64,000 nucleotides of DNA from Microbacterium hydrothermale (lineage in GTDB: Bacteria > Actinomycetota > Actinomycetes > Actinomycetales > Microbacteriaceae), in NCBI RefSeq assembly GCF_004854025.1, contig NZ_STGM01000002.1:124001-188000 (forward strand), written 5' to 3'. The notes under the pieces were generated by a model. The model ran no database searches. It was not told the origin of the DNA and saw nothing but the letters and a program-made list of their open reading frames with translations. The position numbers were made by a program, and so were the translations under genes. This document shows positions 1 to 64,000 of this stretch, one piece after another (the stretch's first letter is position 1; every line of letters starts with the position of its first letter).

Positions 1-250
1 AGATCCCGGCCTGGTAGACGGTGACGATCGACGGGTGCGCCGACAGGTGCGCGAGCACGTCGGCCTCGGCGTTGAACATGCGCAGCAGGTCGGTGTCGCG
101 CACGTCGCTCGGCAGCACCTTCACCGCGACGTCGCGGCGCGGCATGTCCTGCCCGTAGAGGAATACGTCGGCGAACCCGCCCGACCCGAGGGGACGGATG
201 TACGCCAGCCCGGGCAGGATGGGCGGCGACGACGGAAGCCGCTGCGGCAT
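1..250 (-). CDS. Serine/threonine protein kinase, N-terminal part (runs off the window)
   Basis: Only the first 83 codons are present; the 3' end lies beyond base 1. The protein begins MPQRLPSSPP and continues into a glycine loop (PLGSGGFADVFLY) and the VAIK-type lysine segment (DVAVKVLP), followed by the alphaC-like stretch with an NAEADVLAHLS glutamate. This is the start of a Hanks-type kinase N-lobe, as in PknA/B-like kinases; the catalytic loop and any membrane or extracellular part are not visible. The ATG at 250 follows a GGGGGAGGGGG purine run. About 60 bases upstream, TAGCAT (306-311) in an AT-richer patch is a possible -10. The kinase call is firm; its target cannot be told. Confidence 0.88.
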   Translation of the reverse strand, partial: MPQRLPSSPPILPGLAYIRPLGSGGFADVFLYGQDMPRRDVAVKVLPSDVRDTDLLRMFNAEADVLAHLSAHPSIVTVYQAGI

Positions 251-373
251 CGAGCCCCCTCCCCCGGACGACGCACCCGCGACTCAGCGGGCGCACAACC
301 CGACGATGCTAACAAAGCAGTCTTTGACGACCGTGCGCGTTGTGCACAGGCGCCGATCGGTCCCGGCGTCGAC

Positions 374-1036
374 TCAGGATGCCGGGGCGTCGGGCTCGCG
401 GGGATCGAAGGGCGCGTCGAGGGAGCGCGTCAGATCGTCGAGCAGGGCGGCGATCTGCGGCTCGACGTACTCCGCGACCGCGGCCTGGATGCGCAGGCGG
501 TGGTGCAGCAGGATCGTGCACACCTCGCGGCCGATCATGTTCGCGTAGTCGTCGGCGAGACCCACCTCCTGCCGCAGGGCCGCCTTCGCGGCATCCGACA
601 GCGGAGGGAGGGCCGGGATCTCGGCGTCCTCCTCGGCGGCGAGCCCCGACAGCGTGAACAGGAACGGCGACCCGGGTTCGGGGTCGGGGTCGAGCGGCAT
701 CCCGTCGAACTCGGGCTCGAGACCCTCGGTGGGGCGGTACGACCGACGGCGGTTGCGCTCGGCCTGCTGGTCGAGCTCGGCCTGCAGCATGGGGAGGTTG
801 CGCGCGGTGTAATCGGCGACGGCGTGGTCGACGATGCCCTTCACCCGGGTCGAGAGTCCGTGCTGCACACCGTGCGGCACGTCGGACCCCAGACCCGCGG
901 CGGAGAGGACCGGCGACCCGAAGCACCGGCGGCACGGGGCGACCCGCCCGCGGTGGTGGGCGGGTTCCCAGCGCGGCAGCCATCGCAGCCAGGCATCCAC
1001 CGCCTGACCGACCTGGCTCTCGAGCGACCGCTCCAC
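374..1036 (-). CDS. Conserved hypothetical protein with a CxxC motif
   Basis: A 220-residue soluble protein I do not recognise. The N-terminal third has CRRCFGSPVLSAAG, a short CxxC motif that could bind metal but has no visible partner pair. The middle is acidic and proline-rich (DPDPEPGS) and the C-terminal third is predicted helical (a stretch with ANMIGREV and HHRLRIQAA). The GTG start at 1036 is chosen because TAGCGT (1044-1049) lies 7 bases upstream, the leaderless arrangement common in this window, and because the upstream extension is arginine-rich and unlike protein. Similar proteins sit near kinases in Microbacteriaceae, but no function can be inferred. Confidence 0.7.
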   Translation of the reverse strand: MERSLESQVGQAVDAWLRWLPRWEPAHHRGRVAPCRRCFGSPVLSAAGLGSDVPHGVQHGLSTRVKGIVDHAVADYTARNLPMLQAELDQQAERNRRRSYRPTEGLEPEFDGMPLDPDPEPGSPFLFTLSGLAAEEDAEIPALPPLSDAAKAALRQEVGLADDYANMIGREVCTILLHHRLRIQAAVAEYVEPQIAALLDDLTRSLDAPFDPREPDAPAS

Positions 1037-1093
1037 GGCCCCTACGCTAGTGCGACACGCCCGGGGACATGCGGATGCCACGGCGCGAGCGCG

Positions 1094-1576
1094 TCACGAC
1101 GCCTCCTCGTCGTCCTCCCAGCGCCAGCGCGGCCCCTCGGCCCGCGTGCGGCGCAGGAAGACCCCGACGAGGCCGGCGAGCAGTCCCGCCGCGGCTACGA
1201 CCGCGCCGGGGAAGCTCAGAGCGACACTGCCCGCGGCGGCGACACCGCGGGCCGGGTCGGCCCCGCTCACCAGCGCGCCCACGACGATGCCGCCCACCTC
1301 GCCCACGAAGGCGGCGATCGCGCACGGCACCGCGGTGAGATACCCCGGCGGGTCGGCGCGCAGCCCCCACAGCAGTACCGCGGAGAAGAGCGCGAGGGCG
1401 GCGACCTGGCCGACGACGCCGGGGATCGCCCCGAGCCCCCGCACGGGGATGACGTCCGCGTTCAGGGCGAGGCTCGCGACCCCGAGTCCGCCGATCGAGA
1501 GGGCGATGAAGGTGATCGCGGCGAAGACGACCGCGACCGGCGGGGTGACCCCCGCCGGTCGCGGCTCGTTCGTCAT
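1094..1576 (-). CDS. Small polytopic membrane protein, unknown function
   Basis: 160 residues with four clear hydrophobic segments (about residues 14-36, 48-70, 79-100 and 115-140), a short polar N-terminus and a charged C-terminal tail ending RWRWEDDEEAS. No catalytic or ligand motif is visible. It starts 28 bases after the stop of the neighbouring membrane protein encoded at 1605-2720 on the same strand, has no -10 of its own and only a weak ribosome site, so it is probably the second gene of a two-gene transcript. The family is not recognised. Confidence 0.7.
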   Translation of the reverse strand: MTNEPRPAGVTPPVAVVFAAITFIALSIGGLGVASLALNADVIPVRGLGAIPGVVGQVAALALFSAVLLWGLRADPPGYLTAVPCAIAAFVGEVGGIVVGALVSGADPARGVAAAGSVALSFPGAVVAAAGLLAGLVGVFLRRTRAEGPRWRWEDDEEAS

Positions 1577-1604
1577 CGCGGCAGCATCCGTGTCCGCGCT
1601 CGCG

Positions 1605-2720
1605 TCAGCGCTGCGAGAGCTGAGGGCCGGCTTCGAGCGTGCGCTCGTATTCGCGCTGCGCCTCGGCGTTGATCTCGGTGACGCGGCGACCGCGTGCGGC
1701 GACCCAGGCGCCGAACCAGATCGTCAGCTCGCGTCCCAGCACGAAGGCGACGATCGCGAGCGGGGCGAGCACGTTGTTCTGCAGGAGGTCGAGCGACTCG
1801 CTCGAGGTGATGCGCCAGAACGGGGCGGCGAAGAGCACACCGAGCAGGTGTCCGGCCCAGGCGATGACGCCCACGATCAGACCCCAGACGACCCAGTGGC
1901 CCCAACGGCCGCGGTTGATCAGGGCACCCAGGAACCAGAAGCCCAGGTAGAACGCAACGGTCGGCACCCACAGGCCCGCCGTCGTGAGAGCGGCGAGGGC
2001 CTCTCGACCGAGGTCCGAGACGCCGAAGGCCCCGCTGAGCAGGCCGAGGCCCAGGGTCGCGGCCAGGTACAGCACCGCGAAGACGAGCGCGGCGAGCAGG
2101 CCGATGGCGCCGGCGGCTCCGCGGTTGCCGCGGGGGCGGGGCGCCTCGGGAGCCTGGACGAAGATCGGCTGCGGTCCGCCGACGGCCCGCGCGGGCTCCT
2201 CGGCGACGGGGGCCGGGGTCGTCGCAGCACCCGCTCCGGCGGCGGCCGTGCCGACCGCTCCCGCGGCGACGGCCGGGGCGACGGTCGTGGTCGCGTCGTC
2301 GTGGCGCGCGGCGTCGGTCTCGGCGGGGGCGTATCGGGCCGTGGCCGGCTCGGGCTCGGCGGAGGCGGCGTACGCGGCCCAGCGGGCGTCTTCGTCGTCG
2401 AGGTCGGCCGACGACACGCTCGTGGCGGCCGGGCTCGTCCGCGGCTCGACCGGCGAGGCGTCGTGCACGACGGGGGCGGGGTGCTCCGCGCGAGCGGTCA
2501 CCGCCGAGGCGGCGTCACGTTCCGCGGTTTCGCGCTCGTCCCACGCGGCCTGGGCGGCGGCGGGGTCGACGGCGTCGCGCTGCGCGGCTTCGGCGTCGGC
2601 GAGGCCCTCGTGCGCGCGGCCGACCACGTCGTGCGCGTCGTCACGGGGTTCGGCGACGGGGTCGCCGTACGAGTTCGTGGGCTCCGCGACGGGGTCGCCG
2701 TGCGGCTGGTGGTCGCTCAT
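1605..2720 (-). CDS. Membrane protein with long disordered acidic N-terminus
   Basis: 371 residues in two parts. Residues 1 to about 195 are low-complexity, rich in Ala, Glu, Asp and Pro, with a near-repeat GDPVAEP at positions 8 and 19, and look disordered and cytoplasmic. Residues about 200-345 hold four hydrophobic segments separated by short loops (GRWGHW, ITSSESLD), and the tail is basic then polar. Start: ATG at 2720 with GGAG in GAGGAGACCCC just upstream; TAGCCT at 2751-2756 is a likely -10, giving a short leader. Related proteins are sometimes labelled ABC transporter, but there is no ATPase or permease signature here. Function unknown. Confidence 0.75.
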   Translation of the reverse strand: MSDHQPHGDPVAEPTNSYGDPVAEPRDDAHDVVGRAHEGLADAEAAQRDAVDPAAAQAAWDERETAERDAASAVTARAEHPAPVVHDASPVEPRTSPAATSVSSADLDDEDARWAAYAASAEPEPATARYAPAETDAARHDDATTTVAPAVAAGAVGTAAAGAGAATTPAPVAEEPARAVGGPQPIFVQAPEAPRPRGNRGAAGAIGLLAALVFAVLYLAATLGLGLLSGAFGVSDLGREALAALTTAGLWVPTVAFYLGFWFLGALINRGRWGHWVVWGLIVGVIAWAGHLLGVLFAAPFWRITSSESLDLLQNNVLAPLAIVAFVLGRELTIWFGAWVAARGRRVTEINAEAQREYERTLEAGPQLSQR

Positions 2721-2843
2721 GGGGTCTCCTCACGCGGTACTTGCCGCGCAAGGCTATCCCGCGTGCCGCCCCGCACCCGGGAGGCGTGCCGCGGTTCTGC
2801 ATTCCGCCTGGGCGGGAGGCGGCGCTGCGCATAGGCTGAACGC

Positions 2844-3428
2844 ATGTCCGGTCGCCTGTCCCGCACGCTCCTCGCCGCTGCGCTCGCGGGTGCGACGGCG
2901 CTGGCGCTGAGCGCCTGCGCCCCCTCCGCCGACGAGGCCGCGCCGCAGGAGTCGGCTCCCGTGGTCTCGGTCAGCCCCACCCCGATCCCCACGATCACCC
3001 AGACCGCGACGGCCGTGCGCATCCCCGCCGACTGCCGCGCGATGCTCTCGACCGACGTGCTCTCGCAGCTCGGCTCGGTTCCCCTGAACGATCCCTCGCT
3101 CGGCCCGTCGGGCGTCCAGTCGGACGGCTCGCTGATCTGCATCTGGCGCGACCCCGCCGCCGACACCACGAGCCTGACGACGAAGATCTCGCGCATGGAC
3201 CGCGGCCCCGCGCTCGACATGCTCAACGACCTGGTCACCACCCAGGGCTTCAGCTGCTACACGCCCGACGAGGGCACGCGCTGCGAGAAGACGTGGATCA
3301 ACGACACCTACCCCGTCAACGACGGCCGCACCCTGTTCTGGCGCGACGGCGTGCTCGTCGACACCCAGTACTCGAACCTCGCCCCCACGGGCTACACCGC
3401 GAGCATCATCACCTCGATCTTCGGCTGA
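2844..3428 (+). CDS. Secreted lipoprotein with four-cysteine domain
   Basis: 194 residues. A type II signal peptide is clear: basic start, hydrophobic core, lipobox LSAC with the acylated Cys25, then an Asp/Glu/Pro/Thr-rich linker. The mature domain (about residue 60 on) carries four cysteines in the pattern DCR ... CIW R ... GFSC ... RC, suggesting two disulphides outside the membrane. The same pattern is found in the convergent gene at 3442-4041, so the two are paralogues. The start has TAGGCT (2832-2837) six bases before the ATG, so the mRNA is probably leaderless. Similar domains are seen in actinobacterial surface lipoproteins of unknown role; no ligand can be named. Confidence 0.8.
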   Translation: MSGRLSRTLLAAALAGATALALSACAPSADEAAPQESAPVVSVSPTPIPTITQTATAVRIPADCRAMLSTDVLSQLGSVPLNDPSLGPSGVQSDGSLICIWRDPAADTTSLTTKISRMDRGPALDMLNDLVTTQGFSCYTPDEGTRCEKTWINDTYPVNDGRTLFWRDGVLVDTQYSNLAPTGYTASIITSIFG

Positions 3429-3444
3429 GCGCGGCGGGCGCTCA
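3426..3444. terminator. Short hairpin spanning both convergent stop codons
   Basis: TGAGCGC (3426-3432), a GGCGG loop and GCGCTCA (3438-3444) form a perfect 7-bp stem. The stem contains the TGA stop of the lipoprotein on the plus strand and of its paralogue on the minus strand. It may serve as a compact bidirectional terminator, but there is no T-tract. Confidence 0.4.
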
Positions 3445-4041
3445 CCCGCCGGAGAACGCGTGGGATGCCACGATCGCGGCGTAGTCGTCGGGCGCCCATC
3501 CCGAGAGGGTCGACGAGACCCACCGGTCGCCGCGCAGGTCGTGCACCTCGACGACATCGCCGGTCGTCCGCGCGCAGTGGGTCGTGTCGCCGTCGGCGGT
3601 GCACGCGAACCCCTGCGCGGCGAGGGTCGTCGATACCGCTGCCGCCCCCTCGGGCGTCACGGTCGACACGGTCGTCTCGACGAACCGGCCGGCGGAGCCC
3701 CGCCAGTGGCACGTCACGACGACGGTCGGCGATGCGGCGGCGACGGCCTCGGAGGTCGACAGCGCGACCGTGCGGCGCTGCCACAGCAACGCGTCCGGCG
3801 ACCACACCATCGACGACCACAGGGGCTGCGAGTACAGGTGCCGGCAGTCCTGCGCGGGTTCCGCCGGGGCGGTCTCGACCGCGGCCGGCGTCGACGTGGC
3901 CGAGCGCAGCGTGTCGCCCACGAAACTCACCGCCGCGGGGATGCCGGGGGCGGCCAGCACGATCATCGCCGCGACCGCCGCGGCGCACAAGACCCCCGCG
4001 GGCCATGCCAACCACAGGCTGCGTCCACCGATCCGGGCCAT
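3442..4041 (-). CDS. Membrane-anchored paralogue of the neighbouring lipoprotein
   Basis: 199 residues: a short basic N-terminus (MARIGGRSLW), one uncleaved-looking hydrophobic segment (about 10-32), a linker, then an extracytoplasmic domain with DCR, CHWR, GFAC and HC cysteines that line up with the lipoprotein at 2844-3428, including a shared C-terminal AP..Y...I pattern. The longer open frame to 4140 is rejected: the ATG at 4041 has a good GGAGGA site and TACCGT further upstream as a possible -10, and the extra residues are arginine-rich. No enzymatic motif is seen. The pair probably arose by inverted duplication followed by a change of membrane anchor. Confidence 0.72.
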   Translation of the reverse strand: MARIGGRSLWLAWPAGVLCAAAVAAMIVLAAPGIPAAVSFVGDTLRSATSTPAAVETAPAEPAQDCRHLYSQPLWSSMVWSPDALLWQRRTVALSTSEAVAAASPTVVVTCHWRGSAGRFVETTVSTVTPEGAAAVSTTLAAQGFACTADGDTTHCARTTGDVVEVHDLRGDRWVSSTLSGWAPDDYAAIVASHAFSGG

Positions 4042-4177
4042 GCGTTCCTCCGCATCCACGGTAGGCGCACTCCCCCGGCTCCCCCGCTCCTCGACACGCC
4101 GCGCGGCCGACCCGACACCGACGCGACACACCGCCGACACGAGGAACGGGGCGGGGGCGCGGGGAGCCCGGACACGA

Positions 4178-4209
4178 CGAAGGCCCCCGGCGCGAGCCGG
4201 GGGCCTTCG
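4178..4209 (-). terminator. Strong hairpin, second terminator after rpoC
   Basis: CGAAGGCCCCCGGC (4178-4191), a GCGA tetraloop, and its perfect complement at 4196-4209 form a 14-bp stem, 75 bases past the rpoC stop. No U-tract follows, as is usual in GC-rich actinobacteria. Confidence 0.75.
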
Positions 4210-4248
4210 GGGATCAGGATGCCGCGCCGGGGCGTGGCATCCGTCGAT

Positions 4249-4280
4249 CAGGGTGGAGCCGGCTCAGCGGCTCCACCCTG
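4249..4280 (-). terminator. rpoC terminator hairpin immediately after the stop
   Basis: CAGGGTGGAGCCG (4249-4261), loop GCTCAG, and its exact complement at 4268-4280 make a 13-bp stem beginning 3 bases after the rpoC stop. Together with the hairpin at 4178-4209 it forms a tandem terminator for the rpoB-rpoC transcript. Confidence 0.8.
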
Positions 4281-4283
4281 CAA

Positions 4284-8159
<3,876 letters not shown>

Positions 8160-8215
8160 TGGTTCTCCTGTGTCGGAATTCTCTGAAATCTGAGCTGGGT
8201 CGCTGAGCTGGAAGC

Positions 8216-11713
<3,498 letters not shown>

Positions 11714-11881
11714 GGGAATAACCTCCAGAAGCCCGGGCGAGGGGCTCGTGATTCCTTGTCGTCAGGTGGAGTGCGTTCCTGCCCCGAAAACCTGCACGTC
11801 GCACGCCGCGGTGAAGCGGGGACGGGCAGGCTCAGCCGACCACCATATGAGGGCAGGGGGAATCGAGGAGCGCAAAGTCCA

Positions 11882-11910
11882 AGCATACGCGGGAGGACTC
11901 GCCGTGTCCA
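11882..11910 (-). promoter_or_regulatory. Probable rpoB promoter
   Basis: On the minus strand TGGACA (11905-11910) and TATGCT (11882-11887) are separated by exactly 17 bases, 5/6 and 4/6 matches to the sigma-70/sigma-A consensus. The predicted start is near 11875, giving an rpoB leader of about 160 bases. Confidence 0.6.
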
Positions 11911-11919
11911 GTCCAATTC

Positions 11920-11948
11920 TTGACGCGTTTGCGGACCTGCGGTATAAC
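11920..11948 (+). promoter_or_regulatory. Near-consensus promoter divergent from rpoB, antisense to pxpBC
   Basis: TTGACG (11920-11925), a 17-base spacer and TATAAC (11943-11948) give 10 of 12 consensus positions, the best housekeeping promoter match I found in the window. It fires to the right, into the 3' end of the minus-strand pxpBC gene. No plus-strand gene of coding character follows, so the product would be an antisense or small RNA. Confidence 0.5.
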
Positions 11949-11986
11949 CGCGTGCGCCCGTTCGTCATTCCCCGCGGAACCGGGCG

Positions 11987-13654
11987 TCAGGCGCGCCGGA
12001 ACCGGAGCCGATCGCCCGGTCGCACCTGCGCGAGCGCGTCGAGGGCGGCATCCGTCACCACGGCGATCACGGGGTACCCGCCCGTGACGGGACCGTCGGC
12101 CAGCAGGATGACGGGCCGCCCGTGCGGGGGCACCTGGATCGCCCCCGGCCGCATGCCCTCGCTGGGGAGTTCGTCGTGACGCACGCGTTCGAGGGCGGGG
12201 CCGTCGAGGCGGATCCCCACGCGGTCGACGTCGCTCGAGACCGTCCATCGCGCCTCGAGAAGGGCCGCTCGCGCGGCGGCGGTGAACCAGTCGGCGCGGG
12301 GCCCTTCGGCGATCCGCACGTCGTGCAGCGCGGGCGGGACGGTCCACGGGAAGACGTCGATCGCCGGAACAGCGGATGCCGCCCGCCCCGCGTGGAGCAC
12401 GTCGCCCGCGCGCACGGGAGCGGGGCCGAGGCCGGCCAGCACGTCGTGCGAGCGCGAGCCCAGGGCGGCCGTGGTGACGACCCCGCCGCGGACGGAGAGA
12501 TGAGCGCGCAATCCCGCGCGCGCGGGACCGAGGCGGATCTCGCTCCCGGCGGGGACCAGCTGGGGCGCGTACATGTCGACCGCGCGATCGGCGACGACGA
12601 CGTCGACGAGAGCACCGGTCACGCACACCCACGTGTCGCTCTCGGCACGGGCGACGAAGCCGCCGACGGCGATCTCGAGGCCGGGGGCGCCCTCGTCGTT
12701 GCCCACGAGGCGGTTGGCGATGCGCAGGGCGCGCCGGTCGAGAGCTCCCGAGCGGGCGACGCCCAGGGCGGCACGACCGGGGCGGCCGAGGTCTTGCACG
12801 ATGGCGAACGCGCCCGGGTCGAGCACGCGGAGGGCGGGTCGGGGCGGGAGAGAGGAGGGGGCTGAGCCCGTCGGAGCCTGCGGACGCGGCGATGGGGAGA
12901 GGGTCCCGGCCCCTTCGACAGGCTCAGGGACCGCTGAGCGCGCAGGGGCCTCGGCAGGCCCAGCGACCTCGGCGGGCGCGAGCGGCGCCGCGGAGGTGAC
13001 GCGCTCGCGCTCCGGCACGAAGCGCACGCGCGCTCCCGGGGGCAGCAGCACCGGGGTGGCGGCATCCGGATCGAAGAGCACCGCGTCGGTCGCGCCGATC
13101 AGCCGCCAGCCGCCCGGGGTCTCGCGCGGATAGGCGCCGCTGAAACCGCCCGCGAGACCGACGGCCCCGGCGGGCACACGGGTGCGCGGCCGGGCGAGGC
13201 GCGGCACGTCGAAGGGCCAGTCCTCGCTGACGAGGTAGGCGAAGCCCGGGGCGAAGCCGGTGAAGGCGACCGTCCAGTGCGCCCCCGCGTGTCGGGCCAC
13301 GAGATCGACCGCCGGGATGCCGAGCAGCGCGGCCGTGTCGTCGAGGTCGGCGCCGTCGTACCGCACGGGCACCTCGACGAGGGGGCCGGGTCGCACCGCC
13401 GCGGCCCGCGAGCCGGTCGCGCGGCGGATCCACTGCTCGACGCCCGCGCGTCCGATGCGGGCGGGGTCGAAGGCGACGAGCACGGTGCGGGCGGCCGGGA
13501 CCAGCTCGTCCACGCCCGCGGGCGGCGCGGCGGCGAGCGCCGCGTGCAGCGCCAGGACGCCGGCGAGGTCGGCGACCTCGGCCAGCACGGCTCGCTCCCC
13601 CAGGGGTCTGAGGACGATGGCATCCGCCGGCTCGTCGTCTCGCGGCGAGGTCAC
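11987..13654 (-). CDS. pxpB-pxpC: 5-oxoprolinase subunits PxpB and PxpC fused (biotin-dependent carboxylase-like)
   Basis: 555 residues joining two usually separate subunits. The first part (about 1-205) is PxpB/KipI-like, with FTGFAPGFAYL and a glycine-rich GGFSGAYPRETPGGW segment; the second (about 245-555) is PxpC/KipA-like, with LGRPGRAALG and GALDRRALRIANRLVGN. With PxpA it hydrolyses 5-oxoproline (pyroglutamate) to glutamate using ATP. The GTG start at 13654 overlaps the pxpA stop by 4 bases, indicating translational coupling. The linker between the halves contains a 24-base dispersed repeat read as VPEPVEGAG. B-C fusions are common, so this is probably one working polypeptide. Confidence 0.88.
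   Translation of the reverse strand: MTSPRDDEPADAIVLRPLGERAVLAEVADLAGVLALHAALAAAPPAGVDELVPAARTVLVAFDPARIGRAGVEQWIRRATGSRAAAVRPGPLVEVPVRYDGADLDDTAALLGIPAVDLVARHAGAHWTVAFTGFAPGFAYLVSEDWPFDVPRLARPRTRVPAGAVGLAGGFSGAYPRETPGGWRLIGATDAVLFDPDAATPVLLPPGARVRFVPERERVTSAAPLAPAEVAGPAEAPARSAVPEPVEGAGTLSPSPRPQAPTGSAPSSLPPRPALRVLDPGAFAIVQDLGRPGRAALGVARSGALDRRALRIANRLVGNDEGAPGLEIAVGGFVARAESDTWVCVTGALVDVVVADRAVDMYAPQLVPAGSEIRLGPARAGLRAHLSVRGGVVTTAALGSRSHDVLAGLGPAPVRAGDVLHAGRAASAVPAIDVFPWTVPPALHDVRIAEGPRADWFTAAARAALLEARWTVSSDVDRVGIRLDGPALERVRHDELPSEGMRPGAIQVPPHGRPVILLADGPVTGGYPVIAVVTDAALDALAQVRPGDRLRFRRA
12910..12933. repeat. 24-bp dispersed repeat, copy 1 (inside the pxpBC linker)
   Basis: CCCCTTCGACAGGCTCAGGG plus ACCG, identical over 24 bases to a second copy at 38296-38319 in lhr. 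CCCT and AGGG at the ends are inverted. Here it is read in frame on the minus strand within the B-C linker. Confidence 0.8.
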
Positions 13655-14403
13655 CACGGGGCGCGGACCGCGATGCCGGCGTCGTCGAGCGCGGCGCGCA
13701 CCGCGCGGGCCGTCTCGACGGCGGCGGGGCTGTCTCCGTGCAGGCAGAGCGAGGCCGCCTCCACCGGGATCGTCGTGCCGTCGACCGCGTCGACCACCCC
13801 GTCGCGCACGAGCCGGACCGCCCGCTCCGCCACCCGGGCGGCGTCGTCGAGCAGCGCTCCGGGGGCTCCGCGCGGGACGAGGGCGCCGTCGCGGGTGTAG
13901 CCGCGATCGAGGAACGCCTCGCGCACGAACGGCAGTCCCGCGGATGCCGCGGCCTCGGCGATCGCGCCCCGCAGGCCGAGCACGGGCAGGGGGCGACCGA
14001 GGCGGGCGGAGTGGTCGGCGACGGCCGCGACGACCGCGGCGGCCTGCCCCGCGTCGTCGATGACGGCGTGGTACAGCGCGCCGTGGGGTTTGACGTAGCG
14101 CAGCTCGGCGCCGGCGGCGGTGAGCGCGTCGAGCTGCACCGCGATACTCCGGCGCAGGTCCGCGGGGGCGGGATCGCGGCGCACGCGGCCGAAGTTCGCG
14201 CGATCGTCGTACGAGGGGTGCGCGCCGACCGCGACCCCGAATCGGCGCGCGCGCTCGACCGAGGCGCGCATCGACGCGTCGTCGCCCGCGTGCGCTCCGC
14301 AGGCGACGTTGGCGCTCGACACGACGGCGAAGAGGGCCTCGTCGTCGGCGGTGGGCATCCCGTCCACCGTCTCGCCGAGGTCGGCGTTGAGGTCCACGTG
14401 CAT
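13651..14403 (-). CDS. pxpA: 5-oxoprolinase subunit PxpA (LamB/YcsF family)
   Basis: 250 residues, usual family length. Family signatures are present: DLNADLGE near the N-terminus, SANVACGAHAGD, GAHPSYDD, the YVKPHGALYH segment and LCLHGDSP near the C-terminus. PxpA supplies the catalytic site for ATP-dependent opening of 5-oxoproline. The ATG at 14403 is preceded by TACCGT six bases upstream, so the mRNA is probably leaderless; the longer frame to 14487 would lack protein-like sequence. It is first in a two-gene operon with the fused pxpBC. Confidence 0.9.
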   Translation of the reverse strand: MHVDLNADLGETVDGMPTADDEALFAVVSSANVACGAHAGDDASMRASVERARRFGVAVGAHPSYDDRANFGRVRRDPAPADLRRSIAVQLDALTAAGAELRYVKPHGALYHAVIDDAGQAAAVVAAVADHSARLGRPLPVLGLRGAIAEAAASAGLPFVREAFLDRGYTRDGALVPRGAPGALLDDAARVAERAVRLVRDGVVDAVDGTTIPVEAASLCLHGDSPAAVETARAVRAALDDAGIAVRAPW

Positions 14404-14594
14404 GGAGCCACGGTAGCGGCGGGCCCCGACAGCGCGGCGGGGCGCCGCGGGATCGCCCCGGCGTGTCACCACGGCACGGGATGCCACGGGACGGGACGGA
14501 CGACCGGAGCGGCATCCGGCCCCGGCGGACCTCCCGTCGTCGATGCCCCTCGCGCCCCGAACCGCCCGCGAGGGCGGGCCGGTAGCGTGAGCGC

Positions 14595-15461
14595 ATGGCC
14601 CGCATGCGCATCGAACCCGACGACGCCCCGACGGCCCGCCTGTCGGACGGGTCCATCGCGCGCGTGTCGCCCTCGGGGTTCGTGTCGGGGTGGGAGCTCG
14701 TCGTCGACGGCACGCCGCAGTCGCACGTCGACCTCGACGACCCGACGCACCTGCACTTCGAGTACGTCGCGCGCATGGGCGCCGTGATCGACCGCCTGCG
14801 GATGCCGGGACAGCCGCTGACCGTCGTGCACCTGGGCGCGGGGGCCCTCACCCTTCCCCGCTACGTCGAGGCGACCCGGCCGGGATCCCGCCAGCAGGTG
14901 ATCGAACTCGAACCCGCGCTGTGGGACCTGGTGCGCGAGAACCTCCCCCTCCCCCGCGGCGCCTCGGTGCGCGTGCGCATCGGCGACGCGCGCGAGGGCC
15001 TCGGGCGGCTGCCCGCGGGCCTCGACGGCGCGGTCGACCTGCTCGTCAGCGACGTCTACTCCGGCGCGCAGACCCCCGCGCACCTGACGACCGTGGAGTT
15101 CTACCGCGCGGCATCCCGCCTGCTCGCCCCCGACGGCGTGCTGCTGGTCAACGTCTCCGACGGACCGGGGCTCGCGTTCGCGCGCCGGCAGGTCGCCACC
15201 GTCCGCGAGGTTCTGCCCGAGGTCATCGTGCTCGCCGAGGTGCAGGTGCTCAAAGGACGCCGGTTCGGCAACCTCGTCGTCGCGGCGTCGGCGGCACCGC
15301 TCCCCGTCGAGTGGCTGCCGCGCCTGATGGCGGCCGGGCCCCACCCCGCGAAGGTCGCGCAGGGCGCCGAGATCGTCGAGTTCATGCGCGGGTCTCGTCC
15401 CGCCACGGATGCCGATGCGACGCCGTCACCCAAGCCCTCGGCATCCCTCTTCGAACGCTGA
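14595..15461 (+). CDS. Spermidine synthase-like SAM-dependent methyltransferase-fold protein
   Basis: 288 residues. The core has a Rossmann motif VHLGAGALTLPRY, an acidic strand end QVIELEPALWDLV, an IGDAREGL segment and DLLVSDVYSG, the order seen in polyamine aminopropyltransferases (SpeE). The C-terminal 30 residues are Pro/Ser-rich. Many actinobacterial members of this group are annotated spermidine synthase without proof; no speD or other polyamine gene is nearby, so a different substrate is possible. TAGCGT (14583-14588) lies six bases before the ATG, pointing to leaderless translation. Confidence 0.78.
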   Translation: MARMRIEPDDAPTARLSDGSIARVSPSGFVSGWELVVDGTPQSHVDLDDPTHLHFEYVARMGAVIDRLRMPGQPLTVVHLGAGALTLPRYVEATRPGSRQQVIELEPALWDLVRENLPLPRGASVRVRIGDAREGLGRLPAGLDGAVDLLVSDVYSGAQTPAHLTTVEFYRAASRLLAPDGVLLVNVSDGPGLAFARRQVATVREVLPEVIVLAEVQVLKGRRFGNLVVAASAAPLPVEWLPRLMAAGPHPAKVAQGAEIVEFMRGSRPATDADATPSPKPSASLFER

Positions 15462-15555
15462 CGGCAGCGCTTTCGCCCCTCGACCGCGTGGCGCGTGCGG
15501 TGTCGACGCGAGGTCGGCGCAGACTGGAACTCCTGCCCGACCGAGAGGAGTGACG

Positions 15556-16083
15556 GTGAGCTACATCCACGGGTACGACCCCGACACGCTGCGCGAGATC
15601 ACCGACTCCCGCGAGTGCCAGGAGCGTCTCGACGAGATCGGGTCGCAGCGCAGCCTGCACGCCCTTCTCGAGCGGGTGTGGCTGCTGAAGGTGCTCGACC
15701 GCTTCGACGAGGCGCTCGCGATCTCGGAGCAGTCGGTGCGCGTGGCCCGCATGGCCGGGACGCGCCGCGACCTCCTGCGCGCGCGCATCCTGCACGCGAC
15801 GATCATGCAGTGCCGGGGCGCCTACGCCGCCGCCGAGCAGGAGCTGACGATGTGCGCCGAAGAGGCCGAGGGGCAGGGCTGGGCGAGCATCGCGGCCTTC
15901 GCCCTGCAGCACCGCGGCAAGGTGCACTACGACGAGGGCGACTTCGACAGCGCCCGCCGCGATTTCAAGCAGGCGCTGTTCCTGCGGCAGAACGCCGGAG
16001 CCACCGACGCTCAGCTCGAGTCCACGCTGCTGGCGATCGACGCGGCCGACCGTCGACGCACGCGCGAGGTCGTCGCGAGCTGA
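15556..16083 (+). CDS. Tetratricopeptide-repeat protein
   Basis: 175 residues, almost all helical. Helix pairs typical of TPRs are visible, for example LLKVLDRFDEALAISEQSV (about 40-58), the ILHATIMQCRGAYAAAEQEL pair in the middle and HRGKVHYDEGDFDSARRDF (about 121-139), with the usual small and aromatic positions. It probably scaffolds a protein interaction. The GTG at 15556 has a strong GAGAGGAG site five bases upstream, which decides the start. It has no transmembrane segment or signal peptide. Partner unknown; it is followed 30 bases later by the SprT-like gene, which has its own promoter. Confidence 0.78.
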   Translation: MSYIHGYDPDTLREITDSRECQERLDEIGSQRSLHALLERVWLLKVLDRFDEALAISEQSVRVARMAGTRRDLLRARILHATIMQCRGAYAAAEQELTMCAEEAEGQGWASIAAFALQHRGKVHYDEGDFDSARRDFKQALFLRQNAGATDAQLESTLLAIDAADRRRTREVVAS

Positions 16084-16106
16084 ATGTCGTAGGCCCCGCC
16101 TAGCCT
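16084..16106 (+). promoter_or_regulatory. PafBC/RecA-NDp-like promoter of the SprT-like gene
   Basis: ATGTCGTAG (16084-16092), eight bases, then TAGCCT (16101-16106), with the ATG seven bases on. Spacing fits TTGTCRGTG-N8-TAnnnT exactly; the upstream box has mismatches at its first, seventh and eighth bases. Confidence 0.5.
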
Positions 16107-16113
16107 TCCGGTC

Positions 16114-16602
16114 ATGTCCGATCTGCAGCGCGTCCGCACGTGGGCCGAGGCGTTGATCGCCCTGCACCTCGACGCGTCGTGGACGTTCGCGTTCGACAAC
16201 GCCAAGCGACGCGCGGGGCTGTGCGACTACGGCCGCCGCCGCATCAGCGTCTCGCGCTACCTCGCGGCGCGGTACGACGACGACACCAATCACCAGACGT
16301 TGCTGCACGAGGTGGCGCACGCGCTCGCGGGCGCCACCGCCGGCCACGGCCCCGCGTGGAAGCGCACGGCCTCCGAACTCGGCTACGTCGGCGGCACGAC
16401 CCACGCCGGAGAGACGGCGACCGAGCTGGCGCCCTGGGTGGGAACCTGTCCCGCCGGACACGTGGCCTATCGGCATCGGCGCGCGACGCGGCCGACGTCG
16501 TGCGCGCGGTGCGCTCCGACCTTCGACCCGCGCTTCGCGCTGTCGTGGGTGCGGCGCGACATCACCCGCGCCGAACGCGTCGCCGCCGCCACCCCGCGCT
16601 GA
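16114..16602 (+). CDS. SprT-like zinc metalloprotease
   Basis: 162 residues. The zinc motif HEVAH is at 65-69, followed by HGPAWKRTASELGY, the third-ligand region of SprT/SPRTN proteases, and a C-terminal zinc-ribbon-like part with CPAGH and CARC. Eukaryotic SPRTN and some bacterial SprT proteins degrade DNA-protein crosslinks, so a repair role is plausible but inferred. The promoter upstream resembles the RecA-independent DNA-damage promoter seen before lhr, which supports that. The gene lacks a ribosome site and is probably leaderless. Confidence 0.82.
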   Translation: MSDLQRVRTWAEALIALHLDASWTFAFDNAKRRAGLCDYGRRRISVSRYLAARYDDDTNHQTLLHEVAHALAGATAGHGPAWKRTASELGYVGGTTHAGETATELAPWVGTCPAGHVAYRHRRATRPTSCARCAPTFDPRFALSWVRRDITRAERVAAATPR

Positions 16603-16629
16603 GGCGCGGACGGCGCCCGCCCTCGGCGA

Positions 16630-17250
16630 TCAGGCGGAGACGAAGATCCCGTCGCGCAGCACCGGGACGACGGATGCCGCATCGCGCGCGGCTGCGGCGA
16701 GAACCTCCTCGCGCCCGCCGTCCGCGGCGATCGCGCGCCCACCTCCGCTCGCGGTGAGGAGGTGGCGCACCGCTCCGCCGAGGGCGCGGAAGCCCTCTCC
16801 CGCGACCGCGGCGTCGGGTGAGGCGTGATCGATCCCGAGGTCGCCGAGCGCGGCGACGACCGCGCCGGCCCCGAGCAGGTCCTCCACGGCGAATCGCGTT
16901 CCCGCGTCATCGATCTCGCCCGCCGCGAGCACGGAGATGCTCGTGCGTTCGGCGCGGGAGCGCTGCACCTCGAGCACGTGCGCGGCGACCGCCGCGGCGT
17001 TGCGCAGGCCTCCCGCCACGACGTGCGCGCCCGTCTCCGCCGCCGCGCGTGCCAGGGCGGCCGCCGCGTCGTCGTCGTCGGCGAGGTCGAGACCGGCCGC
17101 GTTCTCGACGGCGCTCAGCGCGTGGGCGGTCAGCCCCAGCGTCTGCACGATCACCACGATGTGCGCGGGAGCGAGGCGACGCAGCCCGCCCGCGCCCCAC
17201 TCCAGGCGCACCTGGTAGTCGGACTGCGAGAGGGCGGGGTCGATCGGCAT
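16630..17250 (-). CDS. ComB-like 2-phosphosulfolactate phosphatase family protein
   Basis: 206 residues. The N-terminus (DYQVRLEWGAGGLRRLAP) and the following IVVIVQTLG strand, then ISVLAAGEI and the FAVEDLLGAGAVV segment, resemble the ComB fold. ComB removes phosphate from phosphosulfolactate in coenzyme M synthesis, a pathway not expected here and with no other genes in view, so the true substrate is probably another small phosphate ester. Some active-site residues of archaeal ComB cannot be confirmed. TAGCAT (17257-17262) is six bases upstream of the ATG, another leaderless arrangement. Confidence 0.68.
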   Translation of the reverse strand: MPIDPALSQSDYQVRLEWGAGGLRRLAPAHIVVIVQTLGLTAHALSAVENAAGLDLADDDDAAAALARAAAETGAHVVAGGLRNAAAVAAHVLEVQRSRAERTSISVLAAGEIDDAGTRFAVEDLLGAGAVVAALGDLGIDHASPDAAVAGEGFRALGGAVRHLLTASGGGRAIAADGGREEVLAAAARDAASVVPVLRDGIFVSA

Positions 17251-17355
17251 CCTTCGATGCTAGAACGACCCGGGGGTCGCCCCCGCCGCCCGGATCCCGC
17301 GAGCCCGATCGTCAACCCGCCCCGCACCCCGCGGCGGATCGTGCACCATCTGATC

Positions 17356-17871
17356 ATGCGGATCCTGCTGAAGTTCGTGATCGACTGCGACCCCGACGCC
17401 GCCTGGCGCGCCCTGCACTCCCCGCGCGCCGTCGCGGAGCTGTACGGGCCCCTGCTGGCCGTTGAGGGCCTGGGCGAGATGCCCACCACGTTCGAGTCCG
17501 GCGACGACGTGCCCGTGCAGATGAGCGTCGCCGGGGTGATGCCGGTGGGACGCCAGCTCATCTCCGTCGCCGACCGCGAGACGCACGACGCGCACGGGCG
17601 CGTGCGCGTGTTCCGCGACTGGGGACTCCCCCTGACCGGCCCGCTCGCGGTGCTCGATGTGTGGGATCACCAGATGGCGGTGTCGGCCGCCCCCGGCGAG
17701 CCCGGAAAGACGCTGTGGCGCGAGCGGCTCACCATCGGCGGCGCCGCGGCCCCCGCGCTGTGGCCGGGCCTGTGGGCGACCTGGCAGTGGCGGGCCGCGC
17801 GCATCCGCGCCCTCGCACCCACGTGGGCGCACGACCCCGAGAACGACGACGCTCCACCCCGCCATGAGTGA
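17356..17871 (+). CDS. SRPBCC-fold-like protein
   Basis: 171 residues. The opening MRILLKFVIDCDPDAAWRAL resembles the first strand and helix of START/SRPBCC ligand-binding proteins, with later beta strands (VQMSVAGVMPVGRQLISV, HGRVRVFRDWG) and a long C-terminal helix (ATWQWRAARIRALAPTW). No catalytic motif. The ATG at 17356 is preferred; a GTG at 17341 would add five residues. The stop overlaps the start of the next acetyltransferase by 8 bases, so they are cotranscribed. Assignment is from fold-like patterns only. Confidence 0.6.
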   Translation: MRILLKFVIDCDPDAAWRALHSPRAVAELYGPLLAVEGLGEMPTTFESGDDVPVQMSVAGVMPVGRQLISVADRETHDAHGRVRVFRDWGLPLTGPLAVLDVWDHQMAVSAAPGEPGKTLWRERLTIGGAAAPALWPGLWATWQWRAARIRALAPTWAHDPENDDAPPRHE

Positions 17872-18373
17872 GATCCTCGTGCGCGCGGCGACGCCCGACG
17901 ACAGTCGGTGCATCGCCCACGTGCACGTGCAGAGCTGGCGCGAGGCCCACACCGATCAGGTCCCCGAGGCGCTGTCGGAGCAACTCGACGTCGAGCTCTC
18001 GGCCTGGCGCTGGGCGGCGCGCCTGCGCGGAGAGACCCCGCCCGGCGCCGAGCGCCTCGGCGACGCGTGGGTCGCGATCGTCGACGGACGGGTCGTCGGC
18101 TTCTCGTCGGCGGGCCCGAGCCGCGACGCGGATCGACCGGAGACGGATGCCGAGCTCTACGCGCTCTACGTCCTCGCGGCGCACTACGGCACCGGCGCCG
18201 GCCGGGCGCTGCTGGAGGCCGCGGTGGGCGACCGGCCCGCGAGCCTCTGGGTGCTCTCCGGGAACGACCGGGCCCTCGCCTTCTACGCGAAGCACGGCTT
18301 CGCCCCCGACGGCGCGTCACGGGAGGACGACCGCTGGGGCGGCCCCCTGCGGGAGCTGCGGCTGACCCGGTGA
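17864..18373 (+). CDS. GNAT family N-acetyltransferase
   Basis: 169 residues. GNAT features in order: ILVRAATPDD at the N-terminus, IAHVHVQSW (helix 1), AWVAIVDGRVVGF (beta 2-3), ELYALYVLAAHYGTGAGRALL (the acetyl-CoA-binding Q/RxxGxG/A loop, here YGTGAG), and ALAFYAKHGFAPDG near the end. Transfers an acetyl group from acetyl-CoA to an unknown amine. Overlaps the preceding SRPBCC-like gene by 8 bases in another frame, so translation is coupled. Confidence 0.82.
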   Translation: MSEILVRAATPDDSRCIAHVHVQSWREAHTDQVPEALSEQLDVELSAWRWAARLRGETPPGAERLGDAWVAIVDGRVVGFSSAGPSRDADRPETDAELYALYVLAAHYGTGAGRALLEAAVGDRPASLWVLSGNDRALAFYAKHGFAPDGASREDDRWGGPLRELRLTR

Positions 18374-18399
18374 CGGGAGGCGCGACGACCGACCGCTCC

Positions 18400-19050
18400 T
18401 CAGACCAGCCCGTGACGATAGGCGAACACGACGAGTTGCACGCGATCGCGCAGGGCCAGCTTGGTGAGGATGCGGCTGATGTGCGTCTTCACCGTCGCCT
18501 CCGACAAGAACTCGCTCTCGGCGATCTCGGCGTTGCTGAGGCCCGTCGCCGCGAGCGCGAAGATCTCCCTCTCGCGGTCGGTGAGCGCGCCGTAGGCCGC
18601 GGGGACCGGCTCGGCGCCCGCGCCGTCGGCGATGTGCGCGAACAGCTCGCGGGTGGCCTCGGCCGCGATGACGGCCGAACCCGCGTGCACGGTGCGCACG
18701 GCCGAGAGCAGGAACTCCGGCTCGGCGTCTTTGAGCAGGAATCCGCTCGCCCCTCCCTGGATCGCCCGAGCGGCGGCCTCATCGAGGTCGAAGGTCGTGA
18801 GCACCACCACGCGGGGCGCATCGGGCTCGCGGAGGATCTCGGCGGTCGCCGTCAGCCCGTCCATGACCGGCATGCGCACGTCCATCAGCACGAGGTCGGG
18901 GCGCGTCGAGCGCACCACCTCGATGCCCTCGCGGCCGTCGGAGGCCTCGCCGACGACCTCGAGGTCGGGTTGCGAGTCGATCACCATCCGGATGCCGGCG
19001 CGGAACAGTGCCTGATCGTCGACGAGGACGATGCGGACGGGGGCGGTCAT
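18400..19050 (-). CDS. LuxR/NarL-family response regulator
   Basis: 216 residues. Receiver domain with acidic pair Asp11-Asp12, phospho-acceptor Asp57 in LVLMDVRMP and the FLLKD lysine; C-terminal LuxR-type HTH (LTDREREIFALAATGLSNAE, then EATVKTHISRILTKL). Encoded 49 bases after the sensor kinase at 19100-20287 on the same strand, forming a standard NarL-type two-component system. The target genes cannot be told from the window; no ABC exporter adjoins, unlike many such pairs in actinobacteria. Confidence 0.92.
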   Translation of the reverse strand: MTAPVRIVLVDDQALFRAGIRMVIDSQPDLEVVGEASDGREGIEVVRSTRPDLVLMDVRMPVMDGLTATAEILREPDAPRVVVLTTFDLDEAAARAIQGGASGFLLKDAEPEFLLSAVRTVHAGSAVIAAEATRELFAHIADGAGAEPVPAAYGALTDREREIFALAATGLSNAEIAESEFLSEATVKTHISRILTKLALRDRVQLVVFAYRHGLV

Positions 19051-19099
19051 GCGGAGAGGCCTCTCTCGAGAGCGGACGGGGGCGCGGCATCCGGAGTCG

Positions 19100-20287
19100 T
19101 CACCGCGAGCCCCCGATCGGAAGGGTCGCGCGGACGACGAATTCGCCGTACTCGGGCTCGGCCGTCAACCGGCCGCCGACGAGCTGCGCGCGCTCGCGCA
19201 TGCCGATGAGCCCGTGTCCGCCGGTGCCGACGGCGGCACCCGCGGCGGCCGTGGATCGGGCGTTGCGCACCGACAGCTCGACGCGGTCGGCGAACCAGCC
19301 CAGGTGCACGCGCACGCGCGGGTCGACGCCGTGGCGGAGGGCGTTGGTGAGCGCCTCCTGCATGATCCGGTACACCGCGAGCTGGATCGCCGCGGGCGGC
19401 TCCCCCGGCGGCGGCGGGTCGACGCGCACGTCGAGGTGCACCCCGGCCGCCCGCACACGGTCGAAGAGCTGCGCGAGGTCGGCGAGGGTCGGCTGCGGGC
19501 CCTCGCCCTGGCTGTGACGCAGCTGCGTGAGGAGAAGACGCACATCGGTCAGCGCCGCTCGCGCGGTCGTCGAGATCGTCGCGAGCGCGTCGGACGCCGC
19601 CGCGGGGTCGCCGGCGGCGGCGTAGCGGGCGCCGTCGGCCTGGGCGATGACCACCGCGAGCGAGTGGGCGACCACGTCGTGCATGTCGCGCGCGATGCGC
19701 ACCCGCTGCTGCTCGGCGATCGTCTCGGCCTCGGCGGCGCGCTGGGCACGACTGTTCTCCGCGGCGCGCAGGGCCGTGCGCACGAGGGCCCCCGACACCC
19801 ACGCGAGCATCAGGGCGAATCCGGATGCCAGCAGCAGGGCGCCCACGGCGAACCAGTCGTTGACGGAGGGGGGCTCGGACAGCCCCCGGCCGACGAGGTA
19901 GAGCGGGATGATCGCGGCACCCGCGATGCCCGAGGCGAAACCCCACCAGAACACGCGCCGACTGCCGTAGGCGGCCGTCGTGTAGAGGACGGCGAAGATG
20001 GCGAGGTCGGTCGGGGACGGCTGCCTGCCGAAACCCATCTGCAGGAACGCGCCGACCCAGGCCAGGATGAGCGCGAGACCGGGCTGCAGGCGCCGCATCG
20101 CGAGGGCGGCGGTCAGCGCGAGGGCGACGAGGATCGCCCCGACGTTCTCACCGACCAGCGAGAGGGGCGCCAGTGCGCCGCTGGTGGTCCCCGCGACCTC
20201 GACCAGCAGGGCCAGCAGACCGAACAGCGCCGCGACGCCGAGGTCGGTGACCAGCTGATAGCGCTGGAGCGGGCGGAGGGAGAGCAT
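19100..20287 (-). CDS. Two-component sensor histidine kinase (HisKA_3 family)
   Basis: 395 residues. The N-terminal half has about five hydrophobic segments (15-35, 48-65, 70-85, 95-135, 145-170) with no large extracellular domain, then a coiled-coil and HisKA_3 box RIARDMHDVVAHSL with phospho-accepting His203, and an HATPase with ALTNALRHG and GTGGHGLIGMRERA. Probably senses a membrane or cell-envelope signal. Start chosen at 20287 because TAGCGT (20295-20300) lies seven bases upstream; the longer frame adds a non-conserved arginine-rich stretch. Partner response regulator is encoded immediately downstream. Confidence 0.9.
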   Translation of the reverse strand: MLSLRPLQRYQLVTDLGVAALFGLLALLVEVAGTTSGALAPLSLVGENVGAILVALALTAALAMRRLQPGLALILAWVGAFLQMGFGRQPSPTDLAIFAVLYTTAAYGSRRVFWWGFASGIAGAAIIPLYLVGRGLSEPPSVNDWFAVGALLLASGFALMLAWVSGALVRTALRAAENSRAQRAAEAETIAEQQRVRIARDMHDVVAHSLAVVIAQADGARYAAAGDPAAASDALATISTTARAALTDVRLLLTQLRHSQGEGPQPTLADLAQLFDRVRAAGVHLDVRVDPPPPGEPPAAIQLAVYRIMQEALTNALRHGVDPRVRVHLGWFADRVELSVRNARSTAAAGAAVGTGGHGLIGMRERAQLVGGRLTAEPEYGEFVVRATLPIGGSR

Positions 20288-20370
20288 CGCCCTCACGCTA
20301 CGCGGGACCACGGGGCCGCGGCATCCGCCTGTGGATGTATCCCGGGCCGTGGCAAGATCACCCGATCGTC

Positions 20371-20422
20371 TCGAGATCACACGCCGGGGCGCGGGGCGGG
20401 CGGTGAGATCGTGTGATCTCGA
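20371..20422. repeat. Inverted repeat with 12-bp perfect arms
   Basis: TCGAGATCACAC (20371-20382) and GTGTGATCTCGA (20411-20422) flank a 28-base GC-rich loop. It lies just past the Lrp/AsnC stop at 20429 and upstream of the divergently oriented kinase region; it may be a terminator for the minus-strand regulator or a dimer-binding site. Confidence 0.55.
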
Positions 20423-20428
20423 CGCGGG

Positions 20429-20917
20429 TCAGCCGGGGAAATCGGCGGGCTCGATCGGGCGCGCTTCGAAGAACGTCTGCAGCACCACGGTCGTGCGGGT
20501 GTTGACCTGCGCCGCGGCCCGGATGTCGCGGATGAGCGCCTCGAGATCGCGCGGGGTGGGCACGCGCACGAACAGCATGTAGGCCGCCTCCCCCGCGATG
20601 GAGTGGCAGGCCTCGATCGCGCTGAGGTGCGCGAGCAATTCGGGGGCGTTGTCGGGCTGCGCGGGGTCGAGCGGGGTGATCTCGACGAACGCCGCGAGCG
20701 GTCGCCCGAGGGCCTCGGCATCGAGGATGGGCCGGTAGCCCTGCACGATGCCGCGCGCCTCGAGACGGCGCAGTCGCGACTGGACGGCCGAGACCGACAG
20801 GCCGACGCGCTCCGACAGGTGCGACAGCGTCGCGCGCGCGTCGATCGAGATCTCGCGGACGATCGCGGCGTCGACGGCGTCGTCGAGGCGGGGGGCGCGA
20901 GCGGGGGCCTCGGTCAT
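20429..20917 (-). CDS. Lrp/AsnC family transcriptional regulator
   Basis: 162 residues. N-terminal HTH (LDDAVDAAIVREISIDARAT, then LSHLSERVGLSVSAVQSRLRRLE) and C-terminal RAM/ligand domain (AAFVEITPL ... AYMLFVRVPTPRDLEALI). These regulators respond to amino acids. It is divergent from the gene at 21027-22424, and the 109-base spacer contains an unusually AT-rich segment, so it probably controls that gene and perhaps itself. TACTGT lies seven bases before the ATG. Effector unknown. Confidence 0.9.
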   Translation of the reverse strand: MTEAPARAPRLDDAVDAAIVREISIDARATLSHLSERVGLSVSAVQSRLRRLEARGIVQGYRPILDAEALGRPLAAFVEITPLDPAQPDNAPELLAHLSAIEACHSIAGEAAYMLFVRVPTPRDLEALIRDIRAAAQVNTRTTVVLQTFFEARPIEPADFPG

Positions 20918-20966
20918 GCGCTCGACAGTAGCAGTGGGCGCGAGGACGGCTCTGGCGGCGTCCGTA

Positions 20967-21021
20967 AGTTTTCCGTTAGCATGACGTTTTGACAGGAATA
21001 TTTACACCCCCTGATCGGAGG
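20967..21021 (+). promoter_or_regulatory. AT-rich promoter/operator between the Lrp regulator and the DUF6421-type gene
   Basis: A local AT island in a ~70% GC region. It holds TTGACA (near 20988-20993), TATTTA about 6 bases on, a TTCC...GGAA inverted pair and two GTTTT half-repeats, and ends in a GGAGG ribosome site (21017-21021) five bases before the ATG at 21027. AT-rich sites of this kind are typical for Lrp-family binding. Exact -10/-35 pairing is uncertain (TTAGCA-17-TATTTA is one option). Confidence 0.5.
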
Positions 21022-21026
21022 ATGCC

Positions 21027-22424
21027 ATGACCATCGCGACGCCCACCCGCACCGACCGGGATCTGCTCGACGGTCGCACCGTCGACGAGGTCGAGCACAC
21101 CCCCGCCTGGGCGCAGCTGAAGAGCGCGGCGACCGCCCTGCAGGACCTGCAGTCCACCGACGGCTCCATCGAGGACACCGCCGCCGCCGCGCCGCTCATC
21201 GACGACGTCGTCGAGGCCATCGCCGCGCTCGCGCCCCTCTTCCCGCACGACGCCGACTACCTCGCGGCATCCGTCGCCGACTTCCGGCGGTGGGAGGCGG
21301 AGGGCATGGGCACGCCGGACTTCCTCGACTCGCTCGTGGCCTTCCAGCCCCAGGAGCACCGGGTCGACGGCATCCGTCACCTCGTCGTCTTCCCGATGTA
21401 CACGCAGAACGGCTCGAGCGACCGTCACGTCGAGGCGGTGCTCGTCGAGGCCATCTGGCCCGAGTTCATCGCGCGGCTCGAGACCGAGTACACCAACCGG
21501 CTGTTCGTCTCGCTGCGGCTGATCGACTTCACCTCGGGATACGACACCAACTCCGCCGTGCTGTTCCCCGAGACCGTCGCGATGCGCGAGATCCCGCCCT
21601 TCACGTGGGGCGCGATCTTCCAGGACCGCGAGGCCGCCCGCTACCGCCGCGTCACGCGCGCCGCCGCGGAGATCACCAAGCTCGAGCTGCCCGCGGCGGC
21701 CGCCCGCATGCTCGACGACCAGGCGCTCACCGAGCGGACGTTCGTGATGTGGGACCTCATCCACGACCGCACCCACATGCGCGGCGACCTCCCGTTCGAC
21801 CCGTTCATGATCAAGCAGCGGATGCCGTTCTTCCTGTACTCGCTCGAGGAGCTGCGGTGCGACCTCACCGCGTTCCGCGAGTGCGTCTCGCTGCAGAAGC
21901 GCCTCTCGGCCCGCGACGACCTCGACGACGCCGAGCGCACGATGCTCGAGCACGCGGAGCTCGTGCAGTACGCCGTCATCTTCGACCGCATCTTCCGCTT
22001 CGCCATCACCGGCTCGCGCGTGCGCAACTACGACGGACTCGGCGGTCAGCTGCTGTTCGCGTGGCTGCACCAGCGCCGGGTGCTGCACTGGACCGACACC
22101 TCGCTGGCGTTCGACTGGGACGAGGTCCCCGCCGCCGTGGTCGCCCTCGCCGACGCCATCGACGAGCTCTACTGGCGCTCGATCGACCGCCCCAAGACGG
22201 CGCACTGGCTCGCCGCCTACGACCTCGTGCGCAGCGTCGTGACGCCGCACCCCGCGTCGGTGTGGGCCCGCGGCCTGTCCGACGAGGTGCTCGCCGGCCT
22301 CCCCAAGGGCTACACGGATGCCGTCTTGAACGACGAGTTCCCGCTGTCGATGTTCTTCGAAGCGCTCGAGAAGAAGATGCGCCCGGTGATCGCCTCGACC
22401 GAGGGGATCCGCGGCACCGACTGA
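21027..22424 (+). CDS. Conserved actinobacterial protein, DUF6421 type
   Basis: 465 residues, soluble, no signal peptide. It resembles a family (DUF6421) found in actinobacteria beside an SDR oxidoreductase. Conserved-looking blocks include RHLVVFPMYTQNGS, VEAIWPEFI, LRLIDFTSGYDTNSAVLFPE, MWDLIHDRTHMRGDLPFDPF and FMIKQRMPFFLYSLEELRCD, rich in His, Asp and aromatic residues, which suggests a metal- or cofactor-dependent enzyme, but no known motif is clear. A strong GGAGG precedes the ATG. The upstream divergent Lrp/AsnC gene and the downstream SDR suggest a small amino-acid-responsive metabolic operon. Confidence 0.72.
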   Translation: MTIATPTRTDRDLLDGRTVDEVEHTPAWAQLKSAATALQDLQSTDGSIEDTAAAAPLIDDVVEAIAALAPLFPHDADYLAASVADFRRWEAEGMGTPDFLDSLVAFQPQEHRVDGIRHLVVFPMYTQNGSSDRHVEAVLVEAIWPEFIARLETEYTNRLFVSLRLIDFTSGYDTNSAVLFPETVAMREIPPFTWGAIFQDREAARYRRVTRAAAEITKLELPAAAARMLDDQALTERTFVMWDLIHDRTHMRGDLPFDPFMIKQRMPFFLYSLEELRCDLTAFRECVSLQKRLSARDDLDDAERTMLEHAELVQYAVIFDRIFRFAITGSRVRNYDGLGGQLLFAWLHQRRVLHWTDTSLAFDWDEVPAAVVALADAIDELYWRSIDRPKTAHWLAAYDLVRSVVTPHPASVWARGLSDEVLAGLPKGYTDAVLNDEFPLSMFFEALEKKMRPVIASTEGIRGTD

Positions 22425-22439
22425 GCGGCATCCCGCGTC

Positions 22440-22503
22440 CGTCGAGGGTCCAGGACACGTCGAGCAGGCCGACGCCGGACCGACGTGCTCTGGACGCTCG
22501 ACG
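22440..22503 (+). terminator. Imperfect 20-bp-arm hairpin after the DUF6421-type gene
   Basis: Arms 22440-22459 and 22484-22503 are complementary at 17 of 20 positions around a 24-base loop, beginning 16 bases past the stop. A likely terminator or attenuator separating this gene from the SDR gene. Confidence 0.5.
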
Positions 22504-22612
22504 CAGGGGGACGCCCGCCGCACGCGGAACCGGTCGCGCCCGGAGCCCCCGGGGAGCACACTCGGGGCAAGCGGAGCGGATGACGACGAGCGAAACGACG
22601 ACGGAGACGACC

Positions 22613-23317
22613 ATGAGCGACACGGTGCAGACGCAGGAACTCGAGCTCGTCGAGGGACGACTCGTCCTGCTCGCGGGGGGTACGAGCGCGGCGGGACGCT
22701 CCGCCGCGCGGGCCCTCCGGGAGGCGGGCGCCCGGGTCGTGATCGTGGGGTCGGATGCCGCGCGCCTCGCCGACGCGGCACTCGCGGCACCGGGCGCCGC
22801 GACGGAACAGTGCGACCTCACCGACGCGGACGCCGTGGCCGCCCTGCGCGAGCGCGTCCACGCGGCGCACGGGCGCGTGGACGGTGTGCTGCATCTGGTC
22901 GGCGGGTGGCGCGGCGGCGGCGGGCTGGCCGGGCAGAGCGATGACGACTTCGCGTTCCTGCTGCGCTCGTTCGAGGCGCTGCGGCTCGTCAGTCGCGCCT
23001 TCGACGACGACCTGCGCTCCTCGCCCGCGGGACGACTCGCCATCGTCTCGTCGACGTCGGTGACACGCCCCCTCGCGGGCGGGGCGAACTACGCGGCGGT
23101 CAAGGCCGCGAGCGAGGCATGGACGCGCGCCGTCGCCCAGGGTTTCGCCAAGAGCGCCCGCGACGCGGACCGGGCGATCTCCGCGGCGGCGGTCATCTTC
23201 CGCGTCAAGAGCCTCGAAGGGCTCGAGGACGCCCTGGCCGCCGCCTTCGTGGCGCTGTGGGACGACACCGCCGACGCGTTCAACGACGTCGTGATCGAGG
23301 TGGGCGCGGGCGCCTAG
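22613..23317 (+). CDS. SDR family oxidoreductase
   Basis: 234 residues from the chosen start. Rossmann motif LLAGGTSAAGRSAARAL (a variant of TGxxxGxG), an acidic CDLTDADAVAAL segment, VDGVLHLVGGW (in place of NNAG), catalytic SSTSV serine region and NYAAVKAASEAW with the Tyr and Lys of YxxxK. Substrate unknown. Start: ATG 22613 has GGAG seven bases upstream; ATG 22580, adding MTTSETTTETT, is possible but its GGAG is only three bases away. Its TAG stop shares the palindrome CTAG with the stop of the convergent MFS gene. Confidence 0.8.
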   Translation: MSDTVQTQELELVEGRLVLLAGGTSAAGRSAARALREAGARVVIVGSDAARLADAALAAPGAATEQCDLTDADAVAALRERVHAAHGRVDGVLHLVGGWRGGGGLAGQSDDDFAFLLRSFEALRLVSRAFDDDLRSSPAGRLAIVSSTSVTRPLAGGANYAAVKAASEAWTRAVAQGFAKSARDADRAISAAAVIFRVKSLEGLEDALAAAFVALWDDTADAFNDVVIEVGAGA

Positions 23318-24771
23318 ACCTCGGTGGGGCGACGGGGGTCGAGACCGGGGGCGGGGGCCGTACCGGCGTCGGTGCGCGGGTCGGCGTGCGTCGCGGGCTC
23401 GGGGGCCGACCGGTAGAGCTGCGACAGGGTGCGGTACGACCGCGAGAAGAACGCAAGCACGCCGACGACGACCATGACGAGCCCCGCGAAGACGAACACG
23501 AGCGCGATACCCCGCGACTGGCCCTCTCCGAGGAGCCAGCCCCAGGCGGCTCGCCCGCTGTCGCCGTTCATGTAGGGGATCACGAGGAACTGAGCGATCG
23601 GGGCGATCAGGAACGAGGTCACGGGCGCCGCCGCTGATTCGAAGGCAGCCGCGAAGCCGAAGACACGCCCCTGCGTGTCGAAAGGCACGACCCGTTGGAT
23701 GACGGTCTGCTCGGCCGCTTCGACGGGCGGGATGAGGGCCATGTAGACCCAGATGCCGATCCCGTAGAGCCACCACCACTCACGCAGGGTGAATACCGCG
23801 CCCAGCGCCCCCATCGCGATGACGATCCACAGCATCGTGCGGATCGGGTTGCGTCCGAGCCCGAACTTCGCCACGAGACCGCCGCCGACGATGAAGCCCG
23901 TCGCCGTGACCGCCAGGACGACGCCCCACACCTCCGCCTCGTAGACCCGACCGTCGATCTCGAGACGGTAGAGCTCGAGACCGTAGGGATCCATGAGTGC
24001 CATGTAGACGCCGCCGATCAGGTTGTTGAACGTGGAGAACAGCAGCAGGGCGAACAGCCCGGGCGCCGCGCGCACCGCACGGATGGCGCCGGCGACGTCC
24101 ACCACCGGACCGCGCTGCGCGCCCGCGACAGGAGGGGGCTCGGGGATGCGGATGGTCAGGAGGTGGAGGAGGGCCACGACGGTGAGCACGACCGCGATCG
24201 CGAGCGTCCACCCCATGCCCAGGAACCCGACCGACAGCCCGCTGAACACGCTCGTCACGACGAACGCGAGGCCCTGCACGGTGCCGACGAGCCCGTTGGC
24301 GTTCGCGTGCCGTTCCACGGGAACCAGGAGGATGACCGTCGTAGACAGGGCGATGTTGCGGAGATTCTCGATCACGGCGCCGCCGAGGATGATTCCCGAG
24401 AACAGCCAGAACCACGGGCCGCCGAGGTCGAGGAGCACCGACTCGGGGAAGCTCAGCCACAGGGCCCCCGCGAGGAGGAAAGCCGCGAGGGTCACCACGC
24501 CGGAGACGACCATGACCCGGTGCTTGCGATGGCGATCGACCAGCGTTCCGAACACCATGGCGAAGACCGCCAGCAGCAGCATGTATGCACCGCCGACGAT
24601 TCCCGTGGCGAGAACCGACCGCGTCTCGAGATAGACCCAGAAGGTGAGCGCGAACCAGAGGAAGCTGGTCGTGACGTTTGCCGCGGCCGTGTTGATCACG
24701 ACGCCGAGGAACGTGCGCCGCCCCCGCGCGGGCGTGACCGCGTCGGCTGCGGCGGACGGCGAGGCGGACAT
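23314..24771 (-). CDS. MFS transporter, probable exporter
   Basis: 485 residues with about twelve membrane segments. The loop between helices 2 and 3 reads GTLVDRHRKHRVMVVSG, the MFS motif A, and helix-rich halves flank a central loop near IPEPPPVAGAQ. The family is that of drug exporters, but the substrate is unknown. The C-terminal tail (from about 450) is Pro/Asp-rich. The ATG at 24771 is six bases from TACCGT, itself eight bases from ATGTCGGAG: the DNA-damage-type promoter also found before lhr. This makes export of a genotoxin a reasonable guess. Confidence 0.8.
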   Translation of the reverse strand: MSASPSAAADAVTPARGRRTFLGVVINTAAANVTTSFLWFALTFWVYLETRSVLATGIVGGAYMLLLAVFAMVFGTLVDRHRKHRVMVVSGVVTLAAFLLAGALWLSFPESVLLDLGGPWFWLFSGIILGGAVIENLRNIALSTTVILLVPVERHANANGLVGTVQGLAFVVTSVFSGLSVGFLGMGWTLAIAVVLTVVALLHLLTIRIPEPPPVAGAQRGPVVDVAGAIRAVRAAPGLFALLLFSTFNNLIGGVYMALMDPYGLELYRLEIDGRVYEAEVWGVVLAVTATGFIVGGGLVAKFGLGRNPIRTMLWIVIAMGALGAVFTLREWWWLYGIGIWVYMALIPPVEAAEQTVIQRVVPFDTQGRVFGFAAAFESAAAPVTSFLIAPIAQFLVIPYMNGDSGRAAWGWLLGEGQSRGIALVFVFAGLVMVVVGVLAFFSRSYRTLSQLYRSAPEPATHADPRTDAGTAPAPGLDPRRPTEV

Positions 24772-24777
24772 GGACAC

Positions 24778-24800
24778 ACGGTAGACCCGACCTCCGACAT
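24778..24800 (-). promoter_or_regulatory. PafBC/RecA-NDp-like promoter of the MFS gene
   Basis: On the minus strand ATGTCGGAG (24792-24800), eight bases, TACCGT (24778-24783), six bases, ATG. It has the exact N8 spacing and a full TAnnnT box, making it the best of the four matches. Confidence 0.55.
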
Positions 24801-24846
24801 CGGCCAGGATCGGGCTTGGACGGTCCGCGGCGGGAGGATTCCGTCG

Positions 24847-25027
24847 GACGCCGGCTCGGGCCGTCGCGCGTGCGACGCCGGCCCGGGGCCGTCGCACGCG
24901 GAATGCCGGCTCGGGGCCGTCGTGCGTGGACGGCCGATGCGCGCGAGACGCCCGCCCGGGGACCGTCGCACGAGACACACGCCCGGAGCCGTCGCGTACG
25001 GGGTGCCGGCACGGGCCGTCGCGCGCC
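24847..25027. repeat. Six degenerate ~27-bp tandem repeats
   Basis: Units begin at 24847, 24874, 24901, 24947, 24975 and 25002. The shared core is GCCGGCNCGGGGCCGTCGC followed by a variable CGYG, and an 18-base interruption lies at 24929-24946. Copies 1-3 are the most alike. The array fills most of the 277-base gap between the MFS start and the SNF2 stop and has no coding character of its own. Confidence 0.7.
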
Positions 25028-25048
25028 GCCGCCCGCGCGAAGCACGGC

Positions 25049-28000
25049 TCAGTCGAGCAGGCTCCGGATGTCGTCGGCGGTCAGCCGGGGGCCCGCGGCG
25101 AACGCTCCCCCGTCGTCGTCACCGCCGTCGAGCACGCGGGAGAAGAGCTCGGACTTGGCCTCCCGCAGGGCGACGACCTTCTCTTCGACGGTGTCGGACG
25201 ACACCAGCCGGTACACGATCACCGGGCGCGTCTGCCCGATGCGGTGGGCGCGGTCGATCGCCTGATCCTCGACGGCCGGGTTCCACCACGGATCGAGCAG
25301 CACGACGTAGTCGGCCTCCACCAGGTTGAGGCCGACGCCGCCCGCCTTGAGCGAGACGAAGAAGACCGGGTCGTCTCCCTCGCGGAAGCCGTCGATCTGC
25401 GCCTGACGATCGACCGTCGTGCCGTCGAGGTAGCGGGAGGCGAGGCCCGCGTCGGTCGCGCGTTGACGAGCGGCGCGCAGGAACCGCGTGAACTGGCTCA
25501 GTACGAGCACCCGGTGCCCCTCGGCCGCCGCCTCGACGAGGAGCTCCTCGAGGGCGTCGAGCTTCGCCGACGGCGCTTCGCCCTCGTCGACCAGGGAGGG
25601 ATCCAGGGCCAGCTGCCGCAGCATCGTCAACGACCGGAAGATCGCGAACCTGTTGCCGTCGGCATCGTCGTCGAGCAGGCCCAGAAGTCGCTGCCGCTCC
25701 CGGTGGAAGCGTCGGTCGTAGAGCTTGCGGTGCGCGGGATGCAGCCCCACCGCGATGACGGTCTCCTGCTTGGGCGGGAGCTCGGATGCCACGAGCTCTT
25801 TCGTGCGGCGCAGGAGGAACGGCCGGATGCGACGGCGGAGGAGGTCGAGCCGCTCGCGATCGGAGTGCTTCTCGATGGGGGTGCGGTAGAGCTCGGCGAA
25901 GGACTCCCTCGTGCCGAGCAGCCCCGGAGCGACGAGGGACATGAGCGCCCACAGTTCGAGAAGGTTGTTCTCCATCGGGGTGCCCGTGATGACGAGCGTG
26001 AAGGGCACCGCGAGGCTCCGCGCCGCGCGATACCCGCGCGAGGCGGGGTTCTTGATCTGCTGCGCCTCATCGAGCACGAGCCCCGACCACGCGACCTCGG
26101 CGTACTGCTCCTGCTCGAGGCGGAACAGGGCGTAGCTGGTCACGACGACGTGCGCACCGGCGGCCGCCTCGGCGATGCTCGTCGACCGTCTCGCGCTCGT
26201 CGCCGAGACGGTGCGCACCGCGAGCTCGGGGGCGAAGGCCGCGCACTCGCGCGCCCAGTTGCCGACGACGCTCGTGGGCGCGACGATCAGGAAGGGGGCC
26301 ATCGCCGGATCGTCGGCACGAGCGGCCTCCATCATCGCGATGGTCTGCACGGTCTTCCCGAGACCCATGTCGTCGGCCAGGATGCCGCCGAGCCCCTGCA
26401 CGCGCAGGAAGTGCAACCAGTCGAGACCGCTCCGCTGGTAATCGCGAAGCGTCGCTCGAAGGCCCGCCGGCGGATCGACCGGTTCGAGGGCGGCGTCGTC
26501 GGTGAGACCGCGGACGCGCAACCACCACTCCGCCTCGTGCGCGGCGATCATGCCGAGCTCGGACAGGTCGTCCCACAGACCGACGTTGTAGCGATTGACG
26601 GCCAGCTCCGACCCGGGGCGATCGGCGAGGGTGCGCGCCTCGTCGATCACCGCGCGGAGGCGGTCGAACTCCGGGGTGTCGAGGCGGACGTACTCGCCGT
26701 CGCCCACGAACAGCACGCGATCGCCGAGAGCCAGGGCCGTGTAGAGGGAGGTGAAGTCGACCTCGACGTCGCCGACGCTGACGCGCGCGTGCAGATCGAA
26801 CCAGTCGCTGCCGTCGTCGTCGCCCGTGCTCAGCTGGACGACCGGGGCCTCGGCCGACACCCGGTACACGGGCTCGTCGCCCCGGGTCTCGACGCGGACG
26901 TGCGCGAGGGAGCGCAGTCGCGGCAGGCCCTCCGCCACGAGCAGCGCCGCCTCGCTCGCACTCAGCGCTCGCGCCGGGGCCGCACCCGTCGCATACGGGG
27001 CGGGGAGCTCGACGCGCATCTCGTCGGCGAGCGCCGAAACCGCGCTCCACACCGCCCTCTCGTGCTCGTCGTGGCGACGCCCTCGCGTCGGCGACCGGTC
27101 CCATCTCGAGGCGACGCTCGTCGCCACGTCACGGTGCTCGAGGGTGAGCTCGAGGATCGGGAGGGGAGCCGGCGGCACCTCGACGGTGCCCCTCGGAGAC
27201 GCCACCGGCGCGTCGAGCTGCAGGCGGGGCAGATACTCCCGCAGGAACGTCGGAGTGCCGCCCTCGTCGATCGTGAGGGCCCCCGAGCGCGCGAGCAGCC
27301 CGCGAACGGGTCCCGACACGGGGGCCGACAGCCGGGCGAGGGTGATGCGCTCGTCGTCGCCGTCGCGGTCGGCGACGAACGCCACGGCGACCGCCGGTTC
27401 GCCGACCACCCACGACGGCAGGGCCGCGGTGTCGTCGTCGAGGCCCTGGACGCCTCCGCGCACGTGGAGCGTGCTGCCGCGCCGATCCAGCGTCACCGCC
27501 GCCGCGACCGGCTCGTCGACGATGCGGACCGGGTGGTGCGCACCGGCTCCCGACACCAGGGGGACGCCCGCCGCGACGACCGCATCGAGCTGCAGCCACA
27601 GCGAGTGCGGAGGAACGGCGGACAGCGGCATCCATTCGTCGGACAGGTAAGCGCCGGCACCGTAGCGCCCCAGTCGCCCGAGGCTGTCGAGCGCGGCGCG
27701 GGCGCGCGGATCGGCGGGGAGGGTCGCGAGGGCCGACCAGCCGGCGCGCCCCTTGATCCACGTTCCGCGCGTGCCGCGCACCCCGGGACGCGCGGTGAGG
27801 GTCAGGGCGGTGCCGTAGCCGCGCCCCCCGCCGCGGCGGATCGCCAGGAAGAGGCAGAGCTCGAAGGGGGCCTCGTCGTCGACGGGCGGTGCGGTCGCGA
27901 ACAGCTCGTCGAGCGAACGCTGCCATTCCGGGCGCGGCGGACGCCCCGCGGCGATCAGCCGGTCGAGCAGGACGAGCGCCGTCGCGCACGAGTGCTCGCA

Positions 28001-28243
28001 CTCGGGGCCGCGACCGCAGGAGCACCACCCGGACACGCGGGAGAAGTCGGCGGCGACGCGCAGTTCGAGGTGCTCGTAGCCCGCGGCGCCGAACGACTGG
28101 GCCGACACCACGAGCACGTCGCCGACCGCCCGCGCGTCGCCCACCTCGACGGAGCCGTAGACGAGGAGGCGGTCGGCGCGGATCATCGCGGACGACGAGA
28201 ACATCTCGCCCGCGATGCTGAGCGCTTCGGGATCCAACCTCAT
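25049..28243 (-). CDS. SNF2-family DNA translocase with SWIM zinc finger
   Basis: 1064 residues. SWIM zinc finger Cys74-x-Cys76-x5-Cys82-x-His84 near the N-terminus; a long middle region (about 90-590) typical of actinobacterial HepA/RapA-like proteins; then the ATPase: LRDYQRSGLDWL, Walker A DDMGLGKT, IVAPTSVVGNWARE, DEAQ, ITGTPMENN, and in lobe 2 LVLSQFTRFL, VFFVSLKAGGVGLNL and DRAHRIGQTRPV. Probably remodels nucleoprotein or polymerase complexes; the exact job is unknown. The ATG at 28243 directly follows GGGGGG with GAGAAT six bases upstream, so translation may be leaderless. Confidence 0.92.
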   Translation of the reverse strand: MRLDPEALSIAGEMFSSSAMIRADRLLVYGSVEVGDARAVGDVLVVSAQSFGAAGYEHLELRVAADFSRVSGWCSCGRGPECEHSCATALVLLDRLIAAGRPPRPEWQRSLDELFATAPPVDDEAPFELCLFLAIRRGGGRGYGTALTLTARPGVRGTRGTWIKGRAGWSALATLPADPRARAALDSLGRLGRYGAGAYLSDEWMPLSAVPPHSLWLQLDAVVAAGVPLVSGAGAHHPVRIVDEPVAAAVTLDRRGSTLHVRGGVQGLDDDTAALPSWVVGEPAVAVAFVADRDGDDERITLARLSAPVSGPVRGLLARSGALTIDEGGTPTFLREYLPRLQLDAPVASPRGTVEVPPAPLPILELTLEHRDVATSVASRWDRSPTRGRRHDEHERAVWSAVSALADEMRVELPAPYATGAAPARALSASEAALLVAEGLPRLRSLAHVRVETRGDEPVYRVSAEAPVVQLSTGDDDGSDWFDLHARVSVGDVEVDFTSLYTALALGDRVLFVGDGEYVRLDTPEFDRLRAVIDEARTLADRPGSELAVNRYNVGLWDDLSELGMIAAHEAEWWLRVRGLTDDAALEPVDPPAGLRATLRDYQRSGLDWLHFLRVQGLGGILADDMGLGKTVQTIAMMEAARADDPAMAPFLIVAPTSVVGNWARECAAFAPELAVRTVSATSARRSTSIAEAAAGAHVVVTSYALFRLEQEQYAEVAWSGLVLDEAQQIKNPASRGYRAARSLAVPFTLVITGTPMENNLLELWALMSLVAPGLLGTRESFAELYRTPIEKHSDRERLDLLRRRIRPFLLRRTKELVASELPPKQETVIAVGLHPAHRKLYDRRFHRERQRLLGLLDDDADGNRFAIFRSLTMLRQLALDPSLVDEGEAPSAKLDALEELLVEAAAEGHRVLVLSQFTRFLRAARQRATDAGLASRYLDGTTVDRQAQIDGFREGDDPVFFVSLKAGGVGLNLVEADYVVLLDPWWNPAVEDQAIDRAHRIGQTRPVIVYRLVSSDTVEEKVVALREAKSELFSRVLDGGDDDGGAFAAGPRLTADDIRSLLD

Positions 28244-28344
28244 CCCCCCATTCTCGTCGGGGGCACCGACACCCCGTCGCGCGTCGGGCGATCCGTGGAG
28301 GAGATCACCCCTGGGGAGGAGTCGGGAAAAGTTACGCTGGAGGG

Positions 28345-29412
28345 GTGACTTCCCTCCACGACACGTCGGTGCGCGGCTTCGCGTCCGACAACTATTCCGG
28401 CATCCACCCCGACGTCCTCGCCGCGATCACCGCGGCCAACGAGGGCCACCAGGTCGCCTACGGCGAAGACGTCTACACCGCGCGCCTGCAGGAGCTGTTC
28501 GTCTCGCTGCTGGGCGAGGGTGTCGAGGCCTATCCCGTGTTCAACGGCACCGGCGCGAACGTCGTCGGCCTGCAGTCGATGCTCCCCCGCTGGGGCGCCG
28601 TGATCTCGGCATCCACCGCCCACATCAACGTCGACGAGGGCGGAGCCCCCGAGCGCGTGGGCGGCATCAAGCTGCTGACCGTGCCCACCGACGACGGCAA
28701 GCTCACGCCCGAGCTCGTAGACCGCGAGGCGTGGGGCTGGGGCGACGAGCACCGCGCGCAGCCCCTCGTCGTCTCGATCACGCAGTCGACCGAGCTGGGC
28801 ACGCTTTACACGGTCGACGAGATCCGCGAACTGGCCGCGCACGCGCACGGGCACGGCATGCGCCTGCACATGGACGGCGCTCGCATCTCGAACGCCGCCG
28901 CCGCCCTCGACGTGCCCCTCCGCGCGTTCACGCGCGACGCCGGCGTCGACGTGCTGAGCTTCGGCGGGACGAAGAACGGCGCGATGATCGGCGAGGCCAT
29001 CGTCGTGCTCGACCCCGAGGCGTCCACGGGCCTGACCTACCTGCGCAAGCTCGACATGCAGCTCTCGAGCAAGATGCGCTTCGTGTCGGCGCAGCTGGTC
29101 GCCCTGCTCGAAGACGACCTTTGGTTGCGCAACGCCCGGCACTCGAACGCGATGGCGCAGCGCCTGCGCGCGGGCGTCGAGGCGGGCCTCGCCGACGGGT
29201 CGATCCGGGGCGTGGAGTTCACCCAGCCCACCCAGGCCAACGGCGTCTTCGCGACGCTTCCCGCCGGAGTCGCCGACCGCCTGCGCGCGAGCTTCCGCTT
29301 CTACGACTGGGACGAGATGCGTCGCGAGGTGCGGTGGATGTGCTCGTTCGACACCACCGAAGACGACATCGACGCGTTCGTCGCGGCCATCGCGCGCGAG
29401 ACGACCGCCTGA
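28345..29412 (+). CDS. ltaE: Low-specificity L-threonine aldolase
   Basis: 355 residues. PLP fold type I: SDNYSGIHPDVL at the N-terminus, YPVFNGTGANVVGL, the STAHINVDEGGAPE histidine, LHMDGARISNA with the pyridine-binding Asp, and the Schiff-base lysine Lys210 in SFGGTKNGAM. It splits L-threonine or L-allo-threonine to glycine and acetaldehyde. GTG at 28345 has TACGCT (28333-28338) six bases upstream and GGAGGG between, so either leaderless or short-leader initiation. A relation to the Lrp/DUF6421/SDR genes 5 kb upstream is possible but not shown. Confidence 0.92.
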   Translation: MTSLHDTSVRGFASDNYSGIHPDVLAAITAANEGHQVAYGEDVYTARLQELFVSLLGEGVEAYPVFNGTGANVVGLQSMLPRWGAVISASTAHINVDEGGAPERVGGIKLLTVPTDDGKLTPELVDREAWGWGDEHRAQPLVVSITQSTELGTLYTVDEIRELAAHAHGHGMRLHMDGARISNAAAALDVPLRAFTRDAGVDVLSFGGTKNGAMIGEAIVVLDPEASTGLTYLRKLDMQLSSKMRFVSAQLVALLEDDLWLRNARHSNAMAQRLRAGVEAGLADGSIRGVEFTQPTQANGVFATLPAGVADRLRASFRFYDWDEMRREVRWMCSFDTTEDDIDAFVAAIARETTA

Positions 29413-29442
29413 CCCCGGCGCCGCAGGGCCAGGGTGCAGCGC

Positions 29443-29486
29443 GGGCCCCGGCATCCCGTCCCGATCCGGAGGGGATGCCGGGGCCC
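29443..29486. terminator. Strong bidirectional terminator
   Basis: GGGCCCCGGCATCCC (29443-29457) and its perfect complement at 29472-29486 form a 15-bp stem with a 14-base loop, followed on the plus strand by TCGTCGTCT. It lies between the convergent threonine aldolase and M3 peptidase genes. Confidence 0.8.
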
Positions 29487-29494
29487 TCGTCGTC

Positions 29495-31417
29495 TCACGC
29501 TCCCGCGAGCCAGTCCCGGTAGGCGTCGAAGGTGTTCTCGCGTCCGAGGAACGCCTCGACGAGCTCTCGTGCGTCGCGCGTGCCGCCCGGCTCGAGGATC
29601 TCGCGCCGATAGCGCGCGGCGGTGTCGGCGTCGAAGAGGTCGTCGCCGAAGGCCGACAGCAGGTCACGCGCGATCACGAGACTCCACTGATAGGTGTAGT
29701 AGCAGGCCCCGTAGCCGGTGAGGTGCCCGAAGCCGGCGTAGGAGTGCGACCCGTCGAGCGGGGCCACCGGGCTCGCGGCGCGGTAGTACCCGTCGACGGC
29801 CGACGCGAGGTCGGCGGGGCGGTCCACGTGCAGACGGTACGACGTCGTCGCGTGCCCGAGCTGCCGGGTCACCTCGAGCCCCCGACCGAACGCGTCGGCG
29901 GTGCGCATGCGCGCGACGAGATCGGCGGGAATGGACTCGCCCTCGTCGTTCACCGCGAAGGCGGCGAGCGCCTCGGCATCCCACGCCCACTCCTCGAGAA
30001 GCTGGCTGGGCGCCTCGACGAAGTCCCACTCGGTGGCGACGCCGGTCCAGCGCGCCCACTTCTGGTGCCCGCCGAGGATGTCGTGCACGAGGTGCCCGAA
30101 CTCGTGGAAGAACGTCACGACCTCGTCGTGCTCGAGCAGCCCGCGCGAGAAGTTGCACAGCAGCACCGACTCGGGCAGGGCGCGCCCCGCGATGCCGGGG
30201 GCAAGGCCGAAGCACGCCGCGTGGTTGTACTTGCCCTCGCGCGGGTGCAGGTCGAGGTGGATGCGGCCGAGGCGCTCCCCCGCCCGGACGACGTCGTACG
30301 TGCGCACGTCGTCGTGCCACGACGGCGTCTCGACGGGCTCGTAGGCGACGTCGAGCAGGCGACCGGTGGTGGCGAGCACGCCGTCGAGCACCCGGTCGAA
30401 CCGGAAATACGAGCGCACGAGCTGCGCGTCGACGTCGTACTCCTCGCGCTTGAGCGCCCCGAGGACGTACCAGAAGTCGGCGATCGTCACGGCGTCGGCG
30501 TCGGGGTCGTCGCGACGCAAGCGCTCCCGCACGCGCTCGTACTCCGCGGATGCGGCCGGGGCCGCCGCCGCGGCGACGCGTTCGAGGAACGCGGCTACCG
30601 CCGCGCTCGAGCCGATCATGCGGGTCTCGGTCTCGTAGTCGGCCCAATCGCCGTAACCGAGCAGCGCCGCACGCTCCGCCCGCACGGCGAGCAGTTCGGC
30701 GAGCACCGGCTCGTTGACCGGCCACGCGAGGTCGTTGTACGCGCCGACCAGGGCGTGGCGCAGCGACCGGTCGCGCGCGTACTCGCGCACCGGCATGAGG
30801 TCGGTGTACTCGGTCGTGAGCGTGACCAGCCCCTCCGCGTCGGCGGGGTGCGCCTCGATGAAATCGGCGGGCAGCCCCTCGAGCGACGAGGCGGGCACGC
30901 GGATCTCTCGACGCCCCTCGCGGATGTTGCGGGAGAACGTCAGCGACAGCTCGGTGTCGCGATCGGTCAGCTCGCGCACGCGTTCGCGATCGGCATCCGC
31001 GAGATCGACGCCACCGCGACGGAAGTCCCGACGGATCTGGTCAAGGAGGCGCCGTTCGTCGGGGTCGAGCCCCTCGGCGTCGAGGTCGGCGAAGACGCCC
31101 CACAGCTCGCGGTCGAGCAGCCGACGCGACTGCACCGCCTCGACCGCCTGCGCCTGAGCCTCGGCGGCGTCGCGGACCTCGGCATCGGGGTGCGACTCGC
31201 TGAGCAGGTGGGAAGGGGCGGCGGCCTCGACGAGCGCGAGCTCGGCCTCGTTCCAGAGGGCGAGACGCTCACGGGCTCCCGACGACGTCTCGGCGACGAG
31301 CCGCGCGTCGATCTCGGCGACGCGGTCGAGCCGCTCGCGCGGGCGCTCGGCCGCGAACGCGCGCCACCCGTCGAGGTCGCGGGGCAGGGTCAGGGGTTCC
31401 AGGGGAGAATCCGGCAT
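29495..31417 (-). CDS. M3 family metallopeptidase (oligopeptidase)
   Basis: 640 residues, typical for thimet-oligopeptidase-type peptidases. The zinc motif HEFGH is at 438-442 in VTFFHEFGHLVHD, with the third ligand in VEAPSQLLEEWAWD; the C-terminal substrate helix region SYAGFGHLTGYGACYY has the catalytic Tyr/His cluster. Degrades short peptides in the cytoplasm. Start at 31417 has TAGGGT (31424-31429) six bases upstream, with TTGCCC 18 bases before that, so a leaderless sigma-A-type promoter is likely. Confidence 0.93.
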   Translation of the reverse strand: MPDSPLEPLTLPRDLDGWRAFAAERPRERLDRVAEIDARLVAETSSGARERLALWNEAELALVEAAAPSHLLSESHPDAEVRDAAEAQAQAVEAVQSRRLLDRELWGVFADLDAEGLDPDERRLLDQIRRDFRRGGVDLADADRERVRELTDRDTELSLTFSRNIREGRREIRVPASSLEGLPADFIEAHPADAEGLVTLTTEYTDLMPVREYARDRSLRHALVGAYNDLAWPVNEPVLAELLAVRAERAALLGYGDWADYETETRMIGSSAAVAAFLERVAAAAAPAASAEYERVRERLRRDDPDADAVTIADFWYVLGALKREEYDVDAQLVRSYFRFDRVLDGVLATTGRLLDVAYEPVETPSWHDDVRTYDVVRAGERLGRIHLDLHPREGKYNHAACFGLAPGIAGRALPESVLLCNFSRGLLEHDEVVTFFHEFGHLVHDILGGHQKWARWTGVATEWDFVEAPSQLLEEWAWDAEALAAFAVNDEGESIPADLVARMRTADAFGRGLEVTRQLGHATTSYRLHVDRPADLASAVDGYYRAASPVAPLDGSHSYAGFGHLTGYGACYYTYQWSLVIARDLLSAFGDDLFDADTAARYRREILEPGGTRDARELVEAFLGRENTFDAYRDWLAGA

Positions 31418-31498
31418 CCTCCGACCCTAGGCAGGGGGTGCGACAGCGGGCAATGGTCGGTGCGGAACCCGCGGCGGGGCCGTCGTGGGGAGGACTCG

Positions 31499-32113
31499 TC
31501 AGCGCAGGGCGCCCACCGAGGCCAGGGCGAGGCGGATCAGCGTGCCGCGGCCACCCTCCATCTCATCCGACAGGGCGTCGGATGCCGCCTCCTGCGGCGA
31601 GAGCCAGGTGACCTCGAGGGCGTCCTGGCGCGGCTCGCACGTGCCGGTGACGGGGACGACGTACGCCAGCGACACGGCGTGCTGCCGGTCGTCGTGGAAC
31701 GCGCTCACGCCCGGGAGCGGGAAGTACTCGGCGACCGTGAACGGCGTCGGCTGCGGCGGGAGCAGGGGGAAGGCCATCGGGCCGAGGTCGTTCTCGAGGT
31801 GGCGGAAGAGCGCGTCGCGCACCGTCTCGCCGTAGCGCACACGTCCCGACACGAGCGTGCGGGTCATTTCGCCCAGCGGGGTCGCGCGCAGCAGGATGCC
31901 GACCTGCGTCACCGCTCCCATGCCGTCGGTGCGCACGGGGAGGGCCTCGACGTAGAGCATCGGGAGCCGTCGCCGCGCCTCGGCGAGCTCGACCTCGCTC
32001 AACCAGCCCGGATTGGGGTTGGGGCCGCCCGGGGTGCCTGAGAACTGCGCCGAGAGCGGCTCGCGCTCGTCGCCGTTGTCGCCGGGTTCGGGGTCGGGGG
32101 TGCGCACGGGCAT
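31499..32113 (-). CDS. Nudix-fold protein with degenerate Nudix box
   Basis: 204 residues. An actinobacterial Nudix-like family (DUF4916 type): strand RLPMLYVEALPVRTDGMGAV, then GRVRYGETVRDALFRHLEND. The spacing is that of a Nudix box, but the REUxEE core reads RHLEND, so the usual metal-binding glutamates are replaced by His, Asn and Asp. It may be inactive, a binding protein, or use altered chemistry. The N-terminal 38 residues are acidic and disordered. ATG at 32113 is preceded by GGGAGC and by TATACA as a weak -10. It is divergent from the esterase at 32279. Confidence 0.78.
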   Translation of the reverse strand: MPVRTPDPEPGDNGDEREPLSAQFSGTPGGPNPNPGWLSEVELAEARRRLPMLYVEALPVRTDGMGAVTQVGILLRATPLGEMTRTLVSGRVRYGETVRDALFRHLENDLGPMAFPLLPPQPTPFTVAEYFPLPGVSAFHDDRQHAVSLAYVVPVTGTCEPRQDALEVTWLSPQEAASDALSDEMEGGRGTLIRLALASVGALR

Positions 32114-32249
32114 GCTCCCTGTATATCAACGTCTGCCCCGGATGCCGCGACATCGACGCCCCGCGGACCCTCGGCGGGCGATCGTCGCGGGCGCTCCGCC
32201 CCCGGGCGTCCCGGGCCGCGCGTGGGCTCGCCTCGCCTCGCCCCCGGCG

Positions 32250-32272
32250 ATGTCGGAGGCCTTTGCGACAAT
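32250..32272 (+). promoter_or_regulatory. PafBC/RecA-NDp-like promoter of the esterase gene
   Basis: ATGTCGGAG (32250-32258), eight bases, GACAAT (32267-32272), six bases, ATG. It has the same box and spacing as before lhr; the -10 departs from TAnnnT at the first base. Confidence 0.45.
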
Positions 32273-32278
32273 GTCGGC

Positions 32279-32947
32279 ATGAGCGCGCATCCCTCCCTCG
32301 ACCCGTCCGTCGTGCGGTGGTCGGTCCCCGCGGCCGAACGCGGCGACCGACCGGTGCTCGTGCTGCTGCACGGGTACGGCTCCGACGAGCACGACCTGTT
32401 CGGTCTGGTGCCCCACCTGCCCGAGCGGTTCGTCGTGGCGAGCGTGCGCGCGCCCCTGGCACCGCCGTGGCCCATGCCGGGCGCCTCGTGGTACCCGATC
32501 GAGGGGCTCGACGGTCGCGATCCCGCGGCGGTGACGCACGCCGCGCGCGCGGTGCTCGCGTGGGTGCGCGACGCGGTCGGCGCGCACCCCGTGGGATTCC
32601 TCGGCTTCTCGCAGGGCGGGGCGGTCGCCGTGCAGGCCCTGCGCGTCGACCCCGACGCCGTCTCGTTCGTCGTCGTGCTCGCCGGCTACGCCGCCGGGGG
32701 CGAGCTGCCCGGCGACGAGGTGCTGGCCGAGCGCAGACCCCCGGTCTTCTGGGGCCGCGGGGCCGCCGACGACGTCATCCCGCCCGCCCTGGTCGATCAG
32801 ACGGCCCAGTGGCTCCCCGTCCACAGCGAGCTCAGCGGACGGGTGTACCCCGGCCTCACGCACTCGATCTCGCAGGACGAGCTCGACGACGTCCGCGCCT
32901 TCCTCGACGCGCGTCTCGCCGAGGCGACCGCTCCGAACGCCGGCTGA
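32279..32947 (+). CDS. Alpha/beta-hydrolase of the phospholipase/carboxylesterase type
   Basis: 222 residues. LVLLHGYGSDEHDLFGL holds the oxyanion region; nucleophile Ser111 is in GFLGFSQGGAVA; the Asp lies in GRGAADDVIP and the His in PGLTHSIS, completing the triad. The family hydrolyses short-chain esters, lysophospholipids or acyl-proteins; substrate unknown. The ATG at 32279 is decided by the promoter boxes upstream, which match those of lhr over the whole ATGTCGGAG-N8 stretch and again over GTCGGCATG at the start. This is unexpected for an esterase. Confidence 0.85.
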   Translation: MSAHPSLDPSVVRWSVPAAERGDRPVLVLLHGYGSDEHDLFGLVPHLPERFVVASVRAPLAPPWPMPGASWYPIEGLDGRDPAAVTHAARAVLAWVRDAVGAHPVGFLGFSQGGAVAVQALRVDPDAVSFVVVLAGYAAGGELPGDEVLAERRPPVFWGRGAADDVIPPALVDQTAQWLPVHSELSGRVYPGLTHSISQDELDDVRAFLDARLAEATAPNAG

Positions 32948-33029
32948 GCGGCAGGCCCTGCACGCGAGGACGGCGACGACGCCCTCCCCGACGGCACCGG
33001 GGGGGGTACCGCGACGACCGATGTGCGAC

Positions 33030-33197
33030 TACCGTGGAGATCCCTGTCCCCGAGAACGAGGTCTCCTCCGGTGAAGAACGTCGACGCTTCCGCGCCCCTG
33101 TCCGCGCGCTGACCCGTCGACCCGCCGTTTCTCGGCCGCCCTCCGCTGACGCGGACGGGTCCGGTGTCCGCGCATCCCGCGTTCCCGGAGTTCCGTC
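33030..33197 (+). promoter_or_regulatory. Candidate ribosome-mediated attenuator leader of the ABC-F gene
   Basis: A -10-like TACCGT (33030-33035) begins a leader of about 155 bases. GTCCGCG occurs at 33100-33106 and again at 33166-33172, and its complement CGCGGAC at 33150-33156 can pair with either one, giving two mutually exclusive hairpins. The first GTCCGCG sits in the last codons of a 13-codon ORF (33071-33112), so ribosome position could choose the fold. The gene's own GGAG (33187-33190) and ATG follow the second hairpin. Confidence 0.4.
33071..33112 (+). CDS. Putative 13-residue leader peptide
   Basis: GTG-initiated ORF encoding VKNVDASAPLSAR, ending at TGA 33110-33112. A weak AGG lies 9 bases upstream. 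Its last codons overlap the 5' arm of the alternative hairpins described for 33030-33197. Leader peptides of this size precede many antibiotic-resistance ABC-F genes; the call rests on position only. Confidence 0.3.
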   Translation: MKNVDASAPLSAR

Positions 33198-34790
33198 ATG
33201 TCAGCTGTTTCCCCCTCCCTCGTCTTTGACCGCGTCCGCCTCGTCTGGCCCGACGGAACCGTCGCCCTCGACGAGGTCTCCGGCGCCCTCGGCCGGGGCC
33301 GCACCGGTCTCGTCGGCCGAAACGGCGCCGGCAAGTCCACGCTCCTGCGCTTAGCCTCGGGGCACCTCGCCCCCACCTCCGGCACGGTCTCGGCATCCGG
33401 TGACGTCGTCATGCTCCCGCAGCGTCTCGCGGCGGATCCGCACCGACCCGTCTCGGCACTCCTCGGCGTCGAGACAGCACTGACCGCCCTGCGCGCCATC
33501 GAGTCGGGCGACGTGGCGCCGCACCATTTCGACGCGGTCGGCGACGACTGGGACGTCGAGGCGCGCGCCCACGCCCTGCTCGCCGAGGCGGGCCTGGCAT
33601 CCGATGCCCTGGACCGCACCGTCGGGGAGCTCTCGGGAGGGGAGACGATGCTGACCGCGCTCGTCGGGCTCCGCGCCCGCGCAGCCGACATCACGCTCCT
33701 CGACGAACCGACCAACGACCTCGACCGCGACGCCCGGGCGCGCGTGAGCGAGCTCGTTCAGAGCTGGCCCGGCACCCTGGTCGTCGTGAGCCACGACGTC
33801 GGCCTGCTCGAGCTGATGGATGCCACCGCCGAGCTCTACGGCCAGAGCCTCAGCGTCGTCGGCGGCCCGTACAGCGTGTGGCGCGCGCACCGCGACGCGG
33901 AGCAGGAGGCCGCCGTGCGCGCCGAACGCGACGCGGTCCAATCGCTGCGGCGCGAGCGGCGACAGCGCATCGAGTCGTACGACAAGCTCGCCACGCGATC
34001 CCGCGTCGCGCAGAAGGCGAAGGTCGAGAAGAGGGTCCCGAAGATCATCGCGGGGGGTCGCGCCAACGCGGCGCAGGTGAGCGCGGGGCGGCTGAGCATC
34101 GAGATGAAAGGGAAAGAGGATGCCGCGCGCGCGGCGCTCGACGAGGCGTCGGCCCGCGTGCGCGACGACGACGTGGTGCGCATCGACCTGCCCGACCCGG
34201 GGAACGCGGCCGGACGGCGGATCCTGACGCTCGGCGACGAGGAGCGCGAGTGGATCGTCACGGGTCGCGAGCGCGTCGCACTGGTGGGTCGCAACGGCAT
34301 CGGCAAGACGACGCTTCTCGAGAGCCTCGTCCGCGCCGTGGACCCCGCGGAGCCGATCCATGCCCGAGCGAGCGTCGAGCACGTCGGCTACCTGCCGCAG
34401 CGTCTCGACGGCCTCGACGACACGGCATCCGTCCTCGACACCGTGTGCGCGGCGGCGCCGGGCGTTCCCGTGGCGCTCGTGCGCGATCGGCTCGCGCGAT
34501 TCCTCGTGCGCGGAGACGCCGTCGGCCGCCCCGTGGGGAGCCTGTCCGGGGGCGAGCGCTTCCGCGTCGCGCTCGCGCGGCTGCTCCTCGCGGATCCCCC
34601 GCCGCAGCTCCTGGTGCTCGATGAGCCGACGAACAACCTCGACCTCGACACGGTCGACCAGTTGGTCGTGGCGCTGCAGGCGTACCGAGGTGCGGTCCTC
34701 GTGGTGAGTCATGACGATGTCTTCCTCGACCGGCTCGACCTCGACCTGCGGCTGCGGCTGGACGACGGGCGGCTGACCGAGGCACCGTGA
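33198..34790 (+). CDS. ABC-F family ATPase (ribosome-associated type)
   Basis: 530 residues, two ATPase domains and no membrane segment, as in ABC-F translation factors. Domain 1: Walker A GRNGAGKST (40-48), LSGGE, LLDEPTNDLD. Domain 2: GRNGIGKTT, LSGGERFRVALARLLL, LVLDEPTNNLD and a VVSHDD switch. The interdomain linker (about 240-290) is helical and basic (SLRRERRQRIESYDKLA, KAKVEKRVPKI), the part that enters the ribosome exit site. Members rescue stalled ribosomes or protect them from antibiotics; which applies here is not known. ATG 33198 has GGAG seven bases upstream. Confidence 0.88.
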   Translation: MSAVSPSLVFDRVRLVWPDGTVALDEVSGALGRGRTGLVGRNGAGKSTLLRLASGHLAPTSGTVSASGDVVMLPQRLAADPHRPVSALLGVETALTALRAIESGDVAPHHFDAVGDDWDVEARAHALLAEAGLASDALDRTVGELSGGETMLTALVGLRARAADITLLDEPTNDLDRDARARVSELVQSWPGTLVVVSHDVGLLELMDATAELYGQSLSVVGGPYSVWRAHRDAEQEAAVRAERDAVQSLRRERRQRIESYDKLATRSRVAQKAKVEKRVPKIIAGGRANAAQVSAGRLSIEMKGKEDAARAALDEASARVRDDDVVRIDLPDPGNAAGRRILTLGDEEREWIVTGRERVALVGRNGIGKTTLLESLVRAVDPAEPIHARASVEHVGYLPQRLDGLDDTASVLDTVCAAAPGVPVALVRDRLARFLVRGDAVGRPVGSLSGGERFRVALARLLLADPPPQLLVLDEPTNNLDLDTVDQLVVALQAYRGAVLVVSHDDVFLDRLDLDLRLRLDDGRLTEAP

Positions 34791-34805
34791 GCCCGGCGAC
34801 CGGGC
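34791..34805 (+). terminator. Small hairpin directly after the ABC-F stop
   Basis: GCCCGG (34791-34796), CGA loop, CCGGGC (34800-34805), starting at the base after TGA. Short for a terminator. Further inverted and direct repeats (GTGCG..TTCGCGC twice, 34843-34871) follow in the same gap. Confidence 0.4.
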
Positions 34806-34968
34806 GGCGAGACCGCACGCGCGGAGCGAGGCCGTGCGTCTTCGCGCACGATCGCGTGCGATTTCGCGCGGGAGAGGCGCTTCCGCGCCGACGCGCGTGC
34901 TGCGCCCCTGCGATCTCGCGGCTCGACGGGCGTCCGTTCCGCGGCGGGCGAACGTCAACCCCGACCCG

Positions 34969-34991
34969 ATGTCGGAGGTCCGGGGGAGGAT
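34969..34991 (+). promoter_or_regulatory. PafBC/RecA-NDp-like promoter of lhr-nei
   Basis: ATGTCGGAG (34969-34977), eight bases, GAGGAT (34986-34991), six bases, ATG. The box and spacing match the mycobacterial TTGTCRGTG-N8-TAnnnT DNA-damage promoter, with a weak first base in the -10. Mycobacterial lhr is a known member of that regulon. Confidence 0.5.
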
Positions 34992-34997
34992 GTCGGC

Positions 34998-37900
34998 ATG
35001 GCCGACGTGCTCGAGAAATTCGGTCCTGCGACGCAGGACTGGTTCCGCGGTGCGTTCTCCGCGCCCACCAACGCGCAGAAGGGCGCGTGGGAATCCGTCT
35101 CGTCGGGCCGCAACGCCCTCGTGGTCGCGCCCACCGGCTCGGGCAAGACGCTGTCGGCCTTCCTCTTCGCGATCGACCGCATCTTCCGCGAGAAGGCGCC
35201 CGAGACCCCGGATGCCGCGCCCCCGCGCCGCGGTAAGAAGTCCGCCGCGAAGGTCCCGACGACGAACACCCGCGTCCTGTACATCTCGCCGCTGAAGGCC
35301 CTGGGCGTCGACGTCGAGCGCAACCTGCACTCGCCCCTCGTCGGCATCGGCCAGTCGGCGCGCCGGTTGGGCATCGACGTGCCGAACGTGACGGTGGGGG
35401 TCCGCTCGGGCGACACCAGCTCGAGCGACCGACGCAAGCTCGTCAGCGACCCGCCCGACATCCTCATCACGACGCCCGAGTCGCTCTACCTGATGCTCAC
35501 GAGTCAGGCGGCCGAGACCCTTCGCGGGGTGCACACGGTCATCATCGACGAGGTGCACGCGGTCGCCGCGACCAAGCGCGGAGCGCACCTCGCGGTGAGC
35601 CTCGAACGCCTCGACGCCCTGCTCGATGCCCCCGCGCAGCGCATCGGCCTCTCGGCCACCGTGCGCCCCATCGACGAGGTGGCGCGGTTCCTCGGCGGAG
35701 CGCAGCCCGTCGACATCGTGGCGCCGAAGGCGACGAAGGCCTTCGACCTCTCGGTCGTCGTCCCCGTCGACGACATGCTCAACCCGCCTCCTCCTCCGGG
35801 CTCGCCGGCCCCCGACGAGGCGACCGACGGCGAGTGGTTCTCCGACCGCCCCGAGAGCACCGAGATGGCCGGCTCGGTGTGGCCCCACGTCGAAGAGGCG
35901 ATCGTCGATCGCATCCTGCAGCGACGCTCGACGATCGTCTTCGCCAACTCCCGCCGCCTCGCCGAGCGACTGACCGGCCGGCTCAACGAGATCTACGCGG
36001 AACGGCAGGGCATCGACGTCCCCGAGCCGACGGTCCCCGCTGTGACGATGGCGCAGGCGGGATCGTCCGCCGGGGTCGCCGCGATCCTCGCCAAGGCCCA
36101 CCACGGCTCGGTGTCGAAGGAGCAGAGGGCGCAGGTCGAAGACGAGCTGAAGTCGGGGGCGCTGCGCTGCGTGGTGGCGACGAGCAGCCTCGAGCTCGGC
36201 ATCGACATGGGCTCGGTCGACCTCGTCATCCAGGTCGAGTCGCCGCCCAGCGCGGCATCCGGGCTCCAGCGCGTCGGACGCGCGGGGCACCAGGTCGGCG
36301 AGGTGAGCCGGGCAGCGCTCTTCCCCAAGCACCGCAGCGACGTGCTGCACACCGCCGTGGTCACCGAGCGCATGCTCGGCGGACGCATCGAGGCCATCTC
36401 GGTGCCGCAGAACCCGCTCGACATCCTCGCCCAGCAGACGGTGGCGGCCTCGGCGCTCGGGGCGATCGACGTCGAGGAGTGGTTCGACACGGTCAAGCGC
36501 AGCGCGCCGTTCCGCTCGCTGCCGCGTTCGGCGTACGAGGCGACGCTCGATCTGCTCGCCGGACGCTATCCCTCCGACGAGTTCGCCGAGCTGCGACCGC
36601 GCCTGGTGTGGGACCGCGACGCCGGCACGCTCACCGGCCGCCCGGGGGCGCAGCGTGTCGCGGTGACCAGCGGCGGAACCATCCCCGACCGCGGGTTGTT
36701 CGGCGTCTTCGTCGCGGGCGAGTCGCAGAACGCCCGCGTCGGCGAACTCGATGAAGAGATGGTCTACGAGTCCCGCGTCAACGACGTGTTCACGCTCGGC
36801 ACCACGAGCTGGCGGATCGTCGAGATCACCCACGACCGCGTGAACGTCGTGCCCGCTTTCGGGCAACCCGGCAAGCTGCCGTTCTGGCACGGCGACGGCA
36901 TCGGACGCCCCGCCGAACTCGGCGAGGCCCTCGGCAAGTTCTCGCGCGACATCGCCGGGGCCGACCGCGCGAAGGCCGAAGAACGCCTGCGCGAGTCCGG
37001 ACTCGACGACAACGCGATCACCAACCTCCTCGCCTACCTCGCCGAGCAGCGCGAGGCCACCGGCAGCCTCCCCACCGACAAGACGCTCACCGTCGAGCGC
37101 AGCCGCGACGAGGTCGGCGACTGGCGCATCATCCTGCATTCCCCATACGGCATGCAGGTGCACTCCCCCTGGGCGCTGGCCGTCAACGCCCGCATCCGCG
37201 AGCGCCTCGGGGTCGAGGGCGCCGCCGTCGCGAGCGACGACGGCATCATCGCGCGGGTTCCGGATGCCGCGGCCGAGCCGCCCGGAGCCGAGCTCTTCGT
37301 GTTCGAGCCCGACGAGCTGGAGCAGATCGTCACCGACGAGGTGGGCGGCTCGGCGCTGTTCGCCTCGCGCTTCCGCGAGTGCGCGGCGCGCGCGCTGCTG
37401 CTCCCGCGCCTGAACCCGAACCGCCGGTCGCCGCTGTGGCAGCAGCGGCAGCGGTCCGCGCAGCTCCTCGAGGTGGCGCGGCGGCACCCGAGCTTCCCCA
37501 TCATCCTCGAGACCCTGCGCGAGGTGCTGCAAGACGTCTACGACCTCCCGGCCCTGCTGCGTCTCACGCGTCAGATCGGCGAACGTCGCATCCGCCTCGT
37601 CGAGATCACCACCTCGCAACCCTCGCCGTACGCGCGCGACCTGCTGTTCGGTTACGTGGGCGCGTTCATGTACGAGGGCGACTCGCCGCTGGCCGAGCGC
37701 CGCGCCGCCGCCCTCTCGGTCGACCCCGCCCTGCTGAGTGAGCTCCTCGGCAAGGTCGAGATGCGCGAGCTGCTCGACCCCGACGTGATCGCCCAGTTCG
37801 AGCGCGAAGCGCAACGCCTCGCGCCCGACCGCCGCGCGCGAGGAGTGGAGGGCGTCGCCGACCTGCTGCGCATCCTCGGCCCCCTCGACGCGGCCGAGGT

Positions 37901-39719
37901 GGCGGCACGCCTCGACACGGGGGAGAGCACCGAAGAGAGCATCGACGGAGACGCCGACGCCGTCGCCCAGGCCGAGCGACACCTCGCGACGTTGGTCGAC
38001 GAGCGACGGGCGATCCGCGTCACCATCGCGGGCGTCCCGCGCGTGGCCGGCATCGAAGACGCCGGGCGTCTGCGCGACGCTCTCGGGGCGGCACTGCCCG
38101 TCGGCATCCCGAACGCGTTCCTCGAGCCCCTCGCCGACCCGCTCGGCGATCTCGTCGCGCGCTACGCCCGCACCCACGCGCCCTTCACCACCGACGCGGT
38201 CGCCGAGCGGCTCGGAGTCGGGGTCGCCGTCGCCCGTCTCACCCTGCAGCGGCTCGAATCGCAGGGGCGGCTCGCGAGCGGTTTCTTCCTGCCCGCCCCT
38301 TCGACAGGCTCAGGGACCGGTGCCTCAGAACGCGGCGACGAGACCGAGTGGTGCGACGTCGAGGTGCTGCGGCGTCTGCGCATGCGCTCTCTGGCGGCCA
38401 TCCGCGGGAGCGTCGAACCCGTGCCCCCCGCCGCGTACGCGCGGTTCCTGCCGGTCTGGCAGCACCTCGGTCGCCCCCTCGAGGGGATCGACGGCGTGCT
38501 CGCCGTCGTCGAGCAGCTGGCCGGGGTGCCCATCCCCGCGAGCGCGTGGGAATCGCTCGTGCTGCCCTCGCGCGTCGCCGATTACACCCCCGCCCTGCTC
38601 GACGAGCTGACCGCGACCGGAGAGGTGGTCTGGTCGGGTCACGGCACCCTGCCCGGCCGCGACGGATGGATCGCCCTCCACCCGGCCGAGGCCGCTCCGT
38701 TCACCCTGCAAGACCCCGAGGACGCCGACGACCCGGCCCCCGACTCGCTCGAGGCCCGCATCCTCTCGGCCCTCGCCGGCGGAGGTGCCTACTTCGCGGC
38801 GCAGCTGAAGCAGCTCGCGGGCGCCGAGAACGAGCAATCCGTGAACGACGCGCTCTGGGCCCTCACGTGGGCCGGACGCGTGACCAACGACACCTTCGCC
38901 CCGGTGCGCACCCTGCTCAGCGGCGGCGGGCAGTCGCACCGTGTCGCGCGCCGCGCACCGCGCGCGCGGATGTATCGCGGTGCCGCCATGCCCCGGGCGA
39001 CGTCCGCCCCGCGACCGCCGTCGCTCGGCGGCCGGTGGTCGCTCCTGCCCGATCGCGAGCCCGACCCGGCGGCCCGGGCCACCGCCACCGCGAGCCTGCT
39101 GCTCGACCGCTACGGCGTCGTGACCCGCGGTGCCGTGCAGTCGGAGGGGGTGCCCGGCGGCTTCGCGCAGGTCTATCGCATCCTCGCCGGTTTCGAAGAG
39201 GCGGGTCACTGCCGACGGGGGTACGTCATCGAGAAGCTCGGCGCCGCGCAGTTCGCCGCCTCGGCGACCGTCGACCGTCTGCGCGAGTTCGCCGCCGTCG
39301 CCGACCCCCCGCCGCTGCGCACCGTCACCCTCGCGGCCACGGATCCGGCGAACCCCTACGGCGCCGCCCTCGGCTGGCCCGCGATCGAGGGTGTCACGCA
39401 CCGACCCGGGCGAAAGGCCGGCGGCCTCGTGGTGCTGGTCGACGGCGAGCTCACGCTCTACCTCGAGCGCGGAGGGCGCAGCGCGCTGGCCTTCACCAAC
39501 GACGAAGCCCGGCTGCAGGCCGCGACCCGGCACCTCGCCGAGACCGCGCGCCGGAGACGACTCGAGACGCTGACGGTCGAGCAGGTCAACGGCGAATTCG
39601 TCTACGGCACCGCCGTCGGCCGCGCACTGCGCGAAGCGGGGTTCGTCGAGTCGCCGAAGGGGCTCACGCTGCGCAAGCTCACGGCCGGAGACTCCCTGCG
39701 CGAGGCCGCTCGTGCCTGA
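34998..39719 (+). CDS. lhr: Large ATP-dependent helicase Lhr
   Basis: 1573 residues, full length for actinobacterial Lhr. Helicase core: Walker A APTGSGKT (44-51), DEVH box 184-187, SATV motif III, VVATSSLELGIDMG and QRVGRAGHQVGEVSR (motif VI); then the Lhr winged-helix and beta-barrel modules and the long Lhr C-terminal domain. Lhr is a 3'-5' single-strand-DNA-dependent translocase/helicase of DNA repair. At about residue 1100, in a linker, a 24-base dispersed repeat is read as STGSGTG. The gene overlaps nei by 8 bases and is preceded by a DNA-damage-type promoter. Probably leaderless. Confidence 0.95.
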   Translation: MADVLEKFGPATQDWFRGAFSAPTNAQKGAWESVSSGRNALVVAPTGSGKTLSAFLFAIDRIFREKAPETPDAAPPRRGKKSAAKVPTTNTRVLYISPLKALGVDVERNLHSPLVGIGQSARRLGIDVPNVTVGVRSGDTSSSDRRKLVSDPPDILITTPESLYLMLTSQAAETLRGVHTVIIDEVHAVAATKRGAHLAVSLERLDALLDAPAQRIGLSATVRPIDEVARFLGGAQPVDIVAPKATKAFDLSVVVPVDDMLNPPPPPGSPAPDEATDGEWFSDRPESTEMAGSVWPHVEEAIVDRILQRRSTIVFANSRRLAERLTGRLNEIYAERQGIDVPEPTVPAVTMAQAGSSAGVAAILAKAHHGSVSKEQRAQVEDELKSGALRCVVATSSLELGIDMGSVDLVIQVESPPSAASGLQRVGRAGHQVGEVSRAALFPKHRSDVLHTAVVTERMLGGRIEAISVPQNPLDILAQQTVAASALGAIDVEEWFDTVKRSAPFRSLPRSAYEATLDLLAGRYPSDEFAELRPRLVWDRDAGTLTGRPGAQRVAVTSGGTIPDRGLFGVFVAGESQNARVGELDEEMVYESRVNDVFTLGTTSWRIVEITHDRVNVVPAFGQPGKLPFWHGDGIGRPAELGEALGKFSRDIAGADRAKAEERLRESGLDDNAITNLLAYLAEQREATGSLPTDKTLTVERSRDEVGDWRIILHSPYGMQVHSPWALAVNARIRERLGVEGAAVASDDGIIARVPDAAAEPPGAELFVFEPDELEQIVTDEVGGSALFASRFRECAARALLLPRLNPNRRSPLWQQRQRSAQLLEVARRHPSFPIILETLREVLQDVYDLPALLRLTRQIGERRIRLVEITTSQPSPYARDLLFGYVGAFMYEGDSPLAERRAAALSVDPALLSELLGKVEMRELLDPDVIAQFEREAQRLAPDRRARGVEGVADLLRILGPLDAAEVAARLDTGESTEESIDGDADAVAQAERHLATLVDERRAIRVTIAGVPRVAGIEDAGRLRDALGAALPVGIPNAFLEPLADPLGDLVARYARTHAPFTTDAVAERLGVGVAVARLTLQRLESQGRLASGFFLPAPSTGSGTGASERGDETEWCDVEVLRRLRMRSLAAIRGSVEPVPPAAYARFLPVWQHLGRPLEGIDGVLAVVEQLAGVPIPASAWESLVLPSRVADYTPALLDELTATGEVVWSGHGTLPGRDGWIALHPAEAAPFTLQDPEDADDPAPDSLEARILSALAGGGAYFAAQLKQLAGAENEQSVNDALWALTWAGRVTNDTFAPVRTLLSGGGQSHRVARRAPRARMYRGAAMPRATSAPRPPSLGGRWSLLPDREPDPAARATATASLLLDRYGVVTRGAVQSEGVPGGFAQVYRILAGFEEAGHCRRGYVIEKLGAAQFAASATVDRLREFAAVADPPPLRTVTLAATDPANPYGAALGWPAIEGVTHRPGRKAGGLVVLVDGELTLYLERGGRSALAFTNDEARLQAATRHLAETARRRRLETLTVEQVNGEFVYGTAVGRALREAGFVESPKGLTLRKLTAGDSLREAARA
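38296..38319. repeat. 24-bp dispersed repeat, copy 2 (inside lhr)
   Basis: Identical over 24 bases to 12910-12933, in the same plus-strand orientation, but read in a different frame and on the sense strand of lhr. It lies in a Pro/Ser/Gly linker of Lhr, so it is an in-frame insertion that the protein tolerates. Confidence 0.8.
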
Positions 39720-40488
39720 GGGCGACACCGTCTACCGCGCCGCGGCGAAGCTGAATGCGGCCCTCGCCGGCAAGGTCGTCACCCGCTTCGACATCCGCGT
39801 GCCGGGGAGCGCCACCGCCGACCTGCGGGGCGAGACCGTGCACGAGGTCGCCGCCCGCGGCAAGCACCTCCTGCACCGCATCGGCGGGTACACCCTGCAC
39901 TCGCACCTCAAGATGGAGGGCCGCTGGGACCTCTACCGCCCCGGCGAGCGCTGGCGCCGAGCGGCGTTCAAAGCGCGCGCGATCGTCGGCGTCACCGGGG
40001 TGGACGCGGTGGGTTTCGATCTCGCCATGGTCGAGGTGATCCGCACCACCGACGAGCCCGACATCATCGGGCACCTCGGACCCGATCTGCTGGCCGACGA
40101 CTGGGACGAGGCGGAGGCGGTGCGCCGCGTCTCGCGCGACGAGCGCGCCGCCCACGTGGCCCTGCTCGACCAGCGCAACGTGGCGGGTTTCGGCAACGTC
40201 TACGCGAACGAGCTCCTCTTCGTGCGCGGGATCGCCCCCACCACGCCCGCGACGCAGATCGACGCCCAGGCCACGATCGCGCTCGGCGAGCGCATGATCC
40301 GCGCGAACCTCCCCCGCCCCGAGCGCACCTTCACGGGCGACAGTCGGCCCGGACGCCGATTCTGGGTCTACGGACGCGAGGGGGCGCCGTGCCGCCGGTG
40401 CGGCACCCCGATCCGCGCGACCACCCTGGGAGCGTCGAACACAAGTGAGCGCAACGTGTTCTGGTGCCCGACCTGCCAACCCGGCTGA
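39712..40488 (+). CDS. nei: Fpg/Nei-family DNA glycosylase (endonuclease VIII type)
   Basis: 258 residues. N-terminal PEGDTV places the catalytic Pro2-Glu3 as in Nei (Fpg has PELPEV); HLKMEGRW carries the conserved lysine region; NVAGFGNVYANELLF is the helix-two-turn-helix; the C-terminal zinc finger is CRRCG ... CPTC. It removes oxidised bases and cleaves the abasic site. GTG at 39712 overlaps the lhr stop by 8 bases, so it is translated with lhr; the same gene pair is found in mycobacteria (lhr-nei2). Confidence 0.93.
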   Translation: MPEGDTVYRAAAKLNAALAGKVVTRFDIRVPGSATADLRGETVHEVAARGKHLLHRIGGYTLHSHLKMEGRWDLYRPGERWRRAAFKARAIVGVTGVDAVGFDLAMVEVIRTTDEPDIIGHLGPDLLADDWDEAEAVRRVSRDERAAHVALLDQRNVAGFGNVYANELLFVRGIAPTTPATQIDAQATIALGERMIRANLPRPERTFTGDSRPGRRFWVYGREGAPCRRCGTPIRATTLGASNTSERNVFWCPTCQPG

Positions 40489-40857
40489 GCCTGCCGCCTG
40501 CCCATCGCGCCGAGGTCGCACCTCCGTCGCCCGCCCGCCAACCGCACCTCCCCCATCGCACCGACCGCGTCTCCCCCGGCCCTCGCGACGGTCGCGCGCG
40601 CGCCTGCCCTGGCATCCGGCATCCCGCGCGAAAGCGAGCGTCCGCCGCCCCGCTGTCAACCCGCCCGTGACTCCCGGTCGCGCGTGCGAGAACAAGGGGA
40701 CAACACAACGCCGGGAACGCCCGCACCGAGGGGAATCTCTCGACATCGAGAAAACCGATAGCGGTGAGGGCGACGAAGAACCATTCGAGGGAATGAAGGG
40801 CATTCCCCACCCGTTGTCAGACATGTCGGCACACCCGAAGGCCGATCGGAGGGGATC
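40489..40857. other. 369-base gene-free region with hairpins
   Basis: The left part (to about 40650) is cytosine-rich with two CCCATCGCRCCGA copies (from about 40503 and 40552). The right part is AT-richer and holds TCTCGACATCGAGA (40737-40750, palindrome), GATAGC as a weak -10 near 40757, a hairpin GGGAATG-AAGGG-CATTCCC (40789-40807), and TTGTCAGAC then ATGTCGGCA before the next start. No ORF has coding character. It is probably the promoter and leader of the hexapeptide-repeat gene. Confidence 0.5.
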
Positions 40858-41265
40858 GTGGGAAAGAACTACATCGACATCGAGAACGACCACGGCGAGA
40901 CGCTGCGATACCGCAAGCACGTCAATGGTCGCGGACTCGTCGCGCACGGCGCGAAGGTCCACCCGTCGGCGCTCGTGGAGAACGGCGCTTACGTCGAACC
41001 CGGCGTGCAGATCGCGGCCGGTGTTCGAGTGGGACGCGGCGCCTGGATCGAATCCGACGCCGTCATCGGTCCGGAGGCCCGGATCGAACCGCACGCCCAC
41101 ATCTGCGCGGGAGCGGTCATCGGGGCGGGCGCGCACATCGGCGTCCGCACCCAGGTCGGCCACAACGCGCGCATCGCGGTGGGCTCGCTCATCGGCGACG
41201 ACGAGATCATCAACGACGGCGAGGCCGTCGCCACCGATCGCCGGGGCCTGCGCCTGGCGGCCTGA
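40858..41265 (+). CDS. Short left-handed beta-helix (hexapeptide-repeat) protein
   Basis: 135 residues. After a 25-residue start (GKNYIDIENDHGETLRYRKH), there are about ten [LIV]-x-x-x-x hexapeptide turns: ALVENGAYVEPGVQIAAGV, VRVGRGAWIESDAVIG and so on to RIAVGSLIGDD, with little else. Usual acyltransferases of this fold have an extra C-terminal domain and a catalytic His; neither is obvious (one His lies in HAHICAG), so it may be structural or a subunit. GTG 40858 follows GGAGGGG. It ends at a clear terminator. Function unknown. Confidence 0.7.
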   Translation: MGKNYIDIENDHGETLRYRKHVNGRGLVAHGAKVHPSALVENGAYVEPGVQIAAGVRVGRGAWIESDAVIGPEARIEPHAHICAGAVIGAGAHIGVRTQVGHNARIAVGSLIGDDEIINDGEAVATDRRGLRLAA

Positions 41266-41289
41266 CCCCCGCCCGATCGGGCATCCATC

Positions 41290-41320
41290 GACCCGCACGA
41301 CTCCCCGGAGCGTGCGGGTC
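41290..41320 (+). terminator. Rho-independent-like terminator
   Basis: GACCCGCACG (41290-41299), 11-base loop, CGTGCGGGTC (41311-41320), then TTCGTCGTCT. The perfect 10-bp stem lies 24 bases after the hexapeptide gene. Confidence 0.75.
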
Positions 41321-41417
41321 TTCGTCGTCTCGGGAGCGTTCGCGCACCGGTCGCCGTCGCGCGCCGGCCCGCGGCATCCGCCCCCTCGGCGGGCGGAGCA
41401 CTCCGCCGCGCGCGACC

Positions 41418-41807
41418 TCAGGCGAAGATCGCGAGCACGAGACCGATCAGCGGCAGCGTCCCCTGGATCGCCGCGGGACGCAGGTACTTGCTCCCCGAGG
41501 TCACCAACACGAGGGCGGCCGCGAGCATCGACCCGAGCGAGAAGATCAGCAGCGTCCGGCCCGCGACATCCCCGGTGCCGTTCGCGATCCACAGCACGAT
41601 GCCGATCGCGGCGCCGATGGCGAGGAACAGGTTGTAGAAGCCCTGGTTGTAGGCCATCGGCTTCGTGATGTCGGCCGCCCGCTGGTCGGCGATGCCGAAC
41701 ACCTTCCACGTCTTCGGCTGCGTCCACCGCACGCTCTCGAGCACGAAGATGTAGACGTGCAGCAGGGCCGCGAGCCCCGCGAAGACGAGAGCGAGAATGC
41801 CGATCAT
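41418..41807 (-). CDS. DUF1304 family membrane protein
   Basis: 129 residues, four hydrophobic segments, family-like LHVYIFVLESVRWTQP near the N-terminus and AYNQGFYNLFLAIGA in the middle, the two most conserved blocks of DUF1304. Family length is usual. Role unknown. TACGCT lies six bases before the ATG. It is divergent from the LysR-type gene with only 34 bases between the two start codons. Confidence 0.85.
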   Translation of the reverse strand: MIGILALVFAGLAALLHVYIFVLESVRWTQPKTWKVFGIADQRAADITKPMAYNQGFYNLFLAIGAAIGIVLWIANGTGDVAGRTLLIFSLGSMLAAALVLVTSGSKYLRPAAIQGTLPLIGLVLAIFA

Positions 41808-41813
41808 CCGTTC

Positions 41814-41835
41814 AGCGTAGCCGCGCGACTAGCCT
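41814..41835. promoter_or_regulatory. Back-to-back leaderless promoters
   Basis: TACGCT on the minus strand (41814-41819) and TAGCCT on the plus strand (41830-41835) are ten bases apart, each six bases from its start codon. The -35 region of each would lie over the other's start, so the two genes probably exclude each other. Confidence 0.55.
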
Positions 41836-41841
41836 GGGACC

Positions 41842-42567
41842 ATGGCGAACGGTTCGGGCTCCCGAGGGCGCGGCGGCAGTCCCTCGCGACGCGGTGGACC
41901 CGCGCACGCGGCGGCGAAAGGACGCCCACGGCCCACGCCGAAGCCCTCGCGCCGAGCCGAGCCGACGCCTCCCCCCGAACCGCGCGAGTTCCGCCTCGGC
42001 GCCGTCCCGGGTGCGACCCCGGGAAAGTGGATCGGCCTGTGGCGCGAGCGCGTCCCGCACGTGACGCTCGAGCTGCGCGAGATCGCGGTGTCGTCGCAGC
42101 GCGACGCGCTGACCGAAGTCGACGCCGCTCTCGTGCGCCTGCCCCTGGCGGCCCCCGACGACGCGCACGTGATCGAGCTCTACGACGAGCTCCCCGTGGT
42201 GGTGATGGCCGCCGAGTCGCACCTCGCGGCGGCCGACGAACTGACCCTGGCCGACCTCGCGGGCGAGGTCGTGATCGTCCCCGTCGACGACGTGCTGAAG
42301 GTGCAGGTGCCGGATGCCGCGCCCCCGGCCTTCTCGTCCCCCCTCGACACCGCGGAGGCCATCGCGACCGTCGCCGCGGGCATCGGGGTCGTGATCGTGC
42401 CGATGTCCCTCGCCCGGGCGCACCAGCGGCGCGACGTCGAGCATCGCGTCCTCACCGACGGCCCCCGCTCCACCGTCGCCCTCGCGTGGTTGCGCGATCG
42501 CACCACCGACGACGTCGAGACGTTCGTCGGCATCGTGCGCGGCCGGACGGCCCGCTCCTCGCGCTGA
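41842..42567 (+). CDS. LysR-type substrate-binding domain without HTH
   Basis: 241 residues. From residue 50 the sequence is the LysR effector domain: FRLGAVPGATPGKWIGLWRE, ALVRLPLAAPDDAHVIELYDELPVVVMAAESHLA, LADLAGEVVIVPVD, IATVAAGIGVVIVPMSLA. The usual N-terminal winged helix is absent; instead residues 1-48 are basic and low-complexity (GSRGRGGSPSRRGG, PRPTPKPSRR), so DNA contact, if any, is non-specific. TAGCCT is six bases before the ATG. It may be a small-molecule sensor acting on a partner; divergent from DUF1304. Confidence 0.75.
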   Translation: MANGSGSRGRGGSPSRRGGPAHAAAKGRPRPTPKPSRRAEPTPPPEPREFRLGAVPGATPGKWIGLWRERVPHVTLELREIAVSSQRDALTEVDAALVRLPLAAPDDAHVIELYDELPVVVMAAESHLAAADELTLADLAGEVVIVPVDDVLKVQVPDAAPPAFSSPLDTAEAIATVAAGIGVVIVPMSLARAHQRRDVEHRVLTDGPRSTVALAWLRDRTTDDVETFVGIVRGRTARSSR

Positions 42568-42765
42568 GGGACCTCTTCCGCCTCCTCCTCCACCCCGGCG
42601 CGGGCTCCCCGCCGCGTCGTCGCTCGTGCGCGATCCGTTCCGCCCTCCGTCGCCCGGAGTTCACGCGGCGCGCTCCGCGCGGTCATGAGAGCCCCATAGG
42701 TTCGCTCCGTCTCACGCCGCGGCACAGCCCGCCGGCACTCCCGAGAGATCCGAGAGGAACCCCCC

Positions 42766-43905
42766 ATGTCATTCCCGAGCTTCTCCGCCGGTCGCCCGAT
42801 CGCCGGGATCGCCCTCGTCACGGTCGCGGCCCTCGCCCTCGCCGGGTGCGCGGGCGGCAGCACGGCCTCCCCCGCCGACGGCGGGACGGATGCCGCGACC
42901 GCGACGAGCCTCGCCGACTTCGGCGCCCTGGCCGACCTCGAGACCGCGGCGAAGGCCGAGGGCCAGCTGAACGTGATCGCGCTCCCGCGCACGTGGGCCA
43001 ACTACGGGGAGATCCTAGACCTCTTCGCGCAGCGCTACCCCGAGATCACCGTCAACGAGCAGTCCCCCGACGTCTCCAGCGCCGAGGAGATCCAGGCGGC
43101 GACGGCCAACGAGGGCCTCGACACCGCGCCCGACGTCTTCGACCTGGGACTGGCGGTCGCCCTGCAGAACACCGACCGGTTCGCCGCGTACAAGGTCGAG
43201 ACCTTCGACGAGATCCCCGACGCGCTGAAGGAGCCCTCGGGGCTGTTCGTCGGCGACTACGGCGGGTACATGTCGATCGGATACGACTCGGCGCGCTTCC
43301 CCGCCCCGACCCAGCTGAGCGACCTGCTCAAGCCCGCGTACAAGGGCGCCGTCGCGATCAACGGCGACCCGACGCAGGCGGGCTCGGCGTTCGCCGCCGT
43401 GGGCCTGGCGACCGTGCAGAACGACGGCACGCTCGACGACTTCACGCCCGGAATCGACTTCTTCGGCGAGCTCAACGCGGCCGGCAACTTCCTCAAGGTC
43501 GACCCCACCGACGCCACGATCGCGAGCGGCGAGACCCCGGTCGTCTTCGACTGGGACTACCTCAACGCCGCGCAGGCCTCCGCCGTCCCCACGTGGAAGA
43601 CCGTGGTGCTGCCGGGCACGGGCTACGCCGGGTACTACAACCAGGCGATTAACAAGGACGCCCCGCACCCCGCGGCGGCGCGCCTGTGGCAGGAGTTCCT
43701 CTACAGCGACGAGGTGCAGAACCTCTGGCTCAAGGGCGGAGCGCGCCCGGCCCGCATGGAGGCGATGACCTCCGCCGGGACGATCGACGAAGCCCTCGCC
43801 CAGGCGCTGCCGACCGCCCCCGCCGACACCGTCGTCCCGACGGAGCAGCAGTCGACCACGGCCGGCGAGACCCTCGGACAGAAGTGGGCGACGGCGGTCC
43901 AGTGA
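42766..43905 (+). CDS. ABC transporter substrate-binding lipoprotein
   Basis: 379 residues. Type II signal peptide with lipobox LAGC, lipidated Cys28, then an Ala/Asp/Thr linker and a type-II periplasmic binding fold: EGQLNVIALPRTWANYGEILDLF, TAPDVFDLGLAVALQ, GYMSIGYDSARFPAPTQLSDLLKPAYKG, a sequence pattern of the polyamine/phosphonate/iron-type binding proteins. First of four coupled genes. A leader of about 60 bases and TAGGTT near 42700 could be the promoter; RBS AGAGGAA. Ligand unknown. Confidence 0.88.
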   Translation: MSFPSFSAGRPIAGIALVTVAALALAGCAGGSTASPADGGTDAATATSLADFGALADLETAAKAEGQLNVIALPRTWANYGEILDLFAQRYPEITVNEQSPDVSSAEEIQAATANEGLDTAPDVFDLGLAVALQNTDRFAAYKVETFDEIPDALKEPSGLFVGDYGGYMSIGYDSARFPAPTQLSDLLKPAYKGAVAINGDPTQAGSAFAAVGLATVQNDGTLDDFTPGIDFFGELNAAGNFLKVDPTDATIASGETPVVFDWDYLNAAQASAVPTWKTVVLPGTGYAGYYNQAINKDAPHPAAARLWQEFLYSDEVQNLWLKGGARPARMEAMTSAGTIDEALAQALPTAPADTVVPTEQQSTTAGETLGQKWATAVQ

Positions 43906-44819
43906 CGGTCCTCGACCAGGTCGTCGCCCCCGCGGTGCCGGAGCCGTCCGCTCCGGCACCGCGGGGCGCGGCGCGTCGCGGGTGGAGCGCGGTCGGCCTG
44001 CTGCCGTTCGTCCTCTACATCGCGCTCTTCCTCGCCCTGCCGACGGTCCTCGCGATCGCCTCCGGGTTCGTCGACAAGGCGGGGGTGTTCACGCTCGACA
44101 ACGTCGCCGCCCTCGGCGACCCGCTGGTGCTCTCGACGTTCGCGAACTCCGCGGTGCTGTCACTCGTGACGTCGGCGGTGGGAGCGGTCGTCGGCGCGCT
44201 GGTGTGCTGGGCGATGCTGGGCCTCCCCGAGTCGGGCGCGGTGCGCACGGCTGTCGACGCGGCATCCGGAGTCCTCGCCCAGTTCGGCGGGGTGATGCTC
44301 GCCTTCGTGCTCATCGCCGCGATCGGCGCGAAGGGCGTCGTGACCGTGGCACTGGCCGAGCTCACCGGGATCTCTCTGTACGAGAACGGGATGTGGCTCT
44401 ACGACCTGCCCGGGGTCGCCGTAGCCTACCTGCTGTTCCAGGTGCCGCTCATGATCATCACGTTCATGCCGGCCCTCGCCGCGCTCAAGCCGCAGTGGAT
44501 GGAGGCGCACCTGACCCTCGGCGGCACGCGCGCCGGGTTCTGGCGTCAGGTCGGGATGCCGGTGCTCGCGCCGTCGTTCCTCGCGAGCCTGCTGCTGCTG
44601 TTCGCGAACGCCTTCTCGTCGTACGCGACGGCCGCGGCCCTGGCCAGCCAGGGTTCGCAGATCGTGCCGCTGCAGATCCGCTCGGCGCTGACGAGCGAGA
44701 CGGTCCTGGGGCGGGAGAACCTCGCCGGAGCCCTCGCCCTGGGCATGATCGTCGTCGTCGCCCTCGCGATGACGCTGTACTCCCTCGTGCAGAGGCGCGC
44801 GTCGAGGTGGCGGTCGTGA
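43902..44819 (+). CDS. ABC transporter permease, first subunit
   Basis: 305 residues. Short Pro/Ala-rich cytoplasmic start, then about six membrane helices; the EAA-like loop before the last helices reads AHLTLGGTRAGFWRQVGMPVL. GTG at 43902 overlaps the binding-protein stop by 4 bases (GTGA). Pairs with the second permease at 44816. The usual EAA sequence is EAAxxxGAS; here LGGTRAGFWRQ keeps the G and the aromatic position. Confidence 0.88.
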   Translation: MTVLDQVVAPAVPEPSAPAPRGAARRGWSAVGLLPFVLYIALFLALPTVLAIASGFVDKAGVFTLDNVAALGDPLVLSTFANSAVLSLVTSAVGAVVGALVCWAMLGLPESGAVRTAVDAASGVLAQFGGVMLAFVLIAAIGAKGVVTVALAELTGISLYENGMWLYDLPGVAVAYLLFQVPLMIITFMPALAALKPQWMEAHLTLGGTRAGFWRQVGMPVLAPSFLASLLLLFANAFSSYATAAALASQGSQIVPLQIRSALTSETVLGRENLAGALALGMIVVVALAMTLYSLVQRRASRWRS

Positions 44820-45619
44820 ACCCCCTCGCTCCCCCGCGCGCGGCGCGCTGGATCATCGGCGTCGTCGTGACCGCCGTCGTCGCTGTGCCCTTCGTCGCGA
44901 CGCTGCTGTTCACGCTCGCGCCCGCGCCCGGCGGCTCGGGCCTGTCGCTGACGCACTGGGCCGGGATCTTCGACCCCGCGAACGCGGCGAAGTACCGTCC
45001 GATCTGGACGGGCCTGGGCAACTCGCTCGTGCTCGCCGCCGTGACCGTGGCCCTGGTGCTGTGCCTGTTCACCCCGACGATGGTGCTCGTCGCCCTCGCG
45101 TTCCCCCGACTGCGTCGGGTGTTCGAGTTCGTCGCCCTGCTGCCGATCTCGCTCCCCGCGATCGTGCTCGTGGTGGGTCTCACGCCGATCTACCTGCAGA
45201 TCGGCCGCACCCTCGGAACCGGGGCGTGGACGCTCGCCTTCGCCTACGGCATCCTCGTCCTCCCGTTCGCCTACCGCTCGATCCAGGCCTCGATCGACGC
45301 GATCGACGTCACGACCCTGGCCGAGGCGGCGCGCACGCTCGGCGCGGGATGGGGCGCCGTGCTCTTGCGCGTGATCCTGCCCAACCTGCGGTCGGGCCTG
45401 CTCGCGGCCTCGCTCATCTCGGTGGCGGTCGTGCTCGGCGAGTTCACCATCGCGTCGCTGCTCAACCGGCAGACGCTGCAGACCGCGCTGCTCGTCGTCA
45501 ACAAGCAGGACGGCTGGGTCGCCGCCATCTTCACGCTGCTGGCACTCGCGTTCGCGTTCGTGCTGCTGCTCGTCATCGGCCGCGTCGGACGCATCGGCGC
45601 CGGAAGGAAGACCTCATGA
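44816..45619 (+). CDS. ABC transporter permease, second subunit
   Basis: 267 residues, about six membrane helices. EAA loop TLAEAARTLGAGWGAVLLRVILPNL is a good match to binding-protein-dependent permeases. GTG at 44816 overlaps the previous stop by 4 bases. Forms a heterodimer channel with the first permease. Confidence 0.9.
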   Translation: MNPLAPPRAARWIIGVVVTAVVAVPFVATLLFTLAPAPGGSGLSLTHWAGIFDPANAAKYRPIWTGLGNSLVLAAVTVALVLCLFTPTMVLVALAFPRLRRVFEFVALLPISLPAIVLVVGLTPIYLQIGRTLGTGAWTLAFAYGILVLPFAYRSIQASIDAIDVTTLAEAARTLGAGWGAVLLRVILPNLRSGLLAASLISVAVVLGEFTIASLLNRQTLQTALLVVNKQDGWVAAIFTLLALAFAFVLLLVIGRVGRIGAGRKTS

Positions 45620-46725
45620 CCACCGCCGACTCCCCGATCCGCGCGCTCCCCGACACCGCCGCGAACGCCCTGCTGAGCGGCGGACGCGAGAGCGCCGGCG
45701 TGCAGCTGCGCGGTGTCGTGAAGGACTACGGCACGACCCGCGTGCTTCACGGCGTCGATCTCGACGTCGCCCCCGGGGAGTTCGTCTCGCTGCTCGGGCC
45801 CTCGGGCTGCGGCAAGACGACGGCACTGCGCGTCATCGCCGGTCTCGAGAGCGCGAGCGGAGGCGACGTGCGCATCGGCGGACGCGACGTCTCGACCGTG
45901 CCGACGAACAAGCGCGACATCGGCATGGTGTTCCAGTCGTACTCCCTCTTCCCCCACCTGCGCGTTCTCGACAACGCCGCCTTCGGCCTGCGGCGCCGAG
46001 GGGTCGGCACCGCGCAGGCGCGGCGACGCGCGGGCGACGCCCTCGATCTGGTGGGGCTCGGGCATCTGGCCGATCGCTACGCGCACCAGCTCTCCGGGGG
46101 CCAGCAGCAGCGCGTCGCCCTCGCTCGCGCGTTGGTGACCGAGCCGCGCGTGCTCCTGCTCGACGAGCCCCTGTCGGCCCTGGATGCCAAGGTGCGCGTG
46201 CAACTGCGCGACGAGATCCGCCGCATCCAGCTGCGCCTGGGGACGACCACCGTCTTCGTCACCCACGATCAGGAGGAGGCCCTCGCGGTCTCCGACCGCG
46301 TCGCGGTGATGGGCGCCGGCCGCATCCTACAGGTCGGGAGTCCCGAAGACCTCTACCTGCGCCCGGCCGACGCCGAGGTGGCGGCGTTCGTCGGCGCGTC
46401 GAGCCTGGTCCCGGGCGTCGTCGCCGGCGGGACGGTCGAGGTGTGGGGCCGACGCCTTCCCCTCATCGCGCCGGCGCCGGACGGGGCGTGCGAGGTGTTC
46501 GTGCGACCGGAGAACATCCGACTCGTCGGAGCGGGCGAGGACGGCGTCGCGGGCGTCGTGGAGCAGAGCACGTTCCTCGGCAGCACCCGCCGTTCGTCGC
46601 TGACGACCGAGGACGGCTCGCGCGTGGACGTGCAGCACGGGGCCGACCTCGCGCTGACCGTGGGCGAACGCGTGCGGGTACGGCTGGACGACGTCGCGGT
46701 GCTCACGCGCCCGGTCGCCGGCTGA
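45616..46725 (+). CDS. ABC transporter ATP-binding protein (PotA/FbpC type)
   Basis: 369 residues. Walker A GPSGCGKTT, Q-loop MVFQSYSLFPH, signature LSGGQQQRVALARALV, Walker B VLLLDEPLSALD, H-loop VTHDQEEAL, then a C-terminal beta-rich TOBE-like domain (VEVWGRRLPLIAP ... VFVRPENIRLVGAGE). ATGA overlap with the permease. The four genes make one importer; the TOBE domain and binding-protein type fit polyamine, iron or phosphonate uptake. Confidence 0.92.
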   Translation: MTTADSPIRALPDTAANALLSGGRESAGVQLRGVVKDYGTTRVLHGVDLDVAPGEFVSLLGPSGCGKTTALRVIAGLESASGGDVRIGGRDVSTVPTNKRDIGMVFQSYSLFPHLRVLDNAAFGLRRRGVGTAQARRRAGDALDLVGLGHLADRYAHQLSGGQQQRVALARALVTEPRVLLLDEPLSALDAKVRVQLRDEIRRIQLRLGTTTVFVTHDQEEALAVSDRVAVMGAGRILQVGSPEDLYLRPADAEVAAFVGASSLVPGVVAGGTVEVWGRRLPLIAPAPDGACEVFVRPENIRLVGAGEDGVAGVVEQSTFLGSTRRSSLTTEDGSRVDVQHGADLALTVGERVRVRLDDVAVLTRPVAG

Positions 46726-46764
46726 GGGGTCGCGCGGGCGGCATCCTGTCGCCTCCCCGCCACC

Positions 46765-46791
46765 GGGGCGGGACGGTCGATGCCCCGCCCC
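46765..46791 (+). terminator. Hairpin after the ABC operon
   Basis: GGGGCGGG (46765-46772), 11-base loop, CCCGCCCC (46784-46791), 40 bases past the ATPase stop. Likely terminator; no T-tract. Confidence 0.5.
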
Positions 46792-46864
46792 GAGCGATCC
46801 GCGCGCCGTGTCGCCGTGTGTCCCCTCCGGCGCGGTCTCGGCGGGACGCGCATAGAATCCCTGA

Positions 46865-47593
46865 GTGACCGCCCCCCTCCTGTACGTCTGCGCGCGCCCT
46901 CAGCGGGTCGCGGCGGTGGCGGAGTGGGCGTCGTTCCGCGACGGGTTGGGGGTTCGCGACGACGAGCTCGTGCACCACGACCTCGTGCGCGAGCCGCTCC
47001 CGGCCGACCTCGACCGGTTCGCCGCGGTGGTCGTGGGAGGCAGCCCGTTCAACGTCACCGACCCCGACAAGACCGACGAGCAGCGCCGCCTCGAGCGTGA
47101 CCTCGAGCGCCTCGCCGCCGCCGCGATCGAGGGCCGCACGAGCGCCCTGTTCACATGCTTCGGGATCGGCGTCGTCACGCGCCTGCTCGGCGGCGAGGTC
47201 ACCCTCGACCACGCCGAGGGCACCGGCCCGGCCGACATCTCGCTCACCGACGCCGGTCGAGAGGACGAGCTCTTCGGCATCCTCCACCCGCGGTTCGAGG
47301 CGCTCACCGCCCACAAGGAGGGCACCGCGAGCGTTCCGCCGGGCGCGACGCTCCTGGCCGAGAACGCCGACTGCCCCGTGCAGGCGTATCGGGCCGGCCG
47401 GGCGCTGTGGGCGACGCAGTTCCACCCCGAGCCGACCGCCGAGGCCTTCGTCGAGCGCATGACTGTGTACCGGGATGCCGGATACTTCGACGCCGACGCC
47501 TTCGACGAGGTCTCCGCGCACGTGCGCACGGCCTCGGTCGAGCAGCCCACGCTGCTGCTGCGGTCGTTCGCCGCGCGCGCCGTCACCGCCTGA
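46865..47593 (+). CDS. Class I glutamine amidotransferase
   Basis: 242 residues. Nucleophile Cys98 in LFTCFGIGVVT (usual GxCxGxQ, here without the leading Gly and final Gln), oxyanion-type VVVGGSPFNV near 57-66, and the His-Glu pair in ATQFHPEPT. Family members are GMP-synthase-like amidotransferases of unknown acceptor. GTG 46865 has TAGAAT (46853-46858) six bases upstream. Confidence 0.82.
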   Translation: MTAPLLYVCARPQRVAAVAEWASFRDGLGVRDDELVHHDLVREPLPADLDRFAAVVVGGSPFNVTDPDKTDEQRRLERDLERLAAAAIEGRTSALFTCFGIGVVTRLLGGEVTLDHAEGTGPADISLTDAGREDELFGILHPRFEALTAHKEGTASVPPGATLLAENADCPVQAYRAGRALWATQFHPEPTAEAFVERMTVYRDAGYFDADAFDEVSAHVRTASVEQPTLLLRSFAARAVTA

Positions 47594-47674
47594 CCCGGCG
47601 CCCCGCGCGGGCAGAGGTCGAGAGGATGTCAAGCCTCCTGCGCCGATTTACCTAGCTTTTCTAGTCTTCTGGGT

Positions 47675-48490
47675 ATGAACGCAACAGCTCAGTGGCGGGG
47701 CGCCGACCTCGCGCGCCAGATCGTCGTCCTCTCCGCGGTGTCGTTCATGCTCATCGCGGCCGTGATCGGCGCGGGCGCCTTCGGAAACTCCGCCGTCCAG
47801 GACCAGCAGGGCGGTGCTCTCGACACCAACGGGTCGTACCTGGCCCCGGCCGGTCCAGCCTTCTCGATCTGGTCGATCATCTACCTCGGCCTGATCGTCT
47901 ACGCGATCTGGCAGGCCCTCCCCCGCCAGCGCACGAACCCGCGCCAGCGCGCGCTCGGCTGGCTCATCGCGCTCACGATGACCCTCAACGGTCTCTGGCT
48001 CGTCGCGGCGCGCTTCGGCACCCTCTTCCTCACCGTCGTCGTGATCGTGCTGCTGCTCGCCGCCCTCGGCTGGACCTTCCGCGTCGCCGTCGCCACGCGC
48101 GAACCGCGCGGCGGAGTCGTCGACTCCGTGCTCATCGACGGCGTCACGGGCCTGCACCTCGGCTGGGTGACCCTCGCCACCGTCGCCAACACCGCCGCGT
48201 GGCTCACCACCGTGGTCCCCGCCGAGTGGGAGAACGCGGCGGACGCGATCGGCATCGCCGTGCTGATCGTCGTGGCGCTCATCGGGCTCGCGATCGCGTG
48301 GCGCAGCGCGTGGCGCGTGGCCCCCGCCCTCGCCCTCGCCTGGGGCCTCAGCTGGTTGGCGGTCGAACGCTTCGGCGGGGAGCCGCAGAGCGCCCCGATC
48401 GGGGTGACGGCGATCATCGTCGCCGTCGTCGTGCTCCTGCCCCCGGCGATCGTCAGCGTGCTGCGCCTGGTGCGCCCGAGCGTCGACTGA
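47675..48490 (+). CDS. TspO/MBR-like tryptophan-rich membrane protein
   Basis: 271 residues, about seven to eight membrane helices. SYLAPAGPAFSIWSIIYLGLIVYAIWQ near residue 50 is the most TspO-like part, and ALTMTLNGLWLVAARFG the next. Larger than classical TspO (~160), as in a group of actinobacterial tryptophan-rich sensory proteins. Role in porphyrin or redox sensing is only inferred. TAGTCT is seven bases before the ATG, in a short AT-rich stretch. Confidence 0.75.
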   Translation: MNATAQWRGADLARQIVVLSAVSFMLIAAVIGAGAFGNSAVQDQQGGALDTNGSYLAPAGPAFSIWSIIYLGLIVYAIWQALPRQRTNPRQRALGWLIALTMTLNGLWLVAARFGTLFLTVVVIVLLLAALGWTFRVAVATREPRGGVVDSVLIDGVTGLHLGWVTLATVANTAAWLTTVVPAEWENAADAIGIAVLIVVALIGLAIAWRSAWRVAPALALAWGLSWLAVERFGGEPQSAPIGVTAIIVAVVVLLPPAIVSVLRLVRPSVD

Positions 48491-48594
48491 TCGTTGGCGG
48501 GCGGGTCCGAGGGGCACGGGCCGTCCGCCTAACCCTCCGGCGCTCGACGCACAAGAGCATCGGATGCCGCAGCCGTCGGTGGTCTGATCGGGAC

Positions 48595-49635
48595 GTGGAT
48601 TCGTTGCCCTTCGCCCTGCTCGTCGCCATCTTCGTCGCTGCCGCCGCGGTCGTCTGGATCGCCGGCATCCAGCTGTCGAAGGCGACCGACGTCCTCGACG
48701 CGCGGCTGCACCTGGGCAGCGCTCTGGGCGGGCTCATCGTCCTCGCGGTGGCGACGAACCTGCCCGAGATCGCCATCACCGTCTCGGCGGCGGTGGCGGG
48801 GAACCTGGAAGTCGCCGTCGGCAACATCCTCGGCGGCATCGCCCTCCAGACGGTCGTGCTGGTCGTCCTCGACGCGTTCGGCAAACGCGGGCGCGGCGTG
48901 AAGCCGCTCACCTACCGCGCCGCCTCGCTCACCCTCGTGCTCGAGGGGCTGGTCGTGGTGGCCGTGCTCGCGGTCGTGATCGCCGGAAGTCAGTTGCCCG
49001 ACGGTCTCGAGGTGCTGCGGCTGACGCCCGACGTGGTCCTCATCGCCGCCCTGTGGATCGTCGGGCTGGTGCTGGTGCAACGCGCCGGAAAGCACCTGCC
49101 CTGGCACGAGGACGGTCGCGCCCCCGATGCGAGCCCGAAGCCCGCTCCCGCGAAGAAGAAGATGAGCACGAAGAAGGCCGTGGTGGTGTTCTCGATCTCG
49201 GCGCTGGCCACCCTCGTCGCCGGCGTCGTGCTCGAGCGGACCGGTGACGCCGCCTCGTCGCAGATCGGCCTCTCGGGCGTGCTCTTCGGTGCGACGGTCC
49301 TCGCACTGGCGACGTCGCTGCCCGAGATCTCGACCGGTCTCCAGGCCATCCGCCAGGGGGACGACAGCCTGGCCATCAGCGACATCTTCGGCGGGAACGC
49401 CTTCCTTCCCGTGCTCTTCCTCCTGGCGACGGTGATCTCCGGATCGGCGGTGCTCCCCCGCGCGAACGGGGCTGACATCTACCTCACGGCTCTCGCCGCG
49501 CTGCTGACCCTGGTCTACGTGGTCGGCCTGATCTTCCGCCCGCAGCGACGCATCGCCGGCATGGGGGTGGACTCGCTCGTGGTCCTCGTGCTCTACGCCG
49601 TGGGGGTCGGCGGGCTCTTCGCGATCTCGGGGTGA
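48595..49635 (+). CDS. Sodium/calcium exchanger-like membrane protein (CaCA family)
   Basis: 346 residues, about ten helices in two homologous halves, each with the alpha-repeat motif: VLAVATNLPEI with VGNILGGIALQ in half 1, VLALATSLPEIS with SDIFGGNAFLP in half 2; the conserved Glu of PE is the ion ligand. The loop between halves is lysine-rich (PKPAPAKKKMSTKK). Exchanges cations for Na+ or H+. GTG at 48595 chosen; a TTG at 48604 is also possible. Confidence 0.85.
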   Translation: MDSLPFALLVAIFVAAAAVVWIAGIQLSKATDVLDARLHLGSALGGLIVLAVATNLPEIAITVSAAVAGNLEVAVGNILGGIALQTVVLVVLDAFGKRGRGVKPLTYRAASLTLVLEGLVVVAVLAVVIAGSQLPDGLEVLRLTPDVVLIAALWIVGLVLVQRAGKHLPWHEDGRAPDASPKPAPAKKKMSTKKAVVVFSISALATLVAGVVLERTGDAASSQIGLSGVLFGATVLALATSLPEISTGLQAIRQGDDSLAISDIFGGNAFLPVLFLLATVISGSAVLPRANGADIYLTALAALLTLVYVVGLIFRPQRRIAGMGVDSLVVLVLYAVGVGGLFAISG

Positions 49636-49647
49636 GGACGACCGCCC

Positions 49648-49833
49648 TCAGCCGCGACCGAGGTCGATCTGCCGCTGGATCTCCTCGCGCGCGCGACCGA
49701 GCTCGCTGTCGGGACGGTGGCGGGGCGCGCCCCATCCTCCGCCGGAGCGGTTGACCGCGAGGGCGACAAGGAAGGCGACCGCGAGCACCAGAAGGCCTCC
49801 GGTCGAGACGGCGGCGACGAGTCCGGCAGTCAT
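49648..49833 (-). CDS. 61-residue single-span membrane protein
   Basis: Begins MTAGLVAAVST, then one hydrophobic helix (about 10-30), then a polar tail with a heptad-like helix (DSELGRAREEIQRQIDLGRG). A very strong AAGGAGG four bases before ATG 49833 supports it as real. No family is recognised. It follows the alpha-galactosidase stop by 62 bases on the same strand. Confidence 0.65.
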   Translation of the reverse strand: MTAGLVAAVSTGGLLVLAVAFLVALAVNRSGGGWGAPRHRPDSELGRAREEIQRQIDLGRG

Positions 49834-49895
49834 GGGGCCTCCTTCGTGAGGGGACTCCTCACGCTCCCAGCCGGTGCGCGCGCCGTCAACCCCGA

Positions 49896-52025
49896 TCACG
49901 CGGTGAGCTCGACCACCACCGCCTGCTGGGGGTTCTGGACGGGGGGACGCACCCCGACGACGGCCAGCTGCCGTCCGGTGAGCACGGTGTCGTGGTGCGC
50001 CCAGGGCAGCGGCGATTGCGCGGGATCCTGCACGAGTCCGCCCGGTGTGACGAGCCGCACGCGGTAGGCGCGGTCGGGGTCGAGGCCGGGCAGGCGCACG
50101 CGCCCCGCGGGAGAGGCGATGAGGGTCTGCGTCTGCGCGATCGTGAAGAACGCGTGGTCGCGCTCGGCCGAGACCACGCCCCGCACGTCGAGACCGGGGT
50201 CGGTCGTGTCGACGTTCACGAGGCGTCCGGTCGCCACGAGCGGACGCACGCGGCGCGCGAGCGCCACCCATTCGCCCACGAGGGCTCGATCGTCGTCCGA
50301 GAGCGTCGTGAGGTCCCACTCGATGCCGAAGTGCCCGAACAGTGCGACCGCTCCGCTGAACGCGAGCGAGACGGTCCGCCCCGTGGAGTGGACGCGCGGG
50401 GTGGTCAGGTGCATGCCCATCATCTCGGGCGGCACGACCAGCGCGGTGTGGCGCTGCGTCTCGAGCCGCTCGACCGGATCGAGGCAGTCGCTCGTCCAGA
50501 TGCGGTCGGTGCGATCCAGGATGCCGAGATCCACGCGCGCTCCCCCCGAGGCGCAGCTCTCGATCTCGAGGCCGGGGAACGTCGCCTTCAGCTCGTCGAT
50601 CAGCCGGTACACGGCGAGCGTGTGCGCGTGCACGGCCGAGCCGCCGCCGGGCCCGGTGGCGGCATCCACGAGGTCGCGGTTGTGGTCCCACTTGACGTAC
50701 GCGATCGGGTAGGCGCGCAGCACCTCGGTCATGCGGTCGCGCAGGTAGGCGTACGCGTCGGGGTGGGCGAGGTTCAGCACCTGCTGCTGGCGGGCGGAGG
50801 GCGGCAGTTCATCGCGACCGCGGAGGATCCACTCGGGGTGTGCGCGCGCGACGTCGCTGTCGGGGTTGACCATCTCGGGCTCGAACCACAGACCGAACTC
50901 CATGCCGCGCGCGACGACGTGGTCGGCGAGCGGGCTGAGCCCCTCGGGCCAGACGCCCTCGTCGACGTACCAGTCGCCCAGGCCCGCGGTGTCGTCGCGG
51001 CGGTGGCGGAACCACCCGTCGTCGAGCACGTACCTCTCCACGCCGATGTCCGCCGCGACGTCGGCGAGCGCGAGGAGCTTCGGCAGCCGGTGGTCGAAGT
51101 ACACCGCCTCCCAGGTGTTGAGGGTGATCGGCCGGGGACGCCGCGGGTGCTGCGGACGCGCGCGCCAGGTGGTGTGGAAGCGCGCGGCCAGCTCGTCGAG
51201 CCCGTCGCCCCACGACCCGTAGACGATCGGGGACGACCCCTCCTCGCCCGGCGCGAGCGAGATCTCGCCCCAGGGCGACATCTCGCCACCCGCGAGAAGG
51301 GCCTCGCCGAGGGGGAGGCGCTCGGCGAACACGCGCTGGTTTCCGCTCCAGCCGACGTGGATGCCGTGCACGAGTCCGCTCTCGAACCCGAACCCGGGGC
51401 GCCCCGCGGCCAGCAGCAGCGTGGCGTCGGCGCCGGGCCGTCCGCGGCGGCTCTCGCGCAGGTGCGTGCCGTAGGTGAACGCGTGGCGCTGCGCGGAACG
51501 CTCGCGCAGGTGCCGTCCCGTGGTGTCGAGGATCTCGGTCGCCTCCCACGGCACGGGGAAGGTGGGCTGCAGCGTCTGAACGACCAGGTCGTCGGAGCCG
51601 TCGTTGACGGCCGTGAGCTGCTGGGTGAAGAGCCCCGCGGCATCCACTCGCAGCTCGGCGCGCACACGCAGCGCGCGCTGCTCGTCGACGAGGTGCAGCG
51701 TCAGCGCCCCGTCGGAGGAGTCGACGGATGCCAGGGAGACGACCGTTCCCTGCACGACGCCGCCGCGCCCTCCCTCGTATCCCGGTGCGCCCGGCCAGCC
51801 GGCCGCCGCGGTCGGGACGATCGTGAGCCGGGGCGTCTGGTCGATCCCGCCCGAGACGCGCTGCGGCTGCGCCGCGACGATCATCGACGTCAGGTCGTCG
51901 GCGGAGAGCTCGCCGAGGTCGGGGCCCCAGTGGATGATCGCCGGGGCGGGCTGCGCGGTGAGGTCGACGACGACGCTCGTCCCGCCGCCTCGCAGGTGGA
52001 CGGCGTGCTGGAGGGGGTGGGGCAT
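49896..52025 (-). CDS. GH36 alpha-galactosidase
   Basis: 709 residues, usual GH36 length. Catalytic nucleophile Asp is in YVKWDHNRDLVD; the acid/base Asp lies in the SCASGGARVDLGILDRTDRI region with WTSDCLDP. N-terminal beta-sandwich and long C-terminal part are in place; no signal peptide, so cytoplasmic. Hydrolyses terminal alpha-galactose from raffinose-type sugars. ATG at 52025; the longer upstream frame is rejected because it crosses the AT-rich promoter and a divergent gene. Confidence 0.9.
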   Translation of the reverse strand: MPHPLQHAVHLRGGGTSVVVDLTAQPAPAIIHWGPDLGELSADDLTSMIVAAQPQRVSGGIDQTPRLTIVPTAAAGWPGAPGYEGGRGGVVQGTVVSLASVDSSDGALTLHLVDEQRALRVRAELRVDAAGLFTQQLTAVNDGSDDLVVQTLQPTFPVPWEATEILDTTGRHLRERSAQRHAFTYGTHLRESRRGRPGADATLLLAAGRPGFGFESGLVHGIHVGWSGNQRVFAERLPLGEALLAGGEMSPWGEISLAPGEEGSSPIVYGSWGDGLDELAARFHTTWRARPQHPRRPRPITLNTWEAVYFDHRLPKLLALADVAADIGVERYVLDDGWFRHRRDDTAGLGDWYVDEGVWPEGLSPLADHVVARGMEFGLWFEPEMVNPDSDVARAHPEWILRGRDELPPSARQQQVLNLAHPDAYAYLRDRMTEVLRAYPIAYVKWDHNRDLVDAATGPGGGSAVHAHTLAVYRLIDELKATFPGLEIESCASGGARVDLGILDRTDRIWTSDCLDPVERLETQRHTALVVPPEMMGMHLTTPRVHSTGRTVSLAFSGAVALFGHFGIEWDLTTLSDDDRALVGEWVALARRVRPLVATGRLVNVDTTDPGLDVRGVVSAERDHAFFTIAQTQTLIASPAGRVRLPGLDPDRAYRVRLVTPGGLVQDPAQSPLPWAHHDTVLTGRQLAVVGVRPPVQNPQQAVVVELTA

Positions 52026-52074
52026 GGCATTATTTTTATCACGGAACATATTGCGCGGAGCGAGGGGGTGCTCG
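52026..52074. promoter_or_regulatory. Shared AT-rich promoter/operator for the GH36 and ROK genes
   Basis: 49 bases between divergent starts, with the AT-rich patch CATTATTTTTATCACGG and CATATT, then GAGGGGG as the ROK ribosome site. In a ~70% GC genome this patch is notable and probably contains both -10 boxes and the repressor site. Confidence 0.5.
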
Positions 52075-53193
52075 ATGCTCACCGACACCGAGGCCGCCGT
52101 CGCGCGGGAGGTGCTGATCCACGGACCGCTGTCGCGCCGCGCCCTCGCCGCGCGCCTGCATCTGTCCCCCGCGAGCCTGACCCGTCTCGCCCGCCCCCTG
52201 CTCGACGCGGGGCTGCTCGTCGAGCGCGACGACGAGGTCGACGGATCGGTGGGCCGCCCCTCGCGCCCCCTCGACATCTCGCCCGCGGCGGGCGCCTTCG
52301 TCGGCGTGAAACTCACCGGCGAGCGCCTGTACCTCGCCGTGACCGACATCCGCGCGGAGCTGCTCGACCGGGCCGAACTCCCCCTCGACGACCTCTCCCC
52401 CGAGGGGGTCGCCGCCGCGATCGTCGCCGCCGTCGCGGCCGTCGACCGTGACGACGTCCGGGGCGTCGGTGTGAGCCTGGGCGGTCACGTCGCCGACGGG
52501 ATCGCCGTCGACGCCCCCTTCCTCGGGTGGCGCGGCGTCCCCTTCGCCCGCACGCTCGCCGAACGGCTCGACACCCCGGTCGCGCTCGAGAACGACGTGG
52601 TCGCCCTTTCCGAGGCCGAGCGCTGGTTCGGGGTGGGGCGCGGCATCCCCGGATTCGCCGTGGTCACCATCGGGGCGGGCGTCGGTCTCGGTCTCGTCGT
52701 CGACGGCCGCACCGTGCGCACGCCCGATGCCGGCATCGGCACCGTCGGCCACCTGACGCTGCGCGCCGACGGACCGGTCTGCGCGCAGGGTCACCGCGGC
52801 TGCGCCGATGGCCTGCTGACCACCACCGCGATCGCGGCGCGCGTGTCGACGAGCCTCGGGCGCGAGGTCGGCTTCGACCGGGCGCTCGCGCTCGCGCGGG
52901 CGGGAGAGCCCGCCGCTCGCGACGCCTTCGATGACGCGGGCGACGCCCTCGGCACGCTGTGCGCCCTCGCGGCGACCCTGTCGTTGCAGTCCAACGTCGT
53001 GCTCGCCGGAGAGGGGATGGACGCCTTCGATCTCCTGCGCGGACGCACGGAGGCGGCGATCTCGCGGATCCGCCCGCCCTCGGCATCCGCCGTCTCGCTC
53101 CACCCCGACGACGCCGGCTTCACCGCGTGGGCCCGGGGAGCCGCGGCGGTGGCCATCCAGGCGGCGATGGGCCGCCTTCCGCTCCCCCGCTGA
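52075..53193 (+). CDS. ROK family transcriptional regulator
   Basis: 372 residues. N-terminal winged helix (EVLIHGPLSRRALAARLHL, SPASLTRLARPLLDAGLLVE), then the ROK sugar-binding domain with VGVSLGGHV, LENDVVAL, VTIGAGVGLGLVVDG. The zinc-site motif normally CxCGxxGCxE reads CAQGHRGCADG, lacking one cysteine and the final Glu. Divergent from the alpha-galactosidase gene, so it is probably its sugar-responsive repressor. Confidence 0.88.
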   Translation: MLTDTEAAVAREVLIHGPLSRRALAARLHLSPASLTRLARPLLDAGLLVERDDEVDGSVGRPSRPLDISPAAGAFVGVKLTGERLYLAVTDIRAELLDRAELPLDDLSPEGVAAAIVAAVAAVDRDDVRGVGVSLGGHVADGIAVDAPFLGWRGVPFARTLAERLDTPVALENDVVALSEAERWFGVGRGIPGFAVVTIGAGVGLGLVVDGRTVRTPDAGIGTVGHLTLRADGPVCAQGHRGCADGLLTTTAIAARVSTSLGREVGFDRALALARAGEPAARDAFDDAGDALGTLCALAATLSLQSNVVLAGEGMDAFDLLRGRTEAAISRIRPPSASAVSLHPDDAGFTAWARGAAAVAIQAAMGRLPLPR

Positions 53194-53197
53194 CGAT

Positions 53198-53215
53198 CCG
53201 CCCCGGTCGGGGCGG
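53198..53215. terminator. Bidirectional hairpin between ROK and treZ
   Basis: CCGCCCC (53198-53204), GGTC, GGGGCGG (53209-53215), five bases after the ROK stop and seven before the treZ stop on the other strand. Confidence 0.55.
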
Positions 53216-53221
53216 GACCGC

Positions 53222-54973
53222 TCAGAGCGCCGGAGCGACGATCGCGCAGGCTCCCGCAGGCACCGAGAGACCGACGCCGTCGAGCACCACTCCCTCGGCG
53301 GTGGCCAGGAGCACGCGCGACCCGGAGGCGACGGATGCCGCGGCCTCGGCATCCGAGAGGTTCACGACCACGACGAGGTCGCCGCGACGCAGCTCGTACA
53401 CGCGTCCGCCCTCGGCCTCGCGCGCGGCGGCCGAGAGGCCCTCGCGCGAGGGGTCGGTGAGCTCGGGCCGCTCGCGCCGGATCTTCGCCAGCTCGCGGTA
53501 CAGGCCGAGCAGCTGGGCGTGATCGCCCTCTCCGACCTCGTCCCAGTCGAGCTTCGAGTTCTCGAACGTCGAGGGGTCCTGGGGGTCGGGCACGGAGTCC
53601 TCGTCCCAGCCCATCTTCGCGAACTCGGCGATGCGCCCCTCGGCGGTGGCCTTGCCGAGCTCGGGCTCGGGGTGCGAGGTGAAGAACTGCCACGGGGTCG
53701 TGGCGCCCCACTCCTCGCCCATGAACAGCATCGGCGTTCCCGGGGCGGTGAGGGTCAACACGGCGGCGGCGGCGAGCCGGTCGTAGCCGAGCGACTGCGA
53801 CAGGCGGTCTCCGGCGGCGCGATTGCCGATCTGGTCGTGGTCCTGCGCGAAGGTGACGAGGCGCCAGTTCGGCACGTCGCCGGGGATGGGCTTGCCGTGC
53901 TTCTCTTCGCGGAACGACGAGTAGGTGCCGTCGTGGAAGAAGCCGCCCTCGCTGACCTTCCGGAACGCGTCCAGGTCGGCGAAATCCTCGTAGTAGCCGA
54001 TCGTCTCGCCGGTGAGGGCGACGTGCGCGGTGTGGTGCCAGTCGTCCGACCACTGCGCCGTCAGCCCGTAGCCGCCGGCCTCGCGCGGCAGGATGAGCTT
54101 CGGGTCGTTCATGTCGCTCTCGGCGATGGTCGTGAGCGGAATGCCGCGGTGCGCCGACAGGGCGTCGGTGCGTTCCGCGATCTCCTGCAGCACGTGCGGC
54201 TCGCGGTGGTCGAGCAGGGCGTGCACGGCATCCAGGCGCAGACCGTCGACGTGGTAGTCGCTCATCCACATCAGCGCGTTCTCGACGATGTAGGAGCGCA
54301 CGGCGTCCTCGTCGAGGTTGACCGAGTCGCCCCAGGTGTTGCGGCTGCCCTCGCGCAGGTACTCCCCGAACTCGGGCAGGTAGTTGCCCGAGGGGCCGAG
54401 GTGGTTGTAGACGACGTCCTGGATGACGGCGAGGCCCGCCGCGTGGGCCGCGTCGACGAAGCGCTGGTAGGCCTCGGGGCCGCCATAGCCCTCGTGCACG
54501 GTGTACCAGAGCACCCCGTCGTAGCCCCAGTTCCAGGTGCCGTTGAAGCCGTTCACCGGGAGCAGTTCGACGTGGGTCACGCCGAGGTCGACGAGGTGGT
54601 CGAGGCGGCCGATCGCGGCATCCAGGGTCCCCTCGGGGGTGAAGGTGCCCAGGTGCAGCTCGTAGATCAGGCCGCCGGCGAGCTGCCGACCCGTCCACGC
54701 GTCGTCGTTCCACGCGTAGACCGAGGGGTCGAACCACGCCGACGCCTCGTGCACGCCGCCCGGCTGGCGCCGCGAGCGCGGGTCGGGACGCAGGTCGTCG
54801 CCGTCGCCGAGCACGAAGCCGTACCGCTCGCCGTCGGCGAGGTCGACCGGAGCGGTCCACCACCCGTCCGCGGCGGACTCCATCTCGATGTCCTCGACAA
54901 CGGCATCCCCGCTGTCATCCAGCCGGCGCAGCCGCACCCGCTCCGCCTTCGGTGCCCAGACGTCGATGCTCAT
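53222..54973 (-). CDS. treZ: Malto-oligosyltrehalose trehalohydrolase TreZ
   Basis: 583 residues, usual length. GH13 features: [41 protein letters not shown] (nucleophile Asp), [13 protein letters not shown] (acid Glu), [12 protein letters not shown]-terminal carbohydrate-binding fold and C-terminal beta domain. Releases trehalose from the product of TreY. ATG 54973 with AAGGAAA upstream; the extra residues to 55045 run into the palindrome at 54989-55052 and are rejected. Last gene of treX-treY-treZ. Confidence 0.93.
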
Positions 54974-54988
54974 GAGGTTTTCCTTTTC

Positions 54989-55052
54989 GCGTGAGGTGCC
55001 ACAAAGTGTCGCTGCGGGGAGGCGTGAGGCGACACTTTTTGGCACCTCACGC
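54989..55052. repeat. Near-perfect palindrome with 24-bp arms between treY and treZ
   Basis: Arms 54989-55012 and 55029-55052 are complementary at 23 of 24 positions around a 16-base loop. The element starts 8 bases past the treY stop and ends 3 bases before the treZ AAGGAAA site. GCGTGAGG occurs in the left arm and again in the loop, and its complement in the right arm. It could stabilise treY mRNA or occlude the treZ ribosome site. Confidence 0.7.
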
Positions 55053-55060
55053 GCTCGCGG

Positions 55061-57471
55061 TCAGAAGATCAGCAGGGCGACCGGGAGGAACGCCAGCAGA
55101 TCGGAGAGAGGGGTCGCGCCGCCGGCGAACGAGCGGCCGGTCAGCACGTCGACCACGGGCGTGTCGGGCAGCAGCACGACCGTGTCGCGCCACCCGCCCG
55201 CGGCCTTCAGCCCGTGCGGCAGGCGCGTCGCGACGGTGAACACGCCCCCGCGATCGAACGCCACGACATGAGCGGATGCCACTCCCGCGGCCTCCAACGG
55301 ACGGTAGATCTCGAGCGGGTGCTCTCGCCGCAGGCGCAGGGCGCGCGAAGTGACGAGGAGCTTGGCCGCACCCGTGGCGTCCACCGCCGGGAACGGGGCG
55401 CCGGGCGCGTCGAGCGCGGCGAGCAGGCGTCGGCGTTCGGCGAAGTCCACCGCGCGGCGGTTGTCGGGATCGACGAGGGACTGCTCCCACAGCTCCGAGC
55501 CCTGGTAGACGTCGGGGACGCCCGGACCCATGATCTGCAGCAGCTTGGCCGACAGGCCGTTCGACCAGCCCGCGGGTGAGATCTCGTCGACGAACGCGCG
55601 CACGCGCTCCGCGGCGGGACCGGTGGCCGCGTCGACGACCGCGTGCATGCGCTCCTCGAAGGCCTCGTCCTGCTCCCACCAGCCGGTGACTTCGCTCGCC
55701 TCGCGTGCGGCCTTCTCGGCGTAGGCGTGCAGGCGCTCCCGGTAGACCTTCAGACCCTCGGGCGTCGAGGCCGAAGCGGGCCAGGCTCCCACGATGGCCT
55801 GCCACAGCAGGTTGTCGAAGGGGCCGTGACCGGTCGAGGCGATGCCCTGGAACTCCGCGAGCCGCGCGGCCCAGGTCTCGGGGATCTCCGCGAGCACCGC
55901 GATGCGGGCGCGCGTGTCCTCGCCGCGCTTGGTGTCGTGCGTCGACAGCGTGGTCATGGCGGTGGGCCACGACGCGTGCCGCTGCGCCTGCGCGGTGTGG
56001 AACCCGGCGACGTCGAGCGAGAACTCGCCCGGGTCACCGCCGACCTCGGTGAGCGAGCCCAGCCGCGTGTAGCGGTAGAACGCCGTGTCCTCGACGCCCT
56101 TGGCCATCACGGGCCCGGTCGTCTGCTGGAACCGCCACGCGACCTCGAGACCCGTGTCGGCGAGCACCGGCACGAGCTTCTCGATCACGTCGCCGAGCTC
56201 GGGGCGGCGCACCTCGGCTTCGCCCGCGGCGGCGTCGAGGTGCGCCCGACCGGCGGGGAGGTAGGAGCGGTAGACGGGGAAGCACGCGAGGATCTCGGCG
56301 AGCGCGTCCTGCAGGACGTCGGCCTCGAACTCCTCGCGCAGCTCCACGGGCAGGCCCCGGACGAGGCGGCGGATCTCCGACACCTGGATCGAGTCGGCGA
56401 TCTTGCGCTTGGTGTCGTGGATGAGGTCGTGCCAGCCCGTCAGCGGCGGGAGGTCGCTGTCGACGCGCAGCCGCGCGTCGAGGGCGTCGAGCGCCGCCTC
56501 GCCCGCGGGGTCGGTGAGGACGCGGTCGATCTCGGCGAGCGCGTCGTACCCGGTCGTGCCGGCGGTCTTCCACCACGAGGGCAGCGCCTCGCCGTGCTCG
56601 AGGATCTTCTCGCCGAGCACGTACCCGACCTCGCCGTCGCCGGCCTCCTCGAGCGCGACGGCGAGCCGGTCGAGGTACCCGCCGGGGTCGACGAGACCGT
56701 CGGGGTGGTCCACGCGCAGGCCGTCGGCCAGTCCCTCGCGCACCCAGCGCAGGATCTCGGCGTGCGTGGCGTCGAACACCTCGAGCAGCTCGACGCGCAC
56801 GCCCGCGAGGGTGGTCACGGCGAAGAAGCGCCGGTAGTTGAGGTCGTCGGCCTCATCCTGCCAGAACCGCAGCTCGAAGTTCTGCGCGTTGAGGAGAGCC
56901 TCGATCGCCTCGCGCGAGCCCGAGGCCGCGGCATCCGTCCCCGTTCCCGGCGCGACCGGGAAGGCGTGCTCGTAGTAGCGGATCAGGCCGTCGGGCGCAT
57001 CGTCCGCGGGCGTCGGGTCGTACGAGATCTCGCCGATCTCGTCGGCCAGGTCGGCGCCCAGGATCGGCACTCGCACCTTGCCGTCGCCGAACTCCCAGTC
57101 GATGTCGAACGACTCGGCGTGCGCCGAGGCACGGCCCTGACGCAGCACGTCCCACCACCACGCGTTGGCGCGCGGCTCCGAGACGCCCATGTGGTTCGGC
57201 ACGATGTCGATCAGGATGCCGAGTTCCGCGGCCCGGGCGGCGCGGACGAACGTGTCGAGCCCCTCGGCGCCGCCGCGGGCGGGGTCCACGCGCGAGACGT
57301 CGACGACGTCGTAGCCGTGGTCCGACCCCGGGGTGGCTTCGAGCAGCGGCGAGAGGTACGCCCACGAGACCCCGAGGTCACGGAGGTATCCCGTGACCTC
57401 GGCGGCGTCGTCGAGGGTGAAGCTCTCGCGGATCTGCAGGCGGTAGGTCGAAAGCGGATGCCGCATCTCGC

Positions 57472-57475
<4 letters not shown>
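55061..57475 (-). CDS. treY: Malto-oligosyltrehalose synthase TreY
   Basis: 804 residues, usual length. HPLSTYRLQIRESF is the family's start; ILIDIVPNHMGV, GLRVDHPDGLVDPGGYL (catalytic Asp), LGEKILEHGE (catalytic Glu) and STHDTKRGEDTRAR follow. Turns the reducing end of a maltodextrin into an alpha,alpha-trehalose unit. GTG 57475 is chosen because it overlaps the treX stop by 4 bases; ATG 57466, three codons later, is the alternative. Confidence 0.93.
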
Positions 57476-59694
<2,219 letters not shown>

Positions 59695-59737
59695 GATAGA
59701 CCAGCGTCGTTTCCCCGAACCGACGGGGTCAGGCCTG

Positions 59738-59766
59738 TTGACACCCGCCCCACCCCCGACTATGCG
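59738..59766 (+). promoter_or_regulatory. Consensus-like promoter antisense to the unknown gene at 59792
   Basis: TTGACA (59738-59743), exactly 17 bases, TATGCG (59761-59766), on the plus strand, while both adjoining genes lie on the minus strand. Predicted RNA starts near 59773 and runs antisense into the 3' end of the gene at 59792-60286. Confidence 0.45.
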
Positions 59767-59791
59767 CGCGGGTCTTTGTGCGCGCGGATGC

Positions 59792-60286
59792 TCACGCCCG
59801 CTCGGGCGGATGCCGCAGCAGCTCGACGCGCTCGTCGAGGTAGCGCGCGAGCGGCATCCAGCCCCCGGCCGCGCTCCACCGCACGAGCGCGTCGCCCTCG
59901 CGCAGGGCGAGCGGCCGCGACGCCGCGTCGAGGGCGGAGAGATCGATCGGATGCCATCCGAGGTGCACCGTCTCGCCCTCGGGCACGCCGCCGCGCGCGG
60001 CCGCCGCCGCGAGTTCGGCCCGGCGACGCTGGGACTCGGCGGCGAATCCGCGCCGCACCTCCGCGCGGGAGCGCACGATGTCGCCGGTCGCGAGCACCGC
60101 GTCGTCGGTCAGCAGCAGCACGCCGAGATGCCACGCGGTGCCGCGGGGCACGATGCGGGCGGCGCGCGGGATGCCGAGGAAGCGGCGCCCCTCCTGGAGG
60201 TCGCCGAGGCGTTCGCGCGGCGCGTCGACGAGACGCTCCCGCGCGGAGGCGAACAGGGCGGCGGCGTCGGTGCCTGTCCCGGTCAT
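59792..60286 (-). CDS. Conserved hypothetical protein
   Basis: 164 residues, no membrane segment. It contains EGRRFLGIPRAARIVPRGTAWHLGVLLL, VLATGDIVRSRAEVRRGFAAESQRRR and LGWHPIDLSAL, resembling a small Micrococcales family. It is translationally coupled to the gene before it: the ATG at 60286 overlaps that stop by 4 bases. Function unknown; the shared operon suggests they act together. Confidence 0.7.
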   Translation of the reverse strand: MTGTGTDAAALFASARERLVDAPRERLGDLQEGRRFLGIPRAARIVPRGTAWHLGVLLLTDDAVLATGDIVRSRAEVRRGFAAESQRRRAELAAAAARGGVPEGETVHLGWHPIDLSALDAASRPLALREGDALVRWSAAGGWMPLARYLDERVELLRHPPERA

Positions 60287-61140
60287 GCGTCGTCCCCCGC
60301 GTCTCGAGCCGCCTCCGCGCTCTCGAGGGCGCGCAGCGCCTCGCGCACGGCGGTCTCGGCGTCGTGTCTCGCGCTCTCGCGCTCGCGCTGCTCCTCGTCC
60401 GCCGCGGCGGCCTCGGCCTCGGCCCGGCGCAGCTCCGCGCGCAGACCGTCGACGCGGGCGTGGACGCGGTCGGCGTGCTCGCGCGCGGCGGCGAGGCGCG
60501 TGTCCGCGGTGGACCGCGCGCGCTCGGCCTCCGCCCGGGCGCGCTCGGCCTCGCGCACCGCCCGCTCCGCGGCCTTGCGCGCACGGCGTGCGGCGAGGTC
60601 GTCGCGCGGCGCCTGCTCCGGGGCCGGGACGGCGTCGGGCACCGATCCGGCGACCGCGTCGACGAGCGACCCCGGGTCGAGGGCGGCCAGGTCGATCGCG
60701 GTGACCAGCCGCCCCGTCAGCACGGCCGCCGCGGCGGCCGGATCGACCACCGCCGCGTTGACGGTCTTCTCGACCGCGTCCGTCACCGCCGCGCTCAGCG
60801 GCGTCCCCGCCTCGGAGGCCAGGTCGCCCGCGCGCCGCGCGAGCGCGGTCACCAGCTGCCGGCGCTGCCGTCCCAGTCGGGCCAGCTCCGCGGCATCCAG
60901 ATCGTCCTGCGCCTCGTGCAGGGCCCGCGAGAGCTCGACGGCTTCGCCGAGCTGTCCGTCGCGCACGAGCAGATTGACCGCCCACGCGGCGACCGTGGGC
61001 TTGCGCAGCTTCGCGATGCGGCGACCGAGGTCGCCCCCGGCGGACGCGGCCCGCGCCGCGCGCGCGGCGGTGAAGCGGGAGGGAGGCAGAGCGAGCAGTT
61101 CGGCGGCGGCCTCGTCGAGGCGGGCGGCGTCGTCGCTCAT
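60283..61140 (-). CDS. Conserved hypothetical protein with C-terminal coiled coil
   Basis: 285 residues. The N-terminal half (about 1-165) is helical and contains KLRKPTVAAWAVNLLVRDGQLGEA and a QRRQLVTALARRAG segment; residues about 175-285 are Ala/Arg/Glu repeats of coiled-coil type (AERAVREAERARAEAERARS). No known domain. CACAAT and GGGGGG precede the ATG, the same layout as before the SNF2 gene. Coupled to the gene at 59792-60286. Confidence 0.7.
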   Translation of the reverse strand: MSDDAARLDEAAAELLALPPSRFTAARAARAASAGGDLGRRIAKLRKPTVAAWAVNLLVRDGQLGEAVELSRALHEAQDDLDAAELARLGRQRRQLVTALARRAGDLASEAGTPLSAAVTDAVEKTVNAAVVDPAAAAAVLTGRLVTAIDLAALDPGSLVDAVAGSVPDAVPAPEQAPRDDLAARRARKAAERAVREAERARAEAERARSTADTRLAAAREHADRVHARVDGLRAELRRAEAEAAAADEEQRERESARHDAETAVREALRALESAEAARDAGDDA

Positions 61141-61155
61141 CCCCCCATTGTGCCC

Positions 61156-61184
61156 GTCGTGCCGCATCGGCGCGGCGGCACGAC
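61156..61184 (-). terminator. Terminator of the alarmone synthetase gene
   Basis: GTCGTGCCGC (61156-61165), 9-base loop, GCGGCACGAC (61175-61184): a perfect 10-bp stem three bases past the stop at 61188. Confidence 0.65.
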
Positions 61185-61187
61185 CCC

Positions 61188-61865
61188 TCAGAGCGAGACG
61201 ATCCCGGGCCGCGGTCCGCGGATCTCGCGGTGCAGCCGCTCCATCCGGGCATCGAGCTCGGCCGCGGTGTCGGCGGCGTTCTTCAGCTCGGCGAGCAGAT
61301 CGTCGGGCACGAGGCGGTCGTACTTGTAGTAGATCTTGTGCTCGAGACTCGCCCAGAAATCCATGGCGATCGTGCGGAACTGCACCTCGACCGGCACGTC
61401 GACCCGCCCCGTCGACAGGTACACCGGCACCTCGACGATCACGTGCAGGCTCTTGTACCCGTTGGCCTTCGGCTCGGCGATGTAGTCCTTGACGTCGCGC
61501 ACCGTGATGTCGTCCTGCCGCGTCAGCAGCTCGGACAGACGGTAGGCGTCGTCGACGAAGCTGCACGTGATGCGGATCCCGGCGATGTCGGTGATCGCCG
61601 CGCGGATGGAGTCGAAGTCGGTCTCGATCCCCTTGCGCCGCACCTTGTCGACGAGGCTGTCCGGCGACTTCACGCGACTCGAGACGTGCTCGATCGGGTT
61701 GTAGGCGTGCATCTCCTGGAACTCTTCGCGCAGGATCGAGATCTTCGTCTCGACCTCGGCGAGCCCGAAGCGGTACTCCATGAGGAAGCGTTGGAACTCG
61801 TCGCGCAGCGCTCGCAGGGCGGCACCGGAGACGGTGATCTGCTGATCGTCCAGCGGGTCCGACAT
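61188..61865 (-). CDS. Small alarmone synthetase (RelA/SpoT-type GTP pyrophosphokinase)
   Basis: 225 residues, synthetase domain only, as in RelQ/YjbM-like proteins. Motifs: SSRVKSPDSLVDKVRRKG, AGIRITCSFVDDAYRLSELL, NGYKSLHVIV and EVQFRTIAMDFWASLEHKIYYKY, with the substrate-binding Glu and Asn of the family. Makes (p)ppGpp or related alarmones without a hydrolase domain. TAGCGT (61872-61877) is six bases before the ATG. Role under which stress is not known. Confidence 0.9.
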   Translation of the reverse strand: MSDPLDDQQITVSGAALRALRDEFQRFLMEYRFGLAEVETKISILREEFQEMHAYNPIEHVSSRVKSPDSLVDKVRRKGIETDFDSIRAAITDIAGIRITCSFVDDAYRLSELLTRQDDITVRDVKDYIAEPKANGYKSLHVIVEVPVYLSTGRVDVPVEVQFRTIAMDFWASLEHKIYYKYDRLVPDDLLAELKNAADTAAELDARMERLHREIRGPRPGIVSL

Positions 61866-61907
61866 GCTCCGACGCTAACCCCGACGACTACGAGGTCGCT
61901 GGGAGCG

Positions 61908-62060
61908 TCACGCGGGCGGTCCGGGGCGCGGCGGCTCGGAGGCCCGCGGGACGAGCTCGCCGTCCACGACGTCGATACCGATCAGACCCTGGAAGACCTC
62001 GGGGAGATCATCGGGTTCGCCCGCCGGTTCGGGATTCCGAGGGGTGGGGGGATGTGTCAC
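61908..62060 (-). CDS. Hidden 50-residue ORF with strong ribosome site
   Basis: GTG at 62060, stop at 61908, 50 residues: VTHPPTPRNPEPAGEPDDL then EVFQGLIGIDVVDGELVPRA and a Pro-rich end. AAGGAGG lies four bases before the start. About three quarters of third codon positions are G or C, consistent with a coding sequence. It is 42 bases upstream of the alarmone synthetase gene on the same strand, which has its own promoter. Family not recognised; too short to show by composition alone. Confidence 0.5.
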   Translation of the reverse strand: MTHPPTPRNPEPAGEPDDLPEVFQGLIGIDVVDGELVPRASEPPRPGPPA

Positions 62061-62120
62061 GGCGCCTCCTTCCGTGCATTCCCTCCACTGTCTCAGGGGG
62101 CGGCCGCGCGGGCGGTGGTC

Positions 62121-62169
62121 TTGACACCGGATCGGGGGCGGCGTATCCCGAGGCGCCCTGGCGTATCGT
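62121..62169 (+). promoter_or_regulatory. Promoter of the first DUF7882-type gene
   Basis: TTGACA (62121-62126), 17 bases, TATCCC (62144-62149) form one promoter; TATCGT (62164-62169), seven bases before the ATG at 62177, could be a second, leaderless one. Confidence 0.5.
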
Positions 62170-62176
62170 GAAGCCC

Positions 62177-62503
62177 ATGGGGACCATTCACTACGGCGGA
62201 AGCGGCACCACGGTGCACATCGAGGACCGCGCTCTGGCCCACCTGAAAGTCGTGATCTCGACCAAGCTCCGCCGCGGCGAGAGCTTCACCCTGTCGTGGC
62301 GTCACCGCGACGACGAGGAGCGCGGACGCAGCACGCTGTGGCTGCACCCCGCCATCCCCCTGCGCTTCGTGTTCGACGACGCCGAGCCGACCACCCTGAG
62401 CCGGGAGTGGATCGAGCGTCTCGCCGACTCCGCGAACTCCTCCGGTGGCATCATGCTCGTCCCCGAGGACGTCACGCCCGCCCAGGACGCCGAGAAGCGC
62501 TAG
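62177..62503 (+). CDS. Paralogue 1 of a ~105-residue Microbacteriaceae family (DUF7882 type)
   Basis: 108 residues: MGTIHYGGSGTTVHIEDRAL, then LAHLKVVISTKLRRGESFTLSW, STLWLHPAIPLRFVFDD and EWIERLADSANSSGGIMLVPE. Compact alpha/beta protein; no catalytic motif known to me. Database entries of this family are sometimes labelled DNA ligase, which the sequence does not support. Convergent with paralogue 2, three bases apart. Confidence 0.8.
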   Translation: MGTIHYGGSGTTVHIEDRALAHLKVVISTKLRRGESFTLSWRHRDDEERGRSTLWLHPAIPLRFVFDDAEPTTLSREWIERLADSANSSGGIMLVPEDVTPAQDAEKR

Positions 62504-62506
62504 GGG

Positions 62507-62824
62507 TCAGCCCTCTTCGACGTGGGCGTCTTCGCTCGGCTCGGGCGTGATGGCCAGACCGTTGGGGCCGGATGCCGCGAGCATGAGGTCTTCGACCCAC
62601 ACGCGGTTGATGCGGGGCTGCCGGCTGCCGTAGAAGTGGAACTGGATCGGCACCGAGGGGTGCATCCAGAAGCTGCGACGGCCGCTGCCGTCGCCGACCT
62701 CGACGTCGAACATGAACGACTCCGAGCGGCGCAGCTTGTTCATCACCACGATGCGCAGGTGCGCGAGCGTGCGGTCATCGATGTCGACGGCGTTCGCGAC
62801 GGTGTCGTAGATGAATCGGCCCAT
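62507..62824 (-). CDS. Paralogue 2 of the DUF7882-type family
   Basis: 105 residues: MGRFIYDTVANAVDIDDRTL, LAHLRIVVMNKLRRSESFMF, SFWMHPSVPIQFHFYGSRQP, INRVWVEDLMLAASGPNG. It is more divergent than 1 and 3 (FHFYGSRQP replaces FVFDD.EP). TAGGCT is seven bases before the ATG. On the opposite strand to the other two. Confidence 0.8.
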   Translation of the reverse strand: MGRFIYDTVANAVDIDDRTLAHLRIVVMNKLRRSESFMFDVEVGDGSGRRSFWMHPSVPIQFHFYGSRQPRINRVWVEDLMLAASGPNGLAITPEPSEDAHVEEG

Positions 62825-62973
62825 GCGCAGAAGCCTAGTCGAGGAACGCAGCGTCGTCCGTGAAGCGCGTCGCCCCCGATCGCCGACCACGGCGGGCACG
62901 CCCGGGATGCCACGCCCCCGCGCGCGGGGCAACCCCGGCCCCCGTCGGGCGTGGGGGCGACTAACGTGCCCGT

Positions 62974-63285
62974 GTGGGAACGCTCTACTACGGCGACGTC
63001 GCTACGCCGATCGAGATCGAGGATCGTGCTCTCGCGCACGTCAAGGTGGTCATCGCGACCAAGCTCCGGCGGGGGGAGAGCTTCACCCTGTCGTGGACGC
63101 ACGGTCCCGGCCAGGAGGTGGGCCGCAGCACGGTCTGGCTGCACCCGTCGATCCCGCTGAGGTTCGTGTTCGACGACCCCGAGCCCGCGCTGCTCAGCCG
63201 GGCGTGGATCGAAGCCCTCGCGACGTCGGCGAACTCGTCGGGTGGCCTGCTCCTCGTCCCCGAGCCGGATCATCCCGGCGCCTGA
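62974..63285 (+). CDS. Paralogue 3 of the DUF7882-type family
   Basis: 103 residues from GTG 62974: MGTLYYGDVATPIEIEDRAL, LAHVKVVIATKLRRGESFTL, STVWLHPSIPLRFVFDDPEP, WIEALATSANSSGGLLLVPEP. Very close to paralogue 1. TAACGT (62962-62967) lies six bases upstream. Confidence 0.8.
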   Translation: MGTLYYGDVATPIEIEDRALAHVKVVIATKLRRGESFTLSWTHGPGQEVGRSTVWLHPSIPLRFVFDDPEPALLSRAWIEALATSANSSGGLLLVPEPDHPGA

Positions 63286-63286
63286 G

Positions 63287-63541
63287 TCAGACGAGCGGCT
63301 GGTCGAGGATCTCGCGAGCGCCCTCTTCGACCGCGGTGGGGACGACCAGCGGCCGACCGGCCGAGAAGGCCTCCCACTCGCGCAGCACGACGGTCTCGAT
63401 GTGCGCGGGGTCCTCGTCGGGGTAGTCCGCGCGCAGACGATCGATCACCCCGCGGAACGAGGCGACCTCGACCCCGTCGACCACGTGCGCGGCCTCGGAC
63501 GCGCGCGCGGACGGCATCCGATCCACCGCGCTCTCGTCCAT
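63287..63541 (-). CDS. Small helical hypothetical protein
   Basis: 84 residues: a polar start, then VASFRGVIDRLRADYPDEDP, AHIETVVLREWEAFSAGRPL, VPTAVEEGAREIL, a predicted three-helix bundle of a type seen in many actinobacteria (some carry DUF3562-like labels). No catalytic motif. GAGG just before the ATG. Stop is one base from paralogue 3's stop. Confidence 0.6.
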   Translation of the reverse strand: MDESAVDRMPSARASEAAHVVDGVEVASFRGVIDRLRADYPDEDPAHIETVVLREWEAFSAGRPLVVPTAVEEGAREILDQPLV

Positions 63542-63581
63542 GACCTCATGGTTTCACGACCGCGCCGGGCGGCCTAATGCT

Positions 63582-63631
63582 GCGCGGGAAAGAAGGCCGC
63601 CTACCTTCTTAGGGGCCGATGCTTCCCGCGC
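63582..63631 (-). terminator. Nested hairpin after the MarR gene
   Basis: Outer arms GCGCGGGAA (63582-63590) and TTCCCGCGC (63623-63631); inner AAGAAGG (63590-63596), 7-base loop, CCTTCTT (63604-63610). On the minus strand the inner stem is followed by T-rich TTTCCC, so it is a good terminator for the MarR gene. Confidence 0.55.
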
Positions 63632-63644
63632 GGTCGCGACGGCT

Positions 63645-64000
63645 TCAGCGAGCGGCCTCGGCCTCCACCGGGTGCGGGTCGACCTGGTCGACGGCATCCT
63701 GGAGCCGGCCCAGGCAGGCGATGACCGCGGAGCTCTCTTCGGGGGTCATGTCGACGACGGCCGCCATCATGCGCGCGTGCATCGACCCCAGGGTGGCGCG
63801 CACCTCTTCGTCGCTCGCGGCGGTCGCGACGATGAAGATGCTGCGCCGGTCGCTCGGGTGAGGCACGCGCGTGACGTGACCCGACTTCTCGAGCCGGTCG
63901 ACGATCGCGGTCGTCGACGCCGTGGAGACGCCGAGATAGCGGGTGAGCTCGCTCGGCGACACCTGGCGGTTCTGGCCGGCGGCCTTCAACAGGTAGCGCA
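63645..64000 (-). CDS. MarR family transcriptional regulator, C-terminal part
   Basis: The 5' end lies beyond base 64000. Visible part: end of helix 2, then the recognition helix region SPSELTRYLGVSTASTTAIVDRLEKSGHVTRV, the wing PHPSDRRSIFIVAT and C-terminal dimerisation helices (VDMTPEESSAVIACLGRLQ). Ligand and targets are not visible. Confidence 0.85.
   Translation of the reverse strand, partial: RYLLKAAGQNRQVSPSELTRYLGVSTASTTAIVDRLEKSGHVTRVPHPSDRRSIFIVATAASDEEVRATLGSMHARMMAAVVDMTPEESSAVIACLGRLQDAVDQVDPHPVEAEAAR

Follow-up and report, generated by a model that had tools for sequence, protein, structure and literature searches.

The sprT gene described here lies in a window of 64,000 nucleotides from Microbacterium hydrothermale (contig C11:124001-188000, genome of 3.58 Mb). 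It occupies positions 16114-16602 of the forward strand and encodes a SprT-like metalloprotease of 162 residues. This assignment combines the open reading frame, a match to the Pfam SprT-like family (PF10263, 46.5 bits for a cut-off of 25.6), an AlphaFold2 model and its comparison with VIA-align. Upstream, the stop codon of a gene encoding a TPR protein is found at 16081-16083, and the promoter box begins directly after it. Since the next gene downstream (16630-17250) is on the opposite strand, sprT is probably a single gene behind its own promoter.

The promoter box upstream of sprT and its conservation

Positions 16084-16106 read ATGTCGTAG-N8-TAGCCT, in full ATGTCGTAG-GCCCCGCC-TAGCCT. The A at 16084 precedes TGTCGTAG, the -26 element of the box (16085-16092), followed by a spacer of 8 nt, GCCCCGCC (16093-16100), and by the -10 element TAGCCT (16101-16106), all on the forward strand. 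A pattern search returned TGTCGTAG-N8-TANNNT as an exact match at 16085-16106. The initial annotation, which had placed a full box with exact spacing and its SprT-like gene at 16084-16602, was therefore correct on both the box and the coordinates. The ATG at 16114 is located 7 nt past the -10 element. As a transcript starting 6-8 nt past the -10 would begin at or beside this ATG, the sprT mRNA is predicted to be leaderless, probably so.

The mycobacterial PafBC promoter (RecA-NDp, or P1) has the consensus tTGTCRgtg-8nt-TannnT (PMC5656591). The TGTCR core is present at sprT as TGTCG (16085-16089), together with the 8-nt spacer and the TANNNT -10. The GTG tail of the published element is absent and is replaced by TAG, at a weak, non-defining position of the consensus.

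The box was then compared among sprT orthologues. With the pattern [TC]GTC-N12-TANNNT, it was found at 79 of 80 named-record loci, compared to 0.03 expected from shuffled sequences. These 80 loci are the closest ones (72-95% protein identity, 76 of them titled Microbacterium), and the figure thus holds at genus level only. One of them, L312 (JASDDH010000015.1), is titled Planococcus sp. APC 4015 and encodes a SprT 78% identical to ours; the record is probably mislabelled or contaminated. The box ended 6 nt before the start codon at 32 loci and 7 nt before it at 47, the exception being L319. Narrower patterns gave 73/80 (TGTC only) and 53/80 (strict TGTCGNNG).

In these 79 boxes, the spacing was preset by the search pattern, and the invariance of the -10 is built in because the boxes were selected for TANNNT; at its N positions, G, T/C and C were preferred. 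The GTC core, for which the boxes were also selected, was invariant and its flanks were variable. Base 6 of the element, a T in our box, was most often G (37 boxes), followed by T (33) and C (9). The tail triplets included TAG (28), GAG (16) and GTG (4), so that the tail is mostly TAG or GAG here, in contrast to the mycobacterial promoters. No TTGACA-like columns appeared at the -35 position in the 79 orthologues.

A random resemblance might be suspected, as the TAG tail differs from the published GTG. However, the box stays at 6 or 7 nt from the start codon at 79 of the 80 orthologous loci, which leaves this explanation with almost no credibility, and we reject it.

Outside the genus, conservation was less regular. 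In other Microbacteriaceae genera, the box preceded sprT at 31 of 95 loci (0.06 expected), or at 24 with TGTC only and 9 with the strict form; it was missing at the 64 others, many of which have nothing left of the box but a TANNNT ahead of the start, or adjoin the upstream gene directly. A small number of boxes could have escaped detection in this set, as the mapped start was not a start codon in about 10 of the 95 rows, for which in-frame alternatives were tried. Universal control of sprT by the box throughout the family is thus rejected. In other families of the class, the box was found upstream of sprT at 5 of 11 loci (0.03 expected). Three of the 11 were hardly tested: L176 has 35 masked bases upstream, and L185 and L186, both from family f20, are partial matches for which the true start was not found. 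The box lies 6-7 nt from a GTG start in L179, L181 and L182, and 33-46 nt away in L183 and L184. The first three belong to one other family of the class, carry the boxes CGTCGGTG, TGTCGGTC or TGTCGGTG and encode SprT proteins 41-45% identical to ours, which suggests an ancient or repeated recruitment.

A protein tree was built from 111 rows, comprising all 95 loci from other genera and 16 of the 80 with named records; 47 carried a box and none was dropped. The box label required 15 changes on this tree, compared to 35.8 after shuffling; support was good in only 14 of 108 inner branches and several rows were long. Altogether, judging from the upstream sequences, control of sprT by the box is the rule in Microbacterium, uneven within the family and recurrent in distant lineages. 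The initial annotation had named lack of conservation upstream of orthologues as a refutation of its proposal; this refutation did not materialise, since the box is conserved throughout Microbacterium and, in part, outside the genus.

The box class across the genome and a probable PafBC-type regulon

The window contains TGTCGNNG-N8-TANNNT 3 times, where dinucleotide shuffles predict 0.11, and the whole genome has 99 sites, compared to 4 for the reversed pattern. At 67 of the 99 sites, the nearest start codon, defined as the first downstream ATG or GTG opening a reading frame of at least 50 residues, followed the box after 6 nt (50 sites) or 7 nt (17 sites). This feature sets the box class apart from the mycobacterial PafBC promoters. 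The recA gene is not leaderless, its start being more than 50 nt behind its box. The two other boxes of the window are on the reverse strand: one (24778-24799) lies 6 nt before the ATG of an MFS transporter gene (23317-24771), the other (14410-14431) 6 nt before the ATG of a LamB/YcsF gene (13654-14403).

Of the 99 box genes, 37 were scanned against Pfam and 62 were assessed by eye alone. Some of the scanned genes had been selected by eye because repair seemed their likely function, and the shares are thus not those of a fair sample. Besides SprT, 20 of the 37 are involved in repair, recombination, replication or chromosome handling: AlkZ-like, a UvrD-type helicase, RecG, SRAP, GyrB/ParE-type, UvrA, UvrB, RadA-like, Tag, RecQ, RecF-type, Mfd-like, DnaX, two Exo_endo_phos proteins resembling exonuclease III, UvrD, SbcD, DnaE-type, RecA and FtsK. 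For the remaining 16, Pfam either gave no family or suggested no evident part in repair; they include DUF222, an M4 peptidase, an MFS transporter, LamB/YcsF, a GDSL lipase and IMPDH. As the box class also precedes such genes, the box alone does not prove a repair function. Exact boxes also stand before some less expected genes, encoding an AlkZ-like protein (L064, a putative crosslink glycosylase), an M4 thermolysin-type peptidase (L117) and a DUF222 protein (L070). The 99 sites (loci L064-L153 and the window) form a large, mostly leaderless set of PafBC-type promoters open to annotation of each gene in turn.

The genome also encodes the corresponding activator. The pafB and pafC genes are adjacent, and the best PDB matches of their products are the PafBC chains 6sj9 and 7p5x; NCBIfam returned no name for PafB or SprT. 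By eye, a tatC-like gene and a tRNA methyltransferase-like gene are among their neighbours. As in the mycobacterial PafBC regulon, recA and uvrA are among the targets, and the promoters share the TGTC core, the 8-nt spacer and the TANNNT. Unlike in mycobacteria, pafBC is not beside pafA, since Pup ligase was not found in this genome, which retains pafB-pafC. In mycobacteria, PafBC, once it has bound single-stranded DNA, works with the SigA holoenzyme on the -26 motif (PMC11804915).

The box might also be viewed as an ordinary leaderless SigA promoter of the genus, in which TGTCG would be a general extended-promoter feature and sprT would not be under damage control. Leaderless genes are common in actinobacteria, and several box genes appear, by eye or from Pfam, to be involved in metabolism or transport. 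We consider this reading improbable, because there are only 99 exact sites in the whole genome, many of them before repair genes, because the GTC core is invariant in the 79 selected boxes while the flanks vary and -35-like columns are absent, and because the box is built like the mycobacterial PafBC consensus (PMC5656591). Thus, the box class probably represents a DNA-damage regulon of the PafBC (RecA-NDp) type; the promoter was correctly called, and the conservation of the box lends good support to sprT as a member. The regulon type is already known; sprT is an added member.

The initial annotation had joined sprT, through a shared promoter type, to a damage regulon containing lhr, and membership in a damage regulon agrees with the 99 sites, which include repair genes, and with the presence of PafBC. 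Its inclusion of lhr in the regulon was only partly upheld. The lhr helicase gene (34998-39719, forward strand; 1573 residues with DEAD, DEAD_assoc, WH_Lhr and related domains) starts with an ATG 6 nt past a related box, TGTCGGAG-N8-GAGGAT (34970-34991, forward strand), which departs from the pattern at two positions. Its TGTCGGAG element, spaced as in a leaderless gene, fits the claim; the -10 is degenerate, as GAGGAT is not a full TANNNT.

Among the open-access papers searched, supplementary tables aside, none mentioned SprT together with PafBC or Microbacterium together with PafBC. In the same papers, those on SprT, DNA damage and mycobacteria did not, by title, deal with this topic, and none was found on Rv3226c and DNA damage.

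Family and fold of the SprT-like protein

The protein contains an HExxH motif (H65 E66 V67 A68 H69, codons at 16306-16320), of which H65, E66 and H69 are invariant in 22 orthologues. The third zinc ligand is probably H78 (16345-16347), also invariant in these orthologues. A putative second zinc site extends over codons 112-133 (16447-16512) and comprises C112, H116, C130 and C133, four residues invariant in the same set. All these features are on the forward strand.

The AlphaFold2 model had a mean pLDDT of 86.8 and a pTM of 0.62, with a poor stretch at residues 96-101. VIA-align ranked human SPRTN first (6mdx, Z 11.2 over 101 residues at 2.5 A; 6mdw, Z 11.0), with jannalysin (4jix, Z 10.6) counted as tied. 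Other minigluzincins (Z 7.3-10.1), Wss1 (6.6-7.3) and PprI/IrrE (5.6-6.0) scored lower. These alignments took in very little of the model's C-terminal half. Foldseek placed jannalysin first (E 1.1e-3) and SPRTN fifth and sixth (2.4e-3); all these matches were weak and none reached 0.001. In a PDB sequence search, 4jix was the sole match below E 0.001, and SPRTN was not found among the matches. VIA-align and Foldseek provide rankings and second looks at one and the same model, and families missing from them are not thereby excluded.

Human SPRTN digests proteins stuck to DNA. Our protein shares with the SprT domain of SPRTN/Spartan (6mdx) the SprT-like family, the HExxH motif, a third conserved histidine and the first-ranked fold, whereas identity is only 19% over the 101 aligned residues. 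Moreover, with 162 residues it ends soon after the Cys/His segment and, judging from this length, leaves no room for modules binding PCNA, p97 or ubiquitin. With the archaeal minigluzincins (jannalysin, selecase, abylysin; Z 7.3-10.6), it shares a compact metallopeptidase core, whereas their chains of 104-112 residues have no segment for its whole C-terminal Cys/His part. Judging from its Pfam match, the model and its length, the protein thus resembles SPRTN in both family and fold without being SPRTN itself. The SPRTN-type protease proposed in the initial annotation agrees with this family and fold; the C-terminal modules of SPRTN are absent by length.

A SprT orthologue was found in 117 of the 119 genus genomes, the two without it being 44% and 81% complete, and in 142 of 150 genomes of the family. 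At class level it was found in 25 of 296 genomes: 14/14 in its own family, 0/13 in the other families of the order, and 11 elsewhere.

Pup ligase, SRAP and the proposed role of SprT

Pup ligase showed a different distribution. It was not found in any of the 150 Microbacteriaceae genomes and was present in 250 of 296 genomes of the class, including 13/13 from the other families of the order. That SprT and Pup ligase exclude each other as a rule is unsupported outside the order, as both occur together in nine genomes (families f33 and f35); further evidence against it comes from f21 and f32, where genomes without Pup ligase are likewise absent from the SprT matches.

This distribution bears on another possible function, in which PafBC-regulated SprT would cleave a regulator or proteins of the regulon and thereby reset the response, instead of acting on crosslinks. 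PprI/IrrE is a regulator-cleaving protease, and the similarity of our model to its fold would fit such a role. In M. smegmatis, lowering RecA again requires the Pup-proteasome (PMC8223512), and SprT could replace it in a family without Pup ligase, the more so as all 13 genomes sampled from other families of the order have the ligase and gave no SprT match. However, the SPRTN fold is closer than that of PprI/IrrE (Z 11.2 vs 6.0), and the contrast between SprT and Pup ligase amounts to one clade, all nine SprT-positive f33 and f35 genomes having the ligase. We therefore regard a reset function as doubtful and lean slightly towards DNA-protein crosslinks as the substrate of SprT.

A specific crosslink is suggested by another gene of the box class. 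Proteins of the SRAP family form crosslinks with abasic sites. The SRAP gene (HMCES/YedK-like; L075:1087-1794, G000 C1) has the same promoter type and was found in 59/59 genomes of the genus. Among the 30 best-scoring Microbacterium loci, our own included, the box preceded SRAP in 28, with TGTC in 18 and CGTC in 10, the latter read by eye from the rows at the same spacing; it was not found at L351 and L362. SPRTN accepts the HMCES crosslink as a substrate in Xenopus extracts, and YedK and HMCES are also able to reverse their own crosslink (PMC9436759). Microbacterium shares with the vertebrate HMCES/YedK SRAP-SPRTN route the SRAP and SprT genes, here both preceded by the box across the genus; an action of the two Microbacterium proteins on each other would be conjectural. 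The co-regulation of SRAP and SprT hints at a functional pairing but does not prove it.

HMCES crosslinks are reportedly processed by the proteasome (PMC7782752). Because of this, and because Pup ligase was not found in Microbacteriaceae, SprT could be the protease for HMCES-type lesions in this family. In its full form, the analogy would give Microbacterium a counterpart of the vertebrate HMCES-SPRTN route, in which AlkZ-like unhooking, abasic-site capture by SRAP and digestion by SprT would be united under one PafBC-type promoter class, SprT having taken over crosslink proteolysis after the loss of Pup ligase and, presumably, of degradation by the Pup-proteasome; we consider this complete scheme rather unlikely.

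The less specific mechanism that we propose would start with DNA damage, the resulting single-stranded DNA activating the PafB-PafC heterodimer. SigA RNA polymerase would then use the -26 (TGTCG...) and -10 (TANNNT) elements, with no -35, and produce a leaderless sprT mRNA. SprT, as a compact SPRTN-like zinc protease, would most likely digest proteins crosslinked to or trapped on DNA, and repair enzymes expressed from the same promoter type would complete the repair. By analogy with the known regulon, we infer that sprT is induced by damage; its enzymatic role may be soundly inferred from family, fold and regulon.

By title, nearly all of the papers found on DNA-protein-crosslink proteases concern eukaryotes, and bacterial SprT proteins are not known to have a settled job. 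Because a conserved damage-type promoter stands before the gene, the promoter of sprT points to a role in the repair of damaged DNA, which gives Microbacterium SprT a testable function. The presence of SRAP in the same regulon adds a specific, testable substrate, the abasic-site crosslink formed by SRAP.
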